DNA of 64,000 nt from an uncultured Desulfobulbus sp. (GTDB lineage: Bacteria > Desulfobacterota > Desulfobulbia > Desulfobulbales > Desulfobulbaceae). The stretch's first letter is position 1. Each line of letters starts with the position of its first letter. The notes beneath the pieces are model-generated. The model worked only from the letters and a program-made list of their open reading frames with translations. It ran no database searches and was not told the origin of the DNA. The DNA is taken from positions 3,900,601-3,964,600 of the forward strand of contig NZ_OY762276.1 in assembly GCF_963665445.1 (NCBI RefSeq), written 5' to 3'. This document shows positions 1-64,000 of the stretch, piece after piece. The translations under genes and the position numbers were made by a program.

Positions 1-772
1 GCTGCTCCTGCAGCACCTTATTCACCCTTGCAATGACAGCCTTGCCCCAAGGGGTTTTCGAGCAGGCGACACAGCTCATCCAGCCATCGTAATTGTGCAG
101 GTTTTCCGAAAGGGTCAGGGTGATGAACTGATCGCGAACTCCCATCTGCTCCGCCTGATAGAGCGCCTCCTCAGGTAAGCCGATCAGACCGTCGAGCCTG
201 CCGAGCAACAGCATCTTAAAGAGGTTCAACGACAACTCCTGTCCGGTGAACTCCACCACATTTGCCTGGCCCTCATGACGTTTAAGGATCTCATCCAGGG
301 TGTTGCCGTAGGAGCGGTCCTTGGCCAGGCCGATCATCAAGGCCCCGTTGCCCAAAACCTGGTCAAGGGATACGGTGGTTTTCTTGCTGAACTTGTGGAT
401 ATTTTCTTTTTTTATAATGATCACCGGCGGCAGGGTGATAAAGCTGGGCATGGAGAAATACATGAACTGTTCCCGCTCAGGGGTTCTGTACAGCCCCACG
501 CTGCACACCTGTTCCTTCTGCTTGAACATATAGAAATGGCGGGTGATGTTGGTATTGATTTCCTCGTGCCTGTATTCGGGCATGTGTTTCTGGAGAATTT
601 TGGCGATGACATCGCCGTATCCCTGCTCCTGATTGAGACCGCTTTTGATAAAGAACGGCGGAAGAACGGCTTCCATCCAGACAAGATTTTCTTGTGCCAG
701 AGCCCATCGCTGGTCGGCAGAGGGCAGCAGCCCCAGGCAGAGAACTATCATGAAAAAAAGGACTTTGAGCAT
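1..772 (-). CDS. Periplasmic substrate-binding protein, family 3-like (3' end outside window)
   Basis: The reading frame starts at ATG 772, right after a strong ribosome site (AAGGAGGGG), and runs off the left edge, so the C-terminus is missing. The N-terminus is a signal peptide (MLKVLFFMIVLCLGLL, then an Ala-Leu-Ala-Gln cleavage region). The mature part resembles bacterial extracellular solute-binding proteins of family 3: an early WMEAVLPPFFI strand, a GYGDVI motif, and a late GRLDGLIGLPEEA strand. It may bind an amino-acid-like ligand, or serve as an orphan sensor or transport protein. No transporter subunits are visible here, so the ligand is unknown. Confidence 0.75.
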   Translation of the reverse strand, partial: MLKVLFFMIVLCLGLLPSADQRWALAQENLVWMEAVLPPFFIKSGLNQEQGYGDVIAKILQKHMPEYRHEEINTNITRHFYMFKQKEQVCSVGLYRTPEREQFMYFSMPSFITLPPVIIIKKENIHKFSKKTTVSLDQVLGNGALMIGLAKDRSYGNTLDEILKRHEGQANVVEFTGQELSLNLFKMLLLGRLDGLIGLPEEALYQAEQMGVRDQFITLTLSENLHNYDGWMSCVACSKTPWGKAVIARVNKVLQEQ

Positions 773-970
773 TTCCCCTCCTTGGAGGCTGTCAATCAGG
801 TTGGCCTTTCGAAAACCGTTGGACCTTGTAAGTCCTTTTAACGGAATCGAATCCTATTCCTGTAACGAATGCACAAAGAGAATGTCAAGCACGATTTACA
901 CGTGGAAAAAAACGTGCGCTGCCAAGGCGTTCAAGGAATTGTGGCGGCCGGACGGGTCAACGGCCTCCCC

Positions 971-2134
971 TTAGACAGTATCGCCGGAGGTGGTGAATCC
1001 TGGCTCATGAAGCGTGTCCCGCTGCACCGCCGCCAACTGATGATCCGGGGTGCCACGATTGAAAAAGAGGCGAATGAGCAGCCCTGTATAGGCGATCACC
1101 GCCAACACCGCAAAGACGGGAATGAAATAGCCCAGAGGGCAGAGGATGAGCACGGTCAGCCAGTGGAGCAGAATCACCGACCGCGAGTGCAGCTTGAGCG
1201 GAAAATCGCCGTGACGGCTAATGACGGCCAAGCCGCTCAGGTTCCAGCCATAGAGGGCGGTGAAGGCATGCAGCCGCAGCAGGGGGATGCTGTGTTCCGG
1301 GGTATAAAAGCTGGAAAAGGAGAGCAGGATGTAGGCAATGCCGGTGATGGAGGTTACCAGTAAAAAAAGAATCCCCGAGGAGAGAAAGGCCTTTTGCTGC
1401 AGCGGCATCCCCTCGTACCAATAGAGATAGAAAATCAGGGCAACGGTGAAAAAGAGGATCAGGGAGATGGCGACCTGGGAGGTGAACATCTCTCCAAGGA
1501 TAAAGAGGAAAAAGATGATCACGCCCAGATTGATGATCCAGAAGGCGGCCTCTTTGAGCAGCGCGGTCAAGCGCAGCGATTCCTGCTTCATCAGGCTGAA
1601 GATCACCGACATGGATATCAGGGAAAGGGGAAAGGAGAAGCCAAGAAAGAAGGTGTCGAGCTTGAGTTTCTCAATATGGACCCAATGCAGATAGACCGAA
1701 TTGAGAATAACCGGGCTGGAAAAACAGAGGCCCAGGGTCAGACAGAGCAGGGCCGCCTGATGGAATTTGCGCGGGACCGATTCGTGCAAGGAAAAGAGGC
1801 CGACGGGAAAGCCACTGCCGAAATGATCGATCCGCACCCGGTTGACCAGGTTGGCCAGGGCAAGCGGTAGAAGCATGGCCGGAATGTACCACTGGAAAAA
1901 GGCCGAAAAGGCAAAGGCCAGCGCCAGGACCACGAACAGTTGTCCCCGGCGCGAGAGTTCCTTCTGCTCCTCGGTGAAATAGATCAGCAGGGTGCCGCCG
2001 CTGCAGAGGTTGAACAGAAAGACATGCAGCCGTTCAAAGTTATGGACCGTCGGCGGTATGAGGTGATGCAAAAAGCCGCAGGCCAGGGCAGTGGCCATCA
2101 TGACCAGCAACAGGGTCTTCAGTTTCCAAGTCAC
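971..2134 (-). CDS. Polytopic membrane protein of unknown function
   Basis: 387 residues with about ten to eleven hydrophobic segments, starting at GTG 2134 with GGAG upstream. Several His residues sit in or near membrane segments (HHLIPP near the N-terminus, LRLHAF and LLHWLT in the C-terminal third), a pattern seen in haem- or copper-binding membrane proteins, but I cannot assign a family. It follows the SRPBCC-epimerase gene on the same strand by about 30 bp, so the two could be co-transcribed. Function unknown. Confidence 0.6.
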   Translation of the reverse strand: MTWKLKTLLLVMMATALACGFLHHLIPPTVHNFERLHVFLFNLCSGGTLLIYFTEEQKELSRRGQLFVVLALAFAFSAFFQWYIPAMLLPLALANLVNRVRIDHFGSGFPVGLFSLHESVPRKFHQAALLCLTLGLCFSSPVILNSVYLHWVHIEKLKLDTFFLGFSFPLSLISMSVIFSLMKQESLRLTALLKEAAFWIINLGVIIFFLFILGEMFTSQVAISLILFFTVALIFYLYWYEGMPLQQKAFLSSGILFLLVTSITGIAYILLSFSSFYTPEHSIPLLRLHAFTALYGWNLSGLAVISRHGDFPLKLHSRSVILLHWLTVLILCPLGYFIPVFAVLAVIAYTGLLIRLFFNRGTPDHQLAAVQRDTLHEPGFTTSGDTV

Positions 2135-2164
2135 GGGAATGAACTCCAGGGATGTTTCGAAGGA

Positions 2165-3541
2165 CTATACTCGGCCGAGTATTTGACGCAGTGCCTGCTC
2201 CAGGGAAGGCTGACGAAAGGTATAACCGGAATGCTGCAGTTTGTCGGTGGAAACCCGGCAGCCGCCGAGCAAAACCTCCGAGGCCATCTGTCCGTAGACG
2301 GATCTGAGAAGGCCGGCCGGCACCGCCGGTAAAAGCGGTCGGCGCACAACCCGCGCCAGGGTCCGCATCAACTCCGCATTGGTGACCGGTTCGGGCGCGG
2401 CTATATTGACCGGGCCCTCGAGCTCTGCACAGCTGAGCGTATGCAGGACCGCGCCCACCATGTCGTTGATGCCGATCCAGCTGATGTACTGCTCTCCATC
2501 GCCAAAGCTCCGGGAAAAACCGATCGCCGAGGTCGAAAGCAGCCGTTGCAGCGCACCGCCACGGGGGCTGAGGACCACGCCGATGCGCATGAACACGGTG
2601 CGTATGCCCGCATCCTCGGCGGGTCGTGCGGACTGTTCCCACAGGGCGCAGACATCGGAGATGAAATCTGCCCCCACGCGATCCTCTTCGCGCATGCAGC
2701 AGTCGAGGCAGTTGCCGTAAAAGCCGACCGCCGATGCGCTGAGAAAGACCTTGGGCTTGACCTCCTGGGCGGCGATGGTTCGGGCAATGAGCCCGGTCCC
2801 CTGGACTCGGCTGTCGATGACCCGTTTCTTCTTCTCCCCGGTCCACCTCCCCTCGCCGATATTGTCGCCGGCCAGGTGAATAACCGCATCAAAGGGCGGC
2901 AGGCCGCCTAAATTCAGCTCACCCGCCCCCGGATCCCAGTAGATTTCCTTGCGTTCGCGGATCGGCGGCCGCCGCACCAGGGTCCACACCTCATGACCGC
3001 CCGTGGTCAGCAGGGGGCAGAGGGCGGAGCCCAGCACGCCGCTGGCCCCGGTGATCAGCACTCGCAGCGGCCCAGTCCCGCAACTCTGATGAAGGACAAC
3101 ATCCTCGCGCAGTGTGGCATGGCGATAGCGAAAGACCCGTTCCAGGGTCTTTTCCACCTGCTGGCCGGCAAAGGGCGGCAACAGGGCCTGTCCCGGCAGC
3201 GCAAACTCAATCTCGTCCTCCAAGAGCGCGCCCTCGGTAGTCTCGGAAAAGCGATGGGTGTGGGTCCAGGAGGCAAAGGGACCGCGTTCCTGGATGTCAC
3301 GAAACATCACCCCGGGCACATTTTCAATATGACGCGCGTGCCAGGCATACGGAACAGGACCTGCATGCAGCCTCAGCACCACCTCCCCGCCCGGATCAAT
3401 GGTGCCGCTGCGTTTGATCACCTGGGTATTCTCCCAGGGCGGGATCAGTCGCTCAAGCGCGCCGGGCCGGCTGTGCCAGTCGTATAGTTCCCGGGCGGTG
3501 CAGGGAAACAACGAGGCATAGCGAAAGTACCCTTTTTTCAC
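2165..3541 (-). CDS. SRPBCC-domain / TIGR01777-family NAD(P)-epimerase fusion
   Basis: 458 residues. The first ~150 residues look like an SRPBCC/START-type ligand-binding domain (CTARELYDWHSRPGALERL, HIENVPGVMFRD). After it comes a Rossmann epimerase of the TIGR01777/SDR39U1 type: VLITGASGVLGSAL nucleotide-binding loop, HLAGDNIGEGRW, LSASAVGFYG, and a C-terminal DUF1731-like tail. The start is GTG 3541, whose last two bases plus one form the TGA stop of the upstream gene (GTGA overlap), implying translational coupling. The substrate is unknown. The upstream gene is a single-domain paralogue, so this pair probably arose by duplication and fusion. Confidence 0.85.
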   Translation of the reverse strand: MKKGYFRYASLFPCTARELYDWHSRPGALERLIPPWENTQVIKRSGTIDPGGEVVLRLHAGPVPYAWHARHIENVPGVMFRDIQERGPFASWTHTHRFSETTEGALLEDEIEFALPGQALLPPFAGQQVEKTLERVFRYRHATLREDVVLHQSCGTGPLRVLITGASGVLGSALCPLLTTGGHEVWTLVRRPPIRERKEIYWDPGAGELNLGGLPPFDAVIHLAGDNIGEGRWTGEKKKRVIDSRVQGTGLIARTIAAQEVKPKVFLSASAVGFYGNCLDCCMREEDRVGADFISDVCALWEQSARPAEDAGIRTVFMRIGVVLSPRGGALQRLLSTSAIGFSRSFGDGEQYISWIGINDMVGAVLHTLSCAELEGPVNIAAPEPVTNAELMRTLARVVRRPLLPAVPAGLLRSVYGQMASEVLLGGCRVSTDKLQHSGYTFRQPSLEQALRQILGRV

Positions 3542-4449
3542 CGCTCTTCCTCCCGCACCAAGTCTCTGAGCGCCACCCGCAGTTCGGGGTAGGTAAAAAA
3601 GAAACCGCTCTTGTCCAAGGCTTTGGGCAGCACCTTTTGTCCCTGCAAAAGGAACCCGCCAAACTCGCCCAATACTTTTTTCATGATAAAGGCGGGGGCA
3701 GGCAAAAAGGCCGGACGATGATAGGCCGCACCCAGCTGACGGGCAAACTCCTTCTGCCGCACCGGCTGGGGCGCGGTGAAGTTGAACGGGCCGTGACACT
3801 CCTCGGCACTGAGCAGGAAGAGGATGGCCTCGACCACATCCGCAAGGTGAATCCAGGGGAACCACTGCTTACCACTGCCGATCGGACCGCCCAAGCCCAA
3901 TTTAAACGGCAGCCTCATCGTGCCCAGGGCGCCGCCGCCCTTGCCCAAGACAACCCCGAAACGCATCAACACCACGCGGGCCCCCTTTTCGGAGGCCTTT
4001 TGCGCCTCAGCCTCCCAGTCGCGGCAAATTTCGGCCAGGAAATCGTTGCCGACAGCACTGGTTTCAGATTTTTCCTCTTCGCCACCGTCACCGTAATACC
4101 CCGCAGCGGAGGCACTCAACACCACGGCATCGGTCTTGTCCGGCAGGGCGGCAACGAGATTACGGGTGGTAAGAATGCGGCTGTCATAGATCGCCTTTTT
4201 ATAGTTTTCGCTCCAGAGGTTGAACACGGAACGGCCGGTGAGATTGATCAAGGCCTCCTGCTCTGCCACATGCCGCTGCCAGGCACCGGGCCTGGTGGTA
4301 TCGGCGGCAACATAGGTGAGGTGGTCATGGGCAGGCAGGCGGCATTGGCTGCTGCTGCCGACAACCGTCACCTCGTGGCCCATCTCCAAAAGACGCCGGC
4401 TCACTGCTGCGCCGACAAAACCGGTTCCACCGGTGATCAATATCTTCAT
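3538..4449 (-). CDS. TIGR01777-family NAD(P)-dependent epimerase
   Basis: 303 residues, the standard length for this SDR subfamily. The N-terminus has the Rossmann motif ILITGGTGFVGAAV; LINLTGRSVFNLW, LSASAAGYYGDGG and MRFGVVLGKGGGAL are family signatures, and the C-terminal DUF1731 segment ends in LRDLVREEER. ATG 4449 follows AGGAGGACCCT. It overlaps the next epimerase by four bases, and the two proteins share most motifs. The reaction is uncharacterised in the family. Confidence 0.88.
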   Translation of the reverse strand: MKILITGGTGFVGAAVSRRLLEMGHEVTVVGSSSQCRLPAHDHLTYVAADTTRPGAWQRHVAEQEALINLTGRSVFNLWSENYKKAIYDSRILTTRNLVAALPDKTDAVVLSASAAGYYGDGGEEEKSETSAVGNDFLAEICRDWEAEAQKASEKGARVVLMRFGVVLGKGGGALGTMRLPFKLGLGGPIGSGKQWFPWIHLADVVEAILFLLSAEECHGPFNFTAPQPVRQKEFARQLGAAYHRPAFLPAPAFIMKKVLGEFGGFLLQGQKVLPKALDKSGFFFTYPELRVALRDLVREEER

Positions 4450-4595
4450 AGGGTCCTCCTGTCAGAAAAGGCTCGTGCACCAGGGAAACATACACCCACT
4501 TCAACATGGCGGGAACGGGATGTCTTCCACTCTCTAATAACCATTCCCATCGGAGAGGCAAAGAAAAAGGGGGAAACACGGATGATCGAACGATC

Positions 4596-5369
4596 CTATT
4601 TGACAAAATAGAGACCGATCTCAATGGCGATCAGGATGATGATGATCCACTCGAGCATGCTCGAGTGGCTGTGTTTCTGTTCATCGGCCATCATTTCCAG
4701 CAGTTCCTGGATGACCTCCAAACGGCTCTTGAGCACGGTGGCCCGCGGCGCAATCTCGAGATAACGGGAGAGTGCGAGGTAATAATGCTCGAGTTCAGGA
4801 TATTCCCAGATAAATTCCGGTGTATCCAAGAGGTTGTACTGCAGGATGATATGGGACTTTTCCAGGTAGACCCGCCCCCGTTCCCGGGCCAGTTTCTTGC
4901 GGGAGAGGGCAATGGTCCCCTTCTTGGCCAAGGCTTCCGGAATGTATTTGGTCTTCTTGATCGTTTCCTCAATCGAGGCTTCAAAAAAGGCCAGCTTGGT
5001 CGACTGGGCCAGGGCATGACTCAGCGCAAGACAGGTTAGCTCGGTGAGGTCATCCACGTCGATCAGATCGTTGCGGATGCGGACGCCCTCGCTTTCGCTG
5101 ACCTGGAAGGCAAGGTCTTCTTCCACGTAGTTTTCAAGCGGGTTGACCGCAAACTTGAGCAACTGGTCGATCAGTCGTTTTTCCGTTTCATAATCATAGT
5201 CAAAAAGGACACAAACCCCGTAATCAAAGAGAAAAGCACGCACGTTCTCCTCCGGATGGAGGGATATGACGTTACGGATTTGAGCGGCATAGGTCTGCCG
5301 GGAGAGATGCTCATACAGGGCGTTGAACTGAAAACGTTCAGCAATACACAGGGCGCGGATGGTACTCAT
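4596..5369 (-). CDS. RMD1/YagE (DUF155) family protein with C-terminal anchor
   Basis: 257 residues matching the DUF155/RMD1 family: a central conserved block (VCVLFDYDYETEKRLIDQLL, ESEGVRIRNDLI), long helices in the C-terminal half (LARERGRVYLEKSHIILQY), and a single C-terminal membrane segment (LEWIIIILIAIEIGLYFVK). Family members are known as membrane-tethered proteins, including the mitochondrial Rmd1/RMND1 group. The bacterial role is not established. It stands alone, separated by small gaps from both neighbours. Confidence 0.82.
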   Translation of the reverse strand: MSTIRALCIAERFQFNALYEHLSRQTYAAQIRNVISLHPEENVRAFLFDYGVCVLFDYDYETEKRLIDQLLKFAVNPLENYVEEDLAFQVSESEGVRIRNDLIDVDDLTELTCLALSHALAQSTKLAFFEASIEETIKKTKYIPEALAKKGTIALSRKKLARERGRVYLEKSHIILQYNLLDTPEFIWEYPELEHYYLALSRYLEIAPRATVLKSRLEVIQELLEMMADEQKHSHSSMLEWIIIILIAIEIGLYFVK

Positions 5370-5409
5370 AGTTGTTTACGCACAGGAACACATCGGGAGG
5401 AGGAAGTGG

Positions 5410-5847
5410 CTACTCCGTACCGTTGGTGCCGACTTTCCCCTCCCTGCGCAGTTCCGGATAATATTTTTCGATGCAGTCCGGACAGATACCATGGGTAAAT
5501 TCATCCTTGGCCCGCTCCTGGACAATACGCTGGATATCTTCCCAAAATTCAGGGTCCACCCGAATCTTTTTACAAGAGGCGCAGACCGGCAGAATGCTTT
5601 CCAGATAACTCACGCGGGTCAGCAGACGGTAGGTATGACGGATAATGATGGCACCGACAATGGAGATGACGATACTCTCGAAAATGGACTCCCGCCAGTT
5701 GATCGGGGTTGCCGCACCGCCTAAAAGAACATGCGGGATATCGAGCACCTCGTCAAACCAGGAAAGGGCAATGACAAAGAGAATGGCACCGGCTTCATAC
5801 CAGGCGACTCTTTTGGCGATCAGATTGTGTGATGTGGAGGGGGCCAT
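5410..5847 (-). CDS. Two-TM membrane protein with CASCKKI zinc-ribbon-like tail
   Basis: 145 residues from ATG 5847, preferred because GAGG lies 8 bp upstream; an ATG 27 bp further upstream lacks a ribosome site. There are two hydrophobic segments (VAWYEAGAILFVIALSW and FESIVISIVGAIIIR), then a short coiled segment and the motif LPVCASCKKIR, followed about 30 residues later by GICPDCIEKYYP. This C-x2-C/C-x2-C motif is common at the ends of deltaproteobacterial sensor kinases and response regulators. Here it hangs directly on a membrane anchor with no kinase domain. It probably binds metal or senses redox state; the function is unproven. Confidence 0.7.
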   Translation of the reverse strand: MAPSTSHNLIAKRVAWYEAGAILFVIALSWFDEVLDIPHVLLGGAATPINWRESIFESIVISIVGAIIIRHTYRLLTRVSYLESILPVCASCKKIRVDPEFWEDIQRIVQERAKDEFTHGICPDCIEKYYPELRREGKVGTNGTE

Positions 5848-6013
5848 GGCAACATCCTCTGCGTGAACAAGCATTTTGGATCATTCCCGGGAACAGCCTG
5901 TGGCATCAGTTGTTTTTTTCGGCGGCCGGGGTGCGCCTATTCTCATCATAGCCGCATTTCTCAAGAATGCACGGGAATTACAGAGCATTTCCTCCAGAGG
6001 CGCTAAAGAACCT

Positions 6014-6259
6014 TTACTGAAAATCCACATGGCTGATCACGACCCGCGGCTCATCCAACAAAATGATTTCCGGTTCGATCCGTTCCAGTTCCTCGACATT
6101 CCAGGCACCGTTGCGGCCAAGCAGTTCGAGTGCCTCGCTCTTTGAACGGGCAAGCACGGTCACGTCTGCCTGGAGATAGTTGTCCCGGTGAATATGCGGC
6201 TCATCGAGCATGGACCAACTGGAAAAACGCTTGGAGTGACGCCAGACAAAAAGCTGCAT
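6014..6259 (-). CDS. Small hypothetical protein (81 aa)
   Basis: Starts at ATG 6259 with GGGAGAAGGATC just upstream, giving MQLFVWRHSKRFSSWSM. It is a soluble acidic-ending protein with no membrane segment or recognised motif. A segment reading QADVTVLARSKSEALELL looks like a small alpha/beta fold. It is divergent from panE. I do not recognise the family. Confidence 0.6.
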   Translation of the reverse strand: MQLFVWRHSKRFSSWSMLDEPHIHRDNYLQADVTVLARSKSEALELLGRNGAWNVEELERIEPEIILLDEPRVVISHVDFQ

Positions 6260-6320
6260 GATCCTTCTCCCAAATGAGGTGGCCTCGGCAAAAGTCAAAA
6301 GACTAAAAATCACGCCTTGA

Positions 6321-6378
6321 GAAATCGAGTGTTACAAAGCTCGAAACGTCGTTTTCGAGGCTCTTGACGAGCATGAAT
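6321..6378. repeat. Dispersed intergenic repeat, copy A
   Basis: Member of a four-copy family (others at 18798, 25201 and 44347) sharing the core GTTAC/AAA-x-CTCGAAACGTCGTTTTCGAG. In this copy CTCGAAA and TTTTCGAG can pair around CGTCG. It lies in the gap between the small hypothetical gene and panE. No coding potential was accepted across it. Confidence 0.7.
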
Positions 6379-6587
6379 ATGGTGGACCGTGGATTTCTCC
6401 CTACAAAGAGGTCAACTCTACCTGGTCGCTGCAGCCAGTGCAAACTTAAGCGCTGGAAAGGCAACAAAAAAGGTTCGGCGTTGACCTTTTTGCGCGATGG
6501 TTTATAACTGGTGCCAGTGTTTCCCCCTTCTGCCAACGCTGATCGCGATCAGGCCCTTTGGCGGCCTCAAGGAGAGCAAGAAAAGTC

Positions 6588-7532
6588 ATGGAAATCCTGA
6601 TCATTGGTGCCGGAGCGATGGGCGGCCTGTTCGGAGCCCTGCTCGCCCCGCTGGCCGGGGTCTGTTTGATCACCACCAACCCATCCCACGCCGCGGCCAT
6701 CAACAAGGCCGGCATCCTGCTCACCGATATGGAGGGTACAACCACCTCTGCCTCCGTCCGCGCCATCACAAGTCCCGCCGACTATCGACAGCACGCCGAT
6801 CTGGTTCTGCTCTGCACCAAGGCTGGCGCCACCCGGGCCGCCGCCCGGACCGCCCAGTCTGCCCTGGCCGAGAATGGGCTGGTGCTCACCCTGCAAAACG
6901 GGCTCGGCAACTTGGAACAGATTGCCGGCGTGGTGGGTGCGGCGCGGGCCGCCGCCGGCACCACGGCCCAGGCCGCCACCTTACTCGCCCCCGGCAGTAT
7001 TCGCCATGCGGGACAGGGGGCAACCGTCCTTGCCCATGCAAAAGGCTTTCCCGAGCAGGCACCGTTCCTCGCAGCCGTTGCCGACCTGTTCACCCGCGCG
7101 GGAATTGCTACAACCCTCAGCGACGATATCGACGCCCTGCTCTGGTCCAAGCTGATCGTCAACGTCGGCATCAATGCCCTCACCGCCCTCCTCCGCGTCC
7201 CCAACGGCGCCCTTGTGCACAACCCTGCGAGCCTTGCACTGATGCACGATGCCGTGGACGAGGCCCTTGCCGTGGCCAGGGTGCTCGGGATCAATATCGA
7301 TTTTGCAGTGCAACAGGAGCGGGTGCGCCAGGTCTGCGAACTGACTCGCAACAACCGCGCCTCCATGCTCCAGGATGTTCTCCGCGGCCGTACCACCGAG
7401 ATCGATGTCATCAACGGGGCCATTGTCGACAAGGGACACGAGACCGGTGTCCCCACCCCGGTCAACCACATGCTGACCCGCTTGATCAAGGCCCTGGAAT
7501 CCACCTCCGCCCAGCGGATCGAAGCCGTTTAA
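6588..7532 (+). CDS. panE: 2-dehydropantoate 2-reductase (ketopantoate reductase)
   Basis: 314 residues. Reduces ketopantoate to pantoate with NADPH in pantothenate/CoA synthesis. The N-terminal Rossmann loop is ILIIGAGAMGGLFGALL, followed by TLQNGLGN, the substrate-domain Lys region LLWSKLIVNVGINALTALL, and the C-terminal signature NRASMLQDVLRGRTTEIDVI. ATG 6588 has AAGGAG upstream. panB follows 34 bp downstream, so the two successive steps of the pathway sit together. The GC content is high and the gene looks native. Confidence 0.95.
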   Translation: MEILIIGAGAMGGLFGALLAPLAGVCLITTNPSHAAAINKAGILLTDMEGTTTSASVRAITSPADYRQHADLVLLCTKAGATRAAARTAQSALAENGLVLTLQNGLGNLEQIAGVVGAARAAAGTTAQAATLLAPGSIRHAGQGATVLAHAKGFPEQAPFLAAVADLFTRAGIATTLSDDIDALLWSKLIVNVGINALTALLRVPNGALVHNPASLALMHDAVDEALAVARVLGINIDFAVQQERVRQVCELTRNNRASMLQDVLRGRTTEIDVINGAIVDKGHETGVPTPVNHMLTRLIKALESTSAQRIEAV

Positions 7533-7566
7533 CCATTGGCAGCAAACTCTTTCACAAGGAGATCCC

Positions 7567-8409
7567 ATGCAACCCAAGAAGCTGACCATCCCTGATATCA
7601 GAAACCGCAAAAACGACACGCCGATTGCCGAGCTGACCGCCTACGACTACCCCTGGGCCAAGGTTGCGGATACAGCCGGGATCGATGTCGTCCTGGTGGG
7701 GGACAGCCTGGGCATGGTGGTGCTGGGATATCCGGACACGGTCTCGGTGACCATGGACGAAATGATCCACCACACCAAGGCGGTGGTGCGCGGAGTGGAG
7801 CGGGCCCTGGTGGTCACCGACATGCCCTTTGGCTCCTACAACAGCTCAATCCCGGCGGCCATCGACAACGCCACCCGTATCCTCAAGGAGGGCCGGGCCG
7901 ATGCGGTCAAGGTCGAGGGCGGGGTCTCCATGGCTGCGACGGTTGCGGCGATCGTCAATGCGGGCATTCCGGTGCAGGGCCATATCGGCCTGACTCCGCA
8001 GACCGCGACCAGCCTCGGCGGCTTCAAGGTCCAGGGCAAGAGTGCCCAGGCCGCCAAACAGCTGCTCGACGACGCCAAGGCCCTGGAGGAGGCGGGCTGC
8101 TTCTCCATCGTGCTCGAAGCCATTCCCGCACCGCTTGCCCGGAAAATCACCGAGGCGATCTCCATCCCCACCATCGGCATCGGCGCCGGACCCGATTGCG
8201 ACGGCCAGGTACTGGTGATCCATGATTTGGTGGGACTCTACGACCGCTTCACCCCCAAGTTCGTCAAGCAGTATACCAAGATCAACGAACCGATTTTGGA
8301 GGCCCTGCGCCAGTACAAGGCCGAGGTGGAGAATCGCAGCTTCCCCACCGAAGCCCACAGTTTTACCATGAAATCCGAGGAGTTGGACAAACTCCTGCAG
8401 CTCTATTAG
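7567..8409 (+). CDS. panB: 3-methyl-2-oxobutanoate hydroxymethyltransferase
   Basis: 280 residues. Transfers a hydroxymethyl group from methylene-tetrahydrofolate to alpha-ketoisovalerate, making ketopantoate. The sequence carries the PanB metal and substrate motifs: LTAYDYPWAKVADTAGID, LVGDSLGMVVLGY, MPFGSYN, VKVEGG, GHIGLTPQ and IGIGAGPDCDGQVLVIHDLVG. An AAGGAG site precedes ATG 7567. It follows panE as an operon. The substrate, alpha-ketoisovalerate, comes from the ilv pathway encoded a few kb away. Confidence 0.96.
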   Translation: MQPKKLTIPDIRNRKNDTPIAELTAYDYPWAKVADTAGIDVVLVGDSLGMVVLGYPDTVSVTMDEMIHHTKAVVRGVERALVVTDMPFGSYNSSIPAAIDNATRILKEGRADAVKVEGGVSMAATVAAIVNAGIPVQGHIGLTPQTATSLGGFKVQGKSAQAAKQLLDDAKALEEAGCFSIVLEAIPAPLARKITEAISIPTIGIGAGPDCDGQVLVIHDLVGLYDRFTPKFVKQYTKINEPILEALRQYKAEVENRSFPTEAHSFTMKSEELDKLLQLY

Positions 8410-8430
8410 TCCTCTTTTGAAACAGGGAGG

Positions 8431-9663
8431 TCAGGGATCGAGGGTGAAGGTCCCGGCCTTGACCTCCTGATCGATCTCGGCCAGGGCCCGCTTCATCTGC
8501 TTCAGCGCCTGACGGATGCGGTTTTCATTCTCCACCAGGGCCAGGCGCAGGTAACCGTCCCCCTCTTCGCCGAATCCGGCCCCCGGCGCCAGGGCCACGT
8601 TGGCCCGGTTCATCATCTCGATCGCAAACTTGACCGAACCCATCTGATCGTAGGGTGCGGGTATCTTCACCCAGAGGAACATGCCCGCCTTGGGCACCTC
8701 TACCTCCCAGCCCATACGGGTCAGCCCCTCGCAGAGCACATCCCGCCGTTTCTGGTAGATGGCCACCTGCTCGAGGATGGTGTCGTCGCAGTCGCGCATG
8801 GCCACGATACCCGCCACCTGAATCGCAGAAAAGATGCCGTAGTCGTAATACCCCTTGATCTTGGCCAGGGCGCCGACCATCTCGGTGTTGCCCACGCAGT
8901 AACCAAGACGCCAGCCCGCCATGTTGTAGGACTTGGAAAAGGAACCGAACTCCACCCCCACGTCGAGGGCGCCGGGAATCTCGAGAAACGAGGGCGCCAC
9001 CGCCCCGTCATAGGTGATCTGGCCGTAGGCGAAATCGTTGATCACCATGAAGTTGTAGCGCTTGGCCAGCTTGACCATCTCGGTGAAAAACTCCCTGGAG
9101 GCGAGAATGCCGGTGGGATTGTGCGGATAGTTGAGCATCACCAGCTTGGGCCGGGGAGAGAGTGAGCGGCACATGGTGCTCACCTGGCGCAAGAACTCCT
9201 CCTCCGAACCGAGCGGAAAACGGATAACGCTTGCCCCGGCAATGACCGCGGCATAGACATGGACCGGAAAGAAGGGTGAAGGCACCAGCACCGTATCCCC
9301 CGGACCGAGTAGAGCCAGACAGAGATGAGAGAGCCCTTCCTTGGAGCCGATGGTGCAGATCACATCGTCCTCGCCGGTCAACTCCACCCCGTACTTGCGT
9401 TTGTAGTAGAGAGCGATCTCCCGTTTGAGGTTCTTCATCCCGCCCGCCACCGGGTAGCGGTGGGTCTTGGGATCGACCGCCACCTCACAGAGTTTTTCCG
9501 TGACCCGTTCCGGGGTGGGATCCATGGGGTTGCCCATGCCCAGGTCGATGATATCGATTCCCTGCCACCGCTTTTCCATCTTGATCTTATTGATCATGCC
9601 AAACAGATACGGCGGCAACTGCTTCATTCGTTCGGCAAATCGGATGGTAACCTCGTTGTTCAT
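8431..9663 (-). CDS. Class I/II PLP-dependent aminotransferase (alanine/DAP-aminotransferase-like)
   Basis: 410 residues from ATG 9663 (AAGGAGAGCGTC upstream). Fold type I PLP enzyme: GMGNPMDPTPERV, TIGSKEGLSHLCLALL, NYPHNPTG, the Schiff-base lysine in GSFSKSYNMAGWRLGY, and the C-terminal substrate Arg in GYLRLALVENENRIRQAL. The sequence is closest in style to the AlaA/MfnC/DapL-like group that transaminates alanine or related 2-oxo acids with glutamate. Its place downstream of ilvBN fits a role in branched-chain or alanine metabolism. Exact substrate not determined. Confidence 0.9.
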   Translation of the reverse strand: MNNEVTIRFAERMKQLPPYLFGMINKIKMEKRWQGIDIIDLGMGNPMDPTPERVTEKLCEVAVDPKTHRYPVAGGMKNLKREIALYYKRKYGVELTGEDDVICTIGSKEGLSHLCLALLGPGDTVLVPSPFFPVHVYAAVIAGASVIRFPLGSEEEFLRQVSTMCRSLSPRPKLVMLNYPHNPTGILASREFFTEMVKLAKRYNFMVINDFAYGQITYDGAVAPSFLEIPGALDVGVEFGSFSKSYNMAGWRLGYCVGNTEMVGALAKIKGYYDYGIFSAIQVAGIVAMRDCDDTILEQVAIYQKRRDVLCEGLTRMGWEVEVPKAGMFLWVKIPAPYDQMGSVKFAIEMMNRANVALAPGAGFGEEGDGYLRLALVENENRIRQALKQMKRALAEIDQEVKAGTFTLDP

Positions 9664-9721
9664 GACGCTCTCCTTGGGTAGTCGTTGGGCCATGGGCTAT
9701 CCACAACCAGGTGCAGGCAAT

Positions 9722-9749
9722 AAAAAAGCCTGAACCACTGGGTCCAGGC
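9722..9749 (-). terminator. Rho-independent terminator (second of a tandem pair)
   Basis: Read on the minus strand, GCCTGGACC-CAGT-GGTTCAGGC forms a 9-bp stem followed by a run of six T. It lies 60 bp upstream of the aminotransferase and downstream of ilvN, so it either ends ilvBN transcription or attenuates the aminotransferase. Confidence 0.75.
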
Positions 9750-9750
9750 G

Positions 9751-9788
9751 AAAAAAAACGCCATGGACCGATGTTCCAGTCCATGGCG
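9751..9788 (-). terminator. Rho-independent terminator (first of a tandem pair)
   Basis: On the minus strand CGCCATGGAC pairs with GTCCATGGCG (10 bp) around a 10-nt loop and is followed by eight T. It is immediately followed by a second hairpin plus T-tract. It most likely terminates the ilvB-ilvN transcript. Confidence 0.8.
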
Positions 9789-9988
9789 ATATATGCAAAA
9801 AAACGGTGTCTGCTGTTTTACGCAACCGGTCGCCAATGAACTGGGTTCATCGCCGCGGCTGCCGCAATCATGTGAGTCATAGCGATCCGCTGGTGCCCTC
9901 TTCGTACAGGTGCATTTTTTTAGTATGTGCCACTATGACGACAAACACCACTCTTGTCAACTGCTCCCTGGTCGGGCCGGGTGGAAAA

Positions 9989-10273
9989 TCACCCCACCCG
10001 CGCCATCATCATCTCCATCTCCACAATTTTGGGGCGGGCATCGTTACGCTCCTCTATTTCGAGGACATCTTCAAGCTTGGCCAACTGCTTGACCACCTGC
10101 TCGAGTTTGTCGGTTTCATCGACCTTGAGCCAGATACAGCTGGTCTCCCCCTGACCGGTGGCATTGCAGAAGATGCCCTCCATGTTAAAGGCCCGGCGGG
10201 CAAAAAGGCCGCAGATCTGGGACATCACGCCGGGATGATTGTTCACTTGCAGGCGAAGAATGGTGGTATTCAT
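9989..10273 (-). CDS. ilvN: Acetolactate synthase, regulatory (small) subunit
   Basis: 94 residues, close to the short enterobacterial IlvN. It is a single ACT domain: TILRLQVNNHPGVMSQICGLFARRAFNMEGI. It would confer valine feedback on the catalytic subunit. ATG 10273 was chosen because AGGAG lies 9 bp upstream; the ATG nine bases earlier abuts the ribosome site. It is 28 bp downstream of ilvB in the same operon, and a tandem terminator follows. Confidence 0.93.
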   Translation of the reverse strand: MNTTILRLQVNNHPGVMSQICGLFARRAFNMEGIFCNATGQGETSCIWLKVDETDKLEQVVKQLAKLEDVLEIEERNDARPKIVEMEMMMARVG

Positions 10274-10301
10274 GGTTTTCATCTCCTGAGTAGGCTGGGG
10301 A

Positions 10302-11984
10302 TCAATTTTTTGCATGGCTGTCACCGATCATGGTGGTGTTGGCGGCTCCGGGCGGAACCATGGGGGTTACCTCTTCCTCGATATCGATCGGGATGTGAAT
10401 CAGACAAGGTCCGGGATAACGCATGGCCTCGGCCAGGGCTCCATCCGGATTTGCAGCCGTCCCCAGGTCATAGGCCTGCATGCCGAAGCCGCGGGCAATG
10501 GTGGCAAAATCGATCCTGATCCCGTAGGAGGAGGCAAAATAGTGCTGCTCGTAAAAGAGGCGTTGCTGCTGACGCACCAGGCCCAGGCTCTGGTTGTTGA
10601 AGACCACGATCTTGATCGGGGCCTGCTGCTCGACCGCGGTGGCCAGCTCCTGAATATTCATCTGCAGGCTGCCGTCACCGGTGAAACAGACCACCGGACG
10701 GCCAGGATGGGCCAGGGCCGCGCCGATGGCCGCCGGCATGCCGAATCCCATGGTGCCCAAACCGCCCGAGGTCAGCAGCTGACGCGGAAAGGTGAAGGGA
10801 TAGGCCTGGGCCACCCACATCTGGTGCTTGCCGACATCGGTGCTGATCAGGGCATCGGGCCCGGCCAGCTCCGCCACCTTGCGTATATAGGTGAAGGGGC
10901 GTCCCGGCAAAAAATCGTCGTCATGATAACGGGGAAAATCCTGCTGCAGCTGGAGGATGCGATCCTTCCACTCCTGACGCGGTTGCGCCTCCACCTTGGG
11001 CAGGAGCGCGGAAAAGGTGGTGCGGACATCGGAGGTGATGCCGGCATCGGCTGGACGGAGCTTGCCGATCTCGCTGGCATCGATATCCACGTGAATGACC
11101 TTGGCATTGGGGCAGAAGGAAGAGATCAGACCGGTGGCCCGATCATCGAAACGAACACCGGCGGCGATCAACAGGTCGCACTCGGCCATGGCCAGGTTGG
11201 TGGAACGGGCAGCATGCATACCGAGCATGCCCAGAGAAAGCGGATGATCGGTTGGCATGATCCCCAAGCCCATCAGGGTCATAACCGTGGGGATGTTGCC
11301 CTGCTCGGCCAAGTCCCGGGCCTGGGCCGCGGCATCGGCATGGATGATACCGCCGCCCAGGTAGAGAATCGGCTGCTTGGCAGCGTTGATCATCGCGGCA
11401 GCCGTCTCGATGGCCTCGGCGCATTCCCGGCAGTTTTCCTCGCGGCTGAACTCCTCCGGCCAGGCCTCGAACTCGATGAACTCGGTCTGGACATTCTTGG
11501 GCACATCGATCAGAACCGGGCCTGGCCGCCCACTGCCGGCAAGATAAAAAGCCCGCGGCAAGATGGTCAGCAATTCCTGGGCCGAACGAACCAAATAGTT
11601 ATGCTTGGTGATCGGCATGGACATCCCGTAGGTGTCGACCTCCTGAAAGGCATCGGTGCCCAGCAGCGTACTGGGAACCTGGCCGGTGATACAGACAACC
11701 GGAACCGAGTCCAGATAGGCATCGGCCAGGGCAGTGAGAATATTGGTGGCCCCGGGGCCGGAGGTTGCGAAGCAGACTCCGACCTCACCGGTAGAACGGG
11801 CCATGCCCTGAGCAATGAACCCCGCCCCCTGCTCATGGCGGGCAAGGACGTGGCGAATGGTCGAGTGGGTAGCCAGGGCATCGTAGATGGGCAGGTTGGC
11901 CCCACCTGGAATACCGCTGATGGTGCGAATGCCGCGTTTTTCCAGGTAGCGGATGATGATCTGAGCGCCGTTGAATCTGAGCAT
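10302..11984 (-). CDS. ilvB: Acetolactate synthase, catalytic (large) subunit
   Basis: 560 residues. TPP-dependent enzyme that condenses pyruvate to acetolactate (or 2-oxobutyrate to acetohydroxybutyrate), the first common step of Val/Leu/Ile synthesis. Motifs: GIPGGANLPIYDAL, the catalytic Glu region LARHEQGAGFIAQG, and the TPP/Mg segment CFTGDGSLQMNIQELATAV ending near FNNQSLGLVRQQQ. ATG 11984 follows AAAGGAGGAACAGACC. Expression is likely controlled by the upstream valine leader and attenuator. Confidence 0.96.
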   Translation of the reverse strand: MLRFNGAQIIIRYLEKRGIRTISGIPGGANLPIYDALATHSTIRHVLARHEQGAGFIAQGMARSTGEVGVCFATSGPGATNILTALADAYLDSVPVVCITGQVPSTLLGTDAFQEVDTYGMSMPITKHNYLVRSAQELLTILPRAFYLAGSGRPGPVLIDVPKNVQTEFIEFEAWPEEFSREENCRECAEAIETAAAMINAAKQPILYLGGGIIHADAAAQARDLAEQGNIPTVMTLMGLGIMPTDHPLSLGMLGMHAARSTNLAMAECDLLIAAGVRFDDRATGLISSFCPNAKVIHVDIDASEIGKLRPADAGITSDVRTTFSALLPKVEAQPRQEWKDRILQLQQDFPRYHDDDFLPGRPFTYIRKVAELAGPDALISTDVGKHQMWVAQAYPFTFPRQLLTSGGLGTMGFGMPAAIGAALAHPGRPVVCFTGDGSLQMNIQELATAVEQQAPIKIVVFNNQSLGLVRQQQRLFYEQHYFASSYGIRIDFATIARGFGMQAYDLGTAANPDGALAEAMRYPGPCLIHIPIDIEEEVTPMVPPGAANTTMIGDSHAKN

Positions 11985-12023
11985 GGTCTGTTCCTCCTTT
12001 GATGTGTGTCGCGTAGTATGGGC

Positions 12024-12060
12024 AAAAAAAAACCCCCGTCGGCAGGCGCCGACGGGGGTT
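12024..12060 (-). terminator. Attenuator terminator of the ilvBN operon
   Basis: On the minus strand a 13-bp perfect stem (AACCCCCGTCGGC with GCCGACGGGGGTT, loop GCCT) is followed by a T-tract (12024-12030). It lies between the leader peptide and the ilvB start (40 bp before ATG), exactly where a transcription attenuator belongs. Confidence 0.85.
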
Positions 12061-12086
12061 GAATTCACTTGTGTAAACGTTTCCCG

Positions 12087-12188
12087 CTAAGGCGCCTCGA
12101 ACCGTGCACGCACCACGACCACCACACTCACGACCACGACGAGTGCCAGGGAAACAATGCTGTTGGTGATGTAGGATACGGTTTTCAT
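12087..12188 (-). CDS. Val-rich leader peptide of the ilvBN operon
   Basis: A 33-residue peptide starting at ATG 12188 with AAGG nearby. The middle is VSLALVVVVSVVVVV, nine valines in two runs, closely echoing the E. coli IvbL leader (VVVVRVVVVV) without sharing the rest. Ribosome stalling at the valine codons when charged tRNA-Val is low would prevent the downstream terminator. It sits 26 bp before the attenuator hairpin. Like IvbL, it ends in Ala-Pro. Confidence 0.85.
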   Translation of the reverse strand: MKTVSYITNSIVSLALVVVVSVVVVVRARFEAP

Positions 12189-12236
12189 AGTTGCCTTATT
12201 GGAAAAGGTAATTTCCTCTCCAGAAATTATGGCTTC

Positions 12237-12265
12237 TTGATACCCAAAGACGGACTTTTGGTCAA
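12237..12265 (-). promoter_or_regulatory. Sigma-70-like promoter of the ilv leader
   Basis: On the minus strand TTGACC (12265-12260), a 17-bp spacer and TATCAA (12242-12237) precede the leader ATG by about 50 bp. The spacing is ideal and the position fits the attenuated transcript. Predicted by eye only. Confidence 0.55.
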
Positions 12266-12377
12266 GGAGAATGTTTATCAAAAATCATTATCATCAGGAA
12301 ACGAGACAACAATGCTTCGACTTTGTCAGATGCCATACGCCTCATCCCCCTGCCCTCCCTGATCCGCCCGTTAGGGA

Positions 12378-13319
12378 TCATCTGGTCATCCGGCGCAGCA
12401 GGCTTAAAAAATCAGGTTGTTCAAGCCGAATCAACCCCAGAGTTCCGGCGAATGCCAAGGCCTCGGCATACTCCTCAGCTGTTATCTCGCGACCCAACTC
12501 GACAAAATCACCAGCCCTGCCGCAGGGATGGTACTGTCCCATGATGTTCACGTAGGTCTCGACGGGTAGATGACCGGCGATAAATTGGAGAATTGCCTTG
12601 GTTTCCTCCAACATACCGGGCATGAGCAGATGGCGGATCAGCAGGCCCGAACAAGCGCACCCGTCCTCGCCGACGCGCAGGATGCCCACTTGCCGCTGCA
12701 TTTCCAGCAAGGACTCACGCATGCGCCGCGGATAGTCGGCCGCCCCGGCATAGCGGGCAGCGGTTTCAGCCCGCCAAAATTTAGCATCGGGCATGTAGAT
12801 ATCCACCACACCTTCCAAGAGGCGCAAGGTTTCCAGGCTCTCATAGCCGCTGCAGTTATAGACCAGTGGGATATCGAGTCCGCCTTGCAAAGCAATGGCC
12901 AAGGCCTCCAGCAGTTGCGGCACCACATGGCTGGGGGTGACCAGATTGATGTTATGGCAGCCCATGGTCTGTAACTCGAGCATGACGGCAGCAAATTCAG
13001 CGGCCGAGACTTCCCGGCCCAACTGATCCCCTTGGCTGATGGCAAAATTTTGGCAAAAACAGCAACCAAGATTGCATCCGCCTAAAAAAATGGTGCCGGA
13101 GCCCCGGATGCCCACAAGGGGTGTTTCCTCACCGAAATGCGGGCCGTAACTGGCGATGCGGGCCAAGGCTCCGGTTCGACAGAAGCCGGTTTGCCCTGCC
13201 AACCGGTCTACCCGACACTGCCGTGGACAGAGGTCGCAGGCGGCGAGACGTGCCCGCGTGAGTTCACAGCGCTGTTGCAGTTGTCCCTTTGCCTGAAGTA
13301 CCTGAGCCGCACACCCCAT
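12378..13319 (-). CDS. Radical SAM protein, PflX/COG1313-like
   Basis: 313 residues. The radical SAM cluster motif is GGCNLGCCFCQN (C-x3-C-x2-C), preceded by a Cys-rich lead-in CDLCPRQCRVDR and GFCRTG typical of the PflX group. Members resemble pyruvate-formate-lyase activases but have no settled substrate. A late YVNIMGQYHPCGRAG segment is also family-typical. ATG 13319 has GGAGG upstream. It is divergent from hgcA with a 93-bp shared gap. Confidence 0.85.
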   Translation of the reverse strand: MGCAAQVLQAKGQLQQRCELTRARLAACDLCPRQCRVDRLAGQTGFCRTGALARIASYGPHFGEETPLVGIRGSGTIFLGGCNLGCCFCQNFAISQGDQLGREVSAAEFAAVMLELQTMGCHNINLVTPSHVVPQLLEALAIALQGGLDIPLVYNCSGYESLETLRLLEGVVDIYMPDAKFWRAETAARYAGAADYPRRMRESLLEMQRQVGILRVGEDGCACSGLLIRHLLMPGMLEETKAILQFIAGHLPVETYVNIMGQYHPCGRAGDFVELGREITAEEYAEALAFAGTLGLIRLEQPDFLSLLRRMTR

Positions 13320-13412
13320 GCTCCCATTCCTCCTCAGGGATAAATCCCCTGGCCAAATACCGACCGATGCAATATTTTAGCAGAAGCGCCCACCAAACAA
13401 GAGGAACAACCT

Positions 13413-14579
13413 ATGCAATCCCCCACCCCCTTTCCCCAGCCCATTGCCAAGCCCCCGGACGCAGTCCCCCTGCTGCAGCCACCGCAGGCCGACTCCCCGT
13501 GCTGAGGCCCCAAACCTGAGCCCCGGGCCGGGGTTTATGAACGCGCCGGTTATCGTATCTGCCCTTTTGTGACCGATTTTATCGACACGCCGATAGGTCC
13601 GATCCCACGGATCGCCACCGTCGCCAATCGACGCGATCTCTGGGGCACTGTCGGCGCTCGGATCGGCATCATCCGCAGCCATTACCGGGTTTCCCCCGGG
13701 GTTTATGCGGTCGGTGCACCCTCGGCCGATGCACCGATCCTGGTCACGGCCAACTACAAACTGAGCTTTGACGCACTCCGCTTCCAGCTGACAGGTATCC
13801 ATGCCTGGGTTCTGGTGGTCGACACGCGTGGGATCAATGTCTGGTGTGCTGCCGGTAAGAGAACGTTTTCCACCCAGGAGGTTATCGCAAGCGTCAAGCG
13901 ATATCGGCTGGACGAACTGGTGCTCCATCGCGAGTTGATCCTGCCACAGCTGGCTGCCACCGGGGTGTCCAGCCAGGCGGTCAAACATGGCTGCGGGTGG
14001 ACCGTTCAGTTCGGTCCGATTCGTTCCACCGACCTTCCGGCCTATCTTCAGCACGGGAAAACCGCTACCCCTGCAATGCGTGAAGTCACCTTCACCCTCA
14101 AAGAACGGTTGGTTCTCATCCCGGTGGAGTTGTTCTTGATCGGCAAGCCGCTTTTGCTGCTCCTGCCCGTCGGATTTTTGCTCTCGGGCATCGGCCCGGG
14201 GATTTTTTCCCTGCACATGGCCTGGCAGCGGGGACTGCTCGTGCTTGCGGCCACGATAACGGGTATTGTCAGCGGCTCCATCCTCACCCCCCTCCTGCTT
14301 CCCTGGCTGCCGAGCCGCCAATTCTGGCTCAAGGGTCTCTTGGCCGCCTTGCCGGTCCTGGTTTGGGTGGAGCACATCCTGCCGATCCCCTCGCCTCTGG
14401 GCCAAGGAGCGCTTGCCCTCTGGCTGTTGACCATCAGCTCCTTTTGGGCGATGAATTTTACCGGCTCCACCCCCTTTACCTCACCAAGTGGTGTTGAACG
14501 GGAAATGCGGCGTGCCCTGCCGGCGCAGTGCCTGGGGGGACTAACGGCGACGATCTGCTGGGTCGCCTCGTCTTTTTAG
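13413..14579 (+). CDS. hgcA: Mercury methylation corrinoid protein HgcA, with in-frame TGA (probable selenocysteine)
   Basis: HgcA transfers a methyl group from a corrinoid to Hg(II). The cobalt-binding cap-helix motif NVWCAAGK is intact, and the C-terminal half has about five membrane segments. A TGA-free frame starts only at GTG 13569, which lacks a ribosome site. In the same frame an ATG at 13413 has GAGG 8 bp upstream and gives a Pro-rich N-terminus, then Pro-Cys-TGA-Gly at codon 31 and ERAGYRICPFV. From memory, HgcA homologues often carry a PCCG plus ERPGY-type N-terminus, so TGA would replace a Cys codon. The product would be 388 residues, with the cobalt-ligand Cys at 145. hgcB follows 14 bp downstream. 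Identity is very firm; the Sec reading is inferred. Confidence 0.9.
13506..13536 (+). promoter_or_regulatory. Candidate bacterial SECIS hairpin after the hgcA TGA
   Basis: Directly after the TGA (13503-13505) the mRNA can fold CCCC-GGGCC-GGGG, with the apical G-containing loop about 19-24 nt downstream of TGA, the distance expected of bacterial SECIS elements. Flanking AAA (13512-13514) and TTT (13534-13536) may extend it. Bacterial SECIS elements are poorly conserved, so this is only permissive evidence. Confidence 0.45.
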
Positions 14580-14593
14580 GGAGTGATCAGCGT

Positions 14594-14881
14594 ATGCACG
14601 GGTATCGGTACATCAAAGGCGTGGCCACCCTTGAGGTGCATGAGGAGCGTTGTGTCGGCTGCGGCAACTGCGTTGTGGTCTGTCCGCACCGACTTCTTAG
14701 CGTGAACGCAGGTATAGTTGCAGTGGTGGACGTCGATCTCTGCATGGAGTGCGGCGCCTGTGCGCAAAACTGCCCGGATGGGGCGATTTCGGTGCAACCG
14801 GGGGTCGGTTGCGCGGTCGCCATTCTTGGGGCCTGGATGAATCGGCTCCTTGGCAAAAAATTTTTTTCTGATTGCTGTTAA
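14594..14881 (+). CDS. hgcB: Mercury methylation ferredoxin HgcB
   Basis: 95 residues. A two-[4Fe-4S] ferredoxin that supplies electrons to, and may bring Hg to, HgcA. Motifs: C20-VGCGNCVVVC-P and C50-MECGACAQNC-P, an isolated Cys73 in PGVGCAVA, and a terminal Cys94-Cys95 pair, all diagnostic of HgcB. ATG 14594 follows AGGGAGTG. It forms an operon with hgcA (14 bp apart). Confidence 0.96.
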   Translation: MHGYRYIKGVATLEVHEERCVGCGNCVVVCPHRLLSVNAGIVAVVDVDLCMECGACAQNCPDGAISVQPGVGCAVAILGAWMNRLLGKKFFSDCC

Positions 14882-14893
14882 CAGGTGAAATCC

Positions 14894-15874
14894 ATGCCCA
14901 TAAAAGACCAATTCCCTCGCCCCAAAATTCTCGTCAGCCGCTGTCTCGGCTTTGCCGCCTGCCGCTATGACGGCCAGATTCTTAAAAATGGTTTTATTGA
15001 GCAGCTTCGCGACGACATCGATTTGATCCCCGTCTGCCCGGAGGCCGATTGCGGCCTGGGCACTCCCCGTGCTCCGATTCGGTTGTGCCATTCCGAGCAG
15101 GGGCTGGTTGTGTATCAACCGGCAACGCAGACCGATGTAACCGCCCGACTGCAGGCGACCATTACCGCCATTGTCACGGACTCTCCCGAGATGGACGGGG
15201 CGATCCTCAAGAGCAAATCACCCAGCTGCGGCCTCTATGACAGCAAGATCTACCGGGGAGTGGAGAAACCGCAGCCACTGAAGAAGGGACCGGGAATCTT
15301 TGGCGAGCAGGTTCTGCGCCGTTACGAGGGGGCAGCCATAGAGGACGAGATGCGGTTGACCAACCTCACCCTGCGCGAACATTTCCTCATCAAGGTGTTT
15401 ACCCTGGCACGCTTCCGCGAACTCAGTGCGCAACCGACCATGGGCGCCCTAGTGGCCTTTCATGCCAGCCATAAGCTGCTCTTTCTCGCCTACAATCAAA
15501 GCCGTTTTCGTCTGGCGGGCAAGATCGTGGCCAACCATGAGAAACTTCCCTTAAGCGAAGTGGTCAACAGGTACCGTGCGGAGCTGGTTCATATTCTGGA
15601 CATGCCGATGCGCATCCCCGGGGTTATCAACACCCTCTACCACGCCTTTGGCTGGATCTCCGAGCACATGGGTTCGGAAGAAAAACAGTATCTTATCAAC
15701 ACAATCGAGGAATATCGCGACGAACGGTTGCCCCTGCAGGCGGTGACCCGCCTCATTGAGGCGCAGGCGCTTCGATTTGCCAATAAGTACCTGCTCAGTC
15801 AGGTCTTTCTCCGCCCCTACCCCCGCGCCCTCGCAGTCCTCCACGATTCCGGCCGAGGACGCGAGGTGCGTTGA
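14894..15874 (+). CDS. DUF523 / DUF1722 (YbgA-like) two-domain protein
   Basis: 326 residues. The N-terminal DUF523 domain has Cys-rich motifs (VSRCLGFAACRYDG, CPEADCGLGTPR, KSKSPSCGLYD), probably a metal or thiol site. The C-terminal DUF1722 domain is YbgA-like (MGALVAFHASHKLLFLAYN, then LIEAQALRFANKYLLSQVFLRPYP). ATG 14894 was preferred over GTG 14885 because AGGTG lies 6 bp before it. It is only 12 bp after hgcB, so it may be co-transcribed with hgcAB. Function unknown in the family. Confidence 0.85.
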   Translation: MPIKDQFPRPKILVSRCLGFAACRYDGQILKNGFIEQLRDDIDLIPVCPEADCGLGTPRAPIRLCHSEQGLVVYQPATQTDVTARLQATITAIVTDSPEMDGAILKSKSPSCGLYDSKIYRGVEKPQPLKKGPGIFGEQVLRRYEGAAIEDEMRLTNLTLREHFLIKVFTLARFRELSAQPTMGALVAFHASHKLLFLAYNQSRFRLAGKIVANHEKLPLSEVVNRYRAELVHILDMPMRIPGVINTLYHAFGWISEHMGSEEKQYLINTIEEYRDERLPLQAVTRLIEAQALRFANKYLLSQVFLRPYPRALAVLHDSGRGREVR

Positions 15875-15884
15875 GCAACTTCGG

Positions 15885-16271
15885 CTAATTTGCCGAGGAC
15901 TCGCCGTGGATTTTTTTGAGCAGGGCCTGGAGTCCGATGGCCTGGAGTACGGTCAGGCACTCGTCATGGTGAAAGAATCCGGCCATGACCGCAGCGAACT
16001 GGGTGGCGAGAAAAACCATCTCCTCGTCTTCCACCTCGGCCAGTAAACGACGGCAGCCGGCAATATCATCCGTCTCAACCGCACCGAGCAGGTCGTTGAG
16101 CCAATCCAGCTGACTTTCCTCAAAATGAAACTCGACCATGGCCTGGGCGTACATGGAGACGATCGCGGCCCGGTGATCGTAGACGGTATCCAGGTCATTG
16201 GCCTGGGCCGCATCCAGCACCTGTTCAATCTGCTCCAGCAAGTCCTTTATCTCCTGATTTTCTTCACTCAT
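15885..16271 (-). CDS. Small helical acidic protein (128 aa), unknown function
   Basis: Starts at ATG 16271 with GAGGAGACAGACT before it. Almost entirely alpha-helical and acidic (EENQEIKDLLEQIEQVLDAA). His residues occur in FHFEES and GFFHHDECLTVLQ, reminiscent of four-helix-bundle metal proteins, but the hemerythrin ligand set is not complete by eye. It is convergent with the DUF523 gene (10 bp apart). Confidence 0.65.
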   Translation of the reverse strand: MSEENQEIKDLLEQIEQVLDAAQANDLDTVYDHRAAIVSMYAQAMVEFHFEESQLDWLNDLLGAVETDDIAGCRRLLAEVEDEEMVFLATQFAAVMAGFFHHDECLTVLQAIGLQALLKKIHGESSAN

Positions 16272-16469
16272 AGTCTGTCTCCTCTGCAATGCGATGAATC
16301 TACGATGGACTCCTCCCGCCCGCACTGCATCCCCAGGGAGAAGGCAAGCAAGGTGGTTGTTATTTCTCCCCAGTGTATCACGCTGACCAATCGATGGTAC
16401 AACAATACGTGCCACATGAAAGAAAGCTGGCCGCCTCTGCAGGGCAGCTGCGATATCGGGTGGCGACGA

Positions 16470-18575
16470 TCACAGAATCTCGCTGGAGAGGGCCTGGGCC
16501 TGAATGGCGGTAATGGCCACGGTGTTGACGATATCGGACACCAGACACCCGCGACTGAGATCGTTGACCGGCTTGTTGAGCCCCTGAAGAATCGGGCCGA
16601 TGGCCACCGCACCGGAGGAGCGCTGCACTGCCTTGTAGGTGTTGTTGCCGGTGTTGAGATCGGGAAAAATAAACACAGTGGCCCGGCCAGCCACCTCGCT
16701 CTCGGGCATCTTTTCGTGGGCCACGGCCAGGTCGATGGCTGCATCGTACTGGATGGGACCGTCGAGTTTGATATCCGGCCGCAGTTCCCTGGCCAGGTTC
16801 ACCGCCCGCCGCACCTTGTCAACATCCGCTCCCTGGCCCGAGCTGCCGCTTGAGTAGGAGAGCATGGCCACGATGGGCTCGATATTGAACATGGCCGCGG
16901 TTTCCGCCGAACGGATGGCGATTTCCGCCAACTGGTCGCTATCGGGATTGGGGTTGACCGCACAGTCGCCGTAGACCAAAACCCGGGTATCCATGCACAT
17001 GAAAAAAACGCTGGAGACCACCGACACCCCCGGACGGGTGCGGATGATCTGAAAAGCGGGACGCACGGTGTGTTGGGTGGTGTGCACCGCACCCGAGACC
17101 ATGCCGTCGGCATGACCGGCGTGGACCATCATCGTGCCGAAATAACTGACGTCATTGATGGCATCGCGGGCATAATCCCGGGTTGAGCCCTTGTGCTTGC
17201 GTGCCTGGTAGAGGCTTTCGATCAGCTCCTCGCGCAGGGACGAGGTCCGGGGATCGATGATGGTCACGTCCTGGAGTTTGAGTCCGAGAGCCGCTGCCCG
17301 GCTGCGAATAACCTTCTCATCACCGAGCAGGGTCAGGTCGACCACCTCACGAACGCGAAGAATCTCGGCCGCCTGGAGGATACGCTCCTCCTCGCCCTCG
17401 GGGAGAACGATCCGTTTCCGGTCGGCCCTGGCCCGCTGAAAGAGCGAGTATTCAAACATCAGCGGCGACATGGTCGTGGTCACGGTTTCGATCACCTGCT
17501 GTTCCAGTTCACGGGCATCCACATGGTTCTCGAACACGCCCAGGGCACGGGCGATTTTCTGCTCGTTGCCCGGCCGCAGGGTGCCCTTGACATTGGCGGC
17601 CCGGGTGGCGGCGGTGTAGGTATCGCCGGGCATGAGGTAAATCGGCAGGGGCAAGTCGTCGATGCCGTCAAGCAGGCGGACCATGGAAGGGCTCGGCTCG
17701 AAGTTGCCGGAAAGCAGCATTCCCGCCGGGGTCGGATAGTTGCGCGATGCAATGGCGCCCAGGGTGGCGAAGATGATATCCGGTCGGTCCCCCGGGGTAA
17801 CAACCAGATCATCCTCTTCAAGAAATTCGATGTAATTGCCCGGACTCATCGCCGCGACCTTGATCGCATGCACATCACGCTGCAGTCCGGTCCGAGGACC
17901 ACTGAAATGCCGGGCCCCGAGTTCTTCGATGATCTCTTCCATGGTCGGCATGCTGAACCCCTGCATCTCCGGCAGAAAATCGAGCCGATAGGGTTTGTCG
18001 GCGTGATGGGCTTGCAACTCCGTTTCCGCCTCCTGCAACAGATCGGCATCGATGCGATTGACGAAAATCGCCAACAGGGGGCACTGATACTGCTCGTAGA
18101 GCTTCTCCGCCATGCGGATATTTTCCTCGATCTCGGCAACACTCCGCCCGTGCCCGTTGACCACATGGAGCGTGGGCACACCCAACTCACGGGCGATACG
18201 AATGCTGATGTCGTAATCAAAGGCCTCGGACATACTACCGATGTTGGGCCCTTCACAGAGGAGAAAATCACATTTTTTCCGCGCCTCGCTGTATTTGCGT
18301 ACAATCTCGCGAAAGAGGAGCCGCTCCTCGCCATCGGCGATCAAGGCTCGCGCCAGCTCATGGCTGACTCCGGCCATTTCGTCAAAACGCTGGGAAAGAC
18401 CGTACCGATCCTTGATAAGGGCGATGTCGTTGTCCGCCCCGCCATCTCCGGGAATAATCGGACGAAAAAAACCGATACGCTTAATTCGTCGTGAAAGGAG
18501 CTCCATGACCCCGAGGGTCACCACCAGTTTGCCGCACTCTTTTTCCAGATTGGCAATATACAGAATGTCTGCCAT
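16470..18575 (-). CDS. pta: Phosphate acetyltransferase
   Basis: 701 residues, the long three-domain form. It interconverts acetyl-CoA and acetyl phosphate. The N-terminal P-loop-like domain (ILYIANLEKECGKLVVTLG), central DRTGG domain, and C-terminal PTA domain (RIVLPEGEEERILQAA, DGMVSGAVHTTQHTVRPAFQ, SSGSSGQGADVDKVRRAV) are all present. ATG 18575 is preferred over ATG 18599 (GGTG upstream). No ackA lies in the window. Acetate-type transporters lie 1 kb further on, facing away. Confidence 0.95.
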   Translation of the reverse strand: MADILYIANLEKECGKLVVTLGVMELLSRRIKRIGFFRPIIPGDGGADNDIALIKDRYGLSQRFDEMAGVSHELARALIADGEERLLFREIVRKYSEARKKCDFLLCEGPNIGSMSEAFDYDISIRIARELGVPTLHVVNGHGRSVAEIEENIRMAEKLYEQYQCPLLAIFVNRIDADLLQEAETELQAHHADKPYRLDFLPEMQGFSMPTMEEIIEELGARHFSGPRTGLQRDVHAIKVAAMSPGNYIEFLEEDDLVVTPGDRPDIIFATLGAIASRNYPTPAGMLLSGNFEPSPSMVRLLDGIDDLPLPIYLMPGDTYTAATRAANVKGTLRPGNEQKIARALGVFENHVDARELEQQVIETVTTTMSPLMFEYSLFQRARADRKRIVLPEGEEERILQAAEILRVREVVDLTLLGDEKVIRSRAAALGLKLQDVTIIDPRTSSLREELIESLYQARKHKGSTRDYARDAINDVSYFGTMMVHAGHADGMVSGAVHTTQHTVRPAFQIIRTRPGVSVVSSVFFMCMDTRVLVYGDCAVNPNPDSDQLAEIAIRSAETAAMFNIEPIVAMLSYSSGSSGQGADVDKVRRAVNLARELRPDIKLDGPIQYDAAIDLAVAHEKMPESEVAGRATVFIFPDLNTGNNTYKAVQRSSGAVAIGPILQGLNKPVNDLSRGCLVSDIVNTVAITAIQAQALSSEIL

Positions 18576-18797
18576 GGGATTCACCGCGAGAACGAACATA
18601 GGGGGGCGGAGAGGAAGTCAAACTTCTGTGACTACGTCTTGTCGACAATCTGCCGCCACGCTCGAACTCAATTTGAGGGGATTTTGATGCACGTTGGGAT
18701 GTCCTGTCACCTTCGAGAAAAATCGAGGATGCCGTTTTCCTCTCCGAAACATGCTGGCATCGTAAAAAATAAAAATAACTAAAGACAACGTCTCGTT

Positions 18798-18857
18798 AAA
18801 TCAGTGCGTTACGAAGATCAAAGTGTCGTTATCGGGACTTTTCACGAGAACGACAAA
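18798..18857. repeat. Dispersed intergenic repeat, copy B
   Basis: Shares with copies A, C and D the order AAATCAG-x3-GTTACGAA, GTGTCGTT, a short T-rich loop, and GAGAACGAC. The arms TCGTTaTC and GAGAACGA pair with one mismatch. Confidence 0.7.
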
Positions 18858-19425
18858 CAGAGCGATTGATCAATTGGCTCGTTCTCGTTCTGTGAATTCT
18901 TACGAGGTTGCCAATGTGCCACCAAATATAGAGAATTTGTATTTTAGTTAAGCGCCTCCGGCTCGGCAAGAAAATTTTACCTGTATTTTCAATTATCTGT
19001 CAGCATGGCGCAATCAAAGGCACTGAAAATCGGATAAATGGGAGACATTCGCGCATAAGCTCTCTTCCGACTTCACATAGCCCTGCGCCACCGTTAAATG
19101 GTACGCACTCTGGCAGTGGATACGCACAATGCCACTTACAAAAATTAGTCGGAACGAGGACATATTACGAGCACGCCGAGGTTGTCACTTGGGCGCGTAG
19201 GGAAATCCCTGTTTTGTAGCCCCATCCCTTGATTTTCTTTAAGAATTTATTTTTACTTGGCAAAGATACGAAGCAGAAACTGCGAGGCACGGATTAAGCT
19301 GACACCCAGGAGGTATTGAATATATTTAAGATTTATACTGAATGAAAAATCATTGTTTGGAGCCCCTGAACTTCAAAGTCGCGAAAAAATGGCAAAAATC
19401 AGCATCCTTATCTTAATTTTGGTCG

Positions 19426-19454
19426 TTGACAGCCATTTCCTTGTCATATATAGT
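19426..19454 (+). promoter_or_regulatory. Strong sigma-70-type promoter for the OFA transporter
   Basis: TTGACA (19426-19431), a 17-bp spacer and TATAGT (19449-19454): near-consensus elements at optimal spacing, about 150 bp upstream of the ATG at 19608. Nothing else nearby needs a promoter on this strand. Confidence 0.65.
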
Positions 19455-19607
19455 CACCGCTATATTGAGGAAGAGTCGACAGAAAGTCAGACAATCTCTA
19501 GAAAATTCAGCATAAAAGGAGGAGACAAAGGCATTAACAAGAGATAGGAAGGATCATACGCAGCATGTGCAGTTCAACGAAACTACATTTCAAGGGGGAG
19601 TGCATTA

Positions 19608-20972
19608 ATGTCTCAATCACAAACTTCGTTTCCAAGATGGATCCCGTTGCTTGGAGGGCTTTTAGGTAGCACCGCTTGTGGTTTACTGTTGTATGCTTTT
19701 AGTGTTTTCATCAAACCTCTCATGAAGCAATTCGGATGGACAGTTCCCGAGGTTGCTTTGGCCTTTGCCATCATCTGTCTGATTTTCGGGCTTGTCACCT
19801 TCCCAGCTGGTCGCCTCAGCGACAAAATCGGGCCCAGAAACGTCGTTCTCTTCGGCGGTCTTCTCATGGCCTTCGGCTTTTTCATGGTTTCCACCATCAA
19901 ACCTCCCACCCCTGAAGAGTTGGCCGCGGGCGTCAGCACCAAATCCCAGCTTTACATGCTTTACCTCTACTATGGTGTCATCTGTGGTTTCGGTGGTGGA
20001 TGCGTTTACCTGCCGCCGATTGCCACCGCACCGAAATGGTGGCCTGACCGCCGCGCCCTGGCTACCGGGTTCACCGTCGTCGGCCTGGGCCTGGGCTCCT
20101 TCATTATGGCCCCGCTGGCCACCTATATGATCAACTCGCCGACCATCGGTAACGGAAGCGCCCTGCCGGTCTTCAAGTATGTGGGTATAGCGCTGTTCGT
20201 TCTGAATGTTGCATCGGCCCTCTGCCTGAAAAACCCGCCTGCAGGATACAAACCCGCTGGCTGGAATCCGCCCGCGCCGGCTGGCGGCACCGGCGCCGGA
20301 GCGCCGAAAGAGTATCGCGACTACACCTATGAAGAGGCCAAATCCACCCCGCAGTTCTGGCTCCTTTGGGCGGCCTACTTCTGTGGCTCCTTTGCCGGCT
20401 TGATGTGTATCGGCTTGATCGCTAAGCATGGCATTGACGCCATGACCATCGCGGAAAAAGCCAAACTCGGCCTGGATGCGGCGACAGCCCTTCCCGGCGA
20501 CAAAGCCAAAGCCATTGCCATGGCTGCAGCCGGTGCTCCCAGCGCCCTGGCTATAGCCAATGCCGCGGTTCGCATTATGGTTGGCCCGATTGTCGACAAG
20601 TTCGGCAGCAAGCAACTTTTCGTTGTCCTGTTTACCCTCCAGGCAATCGCCTTCCTCGCCCTCTACCCGATGGGCAAATCCGCTGCCATGCTGGCGCTGA
20701 TCGCCGCTGTTGTCGGCTGGAACTACGGTGCAATGTTCACTCTGTTCCCTGCGACCCTGCTGAGCTACTTCGGCCCCTCTGCTCAGGGATCCAACTACGG
20801 TCTGCTCTTTACCGCATGGGGCGTTGCCGGTTTCTGCGGCCCCTACCTCGGCGGTAAGCTGCAAGCCATGAGCGGCTCCTTCCTGGTGCCGTTCGTGGTC
20901 TCATCCGTCGTTCTCGCCGTAGCCGTGGTTATCCTGGCTACACTGAAGGCACCGGAGAAGAAACACGTCTAA
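19608..20972 (+). CDS. OFA-family MFS transporter (oxalate/formate antiporter-like)
   Basis: 454 residues with about twelve membrane helices and a central hydrophilic loop (residues ~205-245). MFS signatures include [11 protein letters not shown] after TM2 and the OFA pattern [34 protein letters not shown]. The C-terminal half has [14 protein letters not shown] and ALYPMG. It likely exchanges a small carboxylate (formate, oxalate, acetate, lactate or pyruvate). Preceded by AAGGGGGAGTGC at ATG 19608. Followed by a strong hairpin and a SatP-type transporter, suggesting carboxylate exchange. Confidence 0.88.
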
Positions 20973-21001
20973 TTAAGCCCTTCACCGTTTTATAGCCGTC
21001 A

Positions 21002-21037
21002 AGAGGCATTCCGAATGAATCGGAATGCCTCTTTCTG
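21002..21037 (+). terminator. Hairpin terminator after the OFA transporter
   Basis: AGAGGCATTCCGA pairs with TCGGAATGCCTCT (13 bp) around ATGAA-type loop bases, followed by TTTCTG. The T-run is short, so it may be partial and allow some read-through into the acetate transporter gene. Confidence 0.65.
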
Positions 21038-21135
21038 TATCTATTTGTGCAAGAATAGATCTCATTCTGCAGTTGTAGTTTTTGGCGTTCATGCACGGGC
21101 ATGGACAAAGATGAATACATCACAAGGAGAATACA

Positions 21136-21723
21136 GTGGCAGACGCAACACCCCAAGGAAACCCCGCAGTCGTAGGCCTGGCAGGCTTTGGTTTAACCAC
21201 CATGATGCTGCAGTTCCACAACCTCGGCTGGATGGGTACCGGTACCATCTTCTGTACGGCAATGTTTGTCGGCGGATTGATGCAGTTCATCGCGGGTTTC
21301 CAGGAATTCAAGTGCGGAAACAACTTCGGTTACAGTGCATTCTGCACCTATGGCGGTTTCTGGATGGCCCTCGGCCTGATCTGGGCCCTGGCCGACCTGG
21401 TGCCGGCGGACTGGAAGCACCTCAGCATCACCGGCAATGATATCGGCTTTTTCCTCCTCGCCTTCACCCTCTACACGGTGATCATGTGGATCGGCTCCAT
21501 GCGCGTGCATATGGCCATGTTCCTCACCTTCACCACCCTGATTCTCGGTTTCATCGGACTTGACCTGGTTTTCCTCGCCGGCATGAAGGCGACCCTGTTA
21601 AAACCCACTGCAATCGATCTGATCGTTTGTGCCTCCCTAGCCTGGTATATGATGGCAGCGGCTATTTTTGCCCAGGTTTTTGGCCGTCCGATATTGCCTG
21701 TAGGTAAACCTCTGGTGAGCTAA
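21136..21723 (+). CDS. Acetate uptake transporter, SatP/GPR1/FUN34 family
   Basis: 195 residues with six membrane helices. The family signature NPAVVGLAGFGLTTMMLQFHNLG is at the N-terminus, followed by GGLMQFIAGFQEFKCGNNFGYSAFCTYGGFW. Members are proton- or channel-coupled acetate/succinate transporters. Start is GTG 21136 with AAGGAG 6 bp upstream. Followed by a bidirectional terminator. Nearby pta suggests acetate metabolism. Confidence 0.92.
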   Translation: MADATPQGNPAVVGLAGFGLTTMMLQFHNLGWMGTGTIFCTAMFVGGLMQFIAGFQEFKCGNNFGYSAFCTYGGFWMALGLIWALADLVPADWKHLSITGNDIGFFLLAFTLYTVIMWIGSMRVHMAMFLTFTTLILGFIGLDLVFLAGMKATLLKPTAIDLIVCASLAWYMMAAAIFAQVFGRPILPVGKPLVS

Positions 21724-21865
21724 TTCCACCACGGCGAAGAGTGCCATCCTCGCACTGTCACGAGAATGACACCTCCTGTTACGTAACGTAGAGTCAGGGG
21801 AAGCAACTTCCCTGAGTTTGACGGAACATTGAGCCATCAAGTTTCACCACCGGCGTTATCTATAT

Positions 21866-21905
21866 AAAAAGGCGTCCCGGTACATCCGGGACGCCTTTTT
21901 GTCTT
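21866..21905. terminator. Bidirectional terminator between convergent genes
   Basis: AAAAAGGCGTCCCGG and CCGGGACGCCTTTTT are perfect inverted repeats around TACAT, flanked by A5 and T5. It serves the acetate transporter on plus and the chemoreceptor fragment on minus. Confidence 0.88.
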
Positions 21906-21934
21906 TTTTCCTTAAATGCAAAGTGTCGTTACAA

Positions 21935-22369
21935 TCACATCTTGAGCTTGAAATAGCTGATCAGTTGCTCCAGGGTTTTCGCCAACTCGGCCAGCTTTAC
22001 CGCATTCGCTTTCAAGTCGCCACAGCTGTGGGAGATATGCCCCGAGGTATTGTCCACTTCTTTATCATCGGTGGTAATGAGCTCGGCAGCGGCCGTACTG
22101 GTTTGGATTTCCGAGATGCCCTCAGAAATTTCCGTAATAGTTTCGTTGAACTTGCCAATACTTTGAGCAAAATTCCCCAGTCCGTGCATCTTTTCGCTGG
22201 CCAGTCCGGCTTTTTTCACCGCACTTTCGGAAATGGTACCCGCGGTCCCCGCATTTTTTGCGATGTCATCGATGGTGGCGATCAGCTCTTCAGTGGCTGC
22301 GGCGACCATGTTAATGTTCGAGTTGGCCTCCTCCTTGAACTCTGCCACCACCCGCATACTGTTGCTCAT
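21935..22369 (-). pseudogene. Methyl-accepting chemotaxis protein signalling-domain remnant
   Basis: 144 codons carrying the start (NINMVAAATEELIATIDDIAKN, read across ~22 residues) and end (LAELAKTLEQLISYFKL) of a chemoreceptor cytoplasmic hairpin, but the highly conserved tip that binds CheA/CheW is gone: SIGKFNETITEISE passes directly into ISEIQTSTAAAE. There is no sensor or membrane part. It looks like a decayed chemoreceptor gene with an internal deletion; an intact orphan product without the tip could not signal normally. Confidence 0.75.
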
Positions 22370-22431
22370 CTCATGGGTAGCGCCGCTGTGCCAGTGATAG
22401 GTCTATGCCGTGAACACGAGATGTGGGGAAA

Positions 22432-23148
22432 TCAACGAATAATGAGCATGAACCCCAGGGAGGCCAGCACCAGGTAGACGATGCGCAGATAGACTGAACG
22501 GGGAATTTTGTCGCTGATTCGGGATCCCAGAAGGGTCCCCAAGAGGACAAAGCTGCAGGTGAATGCAAAAAGCCGCAGGGTATGAGCGGTGATGATTCCA
22601 TGCCCCGCATGGACCGAGGCGGTGACGTATCCGTTAAGGACGAAGAATCCGGTGAGCGTTGCGCGAATCTCCTCCTTTTTCCAACTGTGAAGGGTGGTGT
22701 AAATGATCGCCGGCGGTCCGCCCGCACCAACCGTGGCATTGATCGCCCCGGAAAAAAATCCAGCGACAAAGCCCCAGATTCGGGGCGGGTTGATCGGTTT
22801 GGGCGCAACAAAAAGGTTGAGCAGACTGATGCCGATCAACACCCCCCCGAGAAGACGGCTGATCACCGCTGGATCGGCCTGTTTCAAAAAATACGTCCCC
22901 ACTAAAATTCCGGGAACCGATCCCGCAAGCAAGGGCAGAATCCGTTTCCACTCGAGTGCTCCCCAGAGTGTGTAGGCCAAGGTGGTGGTGACCACCAGCC
23001 CGTTGAGAATCGCCAGGGGTACCGCCTCCTTCACGTCCATGCACAGGCTGAGCAGGGGGATGGCAACGAGCGCGCCGCCAAAACCGGTCAGGCCTTGCAC
23101 CGCACCGGAAAGAAAAAAAATTGTGCAGGAGAGCAGGGCCACTGTCAC
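22432..23148 (-). CDS. TauE/SafE-family sulfite/organosulfonate exporter-like permease
   Basis: 238 residues and about eight membrane segments, with the family hallmarks SGAVQGLTGFGGALVAIPLL at the N-terminus and GFFSGAINATVGAGGPPAI in the second half. The family exports or imports sulfur oxyanions and related anions. GTG 23148 was chosen (AGG 8 bp upstream); a TTG six bases upstream is also open. It lies beside the molybdate region, with ModE-like palindromes in its upstream gap, so oxyanion transport under Mo control is possible. Confidence 0.85.
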   Translation of the reverse strand: MTVALLSCTIFFLSGAVQGLTGFGGALVAIPLLSLCMDVKEAVPLAILNGLVVTTTLAYTLWGALEWKRILPLLAGSVPGILVGTYFLKQADPAVISRLLGGVLIGISLLNLFVAPKPINPPRIWGFVAGFFSGAINATVGAGGPPAIIYTTLHSWKKEEIRATLTGFFVLNGYVTASVHAGHGIITAHTLRLFAFTCSFVLLGTLLGSRISDKIPRSVYLRIVYLVLASLGFMLIIR

Positions 23149-23431
23149 GTGCAAAACCTAGAAAGGTTGAATTCCGGGGAAGAGAGTCTCTTAGAACAGG
23201 GCGATACTATAGGGCATCACCTGGTCAGCGTCCATGGATTCTTTGTTCTCCAGCAGAGCGCGTCATTTTGTCATCAATGCAACAATTTTGCAGACATTTT
23301 GACCTTCAAGAATGACTCCGAACATCTCCCATCAGGCACAACTGTAAAGTCTCTCAAATTTATTTTATTGATATCATTTTATTTTTTTAAAAAACCGATT
23401 TTTTGGCTCACCTATTGCTTATTCAGGGCAC

Positions 23432-23460
23432 AACCGCTATTCAAAAAATGAACAGCGGTT
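23432..23460. promoter_or_regulatory. ModE-like palindrome 1
   Basis: AACCGCTATTC-N7-GAACAGCGGTT, a 29-bp near-perfect palindrome in the gap between the TauE-like permease and the ModE-like regulator. Its core CGCTATTC-N7-GAACAGCG matches four other sites in the window. The arrangement resembles E. coli ModE operators (CGTTATAT...ATAACG). Confidence 0.65.
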
Positions 23461-23550
23461 GAGGGCAGGCACCAGGCCTGCCTGTGAAAAATTTATTTGC
23501 CGCCTCTCTTATCCGTCCAGAAGAGCAGGAGTGGTGATTGCCCACCTCAT

Positions 23551-23573
23551 CGCTATTCTAAAATTGAATAGCG
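23551..23573. promoter_or_regulatory. ModE-like palindrome 2
   Basis: CGCTATTC-TAAAATT-GAATAGCG, a perfect 8-bp inverted repeat with a 7-bp centre, 20 bp upstream of the ModE-like regulator ATG (23593). This position suggests autoregulation. Confidence 0.75.
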
Positions 23574-23592
23574 AAATTTAGGAGAACCGGTT

Positions 23593-23937
23593 ATGAAAAA
23601 AGTTTGTATGACTCCGCCTGATTGCTGCGTGATCATCGAAATGGAAAAGGGAGCGACGCTCGGATACCGTAAAGCCGTTCTCCTTGATGAAATCCAGGCC
23701 TTGGGGTCGCTCACCAAGGCGGCCAAGGTCTCGAAAATGGATCAAGTCCATGCCCGGGATCTGATCCAAGAAATGAACAACTCCTTTTCCGAACCGCTGG
23801 TCTATTTTTTGGGCAATCCAGGGCATTCGGACCGGGTCGAGTTGACGGACATGGGACTGACCACAGTGAAAAACTATTGGCGTCAATTTGAGCCGGTTTG
23901 GCTCTCAATCATCGAAGAGCGATCACGGCATTACTGA
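23593..23937 (+). CDS. ModE-type winged-helix regulator (DNA-binding domain only)
   Basis: 114 residues of the ModE N-terminal/LysR-type HTH family: GYRKAVLLDEIQALGSLTKAAKVSKMDQVHARDLIQEMN, although the recognition region is divergent. There is no C-terminal molybdate-binding (TOBE) domain, so the ligand sensor must be separate (the molbindin gene lies 140 bp downstream on the other strand) or absent. Start ATG 23593 has TTAGGAG upstream. A ModE-like palindrome overlaps its promoter region. Confidence 0.8.
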   Translation: MKKVCMTPPDCCVIIEMEKGATLGYRKAVLLDEIQALGSLTKAAKVSKMDQVHARDLIQEMNNSFSEPLVYFLGNPGHSDRVELTDMGLTTVKNYWRQFEPVWLSIIEERSRHY

Positions 23938-24074
23938 GACAGGGTGGAACTCCAGGGAAAGGAAGAGAAAAATGCCCCTAGCGCTATCCTAATCGACAGA
24001 TAACGCCAAGAGCATTTAAAGGAAAAACGACTCGAAATCAAACCCGTTCCAACCAGGCTTGATTGAGAGGGGAA

Positions 24075-24281
24075 TTAGGCGTTGAGCATAACACTGGTAG
24101 CCTTGATGACAACCTCGACATCCTTACCAACAGCCAGGCCCAAACGATCAACGGAGCTGGTGGTGATGGCGGAAACGACGTCTACACCGGGAGCGACCTC
24201 AACGGTCACCTCGGCCATAACCTGGCCTTGTTTTACATCTTTTACCTTTCCTTTCAACAAATTGCGTGCGCTCAGTGCCAT
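24075..24281 (-). CDS. Molbindin (Mop), molybdate/tungstate-binding TOBE protein
   Basis: 68 residues, the exact size of Mop-type molbindins. The TOBE motif is clear: SARNLLKGKVKDVKQGQVMAE, then SAITTSSVDRLGLAVGKDVEVVIKATSVM. It stores or buffers molybdate or tungstate in the cytoplasm. Start ATG 24281 follows GGAGGTGTACA. A palindrome CGTTATT-N8-AATAACG sits about 100 bp upstream. Confidence 0.93.
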   Translation of the reverse strand: MALSARNLLKGKVKDVKQGQVMAEVTVEVAPGVDVVSAITTSSVDRLGLAVGKDVEVVIKATSVMLNA

Positions 24282-24382
24282 TGTACACCTCCATAAAAAA
24301 ATAAATAAATAGCGGCACTGTATGTTAGCCGCCGAATGGGGACAATTATGGCTACAAAGCACACAACCGTCAAGGGCAGACA

Positions 24383-24404
24383 CGTTATTATTGTTGGAAT
24401 AACG
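24383..24404. promoter_or_regulatory. ModE-like palindrome 3
   Basis: CGTTATT-N8-AATAACG, perfect 7-bp arms, in the divergent gap between molbindin (minus) and TrmO (plus). Arms match the E. coli ModE operator ends (CGTTAT...ATAACG); spacing is one base shorter than the other sites here. Confidence 0.65.
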
Positions 24405-24618
24405 AGATGTTACCCCACAGAGTAGCACCGTTATCCCACGAAGCAACAACCTAACAGGTTTATTTTGCAGCCCCATCGACAAAGAGAGCTCCTCAAAAAG
24501 GCAGAAATATTTTTTTACGCAGGCAATAGACGCCCTCTTTGTACCGGTTCAAGGCAAACAGCTGCAAGAATATCACTCTTTTTGAGAAAAAATTATGGAA
24601 TCAAGGATGGTTACCACC

Positions 24619-25101
24619 ATGAACATTGCCTACAAACCCATTGGATATTTCAATACTCCATTCAGCGATATCAAGGGTATGCCTATTCAGCCAATCGGTG
24701 CTGAACATGTCGAGGGCACCATCGAGGTTTTACCTGAATTCTGCGATGGGCTGAAGGATCTGGAAGGATTTTCTCATGTGTATGTCCTCTATCACCTCCA
24801 CCAAATTGTCGGCTTCGATCTTATGGTCAAACCCTTTCTCGACACGAACCGGCACGGCATATTTGCCACCCGCTCCCCCAAACGCCCCAACCCGATTGGC
24901 CTGTCGGTCATGCGGCTCAAAGGGGTGACCGACCATTCAGTTGTTCTGGGGTGCGTGGATGTGCTCGACCGTACCCCGGTGATCGACATTAAACCCTATG
25001 TTGCGGACTTTGATCGCTGCGACGCCAATCGTTTTGGCTGGTTTGAGGGAAAATCACAGAACGCGACCCATCACAGGAGTGACGACCGGTTTGCCGCCTA
25101 A
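24619..25101 (+). CDS. trmO: tRNA (N6-threonylcarbamoyl-A37)-N6-methyltransferase, TrmO/TsaA family
   Basis: 160 residues. The TrmO barrel signature is present: YKPIGYFNTPFSDIKGMPIQP, FSHVYVLYHLHQ, and GIFATRSPKRPNPIGLSVMRL, DVLDRTPVIDIKPYV. ATG 24619 has AAGGATGG 7 bp upstream, better than ATG 24595. Family members methylate t6A37 in tRNA, but short homologues are frequent beside molybdate genes and may act on other substrates. Divergent from molbindin across a ModE-like site. Confidence 0.85.
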   Translation: MNIAYKPIGYFNTPFSDIKGMPIQPIGAEHVEGTIEVLPEFCDGLKDLEGFSHVYVLYHLHQIVGFDLMVKPFLDTNRHGIFATRSPKRPNPIGLSVMRLKGVTDHSVVLGCVDVLDRTPVIDIKPYVADFDRCDANRFGWFEGKSQNATHHRSDDRFAA

Positions 25102-25200
25102 AGGCAGCCACTGAGGTTGTCACGCTCGCTGAGATTGCGGACAGGCCGCAATCGCTATGACCTCGTAAAACGCCAGACAAACTGAAAGTCACGTATTGTG

Positions 25201-25258
25201 AAATCAGTCTGTTACGAACTCGAAACGTCGTTCTCAGTTTTTTTGACGAGAACGATTA
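25201..25258. repeat. Dispersed intergenic repeat, copy C
   Basis: Clearest copy: GTTACGAACTCGAAACG, then TCGTTCTC and GAGAACGA as perfect complementary arms around a T-rich loop. In copy D the arms read TCGTTTTC/GAAAACGA, so a base change is compensated on the other arm. Confidence 0.75.
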
Positions 25259-25295
25259 TACATTCATAAAATCAAGCATGACGAGGAACAAAAGA

Positions 25296-26000
25296 ATGGC
25301 AAACTTTGTATTGGTCCATGGCGCCTTTCAGGGCGGTTGGGTATGGCAGAAACTCGCCCCCCTGCTCCGTGCCCAGGGACACCAGGTCCATACCCCCACA
25401 CTTTCGGGATGCGGCTATCTTGCGGATACGCAGTCGGCCAAGGTGGATCTCACCCGTCTTATCGGCGATGTCGGCGCCTATATCGAAATGGAAGAGTTAC
25501 ACGATATCGTGCTGGTCGGTCACAGCTTCTCCGGGTTGATCTGTGGCGGGTTGATGATGCGCCTTCCCCATCGGATTCGGCAGGCCATTTTCGTGGATGC
25601 GGTGATCCCGCAGACCGGCCGCTGTTTTGTCGACATCGCAGGTGAACAGTTTGCCAAAATGCTTGAACAGAGCCAGCTGCCGGAAGGACTCATCCGTCCC
25701 TGGCCGGCCATGGTCTTCGGGATTCCCCCTGAAACTGCGCCCTGGTTCGAAACCCGCCTACGCCCCTTCAGCCGCCAATGTTTTTTCACCCCTTTTCCCG
25801 AGACCTTCGACCCGCACAAGGTCTCGACATCGTTTATCACCTGTACAAAGACAGTCAGCCCTTTTATCCGCGCCCTGGCCGCCAAGGCTCGTGAATTCAA
25901 CTGGCCGTTGTCTGAGCTTGTCACCGGGCACTGTCCGATGATCACCTGTCCCGAAGAACTTGCAACCTTGATGCTGGCCCAACTGCCGCCGATACAATGA
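25296..26000 (+). CDS. Alpha/beta-hydrolase
   Basis: 234 residues. Oxyanion-hole motif LVHGAFQGGWVWQ, nucleophile elbow VGHSFSGL, and a catalytic His in VTGHCPM. It resembles plant-type esterase/hydroxynitrile-lyase-like small hydrolases (AB_hydrolase_6). GAGG precedes ATG 25296. Its stop overlaps the modC ATG by four bases (ATGA), so it is the first gene of the modCAB operon. The substrate is unknown, as is why a hydrolase is coupled to molybdate import. Confidence 0.85.
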   Translation: MANFVLVHGAFQGGWVWQKLAPLLRAQGHQVHTPTLSGCGYLADTQSAKVDLTRLIGDVGAYIEMEELHDIVLVGHSFSGLICGGLMMRLPHRIRQAIFVDAVIPQTGRCFVDIAGEQFAKMLEQSQLPEGLIRPWPAMVFGIPPETAPWFETRLRPFSRQCFFTPFPETFDPHKVSTSFITCTKTVSPFIRALAAKAREFNWPLSELVTGHCPMITCPEELATLMLAQLPPIQ

Positions 26001-26716
26001 ATGCAATACAGGGAGGGCTGAGCGCCAGGATCGTCAAGCAGCTTGATTATGCATCTCTGCGTGTTGACGTACATGTACCTGCGGGAGCGACGCTGATGCT
26101 CACCGGGCCGTCTGGATCGGGAAAAACAACCGTTCTTCGATGCCTTGCCGGACTAGAGCGCATTGATGATGGCTGGATTTTTTTTAACGGTCACTGCTGG
26201 AACGATACTGCCACCAGACAGAGCATCAGCCCTCGCTATCGCGGCCTCGGCTTCCTCTCCCAGGATTATGCCCTGTTCCCGCACATGAACCTGTTGGAGA
26301 ATATCCGCTTCGTCCTCACGCCTCATGAGGATCCGCTGGCATGCCTGGCGGCGATGGGCATAGAACACCTGGCAAAAAAATATCCGCATCAGATTTCCGG
26401 GGGAGAACGGCAAAGGGCTGCACTCTGCCAGACCCTGGCCCGCAAACCGAAAGTCCTGCTGTTGGACGAACCCTTTTCAGCGCTGGACATCGAAAACCGT
26501 GCCCTGCTGCGGGACCTGTTGCATCGTGAGCAGCAGCGATCCGGCCTGACCGTGATCCAGGTGACCCACGACCTCACCGAGGCCCTCAGCAGCAGGGCTC
26601 AGGTTCTTTGTTTGCGCCAGGGCGTCGAAGACCCGGAGTGGCTGCAGCGACAGCGCCGACTGCTGCTCGACGATCTCAAACGACTTGACCACGAGCGTGA
26701 TGCGCTCTGTTTATAA
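25997..26716 (+). CDS. modC: Molybdate/tungstate ABC transporter ATP-binding protein
   Basis: 239 residues with Walker A GPSGSGKTT, Q-loop FLSQDYALFPH, signature ISGGERQRAALCQTLARKP, and Walker B VLLLDEPFSALD. There is no C-terminal TOBE domain, unlike classical ModC (about 350 aa). Substrate assignment rests on the adjacent modA and modB. Overlaps the hydrolase gene by ATGA. Confidence 0.9.
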   Translation: MNAIQGGLSARIVKQLDYASLRVDVHVPAGATLMLTGPSGSGKTTVLRCLAGLERIDDGWIFFNGHCWNDTATRQSISPRYRGLGFLSQDYALFPHMNLLENIRFVLTPHEDPLACLAAMGIEHLAKKYPHQISGGERQRAALCQTLARKPKVLLLDEPFSALDIENRALLRDLLHREQQRSGLTVIQVTHDLTEALSSRAQVLCLRQGVEDPEWLQRQRRLLLDDLKRLDHERDALCL

Positions 26717-26744
26717 AAAATATTACTTCCCTTTAGGAGAACGT

Positions 26745-27476
26745 ATGTTTCCTTTTCGTCCCCTCATCGCCGGCCTCGTGCTCTGCCTCACCCTGACCTC
26801 ATCCGCCTGGGCCGGAGAATCGCTGATTATTGCCTCCGGTGCCGGCTATAAGCGGTTGGTCAACGAGGCCTGCACCGCATTTACCGCCAAAACCGGCATT
26901 CAGGTCCAGCAGGTCTTCGGCAACATGGGGCAGATTGTTCCCCAGGCAAAAGAGAGCGGCAACTTTGATTTTCTTCTGGGCGACGAAGGTCATCTGGCGA
27001 AAACCGATCTGACCTTCTCCGGCACGTATCTTATCGGCAAGGGAAAACTGGTGGTTGCCGTGGCTAAGGGGAGCAAGGCAAGTTCCCTTGAACAGATCAC
27101 CAATCCCCTGGTGACCCGTGTGGCCATGCCCGATTCGAAAAAGGCCATTTACGGACACGCAGCCACTGAATACCTGCACAACAAGGGGCTGTGGGAAAAA
27201 CTGCAGCCCAAGCTGCTGGTCGTCGGGACCGTTCCCCAGGTGAGCGCCTATGTGGTCAGCGGTGAGGTGGATATGGGATTCATCAACCTGACCGAGGCCA
27301 TGGCCATTGAGCCCAAGGTGGCCAAGCTCATCCCGGTGGATGAACACCTCTATTCCCCCATTGAGATTGTTGCCAAGCGGCTGGCACAGAGCCCGCACGA
27401 CCAGGCCTCCGCTGCCTTTATCGCGTTCCTTCAATCCGATGAGGCCAAGGCATTGGCGAAACAACACGGCCTGTGA
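26745..27476 (+). CDS. modA: Molybdate/tungstate ABC transporter periplasmic binding protein
   Basis: 243 residues with a Sec signal peptide ending in SSAWAGE. ModA-type motifs: IIASGAGYKRLVNEAC, IGKGKLVVAVAKGS, YGHAATEYL, VSAYVVSGEVDMGFINLTEA. Start ATG 26745 follows TTTAGGAGAACGT. It is between modC and modB, an unusual C-A-B order, and the modB GTG overlaps its stop. Confidence 0.9.
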   Translation: MFPFRPLIAGLVLCLTLTSSAWAGESLIIASGAGYKRLVNEACTAFTAKTGIQVQQVFGNMGQIVPQAKESGNFDFLLGDEGHLAKTDLTFSGTYLIGKGKLVVAVAKGSKASSLEQITNPLVTRVAMPDSKKAIYGHAATEYLHNKGLWEKLQPKLLVVGTVPQVSAYVVSGEVDMGFINLTEAMAIEPKVAKLIPVDEHLYSPIEIVAKRLAQSPHDQASAAFIAFLQSDEAKALAKQHGL

Positions 27477-28168
27477 GCGTGGACGCCTCCTGGATCCTCC
27501 ATATCCTCCGTGAACCCGCAACCCGGGAATGTATCTGGCTCAGTGCTCAGGTTGCCTCTCTCTCCATGCCGATCTTGGCGGTCAGTGGCGTTGTCCTGGG
27601 CTATCTCCTCGGCGCCGGCAAGGGGCGGTGGCTGCCGCTCCTTGATTTTCTCATCACCCTGCCCCTTGTTTTCCCGCCCATAGCCACCGGTTTCCTGCTT
27701 CTGCTCGCGCTCGGGCGGAGGAGCCCCGTGGGCGTCTGGCTCAAGCAGTCCCTGGGCGTGGAAATCATCTTCAGTTTTTGGGGCGTGGTTTTGGCGGCCT
27801 GTATCGCCGGATTACCGCTCATCGTCAAGCAGGTCCAGGCCGCTGTCCGCCGGGAAACGACCCGGTTGGTGGAAACAGCTCTGGTCCTAGGCAAATCACC
27901 ATGGACCATTGTTTTCCGGGTTATTCTCCCCTCCCTCAAAACCAGTATTGCTATCGGCCTTTCCCTGGCCTTTGCCCGTTCACTGGGTGAAGTGGGCGTT
28001 ACCCTGATGCTGGGCGGCAACATCGCAGGCCGTACCAACACCATCTCCCTTGAGGTCTACAACGCCGTCTTCACCGGTGATTACGAACGGGCCTTTGTTC
28101 TCGTGCTCCTCCTGGGCATCCTCTCCATGGCCCTGATTCTCCTCACCCGTCACCTGGCCCGGCAGTAA
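27473..28168 (+). CDS. modB: Molybdate/tungstate ABC transporter permease
   Basis: 231 residues, five to six membrane segments. The EAA loop (VETALVLGKSPWTIVFRVILPSL) and the ending GEVGVTLMLGGNIAGRTNTISLEVY identify ModB. Starts at GTG 27473 overlapping the modA stop (GTGA). No terminator is evident right after it. Confidence 0.93.
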   Translation: MSVDASWILHILREPATRECIWLSAQVASLSMPILAVSGVVLGYLLGAGKGRWLPLLDFLITLPLVFPPIATGFLLLLALGRRSPVGVWLKQSLGVEIIFSFWGVVLAACIAGLPLIVKQVQAAVRRETTRLVETALVLGKSPWTIVFRVILPSLKTSIAIGLSLAFARSLGEVGVTLMLGGNIAGRTNTISLEVYNAVFTGDYERAFVLVLLLGILSMALILLTRHLARQ

Positions 28169-28244
28169 GTTCCGTCCCAAACAGTCCCACAGCGAAAAAA
28201 GGTGCAATATTTTTAATCGACAATCTCAGATGTTAGCTTTTTTG

Positions 28245-28273
28245 TTGACGCGTTATTTTTTTAAAAATATAAA
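28245..28273 (+). promoter_or_regulatory. Sigma-70-type promoter of the cytochrome genes
   Basis: TTGACG (28245-28250), 17-bp spacer, TATAAA (28268-28273), about 80 bp before the tetraheme cytochrome ATG. The spacer starts with CGTTATT, the half-site of the ModE-like palindromes, which may or may not be meaningful. Confidence 0.6.
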
Positions 28274-28354
28274 AAGATCGATACAACATTCGAATGTCTG
28301 CAGAAGCATTTTCTCCCATGCTTTCACAGCTACAACCACATCAGGAGAACAACC

Positions 28355-28750
28355 ATGAAATTTTGCACGGAACATGGAGCCATCCTCGCCTTCTGTGGGG
28401 TCTGCCTCACCATTACCCCGCTCTGGGCAGAGGGGGACGGGCCAGAGCAGGTGGTGATCCAGTCAACGATCGACACCGAAAAAGTACCGCGCCCTGCCTT
28501 TCTTCCCCACCATACCCACCAATGGCTCGATTGCGACGGCTGCCATCATGGTAAAGGTCCGGATGGGAAAAAGGTGGATTACATTGCCGGACAGACAATC
28601 GAACATTGCGAGAGCTGTCATAACACCAAGACCACCATGCAGGAGCGGTTGCGAACGGTGAAACTGGCGGGTCACAAACTGTGTATGGAATGTCACCTGC
28701 AAAACGACAAGGAATTGGCCCGATGCGGGGTCTGTCACACCAAAAAATAG
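28355..28750 (+). CDS. Periplasmic tetraheme cytochrome c (class III-like)
   Basis: 131 residues with a Sec signal peptide and four CxxCH haem sites: CDGCH, CESCH, CMECH and CGVCH. HHTHQW before the first site supplies axial His ligands in the cytochrome c3/c7 style. It is an electron carrier in the periplasm. The next gene, 36 bp downstream, encodes a split-Soret-type cytochrome, probably a partner. Confidence 0.9.
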   Translation: MKFCTEHGAILAFCGVCLTITPLWAEGDGPEQVVIQSTIDTEKVPRPAFLPHHTHQWLDCDGCHHGKGPDGKKVDYIAGQTIEHCESCHNTKTTMQERLRTVKLAGHKLCMECHLQNDKELARCGVCHTKK

Positions 28751-28786
28751 GCTCACTTTCTCAATAATTTCGACGAAGGAACAATC

Positions 28787-29578
28787 ATGCAGGACCAACA
28801 CCAACAAGAAAATGGCCTCTCGCGGCGGCAGTGGATGCTCGGAACCGGCGCTCTTGCCGCCACCGCAGCCTTGAGCCATCTGGGCGACTGGCTGCCTTCA
28901 GCCCAGGCCGCTGGCGGCAGTACCGAAAAATGGCCCTGGCCCTATGAAAAGCTCAATCCGAACATCACCGCCGAACTCGCCTACAAGGAGTGGTATCGGG
29001 TGTACTGCGGCTGTGCGGTCATCAGCAGTGTTTTCAACCAGTTGCGGGAAAAGGTCGGAGAGCCGTATACCTCTTTTCCCATTGATGCCTTCGTCTTTCT
29101 TGAAGGCGGTGTTGCCAGTTGGGGGACCATCTGCGGGTCCAACGCCGGAGCGAACATCGTGGCCAACCTGATCATCGGTCCGCGTATATCCGGGGCCGAG
29201 GCTGGCCACCTGATCGGCACCGACATCATGCAGTGGTACTGTGAATCCGCCTTGCCGGTCTACAAGCCCAAGGAACCGAAGATCCGTGAGCCCATCCCGC
29301 AAACCATTAGCGAATCGCCGCTTTGTCATGTTTCGGTGGGAAAATGGATGGCCGTGGCCGATAAACCGGTCGGCAGTCCGGAGCGCAAAGATCGATGCGC
29401 ACGGGTCACCGCCAGCGTGGCCTATCACCTGGTCGAGTTACTCAATGCCTGGAAGGATGGGGACTACGACGAGGAGGGGGACTGGACCCCGATCTCGGAT
29501 TATGGCATCAATGCCCAGCCCAACTGTATGGAATGCCACGCCGGCGGGGTGCCCGCAGCGCCCCGGAAAAAAATCTGA
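28787..29578 (+). CDS. Split-Soret cytochrome c-like protein (C-GCAxxG-C-C family), Tat-exported
   Basis: 263 residues. A Tat signal (LSRRQWMLGTGALAATAAL) directs folded export. The mature part has the C_GCAxxG_C_C pattern (YCGCAVISSVF ... ICGSNAG ... YC) and a single C-terminal haem site CMECH, as in the Desulfovibrio split-Soret cytochrome. Likely redox partner of the tetraheme cytochrome just upstream. Function in vivo of this family is not settled. Confidence 0.85.
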   Translation: MQDQHQQENGLSRRQWMLGTGALAATAALSHLGDWLPSAQAAGGSTEKWPWPYEKLNPNITAELAYKEWYRVYCGCAVISSVFNQLREKVGEPYTSFPIDAFVFLEGGVASWGTICGSNAGANIVANLIIGPRISGAEAGHLIGTDIMQWYCESALPVYKPKEPKIREPIPQTISESPLCHVSVGKWMAVADKPVGSPERKDRCARVTASVAYHLVELLNAWKDGDYDEEGDWTPISDYGINAQPNCMECHAGGVPAAPRKKI

Positions 29579-29688
29579 AACCGTGTATCCCTCGCCTCGC
29601 CTCAGTCGATGTTACTGAGGGAGCGCGAGGGGACACCATACCCTATCTTTTACAAGCCTCAGGTCCGTGAGGAGACGGAGGATCAATC

Positions 29689-30318
29689 ATGCCGACCATG
29701 CTCGCCACTTTCACCGGTGCTTACCCGTCAAAACAGGTCAACGAACGGTTGAGCTTCGATTGCCTTGAGTCCTTGCAGCTGATCCAGCTGGAGTGGTCAT
29801 TTCGCCAATGGGTCAAAATAACCAACGACTATAAGACACGACTCGCCCGGCAGCGGATTTTGATCCTCTTCCTTCTTTTTCGTTACTGCGGAGTGACACT
29901 CAGGGAGGCTCTTACCCTGGATTTGACAACAGATCTCAAGGCCCATTCCATTCTCATTCACGACTTGGACACCCCACGGGTGATGGCTCGGGAAGCACCG
30001 CTTGTCGAGCACATCGCCCGGGAAATTCGCGAGTCGCTGCAAAATCCTGATATCTCTTCCGGCCTTGTCGAGGCAGAGCCGCTGACACCGACGGTCGTTC
30101 AGCGCGCTCTTGCGCAACGTGCCAAGGCCTGTGCTTTTCCCGCCATCCTGTGCAACCCGGAGAAAATTCGTCTTGCCCGGGCCATGGAACTGCAGCGTGA
30201 AGGGTACTCCCCCAAAAAAATCAGACAATGGCTCGGAGACTTGAGATCCACCTCCACAGCGATCCATTGCACTCAAGCCCCACTTTGTACGGGCTCAACT
30301 CCATCCACTTTACGGTGA
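29689..30318 (+). CDS. TunR-like regulator: tyrosine-recombinase-fold protein without TOBE domain
   Basis: 209 residues. The core resembles the catalytic half of XerC/D-type recombinases (RILILFLLFRYCGVTLREAL, APLVEHIAREI, NPEKIRLARAMELQ, PKKIRQWLGDL), but no nucleophilic tyrosine stands after the last motif. In sulfate reducers the tungstate-responsive regulator TunR combines this fold with Mo/W-binding TOBE domains. Here the TOBE part is missing, while a free molbindin is encoded 5 kb away. The location inside the Mo/W gene region supports a regulatory role. A degenerate integrase is the alternative. Confidence 0.65.
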   Translation: MPTMLATFTGAYPSKQVNERLSFDCLESLQLIQLEWSFRQWVKITNDYKTRLARQRILILFLLFRYCGVTLREALTLDLTTDLKAHSILIHDLDTPRVMAREAPLVEHIAREIRESLQNPDISSGLVEAEPLTPTVVQRALAQRAKACAFPAILCNPEKIRLARAMELQREGYSPKKIRQWLGDLRSTSTAIHCTQAPLCTGSTPSTLR

Positions 30319-30370
30319 TTCTTCATGTGAGCTGATAATGGCTATACCGCAGGCAATCTATTGCACTCCA

Positions 30371-30428
30371 CGGTTTGGTTGTAAGGTGCCAAACCACCGA
30401 CCCCCTATCGATCCCCTTCGATAGGGGG
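30371..30428 (+). terminator. Tandem hairpins ending the TunR-like gene
   Basis: CGGTTTGG pairs with CCAAACC-A-CCG, immediately followed by a stronger stem CCCCCTATCGA/TCGATAGGGGG, then TGTGTGTTT. Probably a terminator, though the T-tract is interrupted. Confidence 0.6.
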
Positions 30429-30652
30429 TGTGTGTTTAAACAATGAAGCAAGGTGTAGAAAACGTGGGGACCACTTCAAAATTGAGGCTTTTTGGGGGTA
30501 AAATTGTCTCGAATAGGACAAAATTGGACATCATCCTTTTCAGACTTTCTTCCTCAACATATCACACCAAAAATACAACTTGATGAAATTACATTGCTTT
30601 TCAACCTCAGCATACCCCAACATCACCATTGGCACCGAGATTGCTTGATTAA

Positions 30653-30676
30653 CGATATGTTATGGTTTATATAACG
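30653..30676. promoter_or_regulatory. ModE-like site 4 (weaker)
   Basis: CGATAT-N12-ATAACG; read on the other strand it begins CGTTATAT, identical to the E. coli ModE operator end. Lies about 70 bp upstream of the molybdopterin-domain protein gene. One arm is imperfect. Confidence 0.5.
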
Positions 30677-30742
30677 CACGAAACAATACCGGAGGCTGGA
30701 ATGCCTCTCTCGTGCTGAAAGCAAGGCAACAAGGAATATCCA

Positions 30743-31228
30743 ATGGAAAATTTTCTTCCCTCGGCAACGACAAACGACGAAACTGCAGCCGTTGCTCTCA
30801 CCATCTGCGGACGAGTGAGCAAACCTTTGTCCTTTTCCGTCACGGACCTGCAATCCATGGATTGCCTGGACACCGGAACTCTGCCCATGATCTGCGGCAG
30901 CGGCGAGCCCAAGGGCAAGATCGGTAACTTGCGTGGCGTCCTGCTTGCCGACCTGATCAACCAGGCCGAGGTGGTGGTTACCGCCCATAACGACACCAAA
31001 AAGATGTACGTGGTGACCTCATCCGACGATGGCTACAAAACAGTCTTTGCCTGGCAGGAAATTTTCAATTCCGCAAACGGCGAAGGAATCCTGGTGATCC
31101 TGGAAAGGGAGGGGCAGCCCTTGCATCAAGGCAACGGCGATGTCGACCTGATCTCCGCCAAAGACCATCTCACCGGCCCCCGCTATGTGCGTCGTCTGAA
31201 GACCGTTGAGATCATTATGGTCGAATAA
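30743..31228 (+). CDS. Small oxidoreductase molybdopterin-binding-domain protein
   Basis: 161 residues resembling a stand-alone sulfite-oxidase/YedY-type molybdopterin-binding fold: LTICGRVSKPLSFSVTDLQSM at the start, MICGSGEPKGKIGNLRGVLLADLI in the middle and a RRLKTVEIIMVE end. It is about half the size of a real SUOX domain and carries no signal peptide, so it may be a cofactor-binding or vestigial form. Lies just before the metal-uptake operon, between ModE-like sites. Confidence 0.75.
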   Translation: MENFLPSATTNDETAAVALTICGRVSKPLSFSVTDLQSMDCLDTGTLPMICGSGEPKGKIGNLRGVLLADLINQAEVVVTAHNDTKKMYVVTSSDDGYKTVFAWQEIFNSANGEGILVILEREGQPLHQGNGDVDLISAKDHLTGPRYVRRLKTVEIIMVE

Positions 31229-31241
31229 TTTTTTCGCCCAC

Positions 31242-31264
31242 CGTTATTCATAATTAGAACAGCG
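31242..31264. promoter_or_regulatory. ModE-like palindrome 5
   Basis: CGTTATTC-ATAATTA-GAACAGCG, same arms and 7-bp centre as sites 1 and 2, between the molybdopterin-domain gene and the first gene of the TonB-linked operon. Confidence 0.68.
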
Positions 31265-31332
31265 AAAATAGGCAACACAATTCACTCTCATCCCCAAGGG
31301 GCAAGGCATGTATGCAACCTTTTTTCGCCAAT

Positions 31333-31355
31333 CGTTATTCCATATTTTCATAGCG
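31333..31355. promoter_or_regulatory. ModE-like palindrome 6
   Basis: CGTTATTC-CATATTT-TCATAGCG, 75 bp upstream of the first FmdE-like gene. With the site 90 bp before it, this places the whole 31.4-44.3 kb operon under the same presumed Mo/W control as the molybdate genes. Confidence 0.65.
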
Positions 31356-31407
31356 CGATTAATGAGCTGTTTTTTTTACCAAATTGGCCACATCAAGGAG
31401 GAACATC

Positions 31408-32037
31408 ATGTTCAACCATACAGCTTTTGATCAGCATCTTCATGCGGCAGTCGCGTTTCACGGCCATCTCTGCCTGGGTCAGGTGATAGGCGTGCGTCTG
31501 GCTATGTTTGGCCTGAGCCTGGTGGGGATCGACGATCCCCTGGGAGCCGACCGGAAAAAGCTGATTGTCTTTGTCGAAATAGACCGGTGCGCAGCCGACG
31601 CGATCATGACCGTAACCGGCTCCCGCATCGGCCGTCGTAGTCTGAAAGTCATTGATTACGGCAAGATGGCAGCCACCTTTGTCAACCTGGAAACAGGCGT
31701 GGCCTTTCGCATCTTCTCCCGGCCCGAGGCCCAGGACAATGCCCTTGCCCGCTACCCCGACCTCGATGAAAAAGCCGCACAGATACGGGCCTATCAGGAG
31801 ATGGACGACGCCGAAATGTTCGAGGTTCTGCCGGTCCGGGTACCGATCAAATGCGAGGACATGCCCGGTAGCCCCACGCGCAAAGTCCGCTGTGAAATCT
31901 GCGGAGAATATGTGCTGGATGCCCGCGATATCGAGCAAAACGGCCACACGCTGTGCCGGCCTTGCGCCTCCGGGACTCCCTATTACACCATCGACCAATC
32001 CCACACCGAACCTCTCCCCGAGGCGGTTGGGCAATGA
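31408..32037 (+). CDS. FmdE-family protein with C-terminal zinc ribbon (paralogue 1)
   Basis: 209 residues. FmdE domain: FHGHLCLGQVIGVRLAMFG, VEIDRCAADAIMTVTGSRIG and DYGKMAATFVNL. The C-terminal treble-clef/ribbon is CEICGEYVLDARD ... CRPC. FmdE was named from the molybdenum formylmethanofuran dehydrogenase operon; its biochemical role is unknown but it binds metal (Cys/His site). ATG 31408 follows AAGGAGGAACATC. First gene of a long overlapping operon. A paralogue lies at 39260. Confidence 0.88.
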   Translation: MFNHTAFDQHLHAAVAFHGHLCLGQVIGVRLAMFGLSLVGIDDPLGADRKKLIVFVEIDRCAADAIMTVTGSRIGRRSLKVIDYGKMAATFVNLETGVAFRIFSRPEAQDNALARYPDLDEKAAQIRAYQEMDDAEMFEVLPVRVPIKCEDMPGSPTRKVRCEICGEYVLDARDIEQNGHTLCRPCASGTPYYTIDQSHTEPLPEAVGQ

Positions 32038-32870
32038 ATGATTCTTCTTCGGTGAATGGCATGCATTCTCTTGATTGGAACATCGCCTGGCAGGAGGCAC
32101 GAAAAAAAAGACGTGGAGAACGCAGCGACAGCGCCCATTGGAACAAACGGGCCTCCTCCTTCGCCCAAAATGCGCGCAAGAGCACCTATGCCGATGACTT
32201 TGTCCATCTCCTTACCCCGCAGCCTCACTGGAGTGTGCTCGATGTCGGCTGTGGTGCGGGCACCTTGGCCATCCCACTCTCGCCCCGGGTCAAGAGCGTG
32301 ACCGCCATAGATTTTTCCGCAACCATGATTGAGTTGCTCAACGACCAATGTGCGGAAAGGGGCCTCGGCAATATCCACACCAGCGTCACCGGCTGGGAGG
32401 ACGATTGGGATCAGGCAGGCATTGGAGAGCACGACGTGGCCATCGCCTCACGCTCGCTGGTGGTCGACGATCTCCGAACCGCGATCATGAAGCTCAACAA
32501 CAAGGCGCGACACCGCATCTACATCACCTCGCTGGTCGGCGATGGGCCCTTTGACCGCCGCATCTTCGAGGCCATAGAGCGCAAGCTCGACCGCGGTCCA
32601 GACTACATCTACGTCTACAACCTGCTCCACCAGATGGGCATCCATGCGGAAATCAGGTTCATCTTCAACGGCGGCGGCAAGAAACTCTTTCAAAACATAG
32701 ACGATGCCATAGCGCAGTTCCACTGGATGCTCGACAGTCTGAATGAGGAGGAAGAAGCTCGCCTCCGCACCTTTTTCGAGGCCAATCTCTGCAAAACCGC
32801 AGGTGGGTGGACCCTCCCCTATCAGCACACCGTTCGTTGGGCGGTCATTTACTGGACGAGAGAACAATGA
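32034..32870 (+). CDS. Class I SAM-dependent methyltransferase A
   Basis: 278 residues; AdoMet-binding motif I LDVGCGAGTLAIPLS, then VTAIDFSATMIELLN and an acidic post-motif region. It starts with ATGA overlapping the FmdE stop and ends with ATGA overlapping the next methyltransferase. N-terminal ~40 residues are basic and helical. Substrate unknown. In this context modification of a small metal-binding molecule or of a metal(loid) is a possibility, not shown. Confidence 0.88.
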   Translation: MNDSSSVNGMHSLDWNIAWQEARKKRRGERSDSAHWNKRASSFAQNARKSTYADDFVHLLTPQPHWSVLDVGCGAGTLAIPLSPRVKSVTAIDFSATMIELLNDQCAERGLGNIHTSVTGWEDDWDQAGIGEHDVAIASRSLVVDDLRTAIMKLNNKARHRIYITSLVGDGPFDRRIFEAIERKLDRGPDYIYVYNLLHQMGIHAEIRFIFNGGGKKLFQNIDDAIAQFHWMLDSLNEEEEARLRTFFEANLCKTAGGWTLPYQHTVRWAVIYWTREQ

Positions 32871-33496
32871 AGATCAATGCCCGCCAATTCGATTCTATCG
32901 CCCGGACTGTGTTTGCGCCGGTGTATCCGCTTATCGCCGATCAAATAATCGAACACACCGGTATCACCAGCGGTCTCTGCCTGGATGTGGGCTGCGGCCC
33001 TGGTTACCTCGGCGCGGCAATTGCGTGCAAGACAGACCTGCGTCTGTTGTTTTTTGACCAATCGACAGAGATGCTCCAACTCTGCGAGCACACCATTGAT
33101 GAAAACGGATTGCGGAGCCGGGCCGGACTGCTGCCGGGCGATATTGGCTCCATCGCCTTGCCGGACGGCTCCGTGGATCTCGTTATCAGTCGTGGCTCGA
33201 TCTTTTTCTGGGAGGATCTCCCCCAGGCCTTTGCTGAAATCCACAGGGTCCTGGCACCGGGCGGCAAAACCTTTCTTGGAGGAGGGTTTGGCAACGCTGT
33301 GCTGAAGGCATCGATTCGTCAGGAAATGGCAAATCGCAACCAGGGCAAGGATCAGTTCGGACAAAAGATGCGCGCAAACCTAGGTCCCGAGATGCGGCAA
33401 CGTTTTGAAGAAGGTCTGCAGGAGGCGAAGATCGACCATTTCACCATTCTCCAGGACGAGGACATCGGCCTGTGGATCATGATGGAAAAAAGCTGA
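32867..33496 (+). CDS. Class I SAM-dependent methyltransferase B
   Basis: 209 residues, motif I LDVGCGPGYLGAAIA, DQSTEMLQLCE, and ISRGSIFFWEDLPQAFAEI, HRVLAPGGKTFLGGG. It is clearly paralogous to the methyltransferase at 37739 (same SRGS-FWEDLP-AFAEIHRVLAPGG block). ATGA overlap with the preceding gene. It precedes the first TonB-dependent receptor by 41 bp. Confidence 0.9.
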   Translation: MKINARQFDSIARTVFAPVYPLIADQIIEHTGITSGLCLDVGCGPGYLGAAIACKTDLRLLFFDQSTEMLQLCEHTIDENGLRSRAGLLPGDIGSIALPDGSVDLVISRGSIFFWEDLPQAFAEIHRVLAPGGKTFLGGGFGNAVLKASIRQEMANRNQGKDQFGQKMRANLGPEMRQRFEEGLQEAKIDHFTILQDEDIGLWIMMEKS

Positions 33497-33537
33497 GCAT
33501 AATTGCTCGATATTACCAAGCAAAAAAGGAAGGAAGA

Positions 33538-35631
33538 ATGACCCAGCAGTTCACCCGCACCCGTACCCGCATGGCCGGAAGGCTTGCCACAGCCCTTGTT
33601 CTCGCTACCGCGGCGCCGGCCCAGGCCGCCGACACCTCAACCGCCGAAACCAGCCAGGAACTCAAGGCGATCGTGGTCGAGGACAGCAGCGACAGCCAAC
33701 GCCAGGATCTCAAAGCCGACAGCACCACCAACCTCTACCGGGTCGAAGCCAGCGCCCGTTTCGGCACCGAGGTATTCACCGAAAAGGACATCAAGAATCT
33801 CCACCCGGAAAACGTGTTTGACCTGCTGGACAAGGCGGCCGGCATCAACCTGATCTACCAGGGCCGGCGCAGCCCTTACATCGTCGAGGAACGAGGCGGC
33901 GGCACCTTTACCTACATCATCGATGGCGCGGTACTCCCTCCCTCAGCCAACCGCATCCTCTATAAATTCCCGGTGGCCGCCATTGAGGAGATGCAGATCG
34001 TGCGCGGCTCCACCGCCCTCACTCTCGGCCCCTCCATTCCCATCGGCGCCTCCAATACCGGTTCCGGCCTCAATACCGGTTTCATCATCATCCGCACCAA
34101 ACAGCCTAAAAAAACAGAGGGGGTGGTTACGGCCTCCGCGGAAAAGGCCAATGGCGGACATCCCATTGAAACCAGCGAGAGCGCCTACCTCGGCACCAGG
34201 TTCGGAGGCGCCAAGGAGGGAGAGCAGCCGGGCCCGATTCAGGGGTATGTAGCCGGACTGGTGAGCAACATGGACCGCCCCAGCCAGGACAGCTGGTTCG
34301 ACGGCCGCTCCAATACCGGAGGCATGGCCAGTGGCGGTTTCACCTATGGGAAATTCAACCTCAACATGATGGCCTATAAGGATTCCGGTGAGTTGGAGAT
34401 GCAACGCGGCGTCTCCACCACCGGCGCCCTGATGTCGGAAAAATGGTGGTACGACCCTCTTGAAACCACGCTCTACACCAGCGACATGGCCATGCAGTGG
34501 ACCGCCAACCAGACAACGTTGTTCAACATTTTCAAGACCGAATACGACCAGACCGAGCACAACGGCAGCTTCACCTCCTCAACGACCTCAATTCGTGAAT
34601 TCAACGAGGAAACCAGCGGTTTTGGGCTGCGGCACAATGCCCGCTTCGGCAATACCCTGATCCAGGCTGGCTGGCAAATGTCCAACAGCCAGGGATTTGG
34701 CCCCAACCTGAGCAGTTCCTACAACCGCTACGACACCACCATCAATGGATGGTCGGCATCGATTGAGCAAAAGCTCTTTGACGAACGTCTTGTCCTTGAT
34801 GCCGGTTATCGCGAAGATACGAAGCACATCGACTACTCGAGTACATCCGCAGCCAATAACGACGCCAACAACGATGTCGACATGGCCCCGTCCAAAATCT
34901 ATGCCCTGGGAGCGCGTTACACGATCAACGACATGTTTGCCCTGAACGGCCGCTATTACAATGGCGACCAGGGCACGGCGGACGATTTTTCCATGCGTTC
35001 CCTCAGTGGCGATCTCCACGCCGAACGCCAGGAACGAATCGAGCTGGCCCTGGAGGCAAACATCCGCCCCTGGTTTCAGCCCACCCTCACCTATTTCGAC
35101 ATCGACACCGAAAACGCCAAAACTGCCTCGAACACCACCTACGTGGTCAACGGCGATACCTACTATTACTACACCGAATCCGACGAGCTCAGGCGAGGCC
35201 TGGAGTTGATGATCAAGGGCACCCTCTTTGAAAACACGACCTACACATTCAGCTGGACCCGCATGTTGGAGGCCGAAACCACCTCTGGCGGCGTCACCAG
35301 CGATGCCATCGGCCTGAGCACCCCGGAAAATTTGTTCGGCCTGACCATCAGCCACACCTGGCAGCCCTACCGCTTCAATCTCTCTATCAAGCAGGTCGAC
35401 CAATGGACCCAGACCTCCAGCCCCAAGGGGACCTACACCGTGGACGGCATCGGGGACTACACCCGTATCGACGCCAACATTCAGCGCGACTTTCAGCTGG
35501 CAAGTACGGTGCTGACCGCCACCCTGTTTGGCCGCAATCTCGGTGACGACAACTATTCCACCCGCTATGTCACCGGCTATTACCCGGATCGGGGAAGAAC
35601 CGTGGGCCTGGAACTGTCCTGGGCGTTTTGA
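33538..35631 (+). CDS. TonB-dependent outer-membrane receptor 1
   Basis: 697 residues with a signal peptide ending APAQAAD, an N-terminal plug domain (ENVFDLLDKAAGINLIYQGR, VRGSTALTLGPSIPIGAS) and a long beta-barrel with alternating aromatic strands ending in ELSWAF, a typical terminal aromatic. Start ATG 33538 has GGAAGGAAGA. It would import a metal chelate across the outer membrane using the ExbB-ExbD-TonB genes at the end of the operon. Confidence 0.92.
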   Translation: MTQQFTRTRTRMAGRLATALVLATAAPAQAADTSTAETSQELKAIVVEDSSDSQRQDLKADSTTNLYRVEASARFGTEVFTEKDIKNLHPENVFDLLDKAAGINLIYQGRRSPYIVEERGGGTFTYIIDGAVLPPSANRILYKFPVAAIEEMQIVRGSTALTLGPSIPIGASNTGSGLNTGFIIIRTKQPKKTEGVVTASAEKANGGHPIETSESAYLGTRFGGAKEGEQPGPIQGYVAGLVSNMDRPSQDSWFDGRSNTGGMASGGFTYGKFNLNMMAYKDSGELEMQRGVSTTGALMSEKWWYDPLETTLYTSDMAMQWTANQTTLFNIFKTEYDQTEHNGSFTSSTTSIREFNEETSGFGLRHNARFGNTLIQAGWQMSNSQGFGPNLSSSYNRYDTTINGWSASIEQKLFDERLVLDAGYREDTKHIDYSSTSAANNDANNDVDMAPSKIYALGARYTINDMFALNGRYYNGDQGTADDFSMRSLSGDLHAERQERIELALEANIRPWFQPTLTYFDIDTENAKTASNTTYVVNGDTYYYYTESDELRRGLELMIKGTLFENTTYTFSWTRMLEAETTSGGVTSDAIGLSTPENLFGLTISHTWQPYRFNLSIKQVDQWTQTSSPKGTYTVDGIGDYTRIDANIQRDFQLASTVLTATLFGRNLGDDNYSTRYVTGYYPDRGRTVGLELSWAF

Positions 35632-35664
35632 CAAAGCATGTACAAGCAACACAAAGGAGAGAGA

Positions 35665-37722
35665 ATGCAGTACAAAAACTGGAAGGCAGCCTGGCTGGCC
35701 GTCTGCACCCTCACGACACTGAGCACCACTGCCCTGGCAGAAGAGCCGAATGTCGATACCGGCGACGATAACAATGCCACCAACAATGTCTTCACCCTGG
35801 GCCAGATCACGGTTACCGACATGGAACAGGGTGAGGATCCGATCGGTTACGACAGCCTCAGCAAGGAAGACCTCTATGACTTCAACCGCGACAGCCTGGC
35901 GGAGGCTCTCGACCTGGTTCCGGGCGTCTCCATGACCTCAGGCAGCGGCAACCGTAACGAATCAACCCTCAGCCTGCGCGGGTTCAACCGCTGGCAGGTG
36001 CCGTTGACCATGGACGGCATCAGGCTCTATCTGCCTGCGGACAACCGTATCGATTTTGACCGCTTCCTCACCCCCGACCTCTCGGAAATCCAGATCTCCA
36101 AAGGCTATGTCTCGGTGCTCAACGGCCCTGACGGCATGGGCGGCAACATCAACCTGGTCACCCGCAAGCCGGTCAAGGAGTTTGAAGCCGAGCTGCGCGA
36201 TACCATCTCGCTGGGCAACGACGGCAAGTATAGCGGCAACACCGTTTACGGCAGCGTCGGCGGCCGCAAGGAAAAATATTACTACCAGGCCAGCCTCGAG
36301 GACCGCGACGTCGACCACTGGCGCATGTCCGATGACTTCAATGCCACCGTGGCCGAGGACGGCGGCGACCGCGACCACACCGACAAAAAGGACTGGCGGA
36401 CCAACATCAAGGCCGGCTTCACCCCCAACAGCACCGATGAGTATTCGCTCAACTTCATGCACCAGGCCGGGGAAAAACACGGGATCGGTTCGGTGACGGG
36501 CACCTCGACTATCAGCCTCTGGGATTGGCCCAAATGGGATGTCACCAGCCTCTACTGGCTGGGCCACACCCAGTTGGGCAGCACCACCTATCTCAACACC
36601 AAGATTTACTACAACGAGTTCAGCAACGACCTGGTCGCCTACACCGACCTCAACCTGACCACCCCGCGTTGGAAAAGCCACTACGATGACAATGCCTACG
36701 GTGCCTCGATGGAATTGGGCACCACCTACTATTCCCATCAGACACTTAAGGGAGCCCTCCATTACCGCCGCGACAATCACACCGAATGGCAAACCACCTA
36801 TTCCACCGGCTTCACCGAACCCAAGCAGGACACCGAAGAAGAGATTTACTCGGTGGCCCTGGAGGACACGATCCACATCACCCCGAAACTGGACCTGATC
36901 CTCGGTATCAGCCAGGATCAACGGCATACGATCACTGCCGAAGAGTACAGCAGCGGTACCCTATTCGATCAACCCATCGACGACAACTCCGCCACCAACT
37001 ATCAGGGAGCGCTTGTCTACCGCTACCGGGATCAAGGCAAGGCGCACCTCAGTGTATCCGACCGCACCCGTTTCCCCACCATGTTTGAGCGGTTCAGTTC
37101 CCGTTTCGGCGGTGCGCTCTCCAACCCGGATTTGGATCCGGAACGGGCACTCAACCTGGAAGTGGGCGTTTCCGACATGCTCTTCTCCAAAATCCATTAC
37201 GAGATCAACCTGTTCCACAACAAGGTGGATGACGCAATGCAGTCGGTCGCCGTGCTCTACGGCGGCAGTTGGTATACCCAGTACCAGAATGTGGGCGAAG
37301 CCACCTTCCAGGGTGTTGAAGTGGCGCTGTCCACCATGCTCAGCGACGAGTTGGAACTGGGCGGCAACTACACCTACATCGATGCCGACATCGACAACCC
37401 GGAAGCCCCTGATGACCGGCTCACCGGCACCCCGCGTCACAAGGTGTTTCTCTACGGCAAATGGATGCCCTGGGACAAGCTGCAGATCATTCCCAGTATC
37501 GAATACGCCGACCAGCGCTGGTCCACACCGGCGGACGGCAGCAGCGGTTACGTCAAGACCGGTGACTACACCCTGCTAAACCTCAAGATCGGCTACCAGC
37601 TGACCGAAAACTGGGATCTTTCAGCCTCCGCACTCAACCTGCTGGACAAGAACTATGCCCTGTCCGACGGCTATCCCGAGGAGGGGCGCAGCTTCCTCCT
37701 TACCGGCCGGTATCGATTTTAA
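35665..37722 (+). CDS. TonB-dependent outer-membrane receptor 2
   Basis: 685 residues with a signal peptide (TTALAEEP). TonB-box-like N-terminus near ITVTDMEQ, plug with LRGFNRWQVPLTMDGIRLYL and SKGYVSVLNGPDGMGGNINLVT, barrel ending FLLTGRYRF. Distinct from receptor 1 in sequence but adjacent (33 bp gap). Two receptors in one operon may recognise two chelates or act as a pair. AAAGGAGAGAGA precedes ATG 35665. Confidence 0.92.
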   Translation: MQYKNWKAAWLAVCTLTTLSTTALAEEPNVDTGDDNNATNNVFTLGQITVTDMEQGEDPIGYDSLSKEDLYDFNRDSLAEALDLVPGVSMTSGSGNRNESTLSLRGFNRWQVPLTMDGIRLYLPADNRIDFDRFLTPDLSEIQISKGYVSVLNGPDGMGGNINLVTRKPVKEFEAELRDTISLGNDGKYSGNTVYGSVGGRKEKYYYQASLEDRDVDHWRMSDDFNATVAEDGGDRDHTDKKDWRTNIKAGFTPNSTDEYSLNFMHQAGEKHGIGSVTGTSTISLWDWPKWDVTSLYWLGHTQLGSTTYLNTKIYYNEFSNDLVAYTDLNLTTPRWKSHYDDNAYGASMELGTTYYSHQTLKGALHYRRDNHTEWQTTYSTGFTEPKQDTEEEIYSVALEDTIHITPKLDLILGISQDQRHTITAEEYSSGTLFDQPIDDNSATNYQGALVYRYRDQGKAHLSVSDRTRFPTMFERFSSRFGGALSNPDLDPERALNLEVGVSDMLFSKIHYEINLFHNKVDDAMQSVAVLYGGSWYTQYQNVGEATFQGVEVALSTMLSDELELGGNYTYIDADIDNPEAPDDRLTGTPRHKVFLYGKWMPWDKLQIIPSIEYADQRWSTPADGSSGYVKTGDYTLLNLKIGYQLTENWDLSASALNLLDKNYALSDGYPEEGRSFLLTGRYRF

Positions 37723-37738
37723 TTCCTGGAGAACGGAA

Positions 37739-38362
37739 ATGCAGCCAAGAGACGTTCCCCTCTACAACGAAGTGGCCCTGGGGGCGAATGCCCCCATTTA
37801 CGCCTACTATGCTCGCCAAATTGCCGCCAAAACCCGGATAGTCAAAGGCCGTTGTCTCGATATCGGCTGCGGCGGCGGGTATCTTGGCCTGGCTCTGGCG
37901 GAGATATCCGAACTTGAGGTCGTGTTCCTGGACCCGTCGCCGGAGATGCTCGCCTACGCCAATGAAAACATCTTCCGCCGCAACTACAGCGCCCGTGCCC
38001 GCACCCTGCACGGGAGCGTGCAGGATATTCCCCTGGAGCAAGACACCATCGACCTGGCGATCAGCCGAGGCTCCGTCCCCTTCTGGGAGGACCTTCCCAC
38101 GGCCTTTGCCGAGATTCACCGGGTGCTGGCCCCCGGCGGCCAAGCCTATATCGGCGGCGGCCTGGGCGATCCCAAAACCCGTGCATTGGTGGAAAAACGG
38201 CGTAAACGGGCTCACCCGCACTGGCAGGACAATAAGCCCCGCCTGCCGCGCCACGATAATCAGCACTATACCGATGCCCTCACCCGGGCCGGGATCCACC
38301 CCTTCACCGTCGACCGCAGCGATGAGGGGTTGTGGATTCGCTTTTCCAAGGAGGCCGCATGA
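37739..38362 (+). CDS. Class I SAM-dependent methyltransferase C
   Basis: 207 residues: LDIGCGGGYLGLALA, FLDPSPEMLAYA, ISRGSVPFWEDLPTAFAEI, HRVLAPGGQAYIGGG. A paralogue of methyltransferase B, with which it shares size and motifs. ATG 37739 follows GGAGAACGGAA; its stop overlaps the DUF364 gene by ATGA. Confidence 0.9.
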   Translation: MQPRDVPLYNEVALGANAPIYAYYARQIAAKTRIVKGRCLDIGCGGGYLGLALAEISELEVVFLDPSPEMLAYANENIFRRNYSARARTLHGSVQDIPLEQDTIDLAISRGSVPFWEDLPTAFAEIHRVLAPGGQAYIGGGLGDPKTRALVEKRRKRAHPHWQDNKPRLPRHDNQHYTDALTRAGIHPFTVDRSDEGLWIRFSKEAA

Positions 38363-39246
38363 CAGCCATACATCCCCATCCCATCAACGACTTGCACGAG
38401 GTGGCGCCGATCCTCGACGAGGCGGTCGCCGTCCTCCACAAGGCTTATGGCCAGTCCCTGGAAGCACTGACCATCGAACGCCTGGTGGTCGGGGTCTTTT
38501 TTGTCGGCATCAAACTCGCAAACGGGCGCGGCGGCGTTGCCTACACCCCGCCTGAGGCAGTGCAGAATGCCGGACGACGCATCCTCAAGGGCGGCTCGCC
38601 CACGGTGCGGGGCATGCGGGTGAGCGAGGTGTTGACGGGCGATTTCCTCCACCCCTTTTCCGGAGTCATTCGTCTGGCCACCCTCAATGCGCTTTCGGCG
38701 TCCCTGTTTGATAAAGGCCAGTACACCATGGACGGCGGCGATGATCTCACCACCATGGAACCCCTTTTTAGAGGACGCCGTGTCTGCATGGTGGGCGCGA
38801 TTATCCCCCTGCTCAAACGGCTCAAGGATCTGCAACCAGCCGAGGTCCGCATCATCGACCGCAAAAAGGAAACCGAGGAAGAGGCCAAGGCCGAATACGG
38901 TAACTTTGTTCCGCCGGAAGAAACCGCCCGGGCCCTGGCCGACTGCGAGACCGCCGTCTTCACTGGAGCGACGGTGGCCAACGGCTCGATCTGCGACCTG
39001 CTCGCGCTGACGCCAGCACAGGCGGCGGTGGCAGTGGTCGGCCCCAGTGCCGGCTTCGTACCGGATCCCCTCTTTGCCCGCAAGGTGGCCATGGTCGGCA
39101 CCTCGATGATCACCGACATCGACCGAGCCCTGGATCTCCTGGCCGAAGGAGGCGGCGGCTACCGCCTCTTTGACGGTTGCGTTCAAAAAATCAACCTGCT
39201 CAACCTCCCCCGCATGCAGCGGCTGGGTCTGATACAACCACGCTAA
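38359..39246 (+). CDS. DUF4213/DUF364 heavy-metal-chelation domain protein
   Basis: 295 residues. N-terminal DUF4213 part (VVGVFFVGIKLANGRGGVAYTP), then a Rossmann-like DUF364 part (RRVCMVGAIIPLLKRL, TAVFTGATVANGSICDLL, VVGPSAGFVPDPLF). Family members are predicted metal chelators or chaperones, often beside Mo, Fe or nitrogenase-type metal genes. Overlaps both sides tightly, fitting a cytoplasmic handling step for the imported metal. Confidence 0.85.
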   Translation: MTAIHPHPINDLHEVAPILDEAVAVLHKAYGQSLEALTIERLVVGVFFVGIKLANGRGGVAYTPPEAVQNAGRRILKGGSPTVRGMRVSEVLTGDFLHPFSGVIRLATLNALSASLFDKGQYTMDGGDDLTTMEPLFRGRRVCMVGAIIPLLKRLKDLQPAEVRIIDRKKETEEEAKAEYGNFVPPEETARALADCETAVFTGATVANGSICDLLALTPAQAAVAVVGPSAGFVPDPLFARKVAMVGTSMITDIDRALDLLAEGGGGYRLFDGCVQKINLLNLPRMQRLGLIQPR

Positions 39247-39259
39247 CCAACTGGAAACA

Positions 39260-39832
39260 ATGGATACACCTTTCTTTGACACCTATGAAAACCTGGTGCA
39301 ACAGGCCGGCACGTTCCACGGCGACATCTGCCACGGCATCCGCATCGGCACCCGTATGACCATGAGTGGCCTGCGCCGCATCGGCATCACCGACCCCAAG
39401 GGAACTGACCGCAAAAAACTGATTGTCTTTGTCGAGATCGACCGCTGCACCACCGATGCCATCATGGCCCTCACCGGCTGCCGCCCGGGCAAGCGCTCGA
39501 TGAAGATCCGCGATTACGGCAAGATGGCGGCCACATTCATTAACATAGAGACCAACAAAGCCGTTCGCGTGGTCACCCGGGGTATCAAGGCAGGGGATGA
39601 CGGCAGTGGTCGGGAACCGGATTTCGCCACCATCCCGGAGGAAGAACTCTTTACCATCAACGAGGTCGTGGTTGATCTGCGCCCGGAAGACATGCCCGGC
39701 AAACCGCTCTCACGCATCCCCTGCATGCGCTGCGGCGAAATGATTATGGATGGTCGCGAGATTAAGGCTGATGAGCAAGTCCTCTGCCCGCCCTGTGCAG
39801 CCGAACTCGATTATTACCGTATTGTGCACTGA
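39260..39832 (+). CDS. FmdE-family protein with C-terminal zinc ribbon (paralogue 2)
   Basis: 190 residues. Same architecture as the protein at 31408: FHGDICHGIRIGTRMTMSG, the shared block TDRKKLIVFVEIDRC, DYGKMAATFINI, and a CMRCGEMIMD ... CPPC ribbon. An HGHLC-type motif is altered to HGDIC here, which could change the metal site. The two copies flank the receptor/methyltransferase block, suggesting an ancient mirrored duplication. Confidence 0.88.
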   Translation: MDTPFFDTYENLVQQAGTFHGDICHGIRIGTRMTMSGLRRIGITDPKGTDRKKLIVFVEIDRCTTDAIMALTGCRPGKRSMKIRDYGKMAATFINIETNKAVRVVTRGIKAGDDGSGREPDFATIPEEELFTINEVVVDLRPEDMPGKPLSRIPCMRCGEMIMDGREIKADEQVLCPPCAAELDYYRIVH

Positions 39833-39841
39833 GGGATGGCC

Positions 39842-40885
39842 ATGAAGTCCTGGTTCTCTCTTCCCGTTCGATGCGGCCTCGCCATTTTCCTGAACCTGCT
39901 CTGTATCACCCCCCTTCATGCCCGCGATATCATGGATATGGCAGGCAACAGGGTCACCATCCCCGAGACGATTACCAAGGTGGTGGCGGTCTCACCTCCG
40001 GCCACCTACCTCATCTACGCCATCGACCCCAGCCTGCTGGCCGGGCTCAATTTCCCCCTCTATGCCAGTGAAAAAAAATACACTGTGCCCGGTTATCGTC
40101 AGCTGCCGGTCATCGGCGGCCTGGCCGGTCAGGGCCGAACCCTGAACCGGGAAATGCTGTTTCGGGTCAAGCCGGATCTGATCGTCCACTGGAGCTGGCG
40201 TGATGACGCGACCAACAATACATTTCTCGCCTCCATGGCCCACCTGCCCTTCCCGCTGGTACAGATCCGGATGCAAACCATCGAAGACTATCCCGCGGCG
40301 CTGGCCTTTACCGGCAAACTCCTGAACCGGGAACGACGGGGCGAGGAACTCAGGCGTTATGCCCAGGCTGCCATCGACCAGGCCAAAACGATTGCCGCCA
40401 CCATTGCGGAAACGCAGAAAGTCCGTGTCTACTATGCCGAAGGGACCGACGGCCTCAGCACCGAGCGTGCCCAGTCGATTCATGCTGAGTTGATCCCCCT
40501 GGCCGGGGGAATCAATGTCCACCAGGGGGCTGCGCTGGATCATTACGGCATGGAGAAAATCTCCATGGAACAGCTCCTGCTCTACGATCCGCAGGTGATC
40601 CTCGTCAAAGAGAAAACCTTTTTTGAGCAGATTTTTACCGATCCCCGTTGGCAGAATCTGCGGGCGGTGCAGAACAAACGGGTCTATCTCATCCCTTTTG
40701 AACCCTTTAACTGGTTTGACCGCCCGCCCTCGTTCATGCGGGTTTTAGGAATCAAGTGGCTGCTCCACCTCCTGCATCCGGAACGCTATCGTGTCGATAT
40801 GGTGGCCGAAACCCAGGCCTTTTATTCCCTCTTTCTCGGTGTCGACCTGACAGCGGACCAGGCCGGGGAAGTGCTCCAACCATGA
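39842..40885 (+). CDS. Periplasmic binding protein of FecB/TroA type (metal chelate)
   Basis: 347 residues with a signal peptide ending PLHARD. Class III binding-protein features: MDMAGNRVTIPETITKVVAVSP, LFRVKPDLIVHW, long inter-lobe helix, and YDPQVILVKEKTFFEQIF. Start ATG 39842 preferred over ATG 39836 (GAGGG spacing). ATGA overlap with the permease gene. Binds an iron-siderophore, cobalamin or other metal chelate; in this context a Mo/W chelate is possible. Confidence 0.9.
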   Translation: MKSWFSLPVRCGLAIFLNLLCITPLHARDIMDMAGNRVTIPETITKVVAVSPPATYLIYAIDPSLLAGLNFPLYASEKKYTVPGYRQLPVIGGLAGQGRTLNREMLFRVKPDLIVHWSWRDDATNNTFLASMAHLPFPLVQIRMQTIEDYPAALAFTGKLLNRERRGEELRRYAQAAIDQAKTIAATIAETQKVRVYYAEGTDGLSTERAQSIHAELIPLAGGINVHQGAALDHYGMEKISMEQLLLYDPQVILVKEKTFFEQIFTDPRWQNLRAVQNKRVYLIPFEPFNWFDRPPSFMRVLGIKWLLHLLHPERYRVDMVAETQAFYSLFLGVDLTADQAGEVLQP

Positions 40886-41892
40886 AACATTGTTCCCTGC
40901 CCCTGTTAATGCTGTTGCTTGCCACGGCCGTGCTGTTTTCCCTCTCCCTGGGCAAATATCCGCTGCCGTTGGGCGAAATTCTCAGTTTTACCCGATGGAA
41001 ACTCACCGGTGCAGGTACGCTCAGCCCGGAGCAACAGGTCCTGCTCAGCAATATCCTTCTCGATATCCGCCTGCCGCGTATCCTTGCCGCCATCCTCATC
41101 GGCGCGGCCCTCTCGGTCTCCGGAACCGCCTTTCAGGCCCTGTTCATCAACCCGCTGGTCTCCCCCGGCCTTTTGGGCGTCCTTGCCGGGGCCTCATTCG
41201 GCGCGGCCCTGGGGATGATCTGTTCGCAGAGCTGGTTTATTGTCCAGTGTTCCACCCTCGCCTTCGGTTTTGCCGCTGTCGGCGTCGCGGTGGCCATCGC
41301 CCGCATCTTTCGTGGATCCTCGATCATTATGCTGGTCCTGGGCGGCATTATCAGCGGCGCCTTTTTCACCGCCTCCCTCTCCATCATCAAGTACACCGCC
41401 GATCCGGCCAATCAGTTGCCGGCCATCGTCTATTGGCTGATGGGTAACCTCGCGGCAGTGGATGGCCACACCATCTCGGTGATCAGCCTGCCCATGCTGG
41501 CCGGAATCCTCATGCTCATCGTCAATGGCGGCCGGCTCAACGTCATGAGCATGGGCGAGGAGGAGGCGCGGGCATTGGGCATCCATGTGGGCCGGGTGCG
41601 GCTGACGGTTATTGTCCTCGCCACCCTGATCAGCGCCCTCACCGTGGTCATCGGCGGCATCATCGGTTGGGTGGGGTTGATCATCCCCCACATCTGCCGC
41701 ATGCTGGTCGGCCCGGACAACCGGCTCTTGTTGCCCGCCGCCGCCCTCACCGGTGCGATCTACCTGCTGGTGGTGGACAATGTCTCCCGGTTGGTCTTTT
41801 CCTTTGAGATCCCCACGGGGATCGTCACCTCGCTGATCGGTATTCCTTTTTTCGTTCTTGTCCTCAACAATGCCCAACGGGGGTGGAGATGA
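40882..41892 (+). CDS. FecCD-type ABC transporter permease
   Basis: 336 residues, nine to ten membrane segments. FecCD signatures LPRILAAILIGAALSVSGTAFQALFINPLVSPGLLG (spread over the first third), EEEARALGIHVGRVR and GWVGLIIPHICRMLVGPDNR. It is single, so it would homodimerise. ATGA overlaps on both sides. Confidence 0.93.
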   Translation: MKHCSLPLLMLLLATAVLFSLSLGKYPLPLGEILSFTRWKLTGAGTLSPEQQVLLSNILLDIRLPRILAAILIGAALSVSGTAFQALFINPLVSPGLLGVLAGASFGAALGMICSQSWFIVQCSTLAFGFAAVGVAVAIARIFRGSSIIMLVLGGIISGAFFTASLSIIKYTADPANQLPAIVYWLMGNLAAVDGHTISVISLPMLAGILMLIVNGGRLNVMSMGEEEARALGIHVGRVRLTVIVLATLISALTVVIGGIIGWVGLIIPHICRMLVGPDNRLLLPAAALTGAIYLLVVDNVSRLVFSFEIPTGIVTSLIGIPFFVLVLNNAQRGWR

Positions 41893-42677
41893 CCAGTTTA
41901 CTCGAGACCCGGGACCTGTGTTTTTCCTACGGCGACCGCCCAATCTTTACAGACGTCAACCTCCGTTTCAACAGCGGCGAGGTGGTCTCCCTGCTCGGCC
42001 CAAACGGCAGCGGCAAGACCACGCTTTTAAAAACGCTGCTCGGCCTGCTGAGACCGCAACGCGGCACGGTTTTTTTTGAAGGGCGGCCTTTGCAGGGCTA
42101 CAACCGCAATGAACTGGCCAAACGTATCGCCTACGTCCCCCAGGTCCATCGCGAGGCATTTGCGTACAGTGTCGAAGATGTGGTGCTCATGGGCCGGATG
42201 CCCTACCACGGCCTTTTTTCCACCTATTCTACGCAGGATCGAGAAATTGCTGATGCGGCCATGGCCAGGCTGGACATTCTCAGGCTCAAAAAACGGGCCT
42301 ACACCGAGATCAGCGGCGGCGAGCGGCAGCTCACCATGATCGCCCGCTCGATCGCCCAGGGGGCCGAGGTCTTTGTAATGGATGAGCCGGTCAACGGCCT
42401 GGATTACGGCAATCAGATGCGGCTTCTGGCGGATATCAACAGCCTGGCCGGAGATGGCTTCACCTTTATCATGACCACCCATTTCCCGGACCACGCCCTG
42501 ATGACGGCCAACCGGGTCATTTTATTCAACAACGGCACCATCGTCGACGACGGACTGCCGCAAACCGTGATCAACCGGGACAGCCTGCGCGACCTCTATC
42601 GCATCGAGGTCAACGTCGCGGCCATTCCCGGAGCAAAAGGCAGGGGCAGGGTCTGTGTACCCGCCTGGGCCATGTGA
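41889..42677 (+). CDS. FecE-type ABC transporter ATP-binding protein
   Basis: 262 residues. Walker A GPNGSGKTTLLKTLLGLL, YVPQVHREAFAYSVEDVVLMGR, signature ISGGERQLTMIARSIAQ, Walker B VFVMDEPVNGLDYG. ATG 41889 overlaps the permease stop; ATG 41883 is an alternative. Energises import of the metal chelate. Confidence 0.93.
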   Translation: MTSLLETRDLCFSYGDRPIFTDVNLRFNSGEVVSLLGPNGSGKTTLLKTLLGLLRPQRGTVFFEGRPLQGYNRNELAKRIAYVPQVHREAFAYSVEDVVLMGRMPYHGLFSTYSTQDREIADAAMARLDILRLKKRAYTEISGGERQLTMIARSIAQGAEVFVMDEPVNGLDYGNQMRLLADINSLAGDGFTFIMTTHFPDHALMTANRVILFNNGTIVDDGLPQTVINRDSLRDLYRIEVNVAAIPGAKGRGRVCVPAWAM

Positions 42678-42685
42678 GATGTTGC

Positions 42686-43105
42686 ATGGAATACGTACAC
42701 CAAATTCTTGATTACTGGGTTCTCGGCCTGCTGCTCCTACTCAGCGTGGTGGCTCTGGCCCTGGCCCTTGAACGTTATTTTGTCTATCGCGCAACCCGGG
42801 TCGAGCACTACGCCGACCGGCGGGAACTGGAGCTGCACCTGACCCGCAAGCTGCACCTGATCGCCACCATCGGTGCCAATGCCCCCTACATCGGCCTGCT
42901 GGGCACGGTGACCGGGATCATGCTCACCTTCTACGATATCGGTACTGGCGGCTTCGACACCACCAAGATCATGACCGGGCTCGCCCTGGCGCTCAAGGCC
43001 ACCGCGCTCGGTCTGCTGGTAGCCATCCCTGCGGTCACCCTCTACAACCTGCTCCTGCGCCGCTGCAAGGTGCTGTTGATCCAGTGGGATATTCGTCATG
43101 GATGA
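42686..43105 (+). CDS. exbB: TonB-system energiser ExbB, short type
   Basis: 139 residues of the short ExbB form: ALALERYFVYRATRVEHYADR, then IATIGANAPYIGLLGTVTGIMLTF and TGLALALKATALGLLVAIPAV. ATG 42686 (MEYVHQIL) matches the usual family start; a GTG at 42674 overlapping the previous stop is the alternative. Forms the proton channel with ExbD that powers TonB. Confidence 0.92.
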   Translation: MEYVHQILDYWVLGLLLLLSVVALALALERYFVYRATRVEHYADRRELELHLTRKLHLIATIGANAPYIGLLGTVTGIMLTFYDIGTGGFDTTKIMTGLALALKATALGLLVAIPAVTLYNLLLRRCKVLLIQWDIRHG

Positions 43106-43481
43106 GAAAGGCTTCGACTACCTCAACGTCATCCCCCTGGTTGACGTGATGTTGGTGCTCTTGACCATTGTCCTCACCACCTCGACCTTCATCGCCACCG
43201 GTGGTATCCAGGTGGAGCTGCCCAAGGCCTCGACCGAAAGCCAGCCCTCCCAGTTGCACCCCAAGACCGTGGTGATCGATCACGAGGGGCGCATCTGGTT
43301 CGACGGCAGCATGATGTCGCTGGAGAAGCTCACCACTGCCCTGGCCGATGCGGATAGGGAAACACCTGTCCTGGTGCGGGCGGACAAAAGCCTTGCCCTG
43401 CAGGGGTTTGTCGATGTCTTTGCCGCGATCAAACAACTGGGCTTCAGCCGGCTGAGCCTGCAAACGGAGCAAAGTCCATGA
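43098..43481 (+). CDS. exbD: TonB-system energiser ExbD
   Basis: 127 residues. One N-terminal membrane helix containing the conserved proton-path Asp (NVIPLVDVMLVLLTIVLTTS), followed by a periplasmic domain. Overlaps exbB by 8 bp and tonB by 4 bp. Confidence 0.93.
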   Translation: MDEKGFDYLNVIPLVDVMLVLLTIVLTTSTFIATGGIQVELPKASTESQPSQLHPKTVVIDHEGRIWFDGSMMSLEKLTTALADADRETPVLVRADKSLALQGFVDVFAAIKQLGFSRLSLQTEQSP

Positions 43482-44305
43482 CCACCCAACGCGCCTCCTT
43501 CTATCTCTCCCTGCTGGTCCACCTTGTCCTTGCCGCAGGTTTTCTCTCCGGCCAACACCTGCTCGACAAGGACCCGCCCGTACTGGTTCTCGATTTTTCC
43601 CTTGCGATTTCCGAGGCCATGGCCGGCGAACCGAATCACCCCCTCGGAGCGACTGCGGCTGCCCCCACGTCCACACCCAAGACTGTGCCATCCCAGCCGC
43701 AGGCCGCTCCACCCCCGGTGGAGCCACAGCAAAAATCAATTTCGCAACCCGTCAGCAAACCGGTCAAGGTGGCAACACCTCAACCGAAAAAAGCAAAATC
43801 CAAAACCAAGTCCAGAAAGGTGCGCAAAGAACCGCCGCCCATTGTGGAGAAAAGCAGCAAACCGGCTCCTCTTTCTCAGCCCACCCCGGCAGAGACGGAG
43901 ACGGCGGCACCATCAACAGCCACGACCGCAGCGGCCGGCGGTTCGCCACCTACCACCGCTTCCCCGCCGGGGCAGACCCGCGCTGCAGCCTCCTTTGCCG
44001 GGGGCGGCGGCAATCTCGGCCAGGGCAGCGGCATGCGGTATGACTTCAACTATGTCCGTCAGCGCATTCTCAGAAACCTGCATTTTCCCGCCACTGCCCG
44101 CAAAATGGGGCTGAGCGGCAAGATCGTGATCTCCTTTGTGCTCAAGGAAAACGGCCAGGTCGAAGGGATCACCGTGGTTTCCAGTTCCGGCCACGAGATC
44201 CTCGACGACACCGTGGTGGCCACCATCCGCCGGGTGGCGCCCTTCCCCAGGCCTCCGGTCAGCGCCCAGTTGATGCTGCCCATTGTGTTCCATCTCAAAT
44301 CCTGA
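43478..44305 (+). CDS. tonB: TonB energy-transducing protein
   Basis: 275 residues. N-terminal membrane anchor (YLSLLVHLVLAAGFLSG) with the Ser/His positions used by TonB, a long Pro/Lys/Thr-rich spacer, and a C-terminal TonB domain (ARKMGLSGKIVISFVLKENG, VVSSSGHEILDDTVVATIRR, ending in FHLKS). Presumably dedicated to the two receptors upstream. Last gene of the operon; repeat copy D follows. Confidence 0.93.
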   Translation: MTTQRASFYLSLLVHLVLAAGFLSGQHLLDKDPPVLVLDFSLAISEAMAGEPNHPLGATAAAPTSTPKTVPSQPQAAPPPVEPQQKSISQPVSKPVKVATPQPKKAKSKTKSRKVRKEPPPIVEKSSKPAPLSQPTPAETETAAPSTATTAAAGGSPPTTASPPGQTRAAASFAGGGGNLGQGSGMRYDFNYVRQRILRNLHFPATARKMGLSGKIVISFVLKENGQVEGITVVSSSGHEILDDTVVATIRRVAPFPRPPVSAQLMLPIVFHLKS

Positions 44306-44346
44306 CGGCTTCGTCAAAATCCAACAGCCTGGAAATAACGCGCTGT

Positions 44347-44406
44347 GAAAACAGGATGTTATAAAGCTCTAAACGTCGTTTTCGAGGTTTTCAGGAAAAC
44401 GACAAA
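44347..44406. repeat. Dispersed intergenic repeat, copy D
   Basis: GTTATAAAGCTCTAAACG, then perfect arms TCGTTTTC and GAAAACGA around an 11-nt loop. Lies 40 bp after tonB. The compensated changes relative to copy C suggest that the folded form matters. Confidence 0.7.
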
Positions 44407-44520
44407 TCCTGGGGAAGAATAAGACCTTGCCCTGGCAGGAGGACTGGAGTAGGTTCTTGTGAGAAGCCTCCCAGCACAATTTTCCTTCAACCTTGCTTTA
44501 CCCTGGTCCTCCATTCCACC

Positions 44521-44997
44521 ATGAGCGACAATCGAAACGGCTATGAAAAGGGTGAGCCCGCCCCCATTGCGGATTTGCTGCCCAATGTCTATTCCCGCCA
44601 GGAATGGAAAAAACAGTGGCGGCTGTTCAATCTGGTACGCAGGTGGCCTGCCATTGTCGGCCGCGAGGTCGGCCGCCTGACCATGCCGGCCTTTTTTCGC
44701 CAGGACACCCTGTGGATCTATGTCCAGGATTCGGCCTGGATGCACCACCTCCAGTTCATCAAGCTCGACCTCATGACCCGGATCAACCAGGCCCTTGAGG
44801 AAGATCCAATCAGTGATATCCGCTGGCAACTGCAGCCGCAACTGCCCACCATTCCCAAGCGACAGGCCCCTGCCCCCCATGCGGTCGACGCAAAAAACGA
44901 ACACCTCTTTCAGGAGATGACCGCCTGTATCGACAACGAACAATGTAGGGAGGCCCTGCAGCGACTCTGGCATATCTTTGCCGCCCACAGCGACTGA
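44521..44997 (+). CDS. DUF721 (DciA-like) protein
   Basis: 158 residues. The DUF721 core is WKKQWRLFNLVRRWPAIVGREVGRLTMPAFFRQDTLWIYVQDSAWMHHLQ (read across the first half). Some DUF721 proteins (DciA) help load the replicative helicase, others are unassigned. The C-terminal half is a helical extension. Single gene, about 150 bp before the cysteine synthase fusion. Confidence 0.8.
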   Translation: MSDNRNGYEKGEPAPIADLLPNVYSRQEWKKQWRLFNLVRRWPAIVGREVGRLTMPAFFRQDTLWIYVQDSAWMHHLQFIKLDLMTRINQALEEDPISDIRWQLQPQLPTIPKRQAPAPHAVDAKNEHLFQEMTACIDNEQCREALQRLWHIFAAHSD

Positions 44998-45148
44998 ACG
45001 CTTTCCCGTTCCCCCTGAGCACCAACCCGGCGAGGAGTGCTGGGAGAAAATGGCCTGGCCAGGGTGCTTTTTTTGCGCTTTAGGGGGAAATCGGCTATGG
45101 TGGCGGATGCATTTTTCGCTTTGATTCACCAAATCCTTTGCACAGAAG

Positions 45149-47476
45149 ATGAAACTCGTTGAATTGATAGGAAAAACCCCTCTGGTCGAGCTCGGCCGTC
45201 TCAATCCCGTCCCGGAAAAAGTCCTGCTTTTGGGCAAACTCGAATCGCGCAATCCCGGCGGCTCAATCAAGGATCGGGTGGCCCTGTCCATGATCGAGGC
45301 AGGGGAAAAGAGCGGCGAACTCACCCCCGACAAGATCGTGCTCGAAGCGACCAGCGGCAATACCGGCATCGGCATGGCCATGGTCTGTGCCGCCAAACGG
45401 CTCCGCTGCCAGCTGATCATGCCCGAATCCGCCTCCATCGAACGGCGCCTGATCATGCAGGCCTATGGTGCGGAGATTATCCTCACCCCGGCAAAACGGG
45501 CCACCGACGGCGCGATCGAAAAAGCCTACGCCCTTGCGCGCGAGCATCCCGAGCGCTACTTCCTTGCCGACCAATTCAACAACCCGGCCAACTGGCAGGC
45601 CCATTACAACTCCACCGCCCCGGAGATCTGGGAACAGACCGAGGGCAAGGTGACCGACATCGTCATCACCCTGGGCACCTCCGGCACGGCCATGGGCATC
45701 TCCCGCTGGTTCCGCGACCACCACCCCGAAGTGCGGGTGATAGCGGTCGAACCTTCGCCTGGCCACAAGATCCAGGGCCTGAAAAACATGAAGGAGTCCT
45801 ACAAGCCCGGTATCTTTGACAAAACCCTACCGCATGCCATCGTCGGCATTGCCGATGAAGACGCCTTCACCACCGTCCGCCGCCTGGCGGCCGAGGAAGG
45901 GATCTTTGCCGGAATGAGCAGCGGCGCGGCCACGCATGCCGCCATGGAGCGAGCCAAGGAGATCGGCGAGGGCTGTATAGTGGTCATCCTGCCGGACGGT
46001 GGCGAACGCTATCTGAGCACGCCGCTCTTCAAAAAGCGCGACCAGGCCGAGGAGAGCACCTCCCAGTTCAAGCTGTTCAACACCATGAGCCGTAAGAAAG
46101 AGGTCTTCCGCCCAATTCGCGACAACCGCGTGACCCTCTATGCCTGCGGCCCCACCGCAGCCGAATCGCCCAACATCGCCCACTGCCGCCGTTTTCTGGT
46201 GGCCGACCTGATCAACCGCTATCTCCAGCATTTGGGCTATCCGGTGGAACTCTATATGAATTTCACCGACCTGGACGACAACACCATTCAAGGCTCCATC
46301 GAGGCGGGCGAGGAACTGACCGCCTTTACCGGTAAATTCATCGATCAGTTCAAGCAGGCGATCGAGGAACTGCAGGTGAAACAGGCCACCGGCTATCCCC
46401 TGGCCTCCGAGCATGTGGGCGATATGATCGAGATCGTCCACGACCTGATCCACAAGGGGTATGCCTACGAAAAACTGGGCTCGATCTATTTTGACATCTC
46501 CAAGTTCAAGCAGTACGGCCGCCTCTCGGGTATTGACCTGAGCAAGATCAAGATCGGCCAGACCGTGGACCTGGACAACTACGAGAAGGATAACCCACGG
46601 GACTTCACCCTCCTCAAGCGCTCCACCCTGGCGGAATTGAAAAAAGGGCTTTTCTTCGAGACCGACTGGGGCAACATCCGCCCGGGCTGGCATATCGAGT
46701 GCTCAGCCATGTCGACCAAATACCTGGGAGAAACCATCGACATCCACACTGCCAGCCAGGATCTGTTGTTCCCGCACCACGAAAACGAGATCGCCATTGC
46801 CGAAGCCCTGACCGGCAAGCCCCTGGCCAACTACTGGCTCCATTCCGGCCAGCTCCTCCGCGACGGCCGCAAGATGGCCGCCGACGCCGACAACATCGTC
46901 ACCCTGCAGGAGGTGCTTGACAGGGGATACACCGGGCGGGAGATCCGTTTCATGCTCCTTGGCGTCCACTACCGCAAGCCGCTGATGTTCTCCTACAAGC
47001 GGCTGGAGGCGGCGCGGACTTCGCTCAAACGCATCGACGAGTTCATCCGCAAGTTGCTCTGCCTGCCGGTTGGCCTGCCGCACCCCGAGGTGGCGACCTA
47101 TGTTTCCGAGTTGGAGAACCGCTTCATCGAGGCAATGAACGACGACCTCAACATCTCCGGCGCCATCGGGGCCCTGTTCAACTTTATCAAGAAAACCAAC
47201 CCGGTGGTGCAGGCGCGACAACTGGATCGCGATCAGAAAAACGATGTGCTCGAGGTCCTGGGCATGGTCAACACCGTGCTCGGCGTCCTGCGCCTGGAAT
47301 ACTGCCCGTTGACCCCAGAGATCGACCGTCTGATTCGCCAGCGGGAGCGTGCCCGCCAGCTCAAAGACTGGACAGCCGCCGACTCGGTGCGCGAGGAACT
47401 GCTGCGTCAAGGCGTTTCGGTGCACGACACCGCAGCCGGCCCGGTCTGGGACAGAATCGGCGAACAGGAAGCCTGA
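45149..47476 (+). CDS. Cysteine synthase / cysteinyl-tRNA synthetase-like fusion with altered catalytic motifs
   Basis: 775 residues. Residues ~1-305 are a complete O-acetylserine sulfhydrylase: PLP lysine K41 in NPGGSIKDR, TSGNTGIG, GTSGTAMG. Residues ~325-775 are a cysteinyl-tRNA synthetase fold. Zinc ligands are kept (Cys333 in ACGPT, Cys518 in ECSAM, the HHENE pair). However, the HIGH/HIGN motif reads NIAH (342-345), and KMSKS reads KMAAD (575-579). These changes hit ATP activation, so the second half may not aminoacylate. Possible roles are a Cys-ligating or tRNA-sensing domain tied to cysteine synthesis. A normal cysS is presumably elsewhere. Confidence 0.88.
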   Translation: MKLVELIGKTPLVELGRLNPVPEKVLLLGKLESRNPGGSIKDRVALSMIEAGEKSGELTPDKIVLEATSGNTGIGMAMVCAAKRLRCQLIMPESASIERRLIMQAYGAEIILTPAKRATDGAIEKAYALAREHPERYFLADQFNNPANWQAHYNSTAPEIWEQTEGKVTDIVITLGTSGTAMGISRWFRDHHPEVRVIAVEPSPGHKIQGLKNMKESYKPGIFDKTLPHAIVGIADEDAFTTVRRLAAEEGIFAGMSSGAATHAAMERAKEIGEGCIVVILPDGGERYLSTPLFKKRDQAEESTSQFKLFNTMSRKKEVFRPIRDNRVTLYACGPTAAESPNIAHCRRFLVADLINRYLQHLGYPVELYMNFTDLDDNTIQGSIEAGEELTAFTGKFIDQFKQAIEELQVKQATGYPLASEHVGDMIEIVHDLIHKGYAYEKLGSIYFDISKFKQYGRLSGIDLSKIKIGQTVDLDNYEKDNPRDFTLLKRSTLAELKKGLFFETDWGNIRPGWHIECSAMSTKYLGETIDIHTASQDLLFPHHENEIAIAEALTGKPLANYWLHSGQLLRDGRKMAADADNIVTLQEVLDRGYTGREIRFMLLGVHYRKPLMFSYKRLEAARTSLKRIDEFIRKLLCLPVGLPHPEVATYVSELENRFIEAMNDDLNISGAIGALFNFIKKTNPVVQARQLDRDQKNDVLEVLGMVNTVLGVLRLEYCPLTPEIDRLIRQRERARQLKDWTAADSVREELLRQGVSVHDTAAGPVWDRIGEQEA

Positions 47477-47577
47477 GCATAAAACTCGAGAAAACCGACG
47501 GAACTCACCGGAAAGCTGCTGCATAATAGTTGCCTTTCCAGCCCGTTCCCGGTACATTGGCGGCGGAAAAAATGTGC

Positions 47578-47654
<77 letters not shown>

Positions 47655-47662
47655 GAAAATAC

Positions 47663-47700
47663 AGCCACTTAGCGAATTTCAGCTAAGTGGCTTTTTTTTT
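47663..47700 (+). terminator. Terminator of tRNA-Arg
   Basis: AGCCACTTAGC and GCTAAGTGGCT form an 11-bp perfect stem around GAATTTCA, followed by a run of T. Confidence 0.9.
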
Positions 47701-47765
47701 TGCCCCTCTCCAAGAGGGAGGGGATCCATTCGGTGCAAAACGGACTCAAACCTTGTATAGGGAGA

Positions 47766-47785
47766 CACGTAAACGTAGAAACTTT
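47766..47785 (+). repeat. 20-bp repeat, copy 1 (inverted partner at 53877)
   Basis: CACGTAAACGTAGAAACTTT. Its exact reverse complement occurs at 53877-53896 inside the Mu-like region. It lies just before the repressor end of that region. It may be a transposase or regulator binding site. Confidence 0.7.
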
Positions 47786-48081
47786 CCTGCTGGCTCTGGT
47801 GGGATCCGGGTTATACCGGGTTGATACGTGGCAATATGGGATCGGCCCTTGAATATCGGGCGGTTGCGGGCGGTTCAGGATTTCATTGGCCTTGGTGATT
47901 GTGGCTTGTGAAATTTTTTTTCGGACAAATTTCTAAAACAAGAAACTTTTCGATTTTAGGCAAATCTCAGACGTTTTTTGCACGTAAATCGAGAAAATTG
48001 AAACGAGTAAATAATACCACAAAATGGGCGGGGATATTTTATTGGCCGCTTAGAACTTTATGCTATATAAATAATTTTAGT

Positions 48082-48552
48082 TTATGCTAACTTGTAATCC
48101 TCAAAGGTATCGGCCGTTCGTTTTTTTTCCCTCCACGCCTTGAATTTAGGCAATTTATCCTGAAGCTCAACTCTAAACCATGCCAAGCTGTCTGGATCCT
48201 TACTGACTATCTCATTTAGCCAAAGTTTAAGATCGGTTATTATTGGATCTTCAATAATGCAGACATTACAGCGACCTGGCGTATTTCCCCTTAACTGCCT
48301 TTCGGCTTCTTCCTTCACTGGCATGGATTCATTTTCAGCTGCTTGGTCCTTGCGCATTGGACCTTCGCCAGCAAGCAACCATGACGAGGACACCTTGTAG
48401 CAATCGCAAATTGCCAACAAGAAATCAGCTCCAGGCGGAACAATATCCGTCTCGTATCTCCTAAGCGTAGAGACTGCCACGCCAAATTTATCGCTAAATT
48501 CTTTCTGCGATAAACCATTTCTGACAAGCCTTATCCTTCCCCCGAGAGTCAT
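48082..48552 (-). CDS. XRE-family repressor of the Mu-like element
   Basis: 156 residues. The N-terminal HTH is RIRLVRNGLSQKEFSDKFGVAVSTLRRYE, followed by a helical region and a basic C-terminus. No LexA-type serine protease pair is visible. Divergent from the early genes across an operator-rich gap, as expected of the lysogeny repressor. Confidence 0.82.
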   Translation of the reverse strand: MTLGGRIRLVRNGLSQKEFSDKFGVAVSTLRRYETDIVPPGADFLLAICDCYKVSSSWLLAGEGPMRKDQAAENESMPVKEEAERQLRGNTPGRCNVCIIEDPIITDLKLWLNEIVSKDPDSLAWFRVELQDKLPKFKAWREKKRTADTFEDYKLA

Positions 48553-48726
48553 TATTCATTCCTGATAGATCATTTTTGACGCACAACTTATTTTTCGAAA
48601 GCTGTGCGTAAAGCTGTGCGTTTATGCCAACCGCACAGCTTTACATTTTTCCAAGTGAAATTAGATACATTTGAACGTGGAGAAACTAGATAGCCGAAAA
48701 TTAAGCTGTGCGTCATTATTCATCTT
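48547..48726. promoter_or_regulatory. Operator cluster between repressor and early genes
   Basis: The 12-mer AAAGCTGTGCGT occurs in tandem at 48598-48609 and 48610-48621, inverted at 48631-48643 (CCGCACAGCTTTA), and again as TTAAGCTGTGCGT at 48701. A second motif, GTCATTATTCAT, occurs at 48549 and 48712. These spaced repeats probably bind the repressor and an early regulator. Confidence 0.7.
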
Positions 48727-48876
48727 GACAATGAATCATTTTTCGGCGATTTTGTTGATAACAGGAAACCCACGTTTCTAATCTGCATCGTATCAGGGCA
48801 GACCCTATTTTTCAACGTCCGCGTATCGCCCAAAATAGGACATCCAGTGCCATAGAGGCGGACAGGAGCACGACTT

Positions 48877-49299
48877 TTGCCACCGACCCAGCTCAACATG
48901 TTCAGCAATTCCGGACTGCACACGGTTGTCCGCGATGTAAAGGAGGCTCTGAACCAAGCGGTGAAGGCCTCTGGGCTGTCGCGCGATCAGGTGTTGGACC
49001 GGATGAATGAACTGGCCCGTCGACACAGTGTGCCGATCAACGGCAAGGCCGGTGTGAGCAAGGATCTGTTCGAGAAATGGCTGAACGTGGAAGACGACAG
49101 CCGGGTTCCAGGCATCAAGGCGCTGTCGCTCTTGTGCGCGGCCCTGAACACCGTGCAGCCGATGGCGGCCATGGTCGCCACGCTCGGCGGCCTGGCAATC
49201 GAAGGCGAGGATGTGAAAATGCTCGAATGGGCCAGAGTCTACCATACGACAAAGGCGCTACGAAAACGCATGCGGAAGATCGAAGAGGAACTCGGATGA
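48877..49299 (+). CDS. Early phage protein, probable DNA-binding (140 aa)
   Basis: Start TTG 48877 is chosen because AGGAG lies 7 bp upstream; the ATG at 48898 has none. Helical protein with GLSRDQVLDRMNELARRH and a C-terminal basic helix (ALRKRMRKIEEELG). First gene rightward of the operators, the position of Ner-type regulators in Mu-like phages. Function not recognised. Confidence 0.65.
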   Translation: MPPTQLNMFSNSGLHTVVRDVKEALNQAVKASGLSRDQVLDRMNELARRHSVPINGKAGVSKDLFEKWLNVEDDSRVPGIKALSLLCAALNTVQPMAAMVATLGGLAIEGEDVKMLEWARVYHTTKALRKRMRKIEEELG

Positions 49300-49508
49300 G
49301 GGACTCAACCGAAATACGGATATGGATGCTTCGCAACCAACTGACCGTCGAATCGACCAGACGGGCTCTTGGCTACCGAAACCATACCCCGGTTTCCCTG
49401 ACCATCGATGGCAAGAAGAACCTGCGGAAGGTGTTGCAATACCTGAGGGATCAAGGCTGTCCCGAACAACATCTGGGGCTGCCTAAGGATATGGATACGG
49501 TGGCATGA
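49296..49508 (+). CDS. Small early phage protein (70 aa)
   Basis: ATGA overlap with the gene before it and with the transposase gene after it. The sequence (RIWMLRNQLTVESTRRALGY) looks like a compact helix-turn-helix. Possibly an early regulator. Confidence 0.65.
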   Translation: MRDSTEIRIWMLRNQLTVESTRRALGYRNHTPVSLTIDGKKNLRKVLQYLRDQGCPEQHLGLPKDMDTVA

Positions 49509-51637
49509 TGGCGGATCTGGTCACCATCCAGGAAATTGCTGCAACCTTGAACATTCATCGAACCAATGCTGCAAGGCGAGCCCAGAAAGAAGGGTGGTGC
49601 TTCGAAGAAAAAAGCGTTCGAGGTGGCAAGGAAAAGCGATACCTGGTCGACCAGCTCCCCAAGGCCATACAAGTGGCTATCGCCGCCAAGCACAGTGCTG
49701 GCGACCTGTTATCAACCCCGGCAACAACAATCCCTCCCGCCGTGAACAAACGGATGGAGGAGAAAATGCAATACAAAGCGGCCTTGCTCGCCCTCTATAA
49801 CCGGGCTTTGGCAGCCGCCGGTTGGGGCAACAAGGTGTCGGCGCGATTGGAGTTCGAGCAGGCCTACAACTCCGGGCTTGCCTGGCCGCACCTCTATGAG
49901 CAATTAGGACCGATCAAATGGAAAACTATCGAGAGCTGGTCGGTCAAGGTACGCAGACACGGCAACGACTGCTTTCACCTGGCCGATAAACGCGGCGCAC
50001 ACCTGCGGGGCACGTGCGGACTGAGCGAAGAACAGACCGAGATATTTCTTCGTTGTGTGCTCCGGCCGAACAGTCCCCGGATCTCAGAAGCCTTCCGGGT
50101 GGCCACGGCGGTGATGCAGCAACAGGGAATCGAGAACAGCCAAAGCGAGGCCACCTACCGAAGATGGCTGCGACAATGGAAGGAACGCAACTATCACTTG
50201 TGGGTCTTTGCCCGCAAGGGGGCCAAGGCCTGGAACGATCAGTGCGCCATGTACATCGAACGGGACATAAGCGTCTTGAACGTCGGAGACGTTATCGTGG
50301 CCGACGGTCACAACCTCAACTTCGAGATCGTCAACCCCTGGACCGGCAAGGTTCAGAACCACATGACCCTGATTTTGTTCTACGACATGCGCTCCAACAT
50401 GCCGTTGGGCTGGGAGATCATGCCCACCGAGAACACCGCCGCCATATCGTCTGCCCTGCGCCGGGCAGTTATCCGCCTGGGCAAGTATCCCCGCGTGGTC
50501 TACCTGGACAACGGGCGGGCCTTCAAGGCCCGGTTCTTCAAAGGTTCGCAAAGTTTCGACGAAGCAGGCTTTGCCGGACTCTACGAACGAATGGACTGCC
50601 AGACCATCCATGCCTGGCCCTATCATGGCCAGTCCAAAACAGTGGAACGATTCTTCGGCACCTTCGCCGAACTGGAGCGGCTAGTGCCGGGCTATACCGG
50701 CACCAGCATCGACAACAAGCCACCCCGGATGCAACGCGGCGAGAAGCTGCACCGCAAACTGCACGACCAACAGTTCGGCAACCGTTGCCTGACAATGGAG
50801 GAGGCCCACACCCTGATTGCCTACTGGTTCGATGAATACGCCAGACGGCCGCAACGGGGCCACCTGGAAGGTAAAACCCCGCTGGAAGTCTTTGTCGAGG
50901 GCAAGGGGCCAGGCATCGACAAGGCGGAGCTGCTCTGGCTGATGATGAGCCTGGAAATCAAGACCATCCACCGCAACGGTATTACCTTCCGGGGCCAGAA
51001 CTACTATCACCCGGCCCTCTACGGCCGCAGACACAAGGTTTCCATCCGCTATGACCTCCAGGACACCAGCTCAATCTGGGTGATGGATCAGGACGGCAAC
51101 CTGATCTGCGAGGCAACGCCGGTGGAGAAGCTGCACCCGGCTGCGGCCCAGCTGGGCAACGAAGCCGACAAGGAAAAACTGCGGCAGCACATAGAACAGA
51201 AGAAGGATCAGGAGAAACAGGCCTCAGCTTTGGCCAGGACCTTGCTCCGGGAAGAGATCCTGCCCGACCACCGGCGGCAGATGGCTGAGATCGGAGTGCT
51301 AGGCGGCGACGGTCCGCAGACTGTCAAAGCGTCCCGCAAAATGATCAGCCTGGATGCGGAGAAGCTTCGCCGCGACGTGGCCGAGGCTACCCGCTTCCAG
51401 GAAGAAGCGGATGCCAGAGCCCAGGAAGAAGAGCTGATGCGGTTGAACGATTCCGACCGTTACGAACGGTTGATCGAAATGAGCGCCCAAGGCGTGGAGT
51501 TAACCCCGGAATGGAACGATTTCATGACGTTTTTTGAGCAGACCGCGCCTTATCTCAATTTTCCTGAGTACTGGGAGTCCTGCCGGATCAAATACGGGCT
51601 GATGTGGCGGAAAGCGGCCTCAAGCTCACACTTATGA
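49505..51637 (+). CDS. Mu-like DDE transposase (MuA family)
   Basis: 710 residues. N-terminal winged-helix end-binding domain (LVTIQEIAATLNIHRTNAARRA), integrase core with catalytic D267 (VADGHN), D335 (YLDNGRAF) and E381 (KTVERFF), close to the D269/D336/E392 triad of phage Mu, and C-terminal Mu-type beta-barrel and helical tail. It catalyses replicative transposition with the MuB-like ATPase encoded just downstream. ATGA overlap at its start. Confidence 0.95.
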   Translation: MMADLVTIQEIAATLNIHRTNAARRAQKEGWCFEEKSVRGGKEKRYLVDQLPKAIQVAIAAKHSAGDLLSTPATTIPPAVNKRMEEKMQYKAALLALYNRALAAAGWGNKVSARLEFEQAYNSGLAWPHLYEQLGPIKWKTIESWSVKVRRHGNDCFHLADKRGAHLRGTCGLSEEQTEIFLRCVLRPNSPRISEAFRVATAVMQQQGIENSQSEATYRRWLRQWKERNYHLWVFARKGAKAWNDQCAMYIERDISVLNVGDVIVADGHNLNFEIVNPWTGKVQNHMTLILFYDMRSNMPLGWEIMPTENTAAISSALRRAVIRLGKYPRVVYLDNGRAFKARFFKGSQSFDEAGFAGLYERMDCQTIHAWPYHGQSKTVERFFGTFAELERLVPGYTGTSIDNKPPRMQRGEKLHRKLHDQQFGNRCLTMEEAHTLIAYWFDEYARRPQRGHLEGKTPLEVFVEGKGPGIDKAELLWLMMSLEIKTIHRNGITFRGQNYYHPALYGRRHKVSIRYDLQDTSSIWVMDQDGNLICEATPVEKLHPAAAQLGNEADKEKLRQHIEQKKDQEKQASALARTLLREEILPDHRRQMAEIGVLGGDGPQTVKASRKMISLDAEKLRRDVAEATRFQEEADARAQEEELMRLNDSDRYERLIEMSAQGVELTPEWNDFMTFFEQTAPYLNFPEYWESCRIKYGLMWRKAASSSHL

Positions 51638-51695
51638 GGGGTACAGTAATGGCCCTTGAGAGACGAAATAGAAAACTTTTTAAGGAGTTACAGCG

Positions 51696-52016
51696 ATGCA
51701 GACGGAAGCAGCACACGCATGGGACATTTTCGATGAAACTGCTTTTGACGAAGGCGTGTTTGACGGCAAGGAAGAAAGTCTCCTTACTGATGGTCCGTTG
51801 GAGGCCCATGGGAGCATGGGCGATGAGTATTGCACGGGATTCGCCTTCGGGGTGATGGCCGGTCGGGCGTTCGATGCAGGGTTCAAGGCTGGGGACCATT
51901 TGAACGTTTGTTGTTGCCACCTGGCAGATGAAGACGATCCCGATCTTGCTGATGAGTGGATAGCAGGGCTGTGGATTGCCTTTAGCGACTGGAACGGCAG
52001 GGGATTCTCGGCGTGA
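51696..52016 (+). CDS. Acidic hypothetical protein (106 aa)
   Basis: Preceded by TAAGGAGTTACAGCG. Acidic, with a Cys cluster (HLNVCCCHLADEDDPD). Inserted between MuA and MuB. Family not recognised. Confidence 0.6.
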   Translation: MQTEAAHAWDIFDETAFDEGVFDGKEESLLTDGPLEAHGSMGDEYCTGFAFGVMAGRAFDAGFKAGDHLNVCCCHLADEDDPDLADEWIAGLWIAFSDWNGRGFSA

Positions 52017-52040
52017 TGCCGCATCACAGGAATCAAAAAA

Positions 52041-52062
52041 GGCCGGTGCGGGAACACCGGCC
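52041..52062. terminator. Hairpin before the MuB-like gene
   Basis: GGCCGGTG pairs with CACCGGCC around CGGGAA. There is no T-tract on either strand except an A-run on the left, so it may be a minus-strand terminator or an RNA processing stem. Confidence 0.4.
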
Positions 52063-52101
52063 AGGTACAGCTCAAATAGAGATCAAAGGGGAGAATGACC
52101 T

Positions 52102-52833
52102 ATGGCGGAAACTGTAAAGTTCAAGCCGACTTTTGTCCAGACCAAAAACGTCAGGTCTTTCGAGACCCTGATGCAGGGTCTACAGATCGGCAAAGGTGGG
52201 GCCGGTGAAGGTGATGAGCGACTCGGCTGCATCTGGGGCCGGGCCGGGCGAGGCAAGACGCGCACTGTCCAGACCTGGGCGGCTCGCAATGGTTCTGTCT
52301 ATGTCGAGACGGTATCGATCTGGTCGGAACTCGATTTCCTGCAGAAGCTCTGCCGGGAGTTCGGCATTCGCCGAGTCCCCAACCGCCGGGGGCGCTGTTT
52401 TGATGCCATTATCGAGGCCATGACTACAAACCCGCAGCCGGTGTTTATCGATGAGATTGAACGGTTCGGGCAGAAGTTCCTCGAAATCATCCGCGACCTG
52501 GTCAAGATCACCGGCGGCATCGTGGTCCTGATCGGCGAAGAGGAGCTGCCGCACCTGATGAAACAGAATCGCCGGGTGTGGTCCCGCACCTACCGGGCCA
52601 TGGAGTTTGAACCGGTGAGTGCCACGGATGTGGTGATGTACGTCCGGCAATGCACCGGCCTTGAGCTGAACGCCCAGGCGGCTGAGATCATGCACCGGGC
52701 GGCGGGCGGCGATCTGCGGATTGTCCGCCGCGACACCATCAACCTGGCCCACGCCGCCACCAGCCTGCGCCGAAACGGCGAGGTGGACGCGGAACTCGCC
52801 GCCATCGCCTGCAAGTGCGGGCTGCAGGGGTAA
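52102..52833 (+). CDS. MuB-like transposition AAA ATPase
   Basis: 243 residues. Walker A at 46-53 (GRAGRGKT), Walker B PVFIDEIERF, sensor LIGEEELP. It is the target-DNA-binding ATPase partner of MuA and lacks the long N-terminal HTH of Mu MuB. Confidence 0.9.
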   Translation: MAETVKFKPTFVQTKNVRSFETLMQGLQIGKGGAGEGDERLGCIWGRAGRGKTRTVQTWAARNGSVYVETVSIWSELDFLQKLCREFGIRRVPNRRGRCFDAIIEAMTTNPQPVFIDEIERFGQKFLEIIRDLVKITGGIVVLIGEEELPHLMKQNRRVWSRTYRAMEFEPVSATDVVMYVRQCTGLELNAQAAEIMHRAAGGDLRIVRRDTINLAHAATSLRRNGEVDAELAAIACKCGLQG

Positions 52834-52837
52834 TGCC

Positions 52838-52939
52838 ATGACGAAAGCATCGTTGCTCCACCAAATTCTCGACAATCCCTCGGAACTGACCACGAAAATG
52901 GTCGATGCCGCCTTTACCTGCGCCGGTATCAGGGGGTGA
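52838..52939 (+). CDS. Tiny ORF after MuB (33 aa)
   Basis: ATG 52838 lies 4 bp after the MuB-like stop and the frame ends 2 bp before the next start, so it fills the gap exactly. The peptide is amphipathic and helical (LLHQILDNPSELTTKMVD). Support is positional only. Confidence 0.45.
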   Translation: MTKASLLHQILDNPSELTTKMVDAAFTCAGIRG

Positions 52940-52941
52940 GT

Positions 52942-53520
52942 ATGGCCCACCAATCCTTTTCCAAAACCGTACTGGAAACTGTGTTGCTCCTGGCCAACCA
53001 GGGCAACGGCCAGGTGAATACCGAGATAATATCCATTGAACTTGGATTGAAAAACAGCCGGGAGCACAAAAAGCTGATCAATACCCTGCGCGATCTCCAC
53101 AGGGCCGGACGGCTGCAACGAATCGCCCTGGGCGTCTACGGGCCGCCCCTGCAGAAACCGCTGCCGAACAAACGCGAGGTCATGTGGCGGATCCTGCGGA
53201 TGCGCCGCCGGGTCAATGTCGAGGATCTCATGGAAATGGCCGGAGTGTCCAAAGGCTATGCCAAGGAATGGCTGCGCATCCTGGTCAACCGGGATGTGGT
53301 CCGCAAGGAACAGCAACCCGGCTTGCCCGGCACCTGGCATTTGATCAACGATCTGGTGGACATGCCCGAAGACGATACCAAGGCGGCAAAGCTCCGCGCT
53401 TTGCGCCAGAAACGCAAAGAGGCTGTCGGCCTGATCGATACCACACTCAAGAGTTTACAAACAGCAAGCGAGGCCTTGAACAAGGCCCGGTCAACCATCA
53501 CCCGCATGGAGGAATTATGA
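52942..53520 (+). CDS. Phage winged-helix protein (192 aa), unknown
   Basis: Start ATG 52942 after GGGGGTGAGT. Residues ~20-70 and ~70-115 look like two winged-helix units (LINTLRDLHRAGRLQRIALG; VEDLMEMAGVSKGYAKEWLRIL), then a coiled coil. Probably a DNA-binding early protein. Overlaps the next gene by ATGA. Confidence 0.7.
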   Translation: MAHQSFSKTVLETVLLLANQGNGQVNTEIISIELGLKNSREHKKLINTLRDLHRAGRLQRIALGVYGPPLQKPLPNKREVMWRILRMRRRVNVEDLMEMAGVSKGYAKEWLRILVNRDVVRKEQQPGLPGTWHLINDLVDMPEDDTKAAKLRALRQKRKEAVGLIDTTLKSLQTASEALNKARSTITRMEEL

Positions 53521-53873
53521 ACGAATTACGGATCAATCGAAGTTTGGCGGAAATCGGCAACCATGTGCGCAACCTGCACCTCGGCACCTTGGGCAACAAT
53601 GCGGACCTGCTGGCCATCATGCGCACCACCAGGAATCTGCGGATCGAACTGACCTCGGACAACATCATCGAGGGCTATAGAACCGATGCGATCAACCAGG
53701 CCGCACGGGTGGCGGAGCTGATCCAGGAAGCCGGGGCAAGCCCGGATCATAAAACCCTGCTCTCCATCGGCATGGCCTGCGAACTGGCCACCCTGAAGCT
53801 CAACGAGTACCGGGAAATCCACGCCTTTGCCAGCCAGGTCAAGGCTAGTGCTCCGGAGCGGCTGGCGGCATAG
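53517..53873 (+). CDS. Hypothetical phage protein (118 aa)
   Basis: ATGA overlap with the previous gene. Helical, soluble, no recognised motif (RNLHLGTLGNNADLLAIMRT). Part of the early operon. Repeat copy 2 of the 20-mer lies just after it. Confidence 0.6.
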   Translation: MNELRINRSLAEIGNHVRNLHLGTLGNNADLLAIMRTTRNLRIELTSDNIIEGYRTDAINQAARVAELIQEAGASPDHKTLLSIGMACELATLKLNEYREIHAFASQVKASAPERLAA

Positions 53874-53876
53874 GGA

Positions 53877-53896
53877 AAAGTTTCTACGTTTACGTG
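53877..53896 (-). repeat. 20-bp repeat, copy 2 (inverted partner of 47766)
   Basis: AAAGTTTCTACGTTTACGTG, the exact reverse complement of 47766-47785, 6.1 kb away, in the short gap before gemA. Confidence 0.7.
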
Positions 53897-53925
53897 AAAA
53901 AAAGTTCTGCATTCGGAGGGATATC

Positions 53926-54357
53926 ATGGCACTCGACAAAACCACCCTGGCCAAGATCCATATTGCCAAGAAAGAGCTGGCGCTCTCGGATCAGGCCTAC
54001 CGGGACATTCTCTTTTTCAACTTTCAAACGGGATCCGCCAAGGATCTCACCAGCCTGCAGGCCCGGCAGTTGATTGAACTGTTCCGGGCCAGAGGCTGGC
54101 AACCCAAACCAGGCCGGGGGCAACAGCAGGGCAAAAGCCGGTTTATCACGGTCAAGTCCGGCCCGGCGGCCAAGCAGCAAAAGAAGGTGCTGGCCCTGTG
54201 GAATGCCCTGGGCTACGACATGGGCGCCCTGCATGGCCGGGTGAAGAAGCAATTCGGCGTGGACCGGTTCGAATGGCTGGAAGACGGCCAGGCCCTGCAT
54301 GTTCTCATCACCGACCTGCAGCGCCGGGTGACCAGACAGAACAAGGTGCATTGTTGA
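53926..54357 (+). CDS. GemA/gp16-like protein (DUF1018)
   Basis: 143 residues: AKIHIAKKELALSDQAYRDIL and WNALGYDMGALHGRVKKQFGVDRFEWL are the gp16/GemA signature. In Mu, GemA affects host gene expression. ATG 53926 follows CGGAGGGATATC. Confidence 0.9.
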   Translation: MALDKTTLAKIHIAKKELALSDQAYRDILFFNFQTGSAKDLTSLQARQLIELFRARGWQPKPGRGQQQGKSRFITVKSGPAAKQQKKVLALWNALGYDMGALHGRVKKQFGVDRFEWLEDGQALHVLITDLQRRVTRQNKVHC

Positions 54358-54365
54358 ACGGCATA

Positions 54366-54596
54366 ATGAAGATGGCAGCCCACCCCCAGCACAAATCCCG
54401 CGACATTATCGGCAACTCCAGGGAGGTGCTGGCCTTTTTGCGGGATGTGGCCGGAGCACACGGTATCAACGAGGAAATGAGCGTCGAGGGCCAGGAAGGG
54501 CTTGCCCGCATTCTCGGCTGGGTCAATGAAGAGCTTGGCCAGGCCATCGATTTACTGGAGCATAAAGCGGAACAGGGAGCAGCACATGGAGAATAG
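54366..54596 (+). CDS. Small phage hypothetical protein (76 aa)
   Basis: Short helical protein between gemA and mor (REVLAFLRDVAGAHGINEEM). Weak ribosome site; overlaps the Mor start by 11 bp. Function unknown. Confidence 0.55.
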   Translation: MKMAAHPQHKSRDIIGNSREVLAFLRDVAGAHGINEEMSVEGQEGLARILGWVNEELGQAIDLLEHKAEQGAAHGE

Positions 54597-54891
54597 CGTT
54601 CTCAAGATAGAAGGAATGGAAGTCCCGGCGGCCATGCTGCCGAAAATCGAGGAACTCCCCAGGAGCCTGCAGGAAGTGGCGGAGATCGTCGGCATTGAAA
54701 AGACGATTGCGCTGTCCAACCACTTTCAGGGGACCACCGTAGCCTTTCCGATGTTGGCCAAGTTCAAACGGAAGATCAGAAACGCGGCCCTTCGCGAGGA
54801 CTACGACAGGGGCGCGACGGTTGCGGAGCTGGCCCGTAAATACGGATTGGCTGAGCGGCAGACATGGAACATTCTTTCCGCCGCTGACTGA
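54586..54891 (+). CDS. Mor-family middle-operon transcription activator
   Basis: 101 residues. Dimerisation segment LPRSLQEVAEIVGIEKTIAL and HTH LREDYDRGATVAELARKYGLAERQTWNIL are typical of Mor/C activators. GGGAG precedes ATG 54586. It would switch on the middle/late promoter, although late genes are almost all missing here. Confidence 0.9.
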   Translation: MENSVLKIEGMEVPAAMLPKIEELPRSLQEVAEIVGIEKTIALSNHFQGTTVAFPMLAKFKRKIRNAALREDYDRGATVAELARKYGLAERQTWNILSAAD

Positions 54892-54913
54892 AATCATTAC
54901 CACAGGGAGCATC

Positions 54914-55909
54914 ATGAGCAAAACACTTGCATTTGAAATGGCACTGACCAGGCGGGAAGCGATCCGGGAGCGGATCGACAGCATAACCAAGCAGCTTGGC
55001 CGTGCGCCGAACCTGGACACTCTGGCCACGGAAGCTGGCCAGGAACTGCAGAGGATCAAGGCCTACCTGCAGCAGTGCGGCGGGGAAACCAATATGAACA
55101 TCAACCAGCAGAACAACCTCAAGCTCTACCGCCAGCGGCACGAGGCTGCTGAACGGTTCCACCAGGAGGCCAAGGCCTTTCAAGAACCTCTACGGGCCGA
55201 ACTGGCCCAATTGCAGGCGGAGCTTACCGAGATGGATTGTTCCTGCTCGCTGCAGGATCTGCTTTCCATTCAGGAGGAAATGGGCCAGGTGGAACGCGAG
55301 GCGGAGCGGATCCGCCAGGCCATTGCCGACCAGGAACAAAAGATGGAATCAGCCTGGGAGGCGGTCCCCTCTATCGATGCCCTGATTGAGAAACGCCAGG
55401 AACTGCTTGCACAAAAGGAGATCGGGGAGGAGATCGAGGCCGACCTGGTCACCGTTGAGAAGGAGCTGGAACAGGGCAAACAGGCGGTGAAAAAGGCCCG
55501 GACCAGGGCCGAAGCGATAGAAGAACAGGCCGATGAGATCGTTGCCGGGCTTAATCGGTTGCTTGAGGCCAAGGAGAAGCGGGCCAAAGAGTTGCGCCAG
55601 GTGATACAGCCCAATGCGGTCAAGTCCTTCCTGCTGGTACGGCTGGACACCATCGGGGCCGAATATGCCAAAGCGGCCAGCACCCTGATGGAGAAGTACA
55701 GCCACCTGGCCGCCCTGGGCAACATCCTGGTCAAGCGCAATGAGCAGGACCGGGCGGCGATCCCCTGGAAGACTGCACTGCATTTACGATTACCGGTGTT
55801 TCCCACTGCCTCCTGTCGGCAACTCAGTGCGGATGCGGTGAAATGGTACAACCCGGAGGCCATTGCCGCTGAACAGCAGGCCTTGCAGCGTTTAGGGGTG
55901 CAGCTGTAA
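54914..55909 (+). CDS. Coiled-coil phage protein (331 aa)
   Basis: Long heptad-rich central region (residues ~85-250), no membrane segment and no recognised domain. The C-terminus has a short structured tail. Start ATG 54914 with CAGGGAG. The position after Mor is unusual for Mu. A strong terminator follows. Confidence 0.65.
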   Translation: MSKTLAFEMALTRREAIRERIDSITKQLGRAPNLDTLATEAGQELQRIKAYLQQCGGETNMNINQQNNLKLYRQRHEAAERFHQEAKAFQEPLRAELAQLQAELTEMDCSCSLQDLLSIQEEMGQVEREAERIRQAIADQEQKMESAWEAVPSIDALIEKRQELLAQKEIGEEIEADLVTVEKELEQGKQAVKKARTRAEAIEEQADEIVAGLNRLLEAKEKRAKELRQVIQPNAVKSFLLVRLDTIGAEYAKAASTLMEKYSHLAALGNILVKRNEQDRAAIPWKTALHLRLPVFPTASCRQLSADAVKWYNPEAIAAEQQALQRLGVQL

Positions 55910-55952
55910 CGGTTTGCTTCAAATCTTCATGCGGTCCTTCTTCCGCGTGGAT

Positions 55953-55994
55953 CCGCCGTGCAGGTTGCTTGCCTGCACGGCGGTTTCTCGTTTT
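55953..55994 (+). terminator. Terminator of the early/middle phage transcript
   Basis: CCGCCGTGCAGG and CCTGCACGGCGG form a 12-bp perfect stem, followed by TTTCTCGTTTT. Confidence 0.82.
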
Positions 55995-56174
55995 GCCCCC
56001 TTTCTTCTTTCCCTGAAAAAACGCCGTGGTTTTCGTCCTGTTTCGCATTGGCCCCATAGGCGGGTTATGTCCTGTTCGTCCAACACAGGCGATTTTAAAC
56101 GGGTTTTAAACGGGGTTCAGTGATCCGGCAGGCTTTGCCGGGAATAAACAGCCACCAACAAGAGGTCAGCAACT

Positions 56175-56852
56175 ATGGAAAAGACGACAACGGCAGCACT
56201 CAATACCACGACAATTACCCCGGATGGTGACCAGGTGCCCGCCTGGGTGGAGCTGATCCCCACCGGCGAGGTGATCGGCCGTGACGGCCGCCACTGGACC
56301 AACAACAACCCGCAGAGGATCATCCAGGCCTTTCAAAACGGCCGGGTTGATCTGCCGGTTGATATCGAGCACTCCACAGAACTCAAGGCCAAGCAAGGCG
56401 ATCCGGCCCCGGCCATGGGTTGGGTCAATGAATTGCGGGTCATGAACGGGGCGATCTGGGGCCGGGTTGACTGGAATCGGTCCGGTCAGCAGTTGATTAC
56501 AACCCGGCAATACCGGTACCTGAGCCCGGTTTTGGTCTGCAGCAAAACAAACGGGGCCATTGTGGCCCTTTCCTCCGTGGGGCTGACCAACCGGCCGAAC
56601 CTCCATTTACGGGCGCTTAATAGCCGGGGGAATGGCAGCGGCCCGGATGGAACAGTTAGGGCCTTGAATGCCATGGAGCGGGAGGTCTGCGCTAAAATGG
56701 GGATCTCGGAGGAGGAGTTTTTGAAAGTTGATCCCCGGAACGGTTCCGACCACAATACCCTGAATCATATGGAGGGACTGACTGATCTTGAACACGAGAT
56801 TTGCCAGCGGATGGGGATTTCCGGGGAGGAGTACTTGAAAACGGCGGTGTGA
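56175..56852 (+). CDS. Mu-like protease I (prohead protease/scaffold gene)
   Basis: 225 residues. VPAWVELIPTGEVIGRDGRHW, VDIEHSTELKAKQG and YLSPVLVCSKTNGAI are the Mu gpI protease features. The C-terminus contains two related MGIS-EE-FLK/YLK units (MEREVCAKMGISEEEFLK; LEHEICQRMGISGEEYLK). It is the only morphogenetic gene present; the usual portal, minor head and major capsid genes are not here. Confidence 0.85.
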   Translation: MEKTTTAALNTTTITPDGDQVPAWVELIPTGEVIGRDGRHWTNNNPQRIIQAFQNGRVDLPVDIEHSTELKAKQGDPAPAMGWVNELRVMNGAIWGRVDWNRSGQQLITTRQYRYLSPVLVCSKTNGAIVALSSVGLTNRPNLHLRALNSRGNGSGPDGTVRALNAMEREVCAKMGISEEEFLKVDPRNGSDHNTLNHMEGLTDLEHEICQRMGISGEEYLKTAV

Positions 56853-56890
56853 AGGGGGGACAGGTTGTTCGGCCGGGAAATGGCCGTAGC

Positions 56891-56932
56891 AAAGGGCGTC
56901 AAGGCAGGGTATGCGTTGACGCCCTTTCTTTT
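56891..56932 (+). terminator. Terminator after protease I
   Basis: AAAGGGCGTCAA pairs with TTGACGCCCTTT (12 bp), followed by CTTTTC. Confidence 0.8.
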
Positions 56933-56965
56933 CAATTGGACGTGCAGTTGGGATAAGGGAAGAGC

Positions 56966-57421
56966 ATGACGTTGAAAAAAGGAATCGGTAGCAGCATGGG
57001 GACCCTGTTGAAGAATGCAGAGGACAAGCGGTTTCTGCTCGGGATCGTTATCACGTTGCTTTGGATCGCGACAGGGGGTGGTTTATTGCTGTACCGGTTT
57101 TCCGATATAGCCCGGCTTAGGCTGGATGAGTGGAGCAACATCCTGGCCGGATATTTTGCGCCGGTGGCGTTCCTCTGGCTGGTCCTAGGATACCGTCAGC
57201 AGGGGGAGGAACTCAAGACCAACACGCAGGCCCTTCTTGCCCAGAGGGACGAACAGGAGCGCTCCGTCAGGATTGCTGCCTATACCGCCCTTATGCAACA
57301 TGAGGAACGGGAAATGGTGTTGTTCGACTCCCTGGGGAGCGGATACAAAAAGGCGGCCCTGAATGCACGGAACCGGGCCAATGACTATGCCGGGAAGCTC
57401 AAGCAGCTTGTCGAGAGGTAA
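56966..57421 (+). CDS. Two-TM hypothetical protein (151 aa)
   Basis: Two membrane helices (FLLGIVITLLWIATGGGLLLY; ILAGYFAPVAFLWLVLGY) followed by a helical cytoplasmic tail. It could be a cargo gene at the right edge of the phage region. Family not recognised. Confidence 0.6.
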   Translation: MTLKKGIGSSMGTLLKNAEDKRFLLGIVITLLWIATGGGLLLYRFSDIARLRLDEWSNILAGYFAPVAFLWLVLGYRQQGEELKTNTQALLAQRDEQERSVRIAAYTALMQHEEREMVLFDSLGSGYKKAALNARNRANDYAGKLKQLVER

Positions 57422-57566
57422 AACCTGTTCCAATATAATCTACTCGGCTATTTGGCTTCATTTCCTTTTGCCGAAAGTCAGGGTAGGCAGTCTATCTATT
57501 CAATAAATCATTTTTTTAGACTAACCTGTTAGCTAGTTTTACCTTCTACCCTTCACATATTGCCTG

Positions 57567-57935
57567 TCAAGATTTTTTGTCTCCAAGAAACTGGTCAAAT
57601 ATATCGTCAATTTTTTCCGCATAATATTTGGCAAGTTCAAATATGTCATAAATTTTTCTATTCTTAGAAAATGTCCATTTTGCTTTACCATTATCATCAA
57701 TTATCTCTAAACAAATATCTTCTGACCAGTTATATTCGTCATAATCAGTGTAATGTTTATATTCGTAATTATAGACTCTAAAGTAGTTTCCATTGAATGG
57801 TACGATATAAGCTTTACCTAGCAACCTGTTCTCTTTGGAAAGTGAATCCAAAGGAAATTTATTGACAAACCATTTCAGTTTTTTATTCCGTGTATCACTT
57901 TCAAGCTTATCAATAACAGCGTCCTCATTTGCCAT
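57567..57935 (-). CDS. AT-rich hypothetical protein (122 aa)
   Basis: Rich in Asp, Tyr and Lys (YNYEYKHYTDYDEYNWSEDI) and with low-GC codon use unlike the chromosome. Starts 1 bp after the stop of the gene before it, so the two form an operon. Acidic small proteins like this can be immunity proteins, but I have no family match. Confidence 0.55.
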   Translation of the reverse strand: MANEDAVIDKLESDTRNKKLKWFVNKFPLDSLSKENRLLGKAYIVPFNGNYFRVYNYEYKHYTDYDEYNWSEDICLEIIDDNGKAKWTFSKNRKIYDIFELAKYYAEKIDDIFDQFLGDKKS

Positions 57936-57936
57936 A

Positions 57937-58458
57937 TCATACCTCCCTTTGATCTGATGAAATATGGTCTAAATCGTTATATATTTTACTCAAATCATTT
58001 TTAATAGTTAAAATATTATATTCATATGCATATGGCCAGAACCGATATTGGGCAATAATTTGCATAACAACTTTTAACTTTTTAGGATTTCGCAATAGAT
58101 TTTTCCTTTTCAAAATGTTGATTGAAATATTAATCTTCTTGAGATCCCTTATCATTGAGTCTTCATTTATTTTTGGCAACAAACTATTGACTAAACTTTG
58201 GCATTCAACAAGTTCCTCTTTTAGCCTAGCCTCATTTTTTTCTAGTTCTATCAATAGCTTATTAATATTACTCAAATTTAAGTTTAGACCTGCAAGCATT
58301 TCAGGCAGTCGCTTTTTCAAGATAATTCGGCTCTTAACAATGCTTATCTCATTTTTAATCGATCTCGATTTAATGAGAATCAGTATTGATAAGCCCAAGC
58401 CTGCTAATGAGGCATATGTGCCTATATTAGTGAAGTTGAATTCTGGAATTTCGATCAC
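57937..58458 (-). CDS. AT-rich membrane-anchored coiled-coil protein (173 aa)
   Basis: Start GTG 58458 with AAGGAG 9 bp upstream. The open frame extends further, but the sequence upstream is GC-rich repeat DNA. One N-terminal membrane helix (IGTYASLAGLGLSILILI), then a long Lys/Glu/Leu coiled coil. Co-transcribed with the 122-aa gene. Unknown function. Confidence 0.5.
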   Translation of the reverse strand: MIEIPEFNFTNIGTYASLAGLGLSILILIKSRSIKNEISIVKSRIILKKRLPEMLAGLNLNLSNINKLLIELEKNEARLKEELVECQSLVNSLLPKINEDSMIRDLKKINISINILKRKNLLRNPKKLKVVMQIIAQYRFWPYAYEYNILTIKNDLSKIYNDLDHISSDQREV

Positions 58459-58604
58459 ATCTATTTTCTCCTTGATGCAAATTTTTGCCTCGTCCGCAGA
58501 AATTGTGGGTAGTTCTTTGAGAATAAGCCCCAGAACCTGAGCCCGCCGGAGGTGAGGGGGGGCACCTGCCGCACCGCCCCCCTTGCCACTTTCAGGATGA
58601 GCAG

Positions 58605-58678
58605 GGAGGCTCGGCTCTGTCAAGGTTGTGCGCACAGCGCACAACCGCAGGGCTCGGCCTTGATAGAGCCGGGGCTCC
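58605..58678. repeat. 74-nt nested palindrome
   Basis: Outer arms CGGCTCTGTCAAGG and CCTTGATAGAGCCG (one G-U on RNA) extend to about 20 bp and enclose an inner hairpin GGTTGTGCG-CACAG-CGCACAACC. It lies in a gene-free stretch between low-GC genes and the MITE. Could be a structured RNA, a transposon hairpin end or a recombination site. Confidence 0.55.
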
Positions 58679-58895
58679 AAGCTACCAATCATGCCGATCC
58701 TTGAAACAAAGAAAATGGTGGCCCGACGACTGATCCCAATGCTCCACCCCGAACATCATGATTAGAAACGACACTAAAACAAGTTGTTGCTGAACGACAT
58801 ATTGCCTGCCACCCCACAGATTCTGCGGAGGAACCTAAAATGCATCCTACCTTACCTTGCCGGGGAAAGTTTCTTCCAAAAACTCCTCAGCTTAG

Positions 58896-59074
58896 GGGCT
58901 GTTCGCAAATAACTTGGACAAAATTGCGCTCAGGTTTGGGGCAGATTTGGTTGTGGCGACCAGCGCAAAAACACAGGCGTAGCAGTGCTACGTCGAGGAT
59001 TTTGCGATTGAGCCGCAGCCAAAGATGGCCCGAAGATGAGATGAAAGATGTTCAAGTTATTTGCTGACAGGCCC
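58896..59074. mobile_element. MITE-like element, 179 bp
   Basis: Terminal inverted repeats GGGCTGTTCGCAAATAACTTG (left) and, reversed, GGGCCTGTCAGCAAATAACT(TG) (right), flanked on both sides by TTAG as a likely 4-bp target duplication (58892-58895, 59075-59078). No coding capacity. Confidence 0.7.
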
Positions 59075-59088
59075 TTAGCTCAGACAGG

Positions 59089-59305
59089 ATGCACGTCAAG
59101 ACTATCTTGAACCGTATCGAAAAACAACCGGGTTTTATCTATGACACCTGTCGATGGCGTTACTCCGGACCGCCATCATTGGTGATAACATTGCGGCCTC
59201 TGGTCGGCAGCAAAGCCATCTGCTCAAATGCGGCGAGAGGCGGCCCGGGTACGACACCCTACGTGTCAGGACTTTTACCTTTGTTCCCCTGTGGGGCATA
59301 CCGAA
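59089..59305 (+). pseudogene. ISL3-family transposase, N-terminal fragment
   Basis: Begins MHVKTILNRIEKQPGFIYD, the ISL3 transposase start. A single-base loss near 59228 shifts the frame; after it CGERRPGYDTLRVRTF and FVPLWGIPK read on. It stops at the left end of the IS66-type insertion; the continuation is at 61677. Confidence 0.8.
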
Positions 59306-59327
59306 GTAACCGATCAGGGGGTACCCC

Positions 59328-60740
59328 TCAAGTCGCCGACCTGATCCACTCCAGGTCAGGTTGTTGATCTTTGAAGAATGCATCCATCGCGTCAACGAGG
59401 ACGTGAAAGGATGACTTACCCTGCAAGCGGCAGGTTTGCCTGAGCGAAACGATGCGTTCCACCCAGCGGTTGCCTTTGTCGCTGCTGGTCCCCTGGCTGC
59501 GTTTTCTCCAGAGCACGGCATAGCGCAGCATCCGTTCTCCGAAATTGTTGGTCGGGTCAACGCCCTCCTCAAGCAAGAAGGTAAAAAGCGAGCCCATTTC
59601 CGTGTCGATATGGCGGACAAGCTTCCCCGCTTCGCTGTCGGAATCGATATACAGCGCGATCAACCGGTTGAGCCGGGCGTAAAATGCGTGCCACTCAGCT
59701 TTTGTCGGTGGATCCTTAGCCATCCTGCAGAGGCGGCGCAGTTCATCTCGGGCCCAAGTTCCACATTGAACAAGCTCCGGATCTTTGCGCTCGGCCAATC
59801 CCTTGGCCCGGCGGATCAGGTGGGCCAGGCAGGTTTGGCGGGCATGCACCCAGTTTTGGTACAATCGATAGCCGTCACTGACCAGGATGCCTTCCCAGCC
59901 TCCGACCAAGGATTCAAAAGCATCCTTGGAGCGATGGGTGTGGACCATGAAATAGGCGACCACCGAACTGGCCATTACCCAGAGCCAGTTGAGCTTGCCG
60001 TTGTTTTTCCATGGGGTTTCGTCAACATGGTTTACCCTGGCGGCATGCGCTTTCTCGCCGATCGCCTCATAATGAGGCTGGATAGCGCTGGAGGCCCGGT
60101 CGATAATATTCTGAATTGCTCCAAGGCTGATACTGATACCCAGGACCGAGGAGCAAAAAGACTGAATAGCCTGCCGGCTGTTGCCTTCGATACCGCCGAT
60201 TTCGGCCACCAGTGCACAGAGCCTGGGGCCAAAGCCGGTTTGAAATCTTTTTGGTGTGTGCCCTTTACCCGTTTTTCCGCATTTGCTGCACTTGCCGCGA
60301 TAAAGGATAAAATGGATGACCGTCATCGCTATTTCGGGCAGCTCAATATGCTGATGGGTGTGGTAAGGACGGAGCTCGGTAAACGTCCGGCAACCGCAGG
60401 TGCACCGACCGGGGTGCACGATTTCTGTTTTAGTCGGCGGTATGAGTTGCTGACGGTGTCCTTTGTGCCCCTTACGCCCACCGGATTTTGCCTTGTTGGT
60501 TTTTGGTGCATTTTCCTTGTAGGGCGAATCTGTTGACGGCGGCTTATTAGAATTGGACGAATTCTGGTCAAGCCTGGCCTTGAGCTGGCTGACTTCAGTC
60601 TCCAGCTCTTTGATGCGTTGATCTTGGCGGGCGATATGCTCCAGGAGTTTGCGGATAATCAGGCGGAGAGCCGAAGGTGGCAGTCGCTCTAACTCGGCAT
60701 CGCTGATCTGGAGATCCAGGGGCGTATATTCCTTAGCCAC
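59328..60740 (-). CDS. IS66-family transposase (TnpC)
   Basis: 470 residues. N-terminal leucine-zipper segment (LEHIARQDQRIKELETEVS), a zinc-finger-like region (CGCRTF, CSKCGKTGKGH), DDE core with VDETPWKNNG and LVSDGYRLYQNW, and C-terminal TNNFGERMLRYAVLWRKRSQ. Start GTG 60740 overlaps the DruA-like stop by 8 bp. The gene ends 8 bp from the inverted repeat. It looks intact, so the element may still move. Confidence 0.95.
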   Translation of the reverse strand: MAKEYTPLDLQISDAELERLPPSALRLIIRKLLEHIARQDQRIKELETEVSQLKARLDQNSSNSNKPPSTDSPYKENAPKTNKAKSGGRKGHKGHRQQLIPPTKTEIVHPGRCTCGCRTFTELRPYHTHQHIELPEIAMTVIHFILYRGKCSKCGKTGKGHTPKRFQTGFGPRLCALVAEIGGIEGNSRQAIQSFCSSVLGISISLGAIQNIIDRASSAIQPHYEAIGEKAHAARVNHVDETPWKNNGKLNWLWVMASSVVAYFMVHTHRSKDAFESLVGGWEGILVSDGYRLYQNWVHARQTCLAHLIRRAKGLAERKDPELVQCGTWARDELRRLCRMAKDPPTKAEWHAFYARLNRLIALYIDSDSEAGKLVRHIDTEMGSLFTFLLEEGVDPTNNFGERMLRYAVLWRKRSQGTSSDKGNRWVERIVSLRQTCRLQGKSSFHVLVDAMDAFFKDQQPDLEWIRSAT

Positions 60741-61611
60741 GAAGTAGCTCCCTGAATTGTGTGTTCAACGGGTAGAGGAAGACAGCCTTTACCGGCTCGC
60801 TTCGTTGGCAGTGGCGGTCATATTTACCACGACCGGTGGTTTCTCCCACCTTGGCCCAGTTGGCGGCCCGGTAACAGGTCCCCTTAAAACGCCCGGTCTC
60901 TACAAAGGTCTCCAGCAGACAGATGGGTTCCCGGTAAAAGGCGAACCAATCCCGTTCCAACTGGCGGATGTTCAAGGCGAGCACCTTAGATGCCAGGTGC
61001 TGAACGTTGACCCAAGGCAGGATAAGGAAACGAACGTTGTTCACCACTTGAGACAGGTTGCGCTCTCGCTGCTCATGGTTCCAACCGATCAACTGATCGC
61101 GAGAGGCTATCTTCCAGGCAGCGGAGCCCCAACCAAGACAGGCAACCAGGCGATCGTCCAGGTAGGCGAGATATTTCAGCGACGAACCGACGATCCAGGG
61201 GGCGCCCAGATAATGATAGCGGTCAATCAGGTAATCCCATACCCCCTCATCAGGGCTTTGGCGAACCATCTTGATTGTCAAAGAGCCAAACGCGGAAACA
61301 GGACCAGCCATTTCCGTGGTGTCAATTGCATAGGTACGGCGATCTGCCCGACGAGGGAAACGATAGGTCTCCTTCATCCGAGGCGGCAAAATGAGTTCGC
61401 CTTTTTTCTCCAAGGTGAGCAGGAGGCTCCGGCAGGCCATATCCTTCAACTGGCCGTTTGGCTGCCGCCACTGCCACCGCTGGCAGAGAATTTTCGAGAT
61501 CGCCGTGCGACCAGTATCCCAATGGTCGGTAACGAACTCACGGATTTCGGCTAGGTCATGCTGGTTGAGGTGGCGACCCCGAATTTTGTACATAGGCGCT
61601 GTGGTTTCCAT
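60733..61611 (-). CDS. DUF4338 / DruA-like protein inside the IS element
   Basis: 292 residues. The family pattern is clear: CQRWQWRQPNGQLKDMACRSLLL, VWDYLIDRYHYLGAP, SRDQLIGWNHEQRERNL, VRFLILPWVNVQHLASKVL, FVETGRFKGTCYRAANW, TTGRGKYD and YPLNTQFRELL. DruA is the hallmark of Druantia anti-phage systems; here the other Druantia genes (such as the DruE helicase) are absent and the gene sits between transposon ends. It probably assists transposition or is cargo. Confidence 0.88.
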   Translation of the reverse strand: METTAPMYKIRGRHLNQHDLAEIREFVTDHWDTGRTAISKILCQRWQWRQPNGQLKDMACRSLLLTLEKKGELILPPRMKETYRFPRRADRRTYAIDTTEMAGPVSAFGSLTIKMVRQSPDEGVWDYLIDRYHYLGAPWIVGSSLKYLAYLDDRLVACLGWGSAAWKIASRDQLIGWNHEQRERNLSQVVNNVRFLILPWVNVQHLASKVLALNIRQLERDWFAFYREPICLLETFVETGRFKGTCYRAANWAKVGETTGRGKYDRHCQRSEPVKAVFLYPLNTQFRELLRG

Positions 61612-61676
61612 AACAGCACCGTAGCAAATGCTGGCTTACGACGCCAGTGAAAAATTAGTCTCCCCTGATCGGTTAC

Positions 61677-62100
61677 ATACCGAATTATTTCCTCTGCGCC
61701 CCGCAGCGCGTGCAGTGCCCAACCTGTGGCGTTAAGGGCGAAAAGTTGCCGCGGGCCGTAGGAAAAAGCCATCTCGCACTCTCTTACGCCTGGTTTCTCG
61801 CCACCTGGTGCAAGCGATTGAGTTGGAAGGAAGTGGCAAAAGTCTTTAAAATCAGATGGGATACTGTCTTCAGGTTGGTGGGAATGACGGTCAATTGGGG
61901 GGCGCACATCGCAATATCGATGGTATCACGGCCATTGGCATCGACGAAATCTGCTGGCGCAAACGCAAGGATTAGTTTGTCACCCTGGTGTATCAGTTTG
62001 ACCAGGGGAAAGAGGCGCCTGCTTTGGATCGGTCCCGACCGTACTGCCAGAATGTTCAGAGAATTTTTCGACTGGCTCGGTAAGGCAATAATATTTATTA
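61677..62100 (+). pseudogene. ISL3-family transposase, C-terminal fragment
   Basis: Continues the frame broken at 59305: CPTCGVKGEKLPRAVGKSHLA, WFLATWCKRLSWKEVAKVF, then frameshifts, then GKRRLLWIGPDRTARMFREF. Several frameshifts and loss of the C-terminus show it was decaying or truncated at its right end, where AT-rich DNA begins. Confidence 0.8.
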
Positions 62101-62223
62101 ACCAGGTCATTGGTAGCCGAACATTCAGCATACACCTAACTGGTTGTAGATCCCTAATTCATACATTGCTGGCATGTTCGCTAATTTATGAACTTGTTAA
62201 TAATAACTAGCTAGTATTTACTG

Positions 62224-62850
62224 TTAAAATGATATGGTTATACTTTTATCTTTTAAATTTAATGTTAAATTCAGGCGTTTAAGCAATTGGTGAAATTCAT
62301 TAATTCCTTCGTCTGATTCAAGTAAACCAGGAAAAATTTTATCATTTCTAATTAACCTGGATAATTCAGTTAAATAATTAATTACAACTTTGGTATCATT
62401 AGTATTGAATTGTATACCAGAATGATATTTAACCGAAGTGCTGTCATTCAATTCTGGGTTGTAATTTGAGAAAATTACTATTGGAGATTTATTATAATTT
62501 ATCTCTTTCTGGAAAAATCTTTTATTTTTATTAAAAATATCTACGATATTTTGAGATCTTAAAAAATCAGGTAAATTTTCATTATTTACAAAAATGACAA
62601 ATAAGTTATCTTTTCCGATAGATCTCCCTAGATTACATGCTGCGTCTGTCAAATTTTTAAATTCATCAGGATTATTTTTGTAAAATTTTACCATCTCCGG
62701 ATCTGGTATCAACAAAAAAGTATAAGAGTTAAATTTATTTTCAATCTTTTGATTATCTTCAAGTTTATATAAAATATTTGAATTATTTATTTGGTCTGTA
62801 CAGGATACACAATTTAATAAAATTATTATTAAAAAAATTTTAAAATTCAT
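62224..62850 (-). CDS. AT-rich lipoprotein-like hypothetical protein (208 aa)
   Basis: Starts at ATG 62850 with MNFKIFLIIILLNCVSC, a lipoprotein-type signal. The mature part is Asn/Lys-rich with no recognised domain. Overlaps the upstream metalloprotease-like gene by 11 bp (operon). The GC content is far below the chromosome. Confidence 0.6.
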   Translation of the reverse strand: MNFKIFLIIILLNCVSCTDQINNSNILYKLEDNQKIENKFNSYTFLLIPDPEMVKFYKNNPDEFKNLTDAACNLGRSIGKDNLFVIFVNNENLPDFLRSQNIVDIFNKNKRFFQKEINYNKSPIVIFSNYNPELNDSTSVKYHSGIQFNTNDTKVVINYLTELSRLIRNDKIFPGLLESDEGINEFHQLLKRLNLTLNLKDKSITISF

Positions 62851-64000
62851 AGTCAATATTATTGTATAAAAAAACGAAGGATTCATAACCATCTATGGAT
62901 ATTGGTATGGTTACATCACACATTCTAATTGGTATTCCATCTTCTTTAATCGGCTTTCCATTATGGCCAACAAAATATCTATAGTGATTATCATTGATCC
63001 TGCTCCACGTATCATTGTGAATAGCAGCAATTTTCCAAAAATTAATTGATCTGTATAATTCGTAATTACTGTTATAGATTTTCAATTTTTTATTTTTACT
63101 TTTAATTAATCGTATTTTACTAATATAATTCGATTTAAATATTTCAGGAATATACCCTGTTTTGTATACAGCAAAATTCACATCACCTAAATCGTAAAAC
63201 ATTTCAAGGGAATTTTTACTTACAAAATATCCAGATAGCCTGGCTATTCTTTCTTTATTGCTGTTTTCAATTTCCTTGCTCTCGTTTATCAAAAAATGAT
63301 TAATTTTTTCAAAATATGATAGATATTTTCTTGGATTGATACTTGCATTATTCATTGCTTTTAGTGCAAACAAGTCAGCTGATGATTCAAAAAACCAGTT
63401 AGAATAATCATAATTCGGCATAATCTTGTCGTTAAATTCAGATCTATAAATTTTAACAGGTGAAAATATATTGAAAATTTTATAACTATCTGAATCAATT
63501 ATTTTTCCTGTATTATATTCTGACATAATTTGCCATCTGTTTCTCGCTTCAGTATGGCCATACCCCAAATGGCATACTTCATGAGCAAACAAACCATACA
63601 CAGTTTCATCATCAGCAAAATATTTAGATCTTGATTCAATTATTGAACTTGAGATTACTACAGTATAAGGAAGGAAGGATGTGATTATCAAACCATCAGT
63701 ATCCACAATAACTAATTTGAAATTGTCTTTTTTACTTTCAAATTTATAATTACTCTTATTTATAACATTTTTTAGTAATTTATTGTATTTACAATATTGA
63801 TATGTCTCCTCATTGTAAGTACCTCTAGAATGATTTTTTATTAAATCATCAAAAGCTTTCTTGGAATTATGAAGTATTTTATCGTTGACGTGTTTTAATT
63901 CGTTTTTGTTTACACTATTTGGTGGTATTTCAAAGCTTACACATGAATAAAGAGACATAGAAATAGCAATAGTAATTATAAATGTATATGTGCTATTGAA
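62840..64000 (-). CDS. Putative lipoprotein metallopeptidase (5' end outside window)
   Basis: The frame is open to the window edge: upstream of ATG 63958 lie 14 further hydrophobic codons leading to SMSLYSC, a lipoprotein signal, so the true start is probably beyond 64000. LFAHEVCHLGYGHTEARNR contains HEVCH (HExxH zinc site), followed by a helix and SSADLFALKAM, whose Asp/Glu-type third ligand resembles M48-like or related gluzincins. AT-rich and Asn-rich, apparently acquired. Confidence 0.6.
   Translation of the reverse strand, partial: FNSTYTFIITIAISMSLYSCVSFEIPPNSVNKNELKHVNDKILHNSKKAFDDLIKNHSRGTYNEETYQYCKYNKLLKNVINKSNYKFESKKDNFKLVIVDTDGLIITSFLPYTVVISSSIIESRSKYFADDETVYGLFAHEVCHLGYGHTEARNRWQIMSEYNTGKIIDSDSYKIFNIFSPVKIYRSEFNDKIMPNYDYSNWFFESSADLFALKAMNNASINPRKYLSYFEKINHFLINESKEIENSNKERIARLSGYFVSKNSLEMFYDLGDVNFAVYKTGYIPEIFKSNYISKIRLIKSKNKKLKIYNSNYELYRSINFWKIAAIHNDTWSRINDNHYRYFVGHNGKPIKEDGIPIRMCDVTIPISIDGYESFVFLYNNIDYEF

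Follow-up and report, generated by a model that had tools for sequence, protein, structure and literature searches.

The hgcA gene of the window (the whole stretch of 64,000 nucleotides that was analyzed), which encodes the methylmercury-forming protein HgcA, is predicted to be a selenoprotein gene, with selenocysteine (Sec) inserted at the UGA codon 13503; we put the probability of this reading at about 0.94. Comparison with relatives and a search of the genome bring out a recoded codon, its replacement by a Cys codon, a SECIS hairpin and the Sec machinery, from which we infer Sec insertion in this organism. The features discussed below are collected in Table 1.

Selenocysteine in HgcA is already known in kind, and the window gene is one more member of the group. 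Table 1 of a 2026 review (PMC13188914) lists HgcA as a predicted selenoprotein with the motif CU (WP_250697417.1) and HgcB as a predicted selenoprotein with the motif GVGU. As its sources, the same table gives ref. 61 (the 2008 GOS selenium paper, PMC2398784, the HgcA claim of which is taken here from that table) and ref. 63 (Haft and Gwadz 2023) for HgcA, and ref. 63 for HgcB. The window gene shares the family (NF040863) and the CU motif with the Sec-containing HgcA of the review, and no essential difference between the two is seen. A passage of PMC11588087, with reference to Haft and Gwadz 2023, likewise considers that selenoproteins may be present among hgcA and hgcB homologues. The main text of PMC7305189 contains no word beginning with "selen", and among the matches listed for HgcA, HgcB or methylmercury combined with selenocysteine or selenoprotein, no other paper title bears on Sec in HgcAB. 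The positional variants of Sec, the apparent exclusion between Sec in HgcA and Sec in HgcB, and the point on ND132 numbering, all described below, do not appear in the passages of PMC13188914 and PMC11588087 that deal with these proteins; they may be in Haft and Gwadz 2023.

Table 1. Features of the hgcAB locus in the window and tRNA-Sec genes of the same genome
Feature	Position	Strand	Basis
Ribosome-binding-site-like GAGGA, 7-nt spacer to ATG 13413	13401..13405	+	sequence reading
hgcA with one Sec, 388 aa, TAG stop 14577-14579	13413..14579	+	NF040863 HgcA profile, CdhD Pfam domain
N-terminal tail of HgcA, residues 1-52, with Cys30-Sec31; low to moderate AlphaFold2 confidence	13413..13568	+	
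TGA as predicted selenocysteine codon (Sec31)	13503..13505	+	TGA/Cys codon comparison across relatives
Predicted SECIS hairpin, arms 13517-13525 and 13529-13537, loop GGC 13526-13528	13517..13537	+	9 bp, comparison with relatives
GTG, earliest ATG/GTG/TTG past the TGA; truncated HgcA of 336 aa	13569..13571	+	sequence reading
NVWCAAGK cap-helix motif, residues 142-149, with corrinoid-ligand Cys145 (Cys93 in ND132 numbering)	13836..13859	+	
hgcB, 95 aa, dicluster ferredoxin	14594..14881	+	NF040864, 110.1 bits, cut-off 99
HgcB Cys73 codon, TGC in the window; one clade of relatives has TGA	14810..14812	+	
HgcB C-terminal Cys94-Cys95	14873..14878	+	
tRNA-Sec genes	L001 1501-1598 (G000:C1:4525202); L002 1500-1597 (G000:C1:2290278)		ARAGORN and Rfam

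Reading frame and codon usage at the predicted selenocysteine site

The frame that opens at ATG 13413 reaches its TAG codon with a single in-frame stop on the way, the TGA at 13503-13505, which lies in the context Pro-Cys-TGA-Gly-Pro. The product scores 404.3 bits against the NF040863 profile (curated cut-off 275), with the match beginning at residue 64. This score, the cap-helix motif N(V/I)WCA(A/S)GK with putative membrane helices after the corrinoid domain, and the adjoining hgcB are the features of HgcA membership present in the window gene. As the original prediction had it, the frame is preceded by a ribosome site (GAGGA), continues into HgcA and is interrupted by the TGA alone, and the next start, GTG 13569, is without a ribosome site: no GGAGG-like sequence is found in the 20 nt upstream of it. 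Annotation of HgcA from the next start after the TGA removes the Sec residue from the protein.

Relatives were collected from three sources. Of 577 stretches on named contigs that encode a relative, the best 80 were taken; in the order, 172 of 193 genomes gave a match at E <= 0.001, in many cases to related corrinoid proteins; and in the phylum, 114 of 395 genomes scored above the HgcA cut-off. The contig and order sets are biased toward the window's own kind, so that the fractions obtained from them should not be read as prevalences. The first set comprises 156 distinct HgcA genes, of which 70 have TGA next to the tail Cys codon, 38 have TGC and 18 have TGT; another 27 genes are without the C-(C/U)-(G/P) motif and three are cut. 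The enlarged set of 247 distinct genes was obtained from 280 loci by omission of 17 whose cap motif escaped detection by pattern (several of these are TGA forms counted in the first set) and of 16 duplicates. It contains 93 C-U forms (TGA), 88 C-C forms (58 TGC and 30 TGT), 63 genes without the motif and three cut ones. Neither TAA nor TAG occurs at this codon in the 156-gene set or in the 247-gene set. The Cys forms have an uninterrupted frame from an upstream start, and their flanking peptide is similar to that of the TGA forms. Alignment with relatives returns Cys opposite the TGA (a Cys codon in 56 of 156 and in 88 of 247 genes), which the original prediction had named as a sign in its favor. 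Homologues carry the pair at the corresponding position, as Cys-Cys or as Cys-Sec, in 126 of 156 and 181 of 247 cases.

Examination of the tails by eye adds further variants to those captured by the pattern. Four tails have Sec first and Cys second (L224, L229, L236 and L267), and five have a lone Sec with no adjacent Cys (L208, L222, L249, L269 and L282); the hairpin scan finds a stem of at least 5 bp in each of these. Two more C-U tails had been overlooked by the pattern (L069 and L215). With these eleven rows reassigned, tail Sec is counted in 104 of the 247 HgcA, in a set biased toward the window's relatives, and the tail pair is absent in 54; as many HgcA do without it, the pair is not a general requirement of HgcA. 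Judging by these sequences, Sec may be the second, the first or the sole member of the tail pair. An evenly drawn phylum sample of 97 distinct HgcA (7 of 104 loci, which lacked the cap motif, were omitted) includes 36 genes with Sec, 33 with C-C, 27 with neither and one that is cut. The 29 loci of family f39 comprise 23 C-Sec forms, four C-C forms, one cut gene and one ambiguous tail; two of these loci (L322 and L329) are from genomes already within the set of 247, and outside the 29 loci there are 17 more places above the HgcA cut-off, one of which (in G216) is L245, read earlier. A FastTree tree built from the HgcA core, which is not a careful one, has at least 17 changes between Sec and not-Sec, so the site has switched state repeatedly.

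SECIS hairpin and selenocysteine machinery

The hairpin downstream of the TGA has a 9-bp stem, a GGC loop located 20 nt past the UGA and a folding energy of -11.9 kcal/mol, so that the G-containing hairpin at SECIS distance that had been predicted is indeed there, although, taken by itself, it is not significant against shuffled sequence. It satisfies the bacterial SECIS model as quoted in PMC13188914 (loop of 3-9 nt, stem of 4-16 bp, G in the first two loop positions, spacing of 16-37 nt and MFE <= -7.5), a model that is poorly specific by itself. The arrangement is like the SECIS of the E. coli fdhF type in that the hairpin lies about 20 nt past the UGA and has a G in the first two loop positions, but differs in that the loop is GGC in the window and the stem sequence and register vary by HgcA lineage. 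Many HgcA relatives have a GGUC-type loop, which we take to be like the loop of fdhF. Compared to dinucleotide shuffles, the window hairpin shows no significant excess (z of -1.44, -0.30 and +0.29 for 23, 46 and 83 nt, respectively), the minimum-energy structure of the 83-nt fold does not include it, and the combination of an open frame with a SECIS-like hairpin has 38 matches in the GC-rich 64-kb window. Given the shuffle test and these 38 matches, SECIS evidence from the single sequence was rejected as uninformative alone.

It is the comparison with relatives that takes the window hairpin beyond chance. A stem of at least 5 bp is present in 84 of the 93 TGA forms vs 10 of 87 Cys forms (one of the 88 Cys rows was unscored), with a Mann-Whitney p of 2e-26 that is not corrected for relatedness. 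The mean stem of the TGA forms is 5.9 bp vs 3.7 bp in synonymous recodings of the same proteins, whereas that of the Cys forms is 2.7 vs 2.6 bp. For the window gene itself, the stem of 9 bp compares with a mean of 4.0 bp in recodings, and none of 300 recodings reaches 9 bp; by folding energy, the closest relative (L099) is not distinguished from its recodings (p 0.15). Tested gene by gene, only 33 of the 93 TGA forms and two of the 87 Cys forms have p <= 0.05 over synonymous recodings. The stem is rebuilt from different letters in different relatives, e.g., CCCCG/CGGGG, GCCAC/GTGGC, CTCCT/AGGAG, GGCTC/GAGCC and CTCCGCC/GGCGGAG. A single fixed helix imposed on 70 sequences was tried and is unsupported (60.5% of cells paired vs 59.3% when shuffled, and 66.9% when slid by +1) because the register shifts by one or two bases between lineages; this result counts against a simple covariation claim.

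A search of the window genome (5,081,812 bases in one contig) identifies selA (613 bits), selB (369 bits), selD (359 bits) and two tRNA-Sec genes with the anticodon TCA (ARAGORN), both above the Rfam cut-off, so that selA, selB, selC and selD, for which the original prediction proposed to look, are all present. The selD gene (L188, G000:C1:5040875-5041816) contains one in-frame TGA of its own, and SelD of this genome is probably itself a selenoprotein. Among the hand-listed genomes of the order sample that encode Sec-HgcA, 56 of 58 have selA; the two without it, G135 and G188, are 85% and 84% complete, the latter having been assigned by deduction to the unlisted genomes without a match. As many as 171 of the 193 genomes of the order have selA, so this co-occurrence (Fisher p 0.025, relatedness not corrected) is weak evidence. 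Taken together, the TGA/Cys codon comparison, the SECIS in relatives and the Sec machinery support the replacement of the second Cys by Sec.

If the UGA were an ordinary stop, the functional protein would be made from GTG 13569 and the segment 13413-13505 would be a 30-codon leader. The 336-aa product does retain the folded core, the first strand of which (residues 53-59) begins there, and the laboratory enzyme from ND132 also counts in favor of this reading. In all 93 C-Sec forms, Sec precedes the cap-helix Cys by 110 (40 forms), 111 (one form) or 114 (52 forms) residues, and in the literature numbering of ND132 HgcA, as given in passages of PMC11588087 and PMC7305189, the cap-helix Cys is Cys93; hence ND132 HgcA as numbered must start downstream of the Sec site. 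The window HgcA read from GTG 13569 likewise gives Cys93, and HgcAB made in E. coli from the ND132 genes is described as active (PMC11588087). Against an ordinary stop stand the conserved peptide before and after the TGA, the 88 of 247 relatives that read through with Cys, the lack of TAA and TAG at the site in both gene sets, the hairpin that is mostly missing from the Cys forms (10 of 87) and the GTG that has no ribosome site; termination at this UGA is accordingly highly improbable. Misreading of TGC or TGT as TGA, or decay of the gene, would account for the Cys opposite the TGA and finds no other support, but TGA recurs at this codon in 70 of 156 distinct genes, drawn from many assemblies, and the SECIS hairpin is found mainly in these, which makes a sequencing error so very unlikely that it can practically be dismissed.

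HgcB, its selenocysteine variant and the genomic neighborhood

The NF040864 match of the adjoining hgcB is reported from GTG 14528. Position 73 of the window HgcB is Cys (GVGC) and Sec is absent. The Sec-containing HgcB (NF040864, motif GVGU) is the same operon partner, with Sec in place of Cys73 in one clade, and differs from the window HgcB, which keeps this Cys. Sec-73 is present in 22 of the 213 operons with a readable HgcB (in 34 of 247, HgcB was not found by pattern). By HgcA tail, these 22 divide into six with C-C, 15 without the pair and one with the tail cut, and none is found among the 93 operons with Sec-HgcA. The exclusion between tail Sec and HgcB Sec-73 was rejected as independent support: despite the zero overlaps, Sec-73 changes only once on the FastTree tree, and an exclusion that involves one evolutionary event is weak. 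Among independent pairs, one differs in HgcB, six on supported branches differ in tail Sec, and no significant trend emerges. Hence a pattern of "one Sec per HgcAB" in these sequences is suggestive only. A more far-reaching proposal combines several of these points: the selenium of HgcAB would reside either in the HgcA arm or at HgcB residue 73, interchangeably and never in both, the arm would serve in mercury delivery, ND132 HgcA would have been studied without the arm, and selenium supply could tune natural methylmercury formation. As a whole, this proposal is distinctly doubtful.

An HgcB variant with a P-D-D-G-C-G-C-like sequence replacing G-V-G-C at position 73 (e.g., in L025, L027, L029 and L039) is found with Sec-HgcA in 32 of 33 operons. 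Downstream of hgcB, the segment 14885-15874 of the window encodes a protein in which a 2-thiouracil desulfurase domain is combined with DUF1722; it could have a part in the handling of sulfur or selenium. Among the 15 other listed genomes of the window's genus, two (G111 and G103) encode HgcA with at least 59% identity, one (G155) has a weak match (E of 2e-4) and 12 have none, so hgcAB appears to be patchy in the genus.

The N-terminal arm of HgcA and its putative role

In the AlphaFold2 model, built with 68 sequences, the HgcA core has a mean pLDDT of 91.6 and its first strand corresponds to residues 53-59. The mean values for the tail are 50, 55 and 59 over residues 1-30, and 78 and 83 over residues 31-50. 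From residue 229 onward, after the corrinoid domain, the model contains five long helices, the putative membrane helices. The loose tail of the model suggests that the Cys30-Sec31 pair is probably located on a flexible arm, N-terminal to both the corrinoid domain and the membrane helices.

Under the proposed mechanism, translation would start at ATG 13413, SelB bound to the hairpin 13517-13537 would bring Sec-tRNA-Sec to UGA 13503, and the ribosome would continue to the full-length HgcA of 388 aa, with Cys30-Sec31 on the flexible N-terminal arm. The Cys-Sec pair would then most likely act as a soft-metal ligand that captures Hg(II) or removes methylmercury, handing it to or from the corrinoid site. 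By analogy, such a mercury-handling role of the arm appears moderately probable. On the original prediction, Sec would matter here through the strong binding of Hg by selenium. In ND132, Cys94 and Cys95 of HgcB are located on a disordered tail where, according to passages of PMC7305189, either Cys is enough, the loss of both costs 95% of the activity, and the pair is proposed by the authors to deliver Hg(II). It is by analogy to this HgcB tail that the HgcA arm is taken to be a second soft-metal arm. The terminal cysteine pairs of MerA and HgcB, as described in the same source (PMC7305189), share with HgcA a flexible arm that carries the pair in a protein acting on mercury, but the HgcA arm is N-terminal, one of its Cys is replaced by Sec and its role is putative. 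In PMC13188914, a CU motif is also given for SaoL, a MerB-like protein.

Alternatively, Sec could be used for redox purposes rather than for Hg binding, either as part of a selenenylsulfide switch for the reduction of cobalamin or of a cluster, or in protection against oxidation; this reading concerns the role of the residue and not its decoding. Vicinal Cys-Sec pairs are found in redox selenoproteins, which is compatible with such a role, as are the five tails with Sec and no adjacent Cys, which would be unexpected for a site with two adjacent ligands. However, the Cys94/95 arm of HgcB in the same complex is interpreted by the authors as an Hg transfer device (PMC7305189), and the CU motif recurs in the MerB-like SaoL (PMC13188914). 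Overall, a redox role seems somewhat unlikely, and mercury handling by the arm is the preferred reading.

The comparison of Cys, Sec and SECIS over 247 genes provides separate data that support selenocysteine in many HgcA genes. Should the arm be important in the cell, work on HgcA constructs beginning downstream of it would have missed a mercury-binding part of the protein, and selenium availability would be a variable for methylmercury production.
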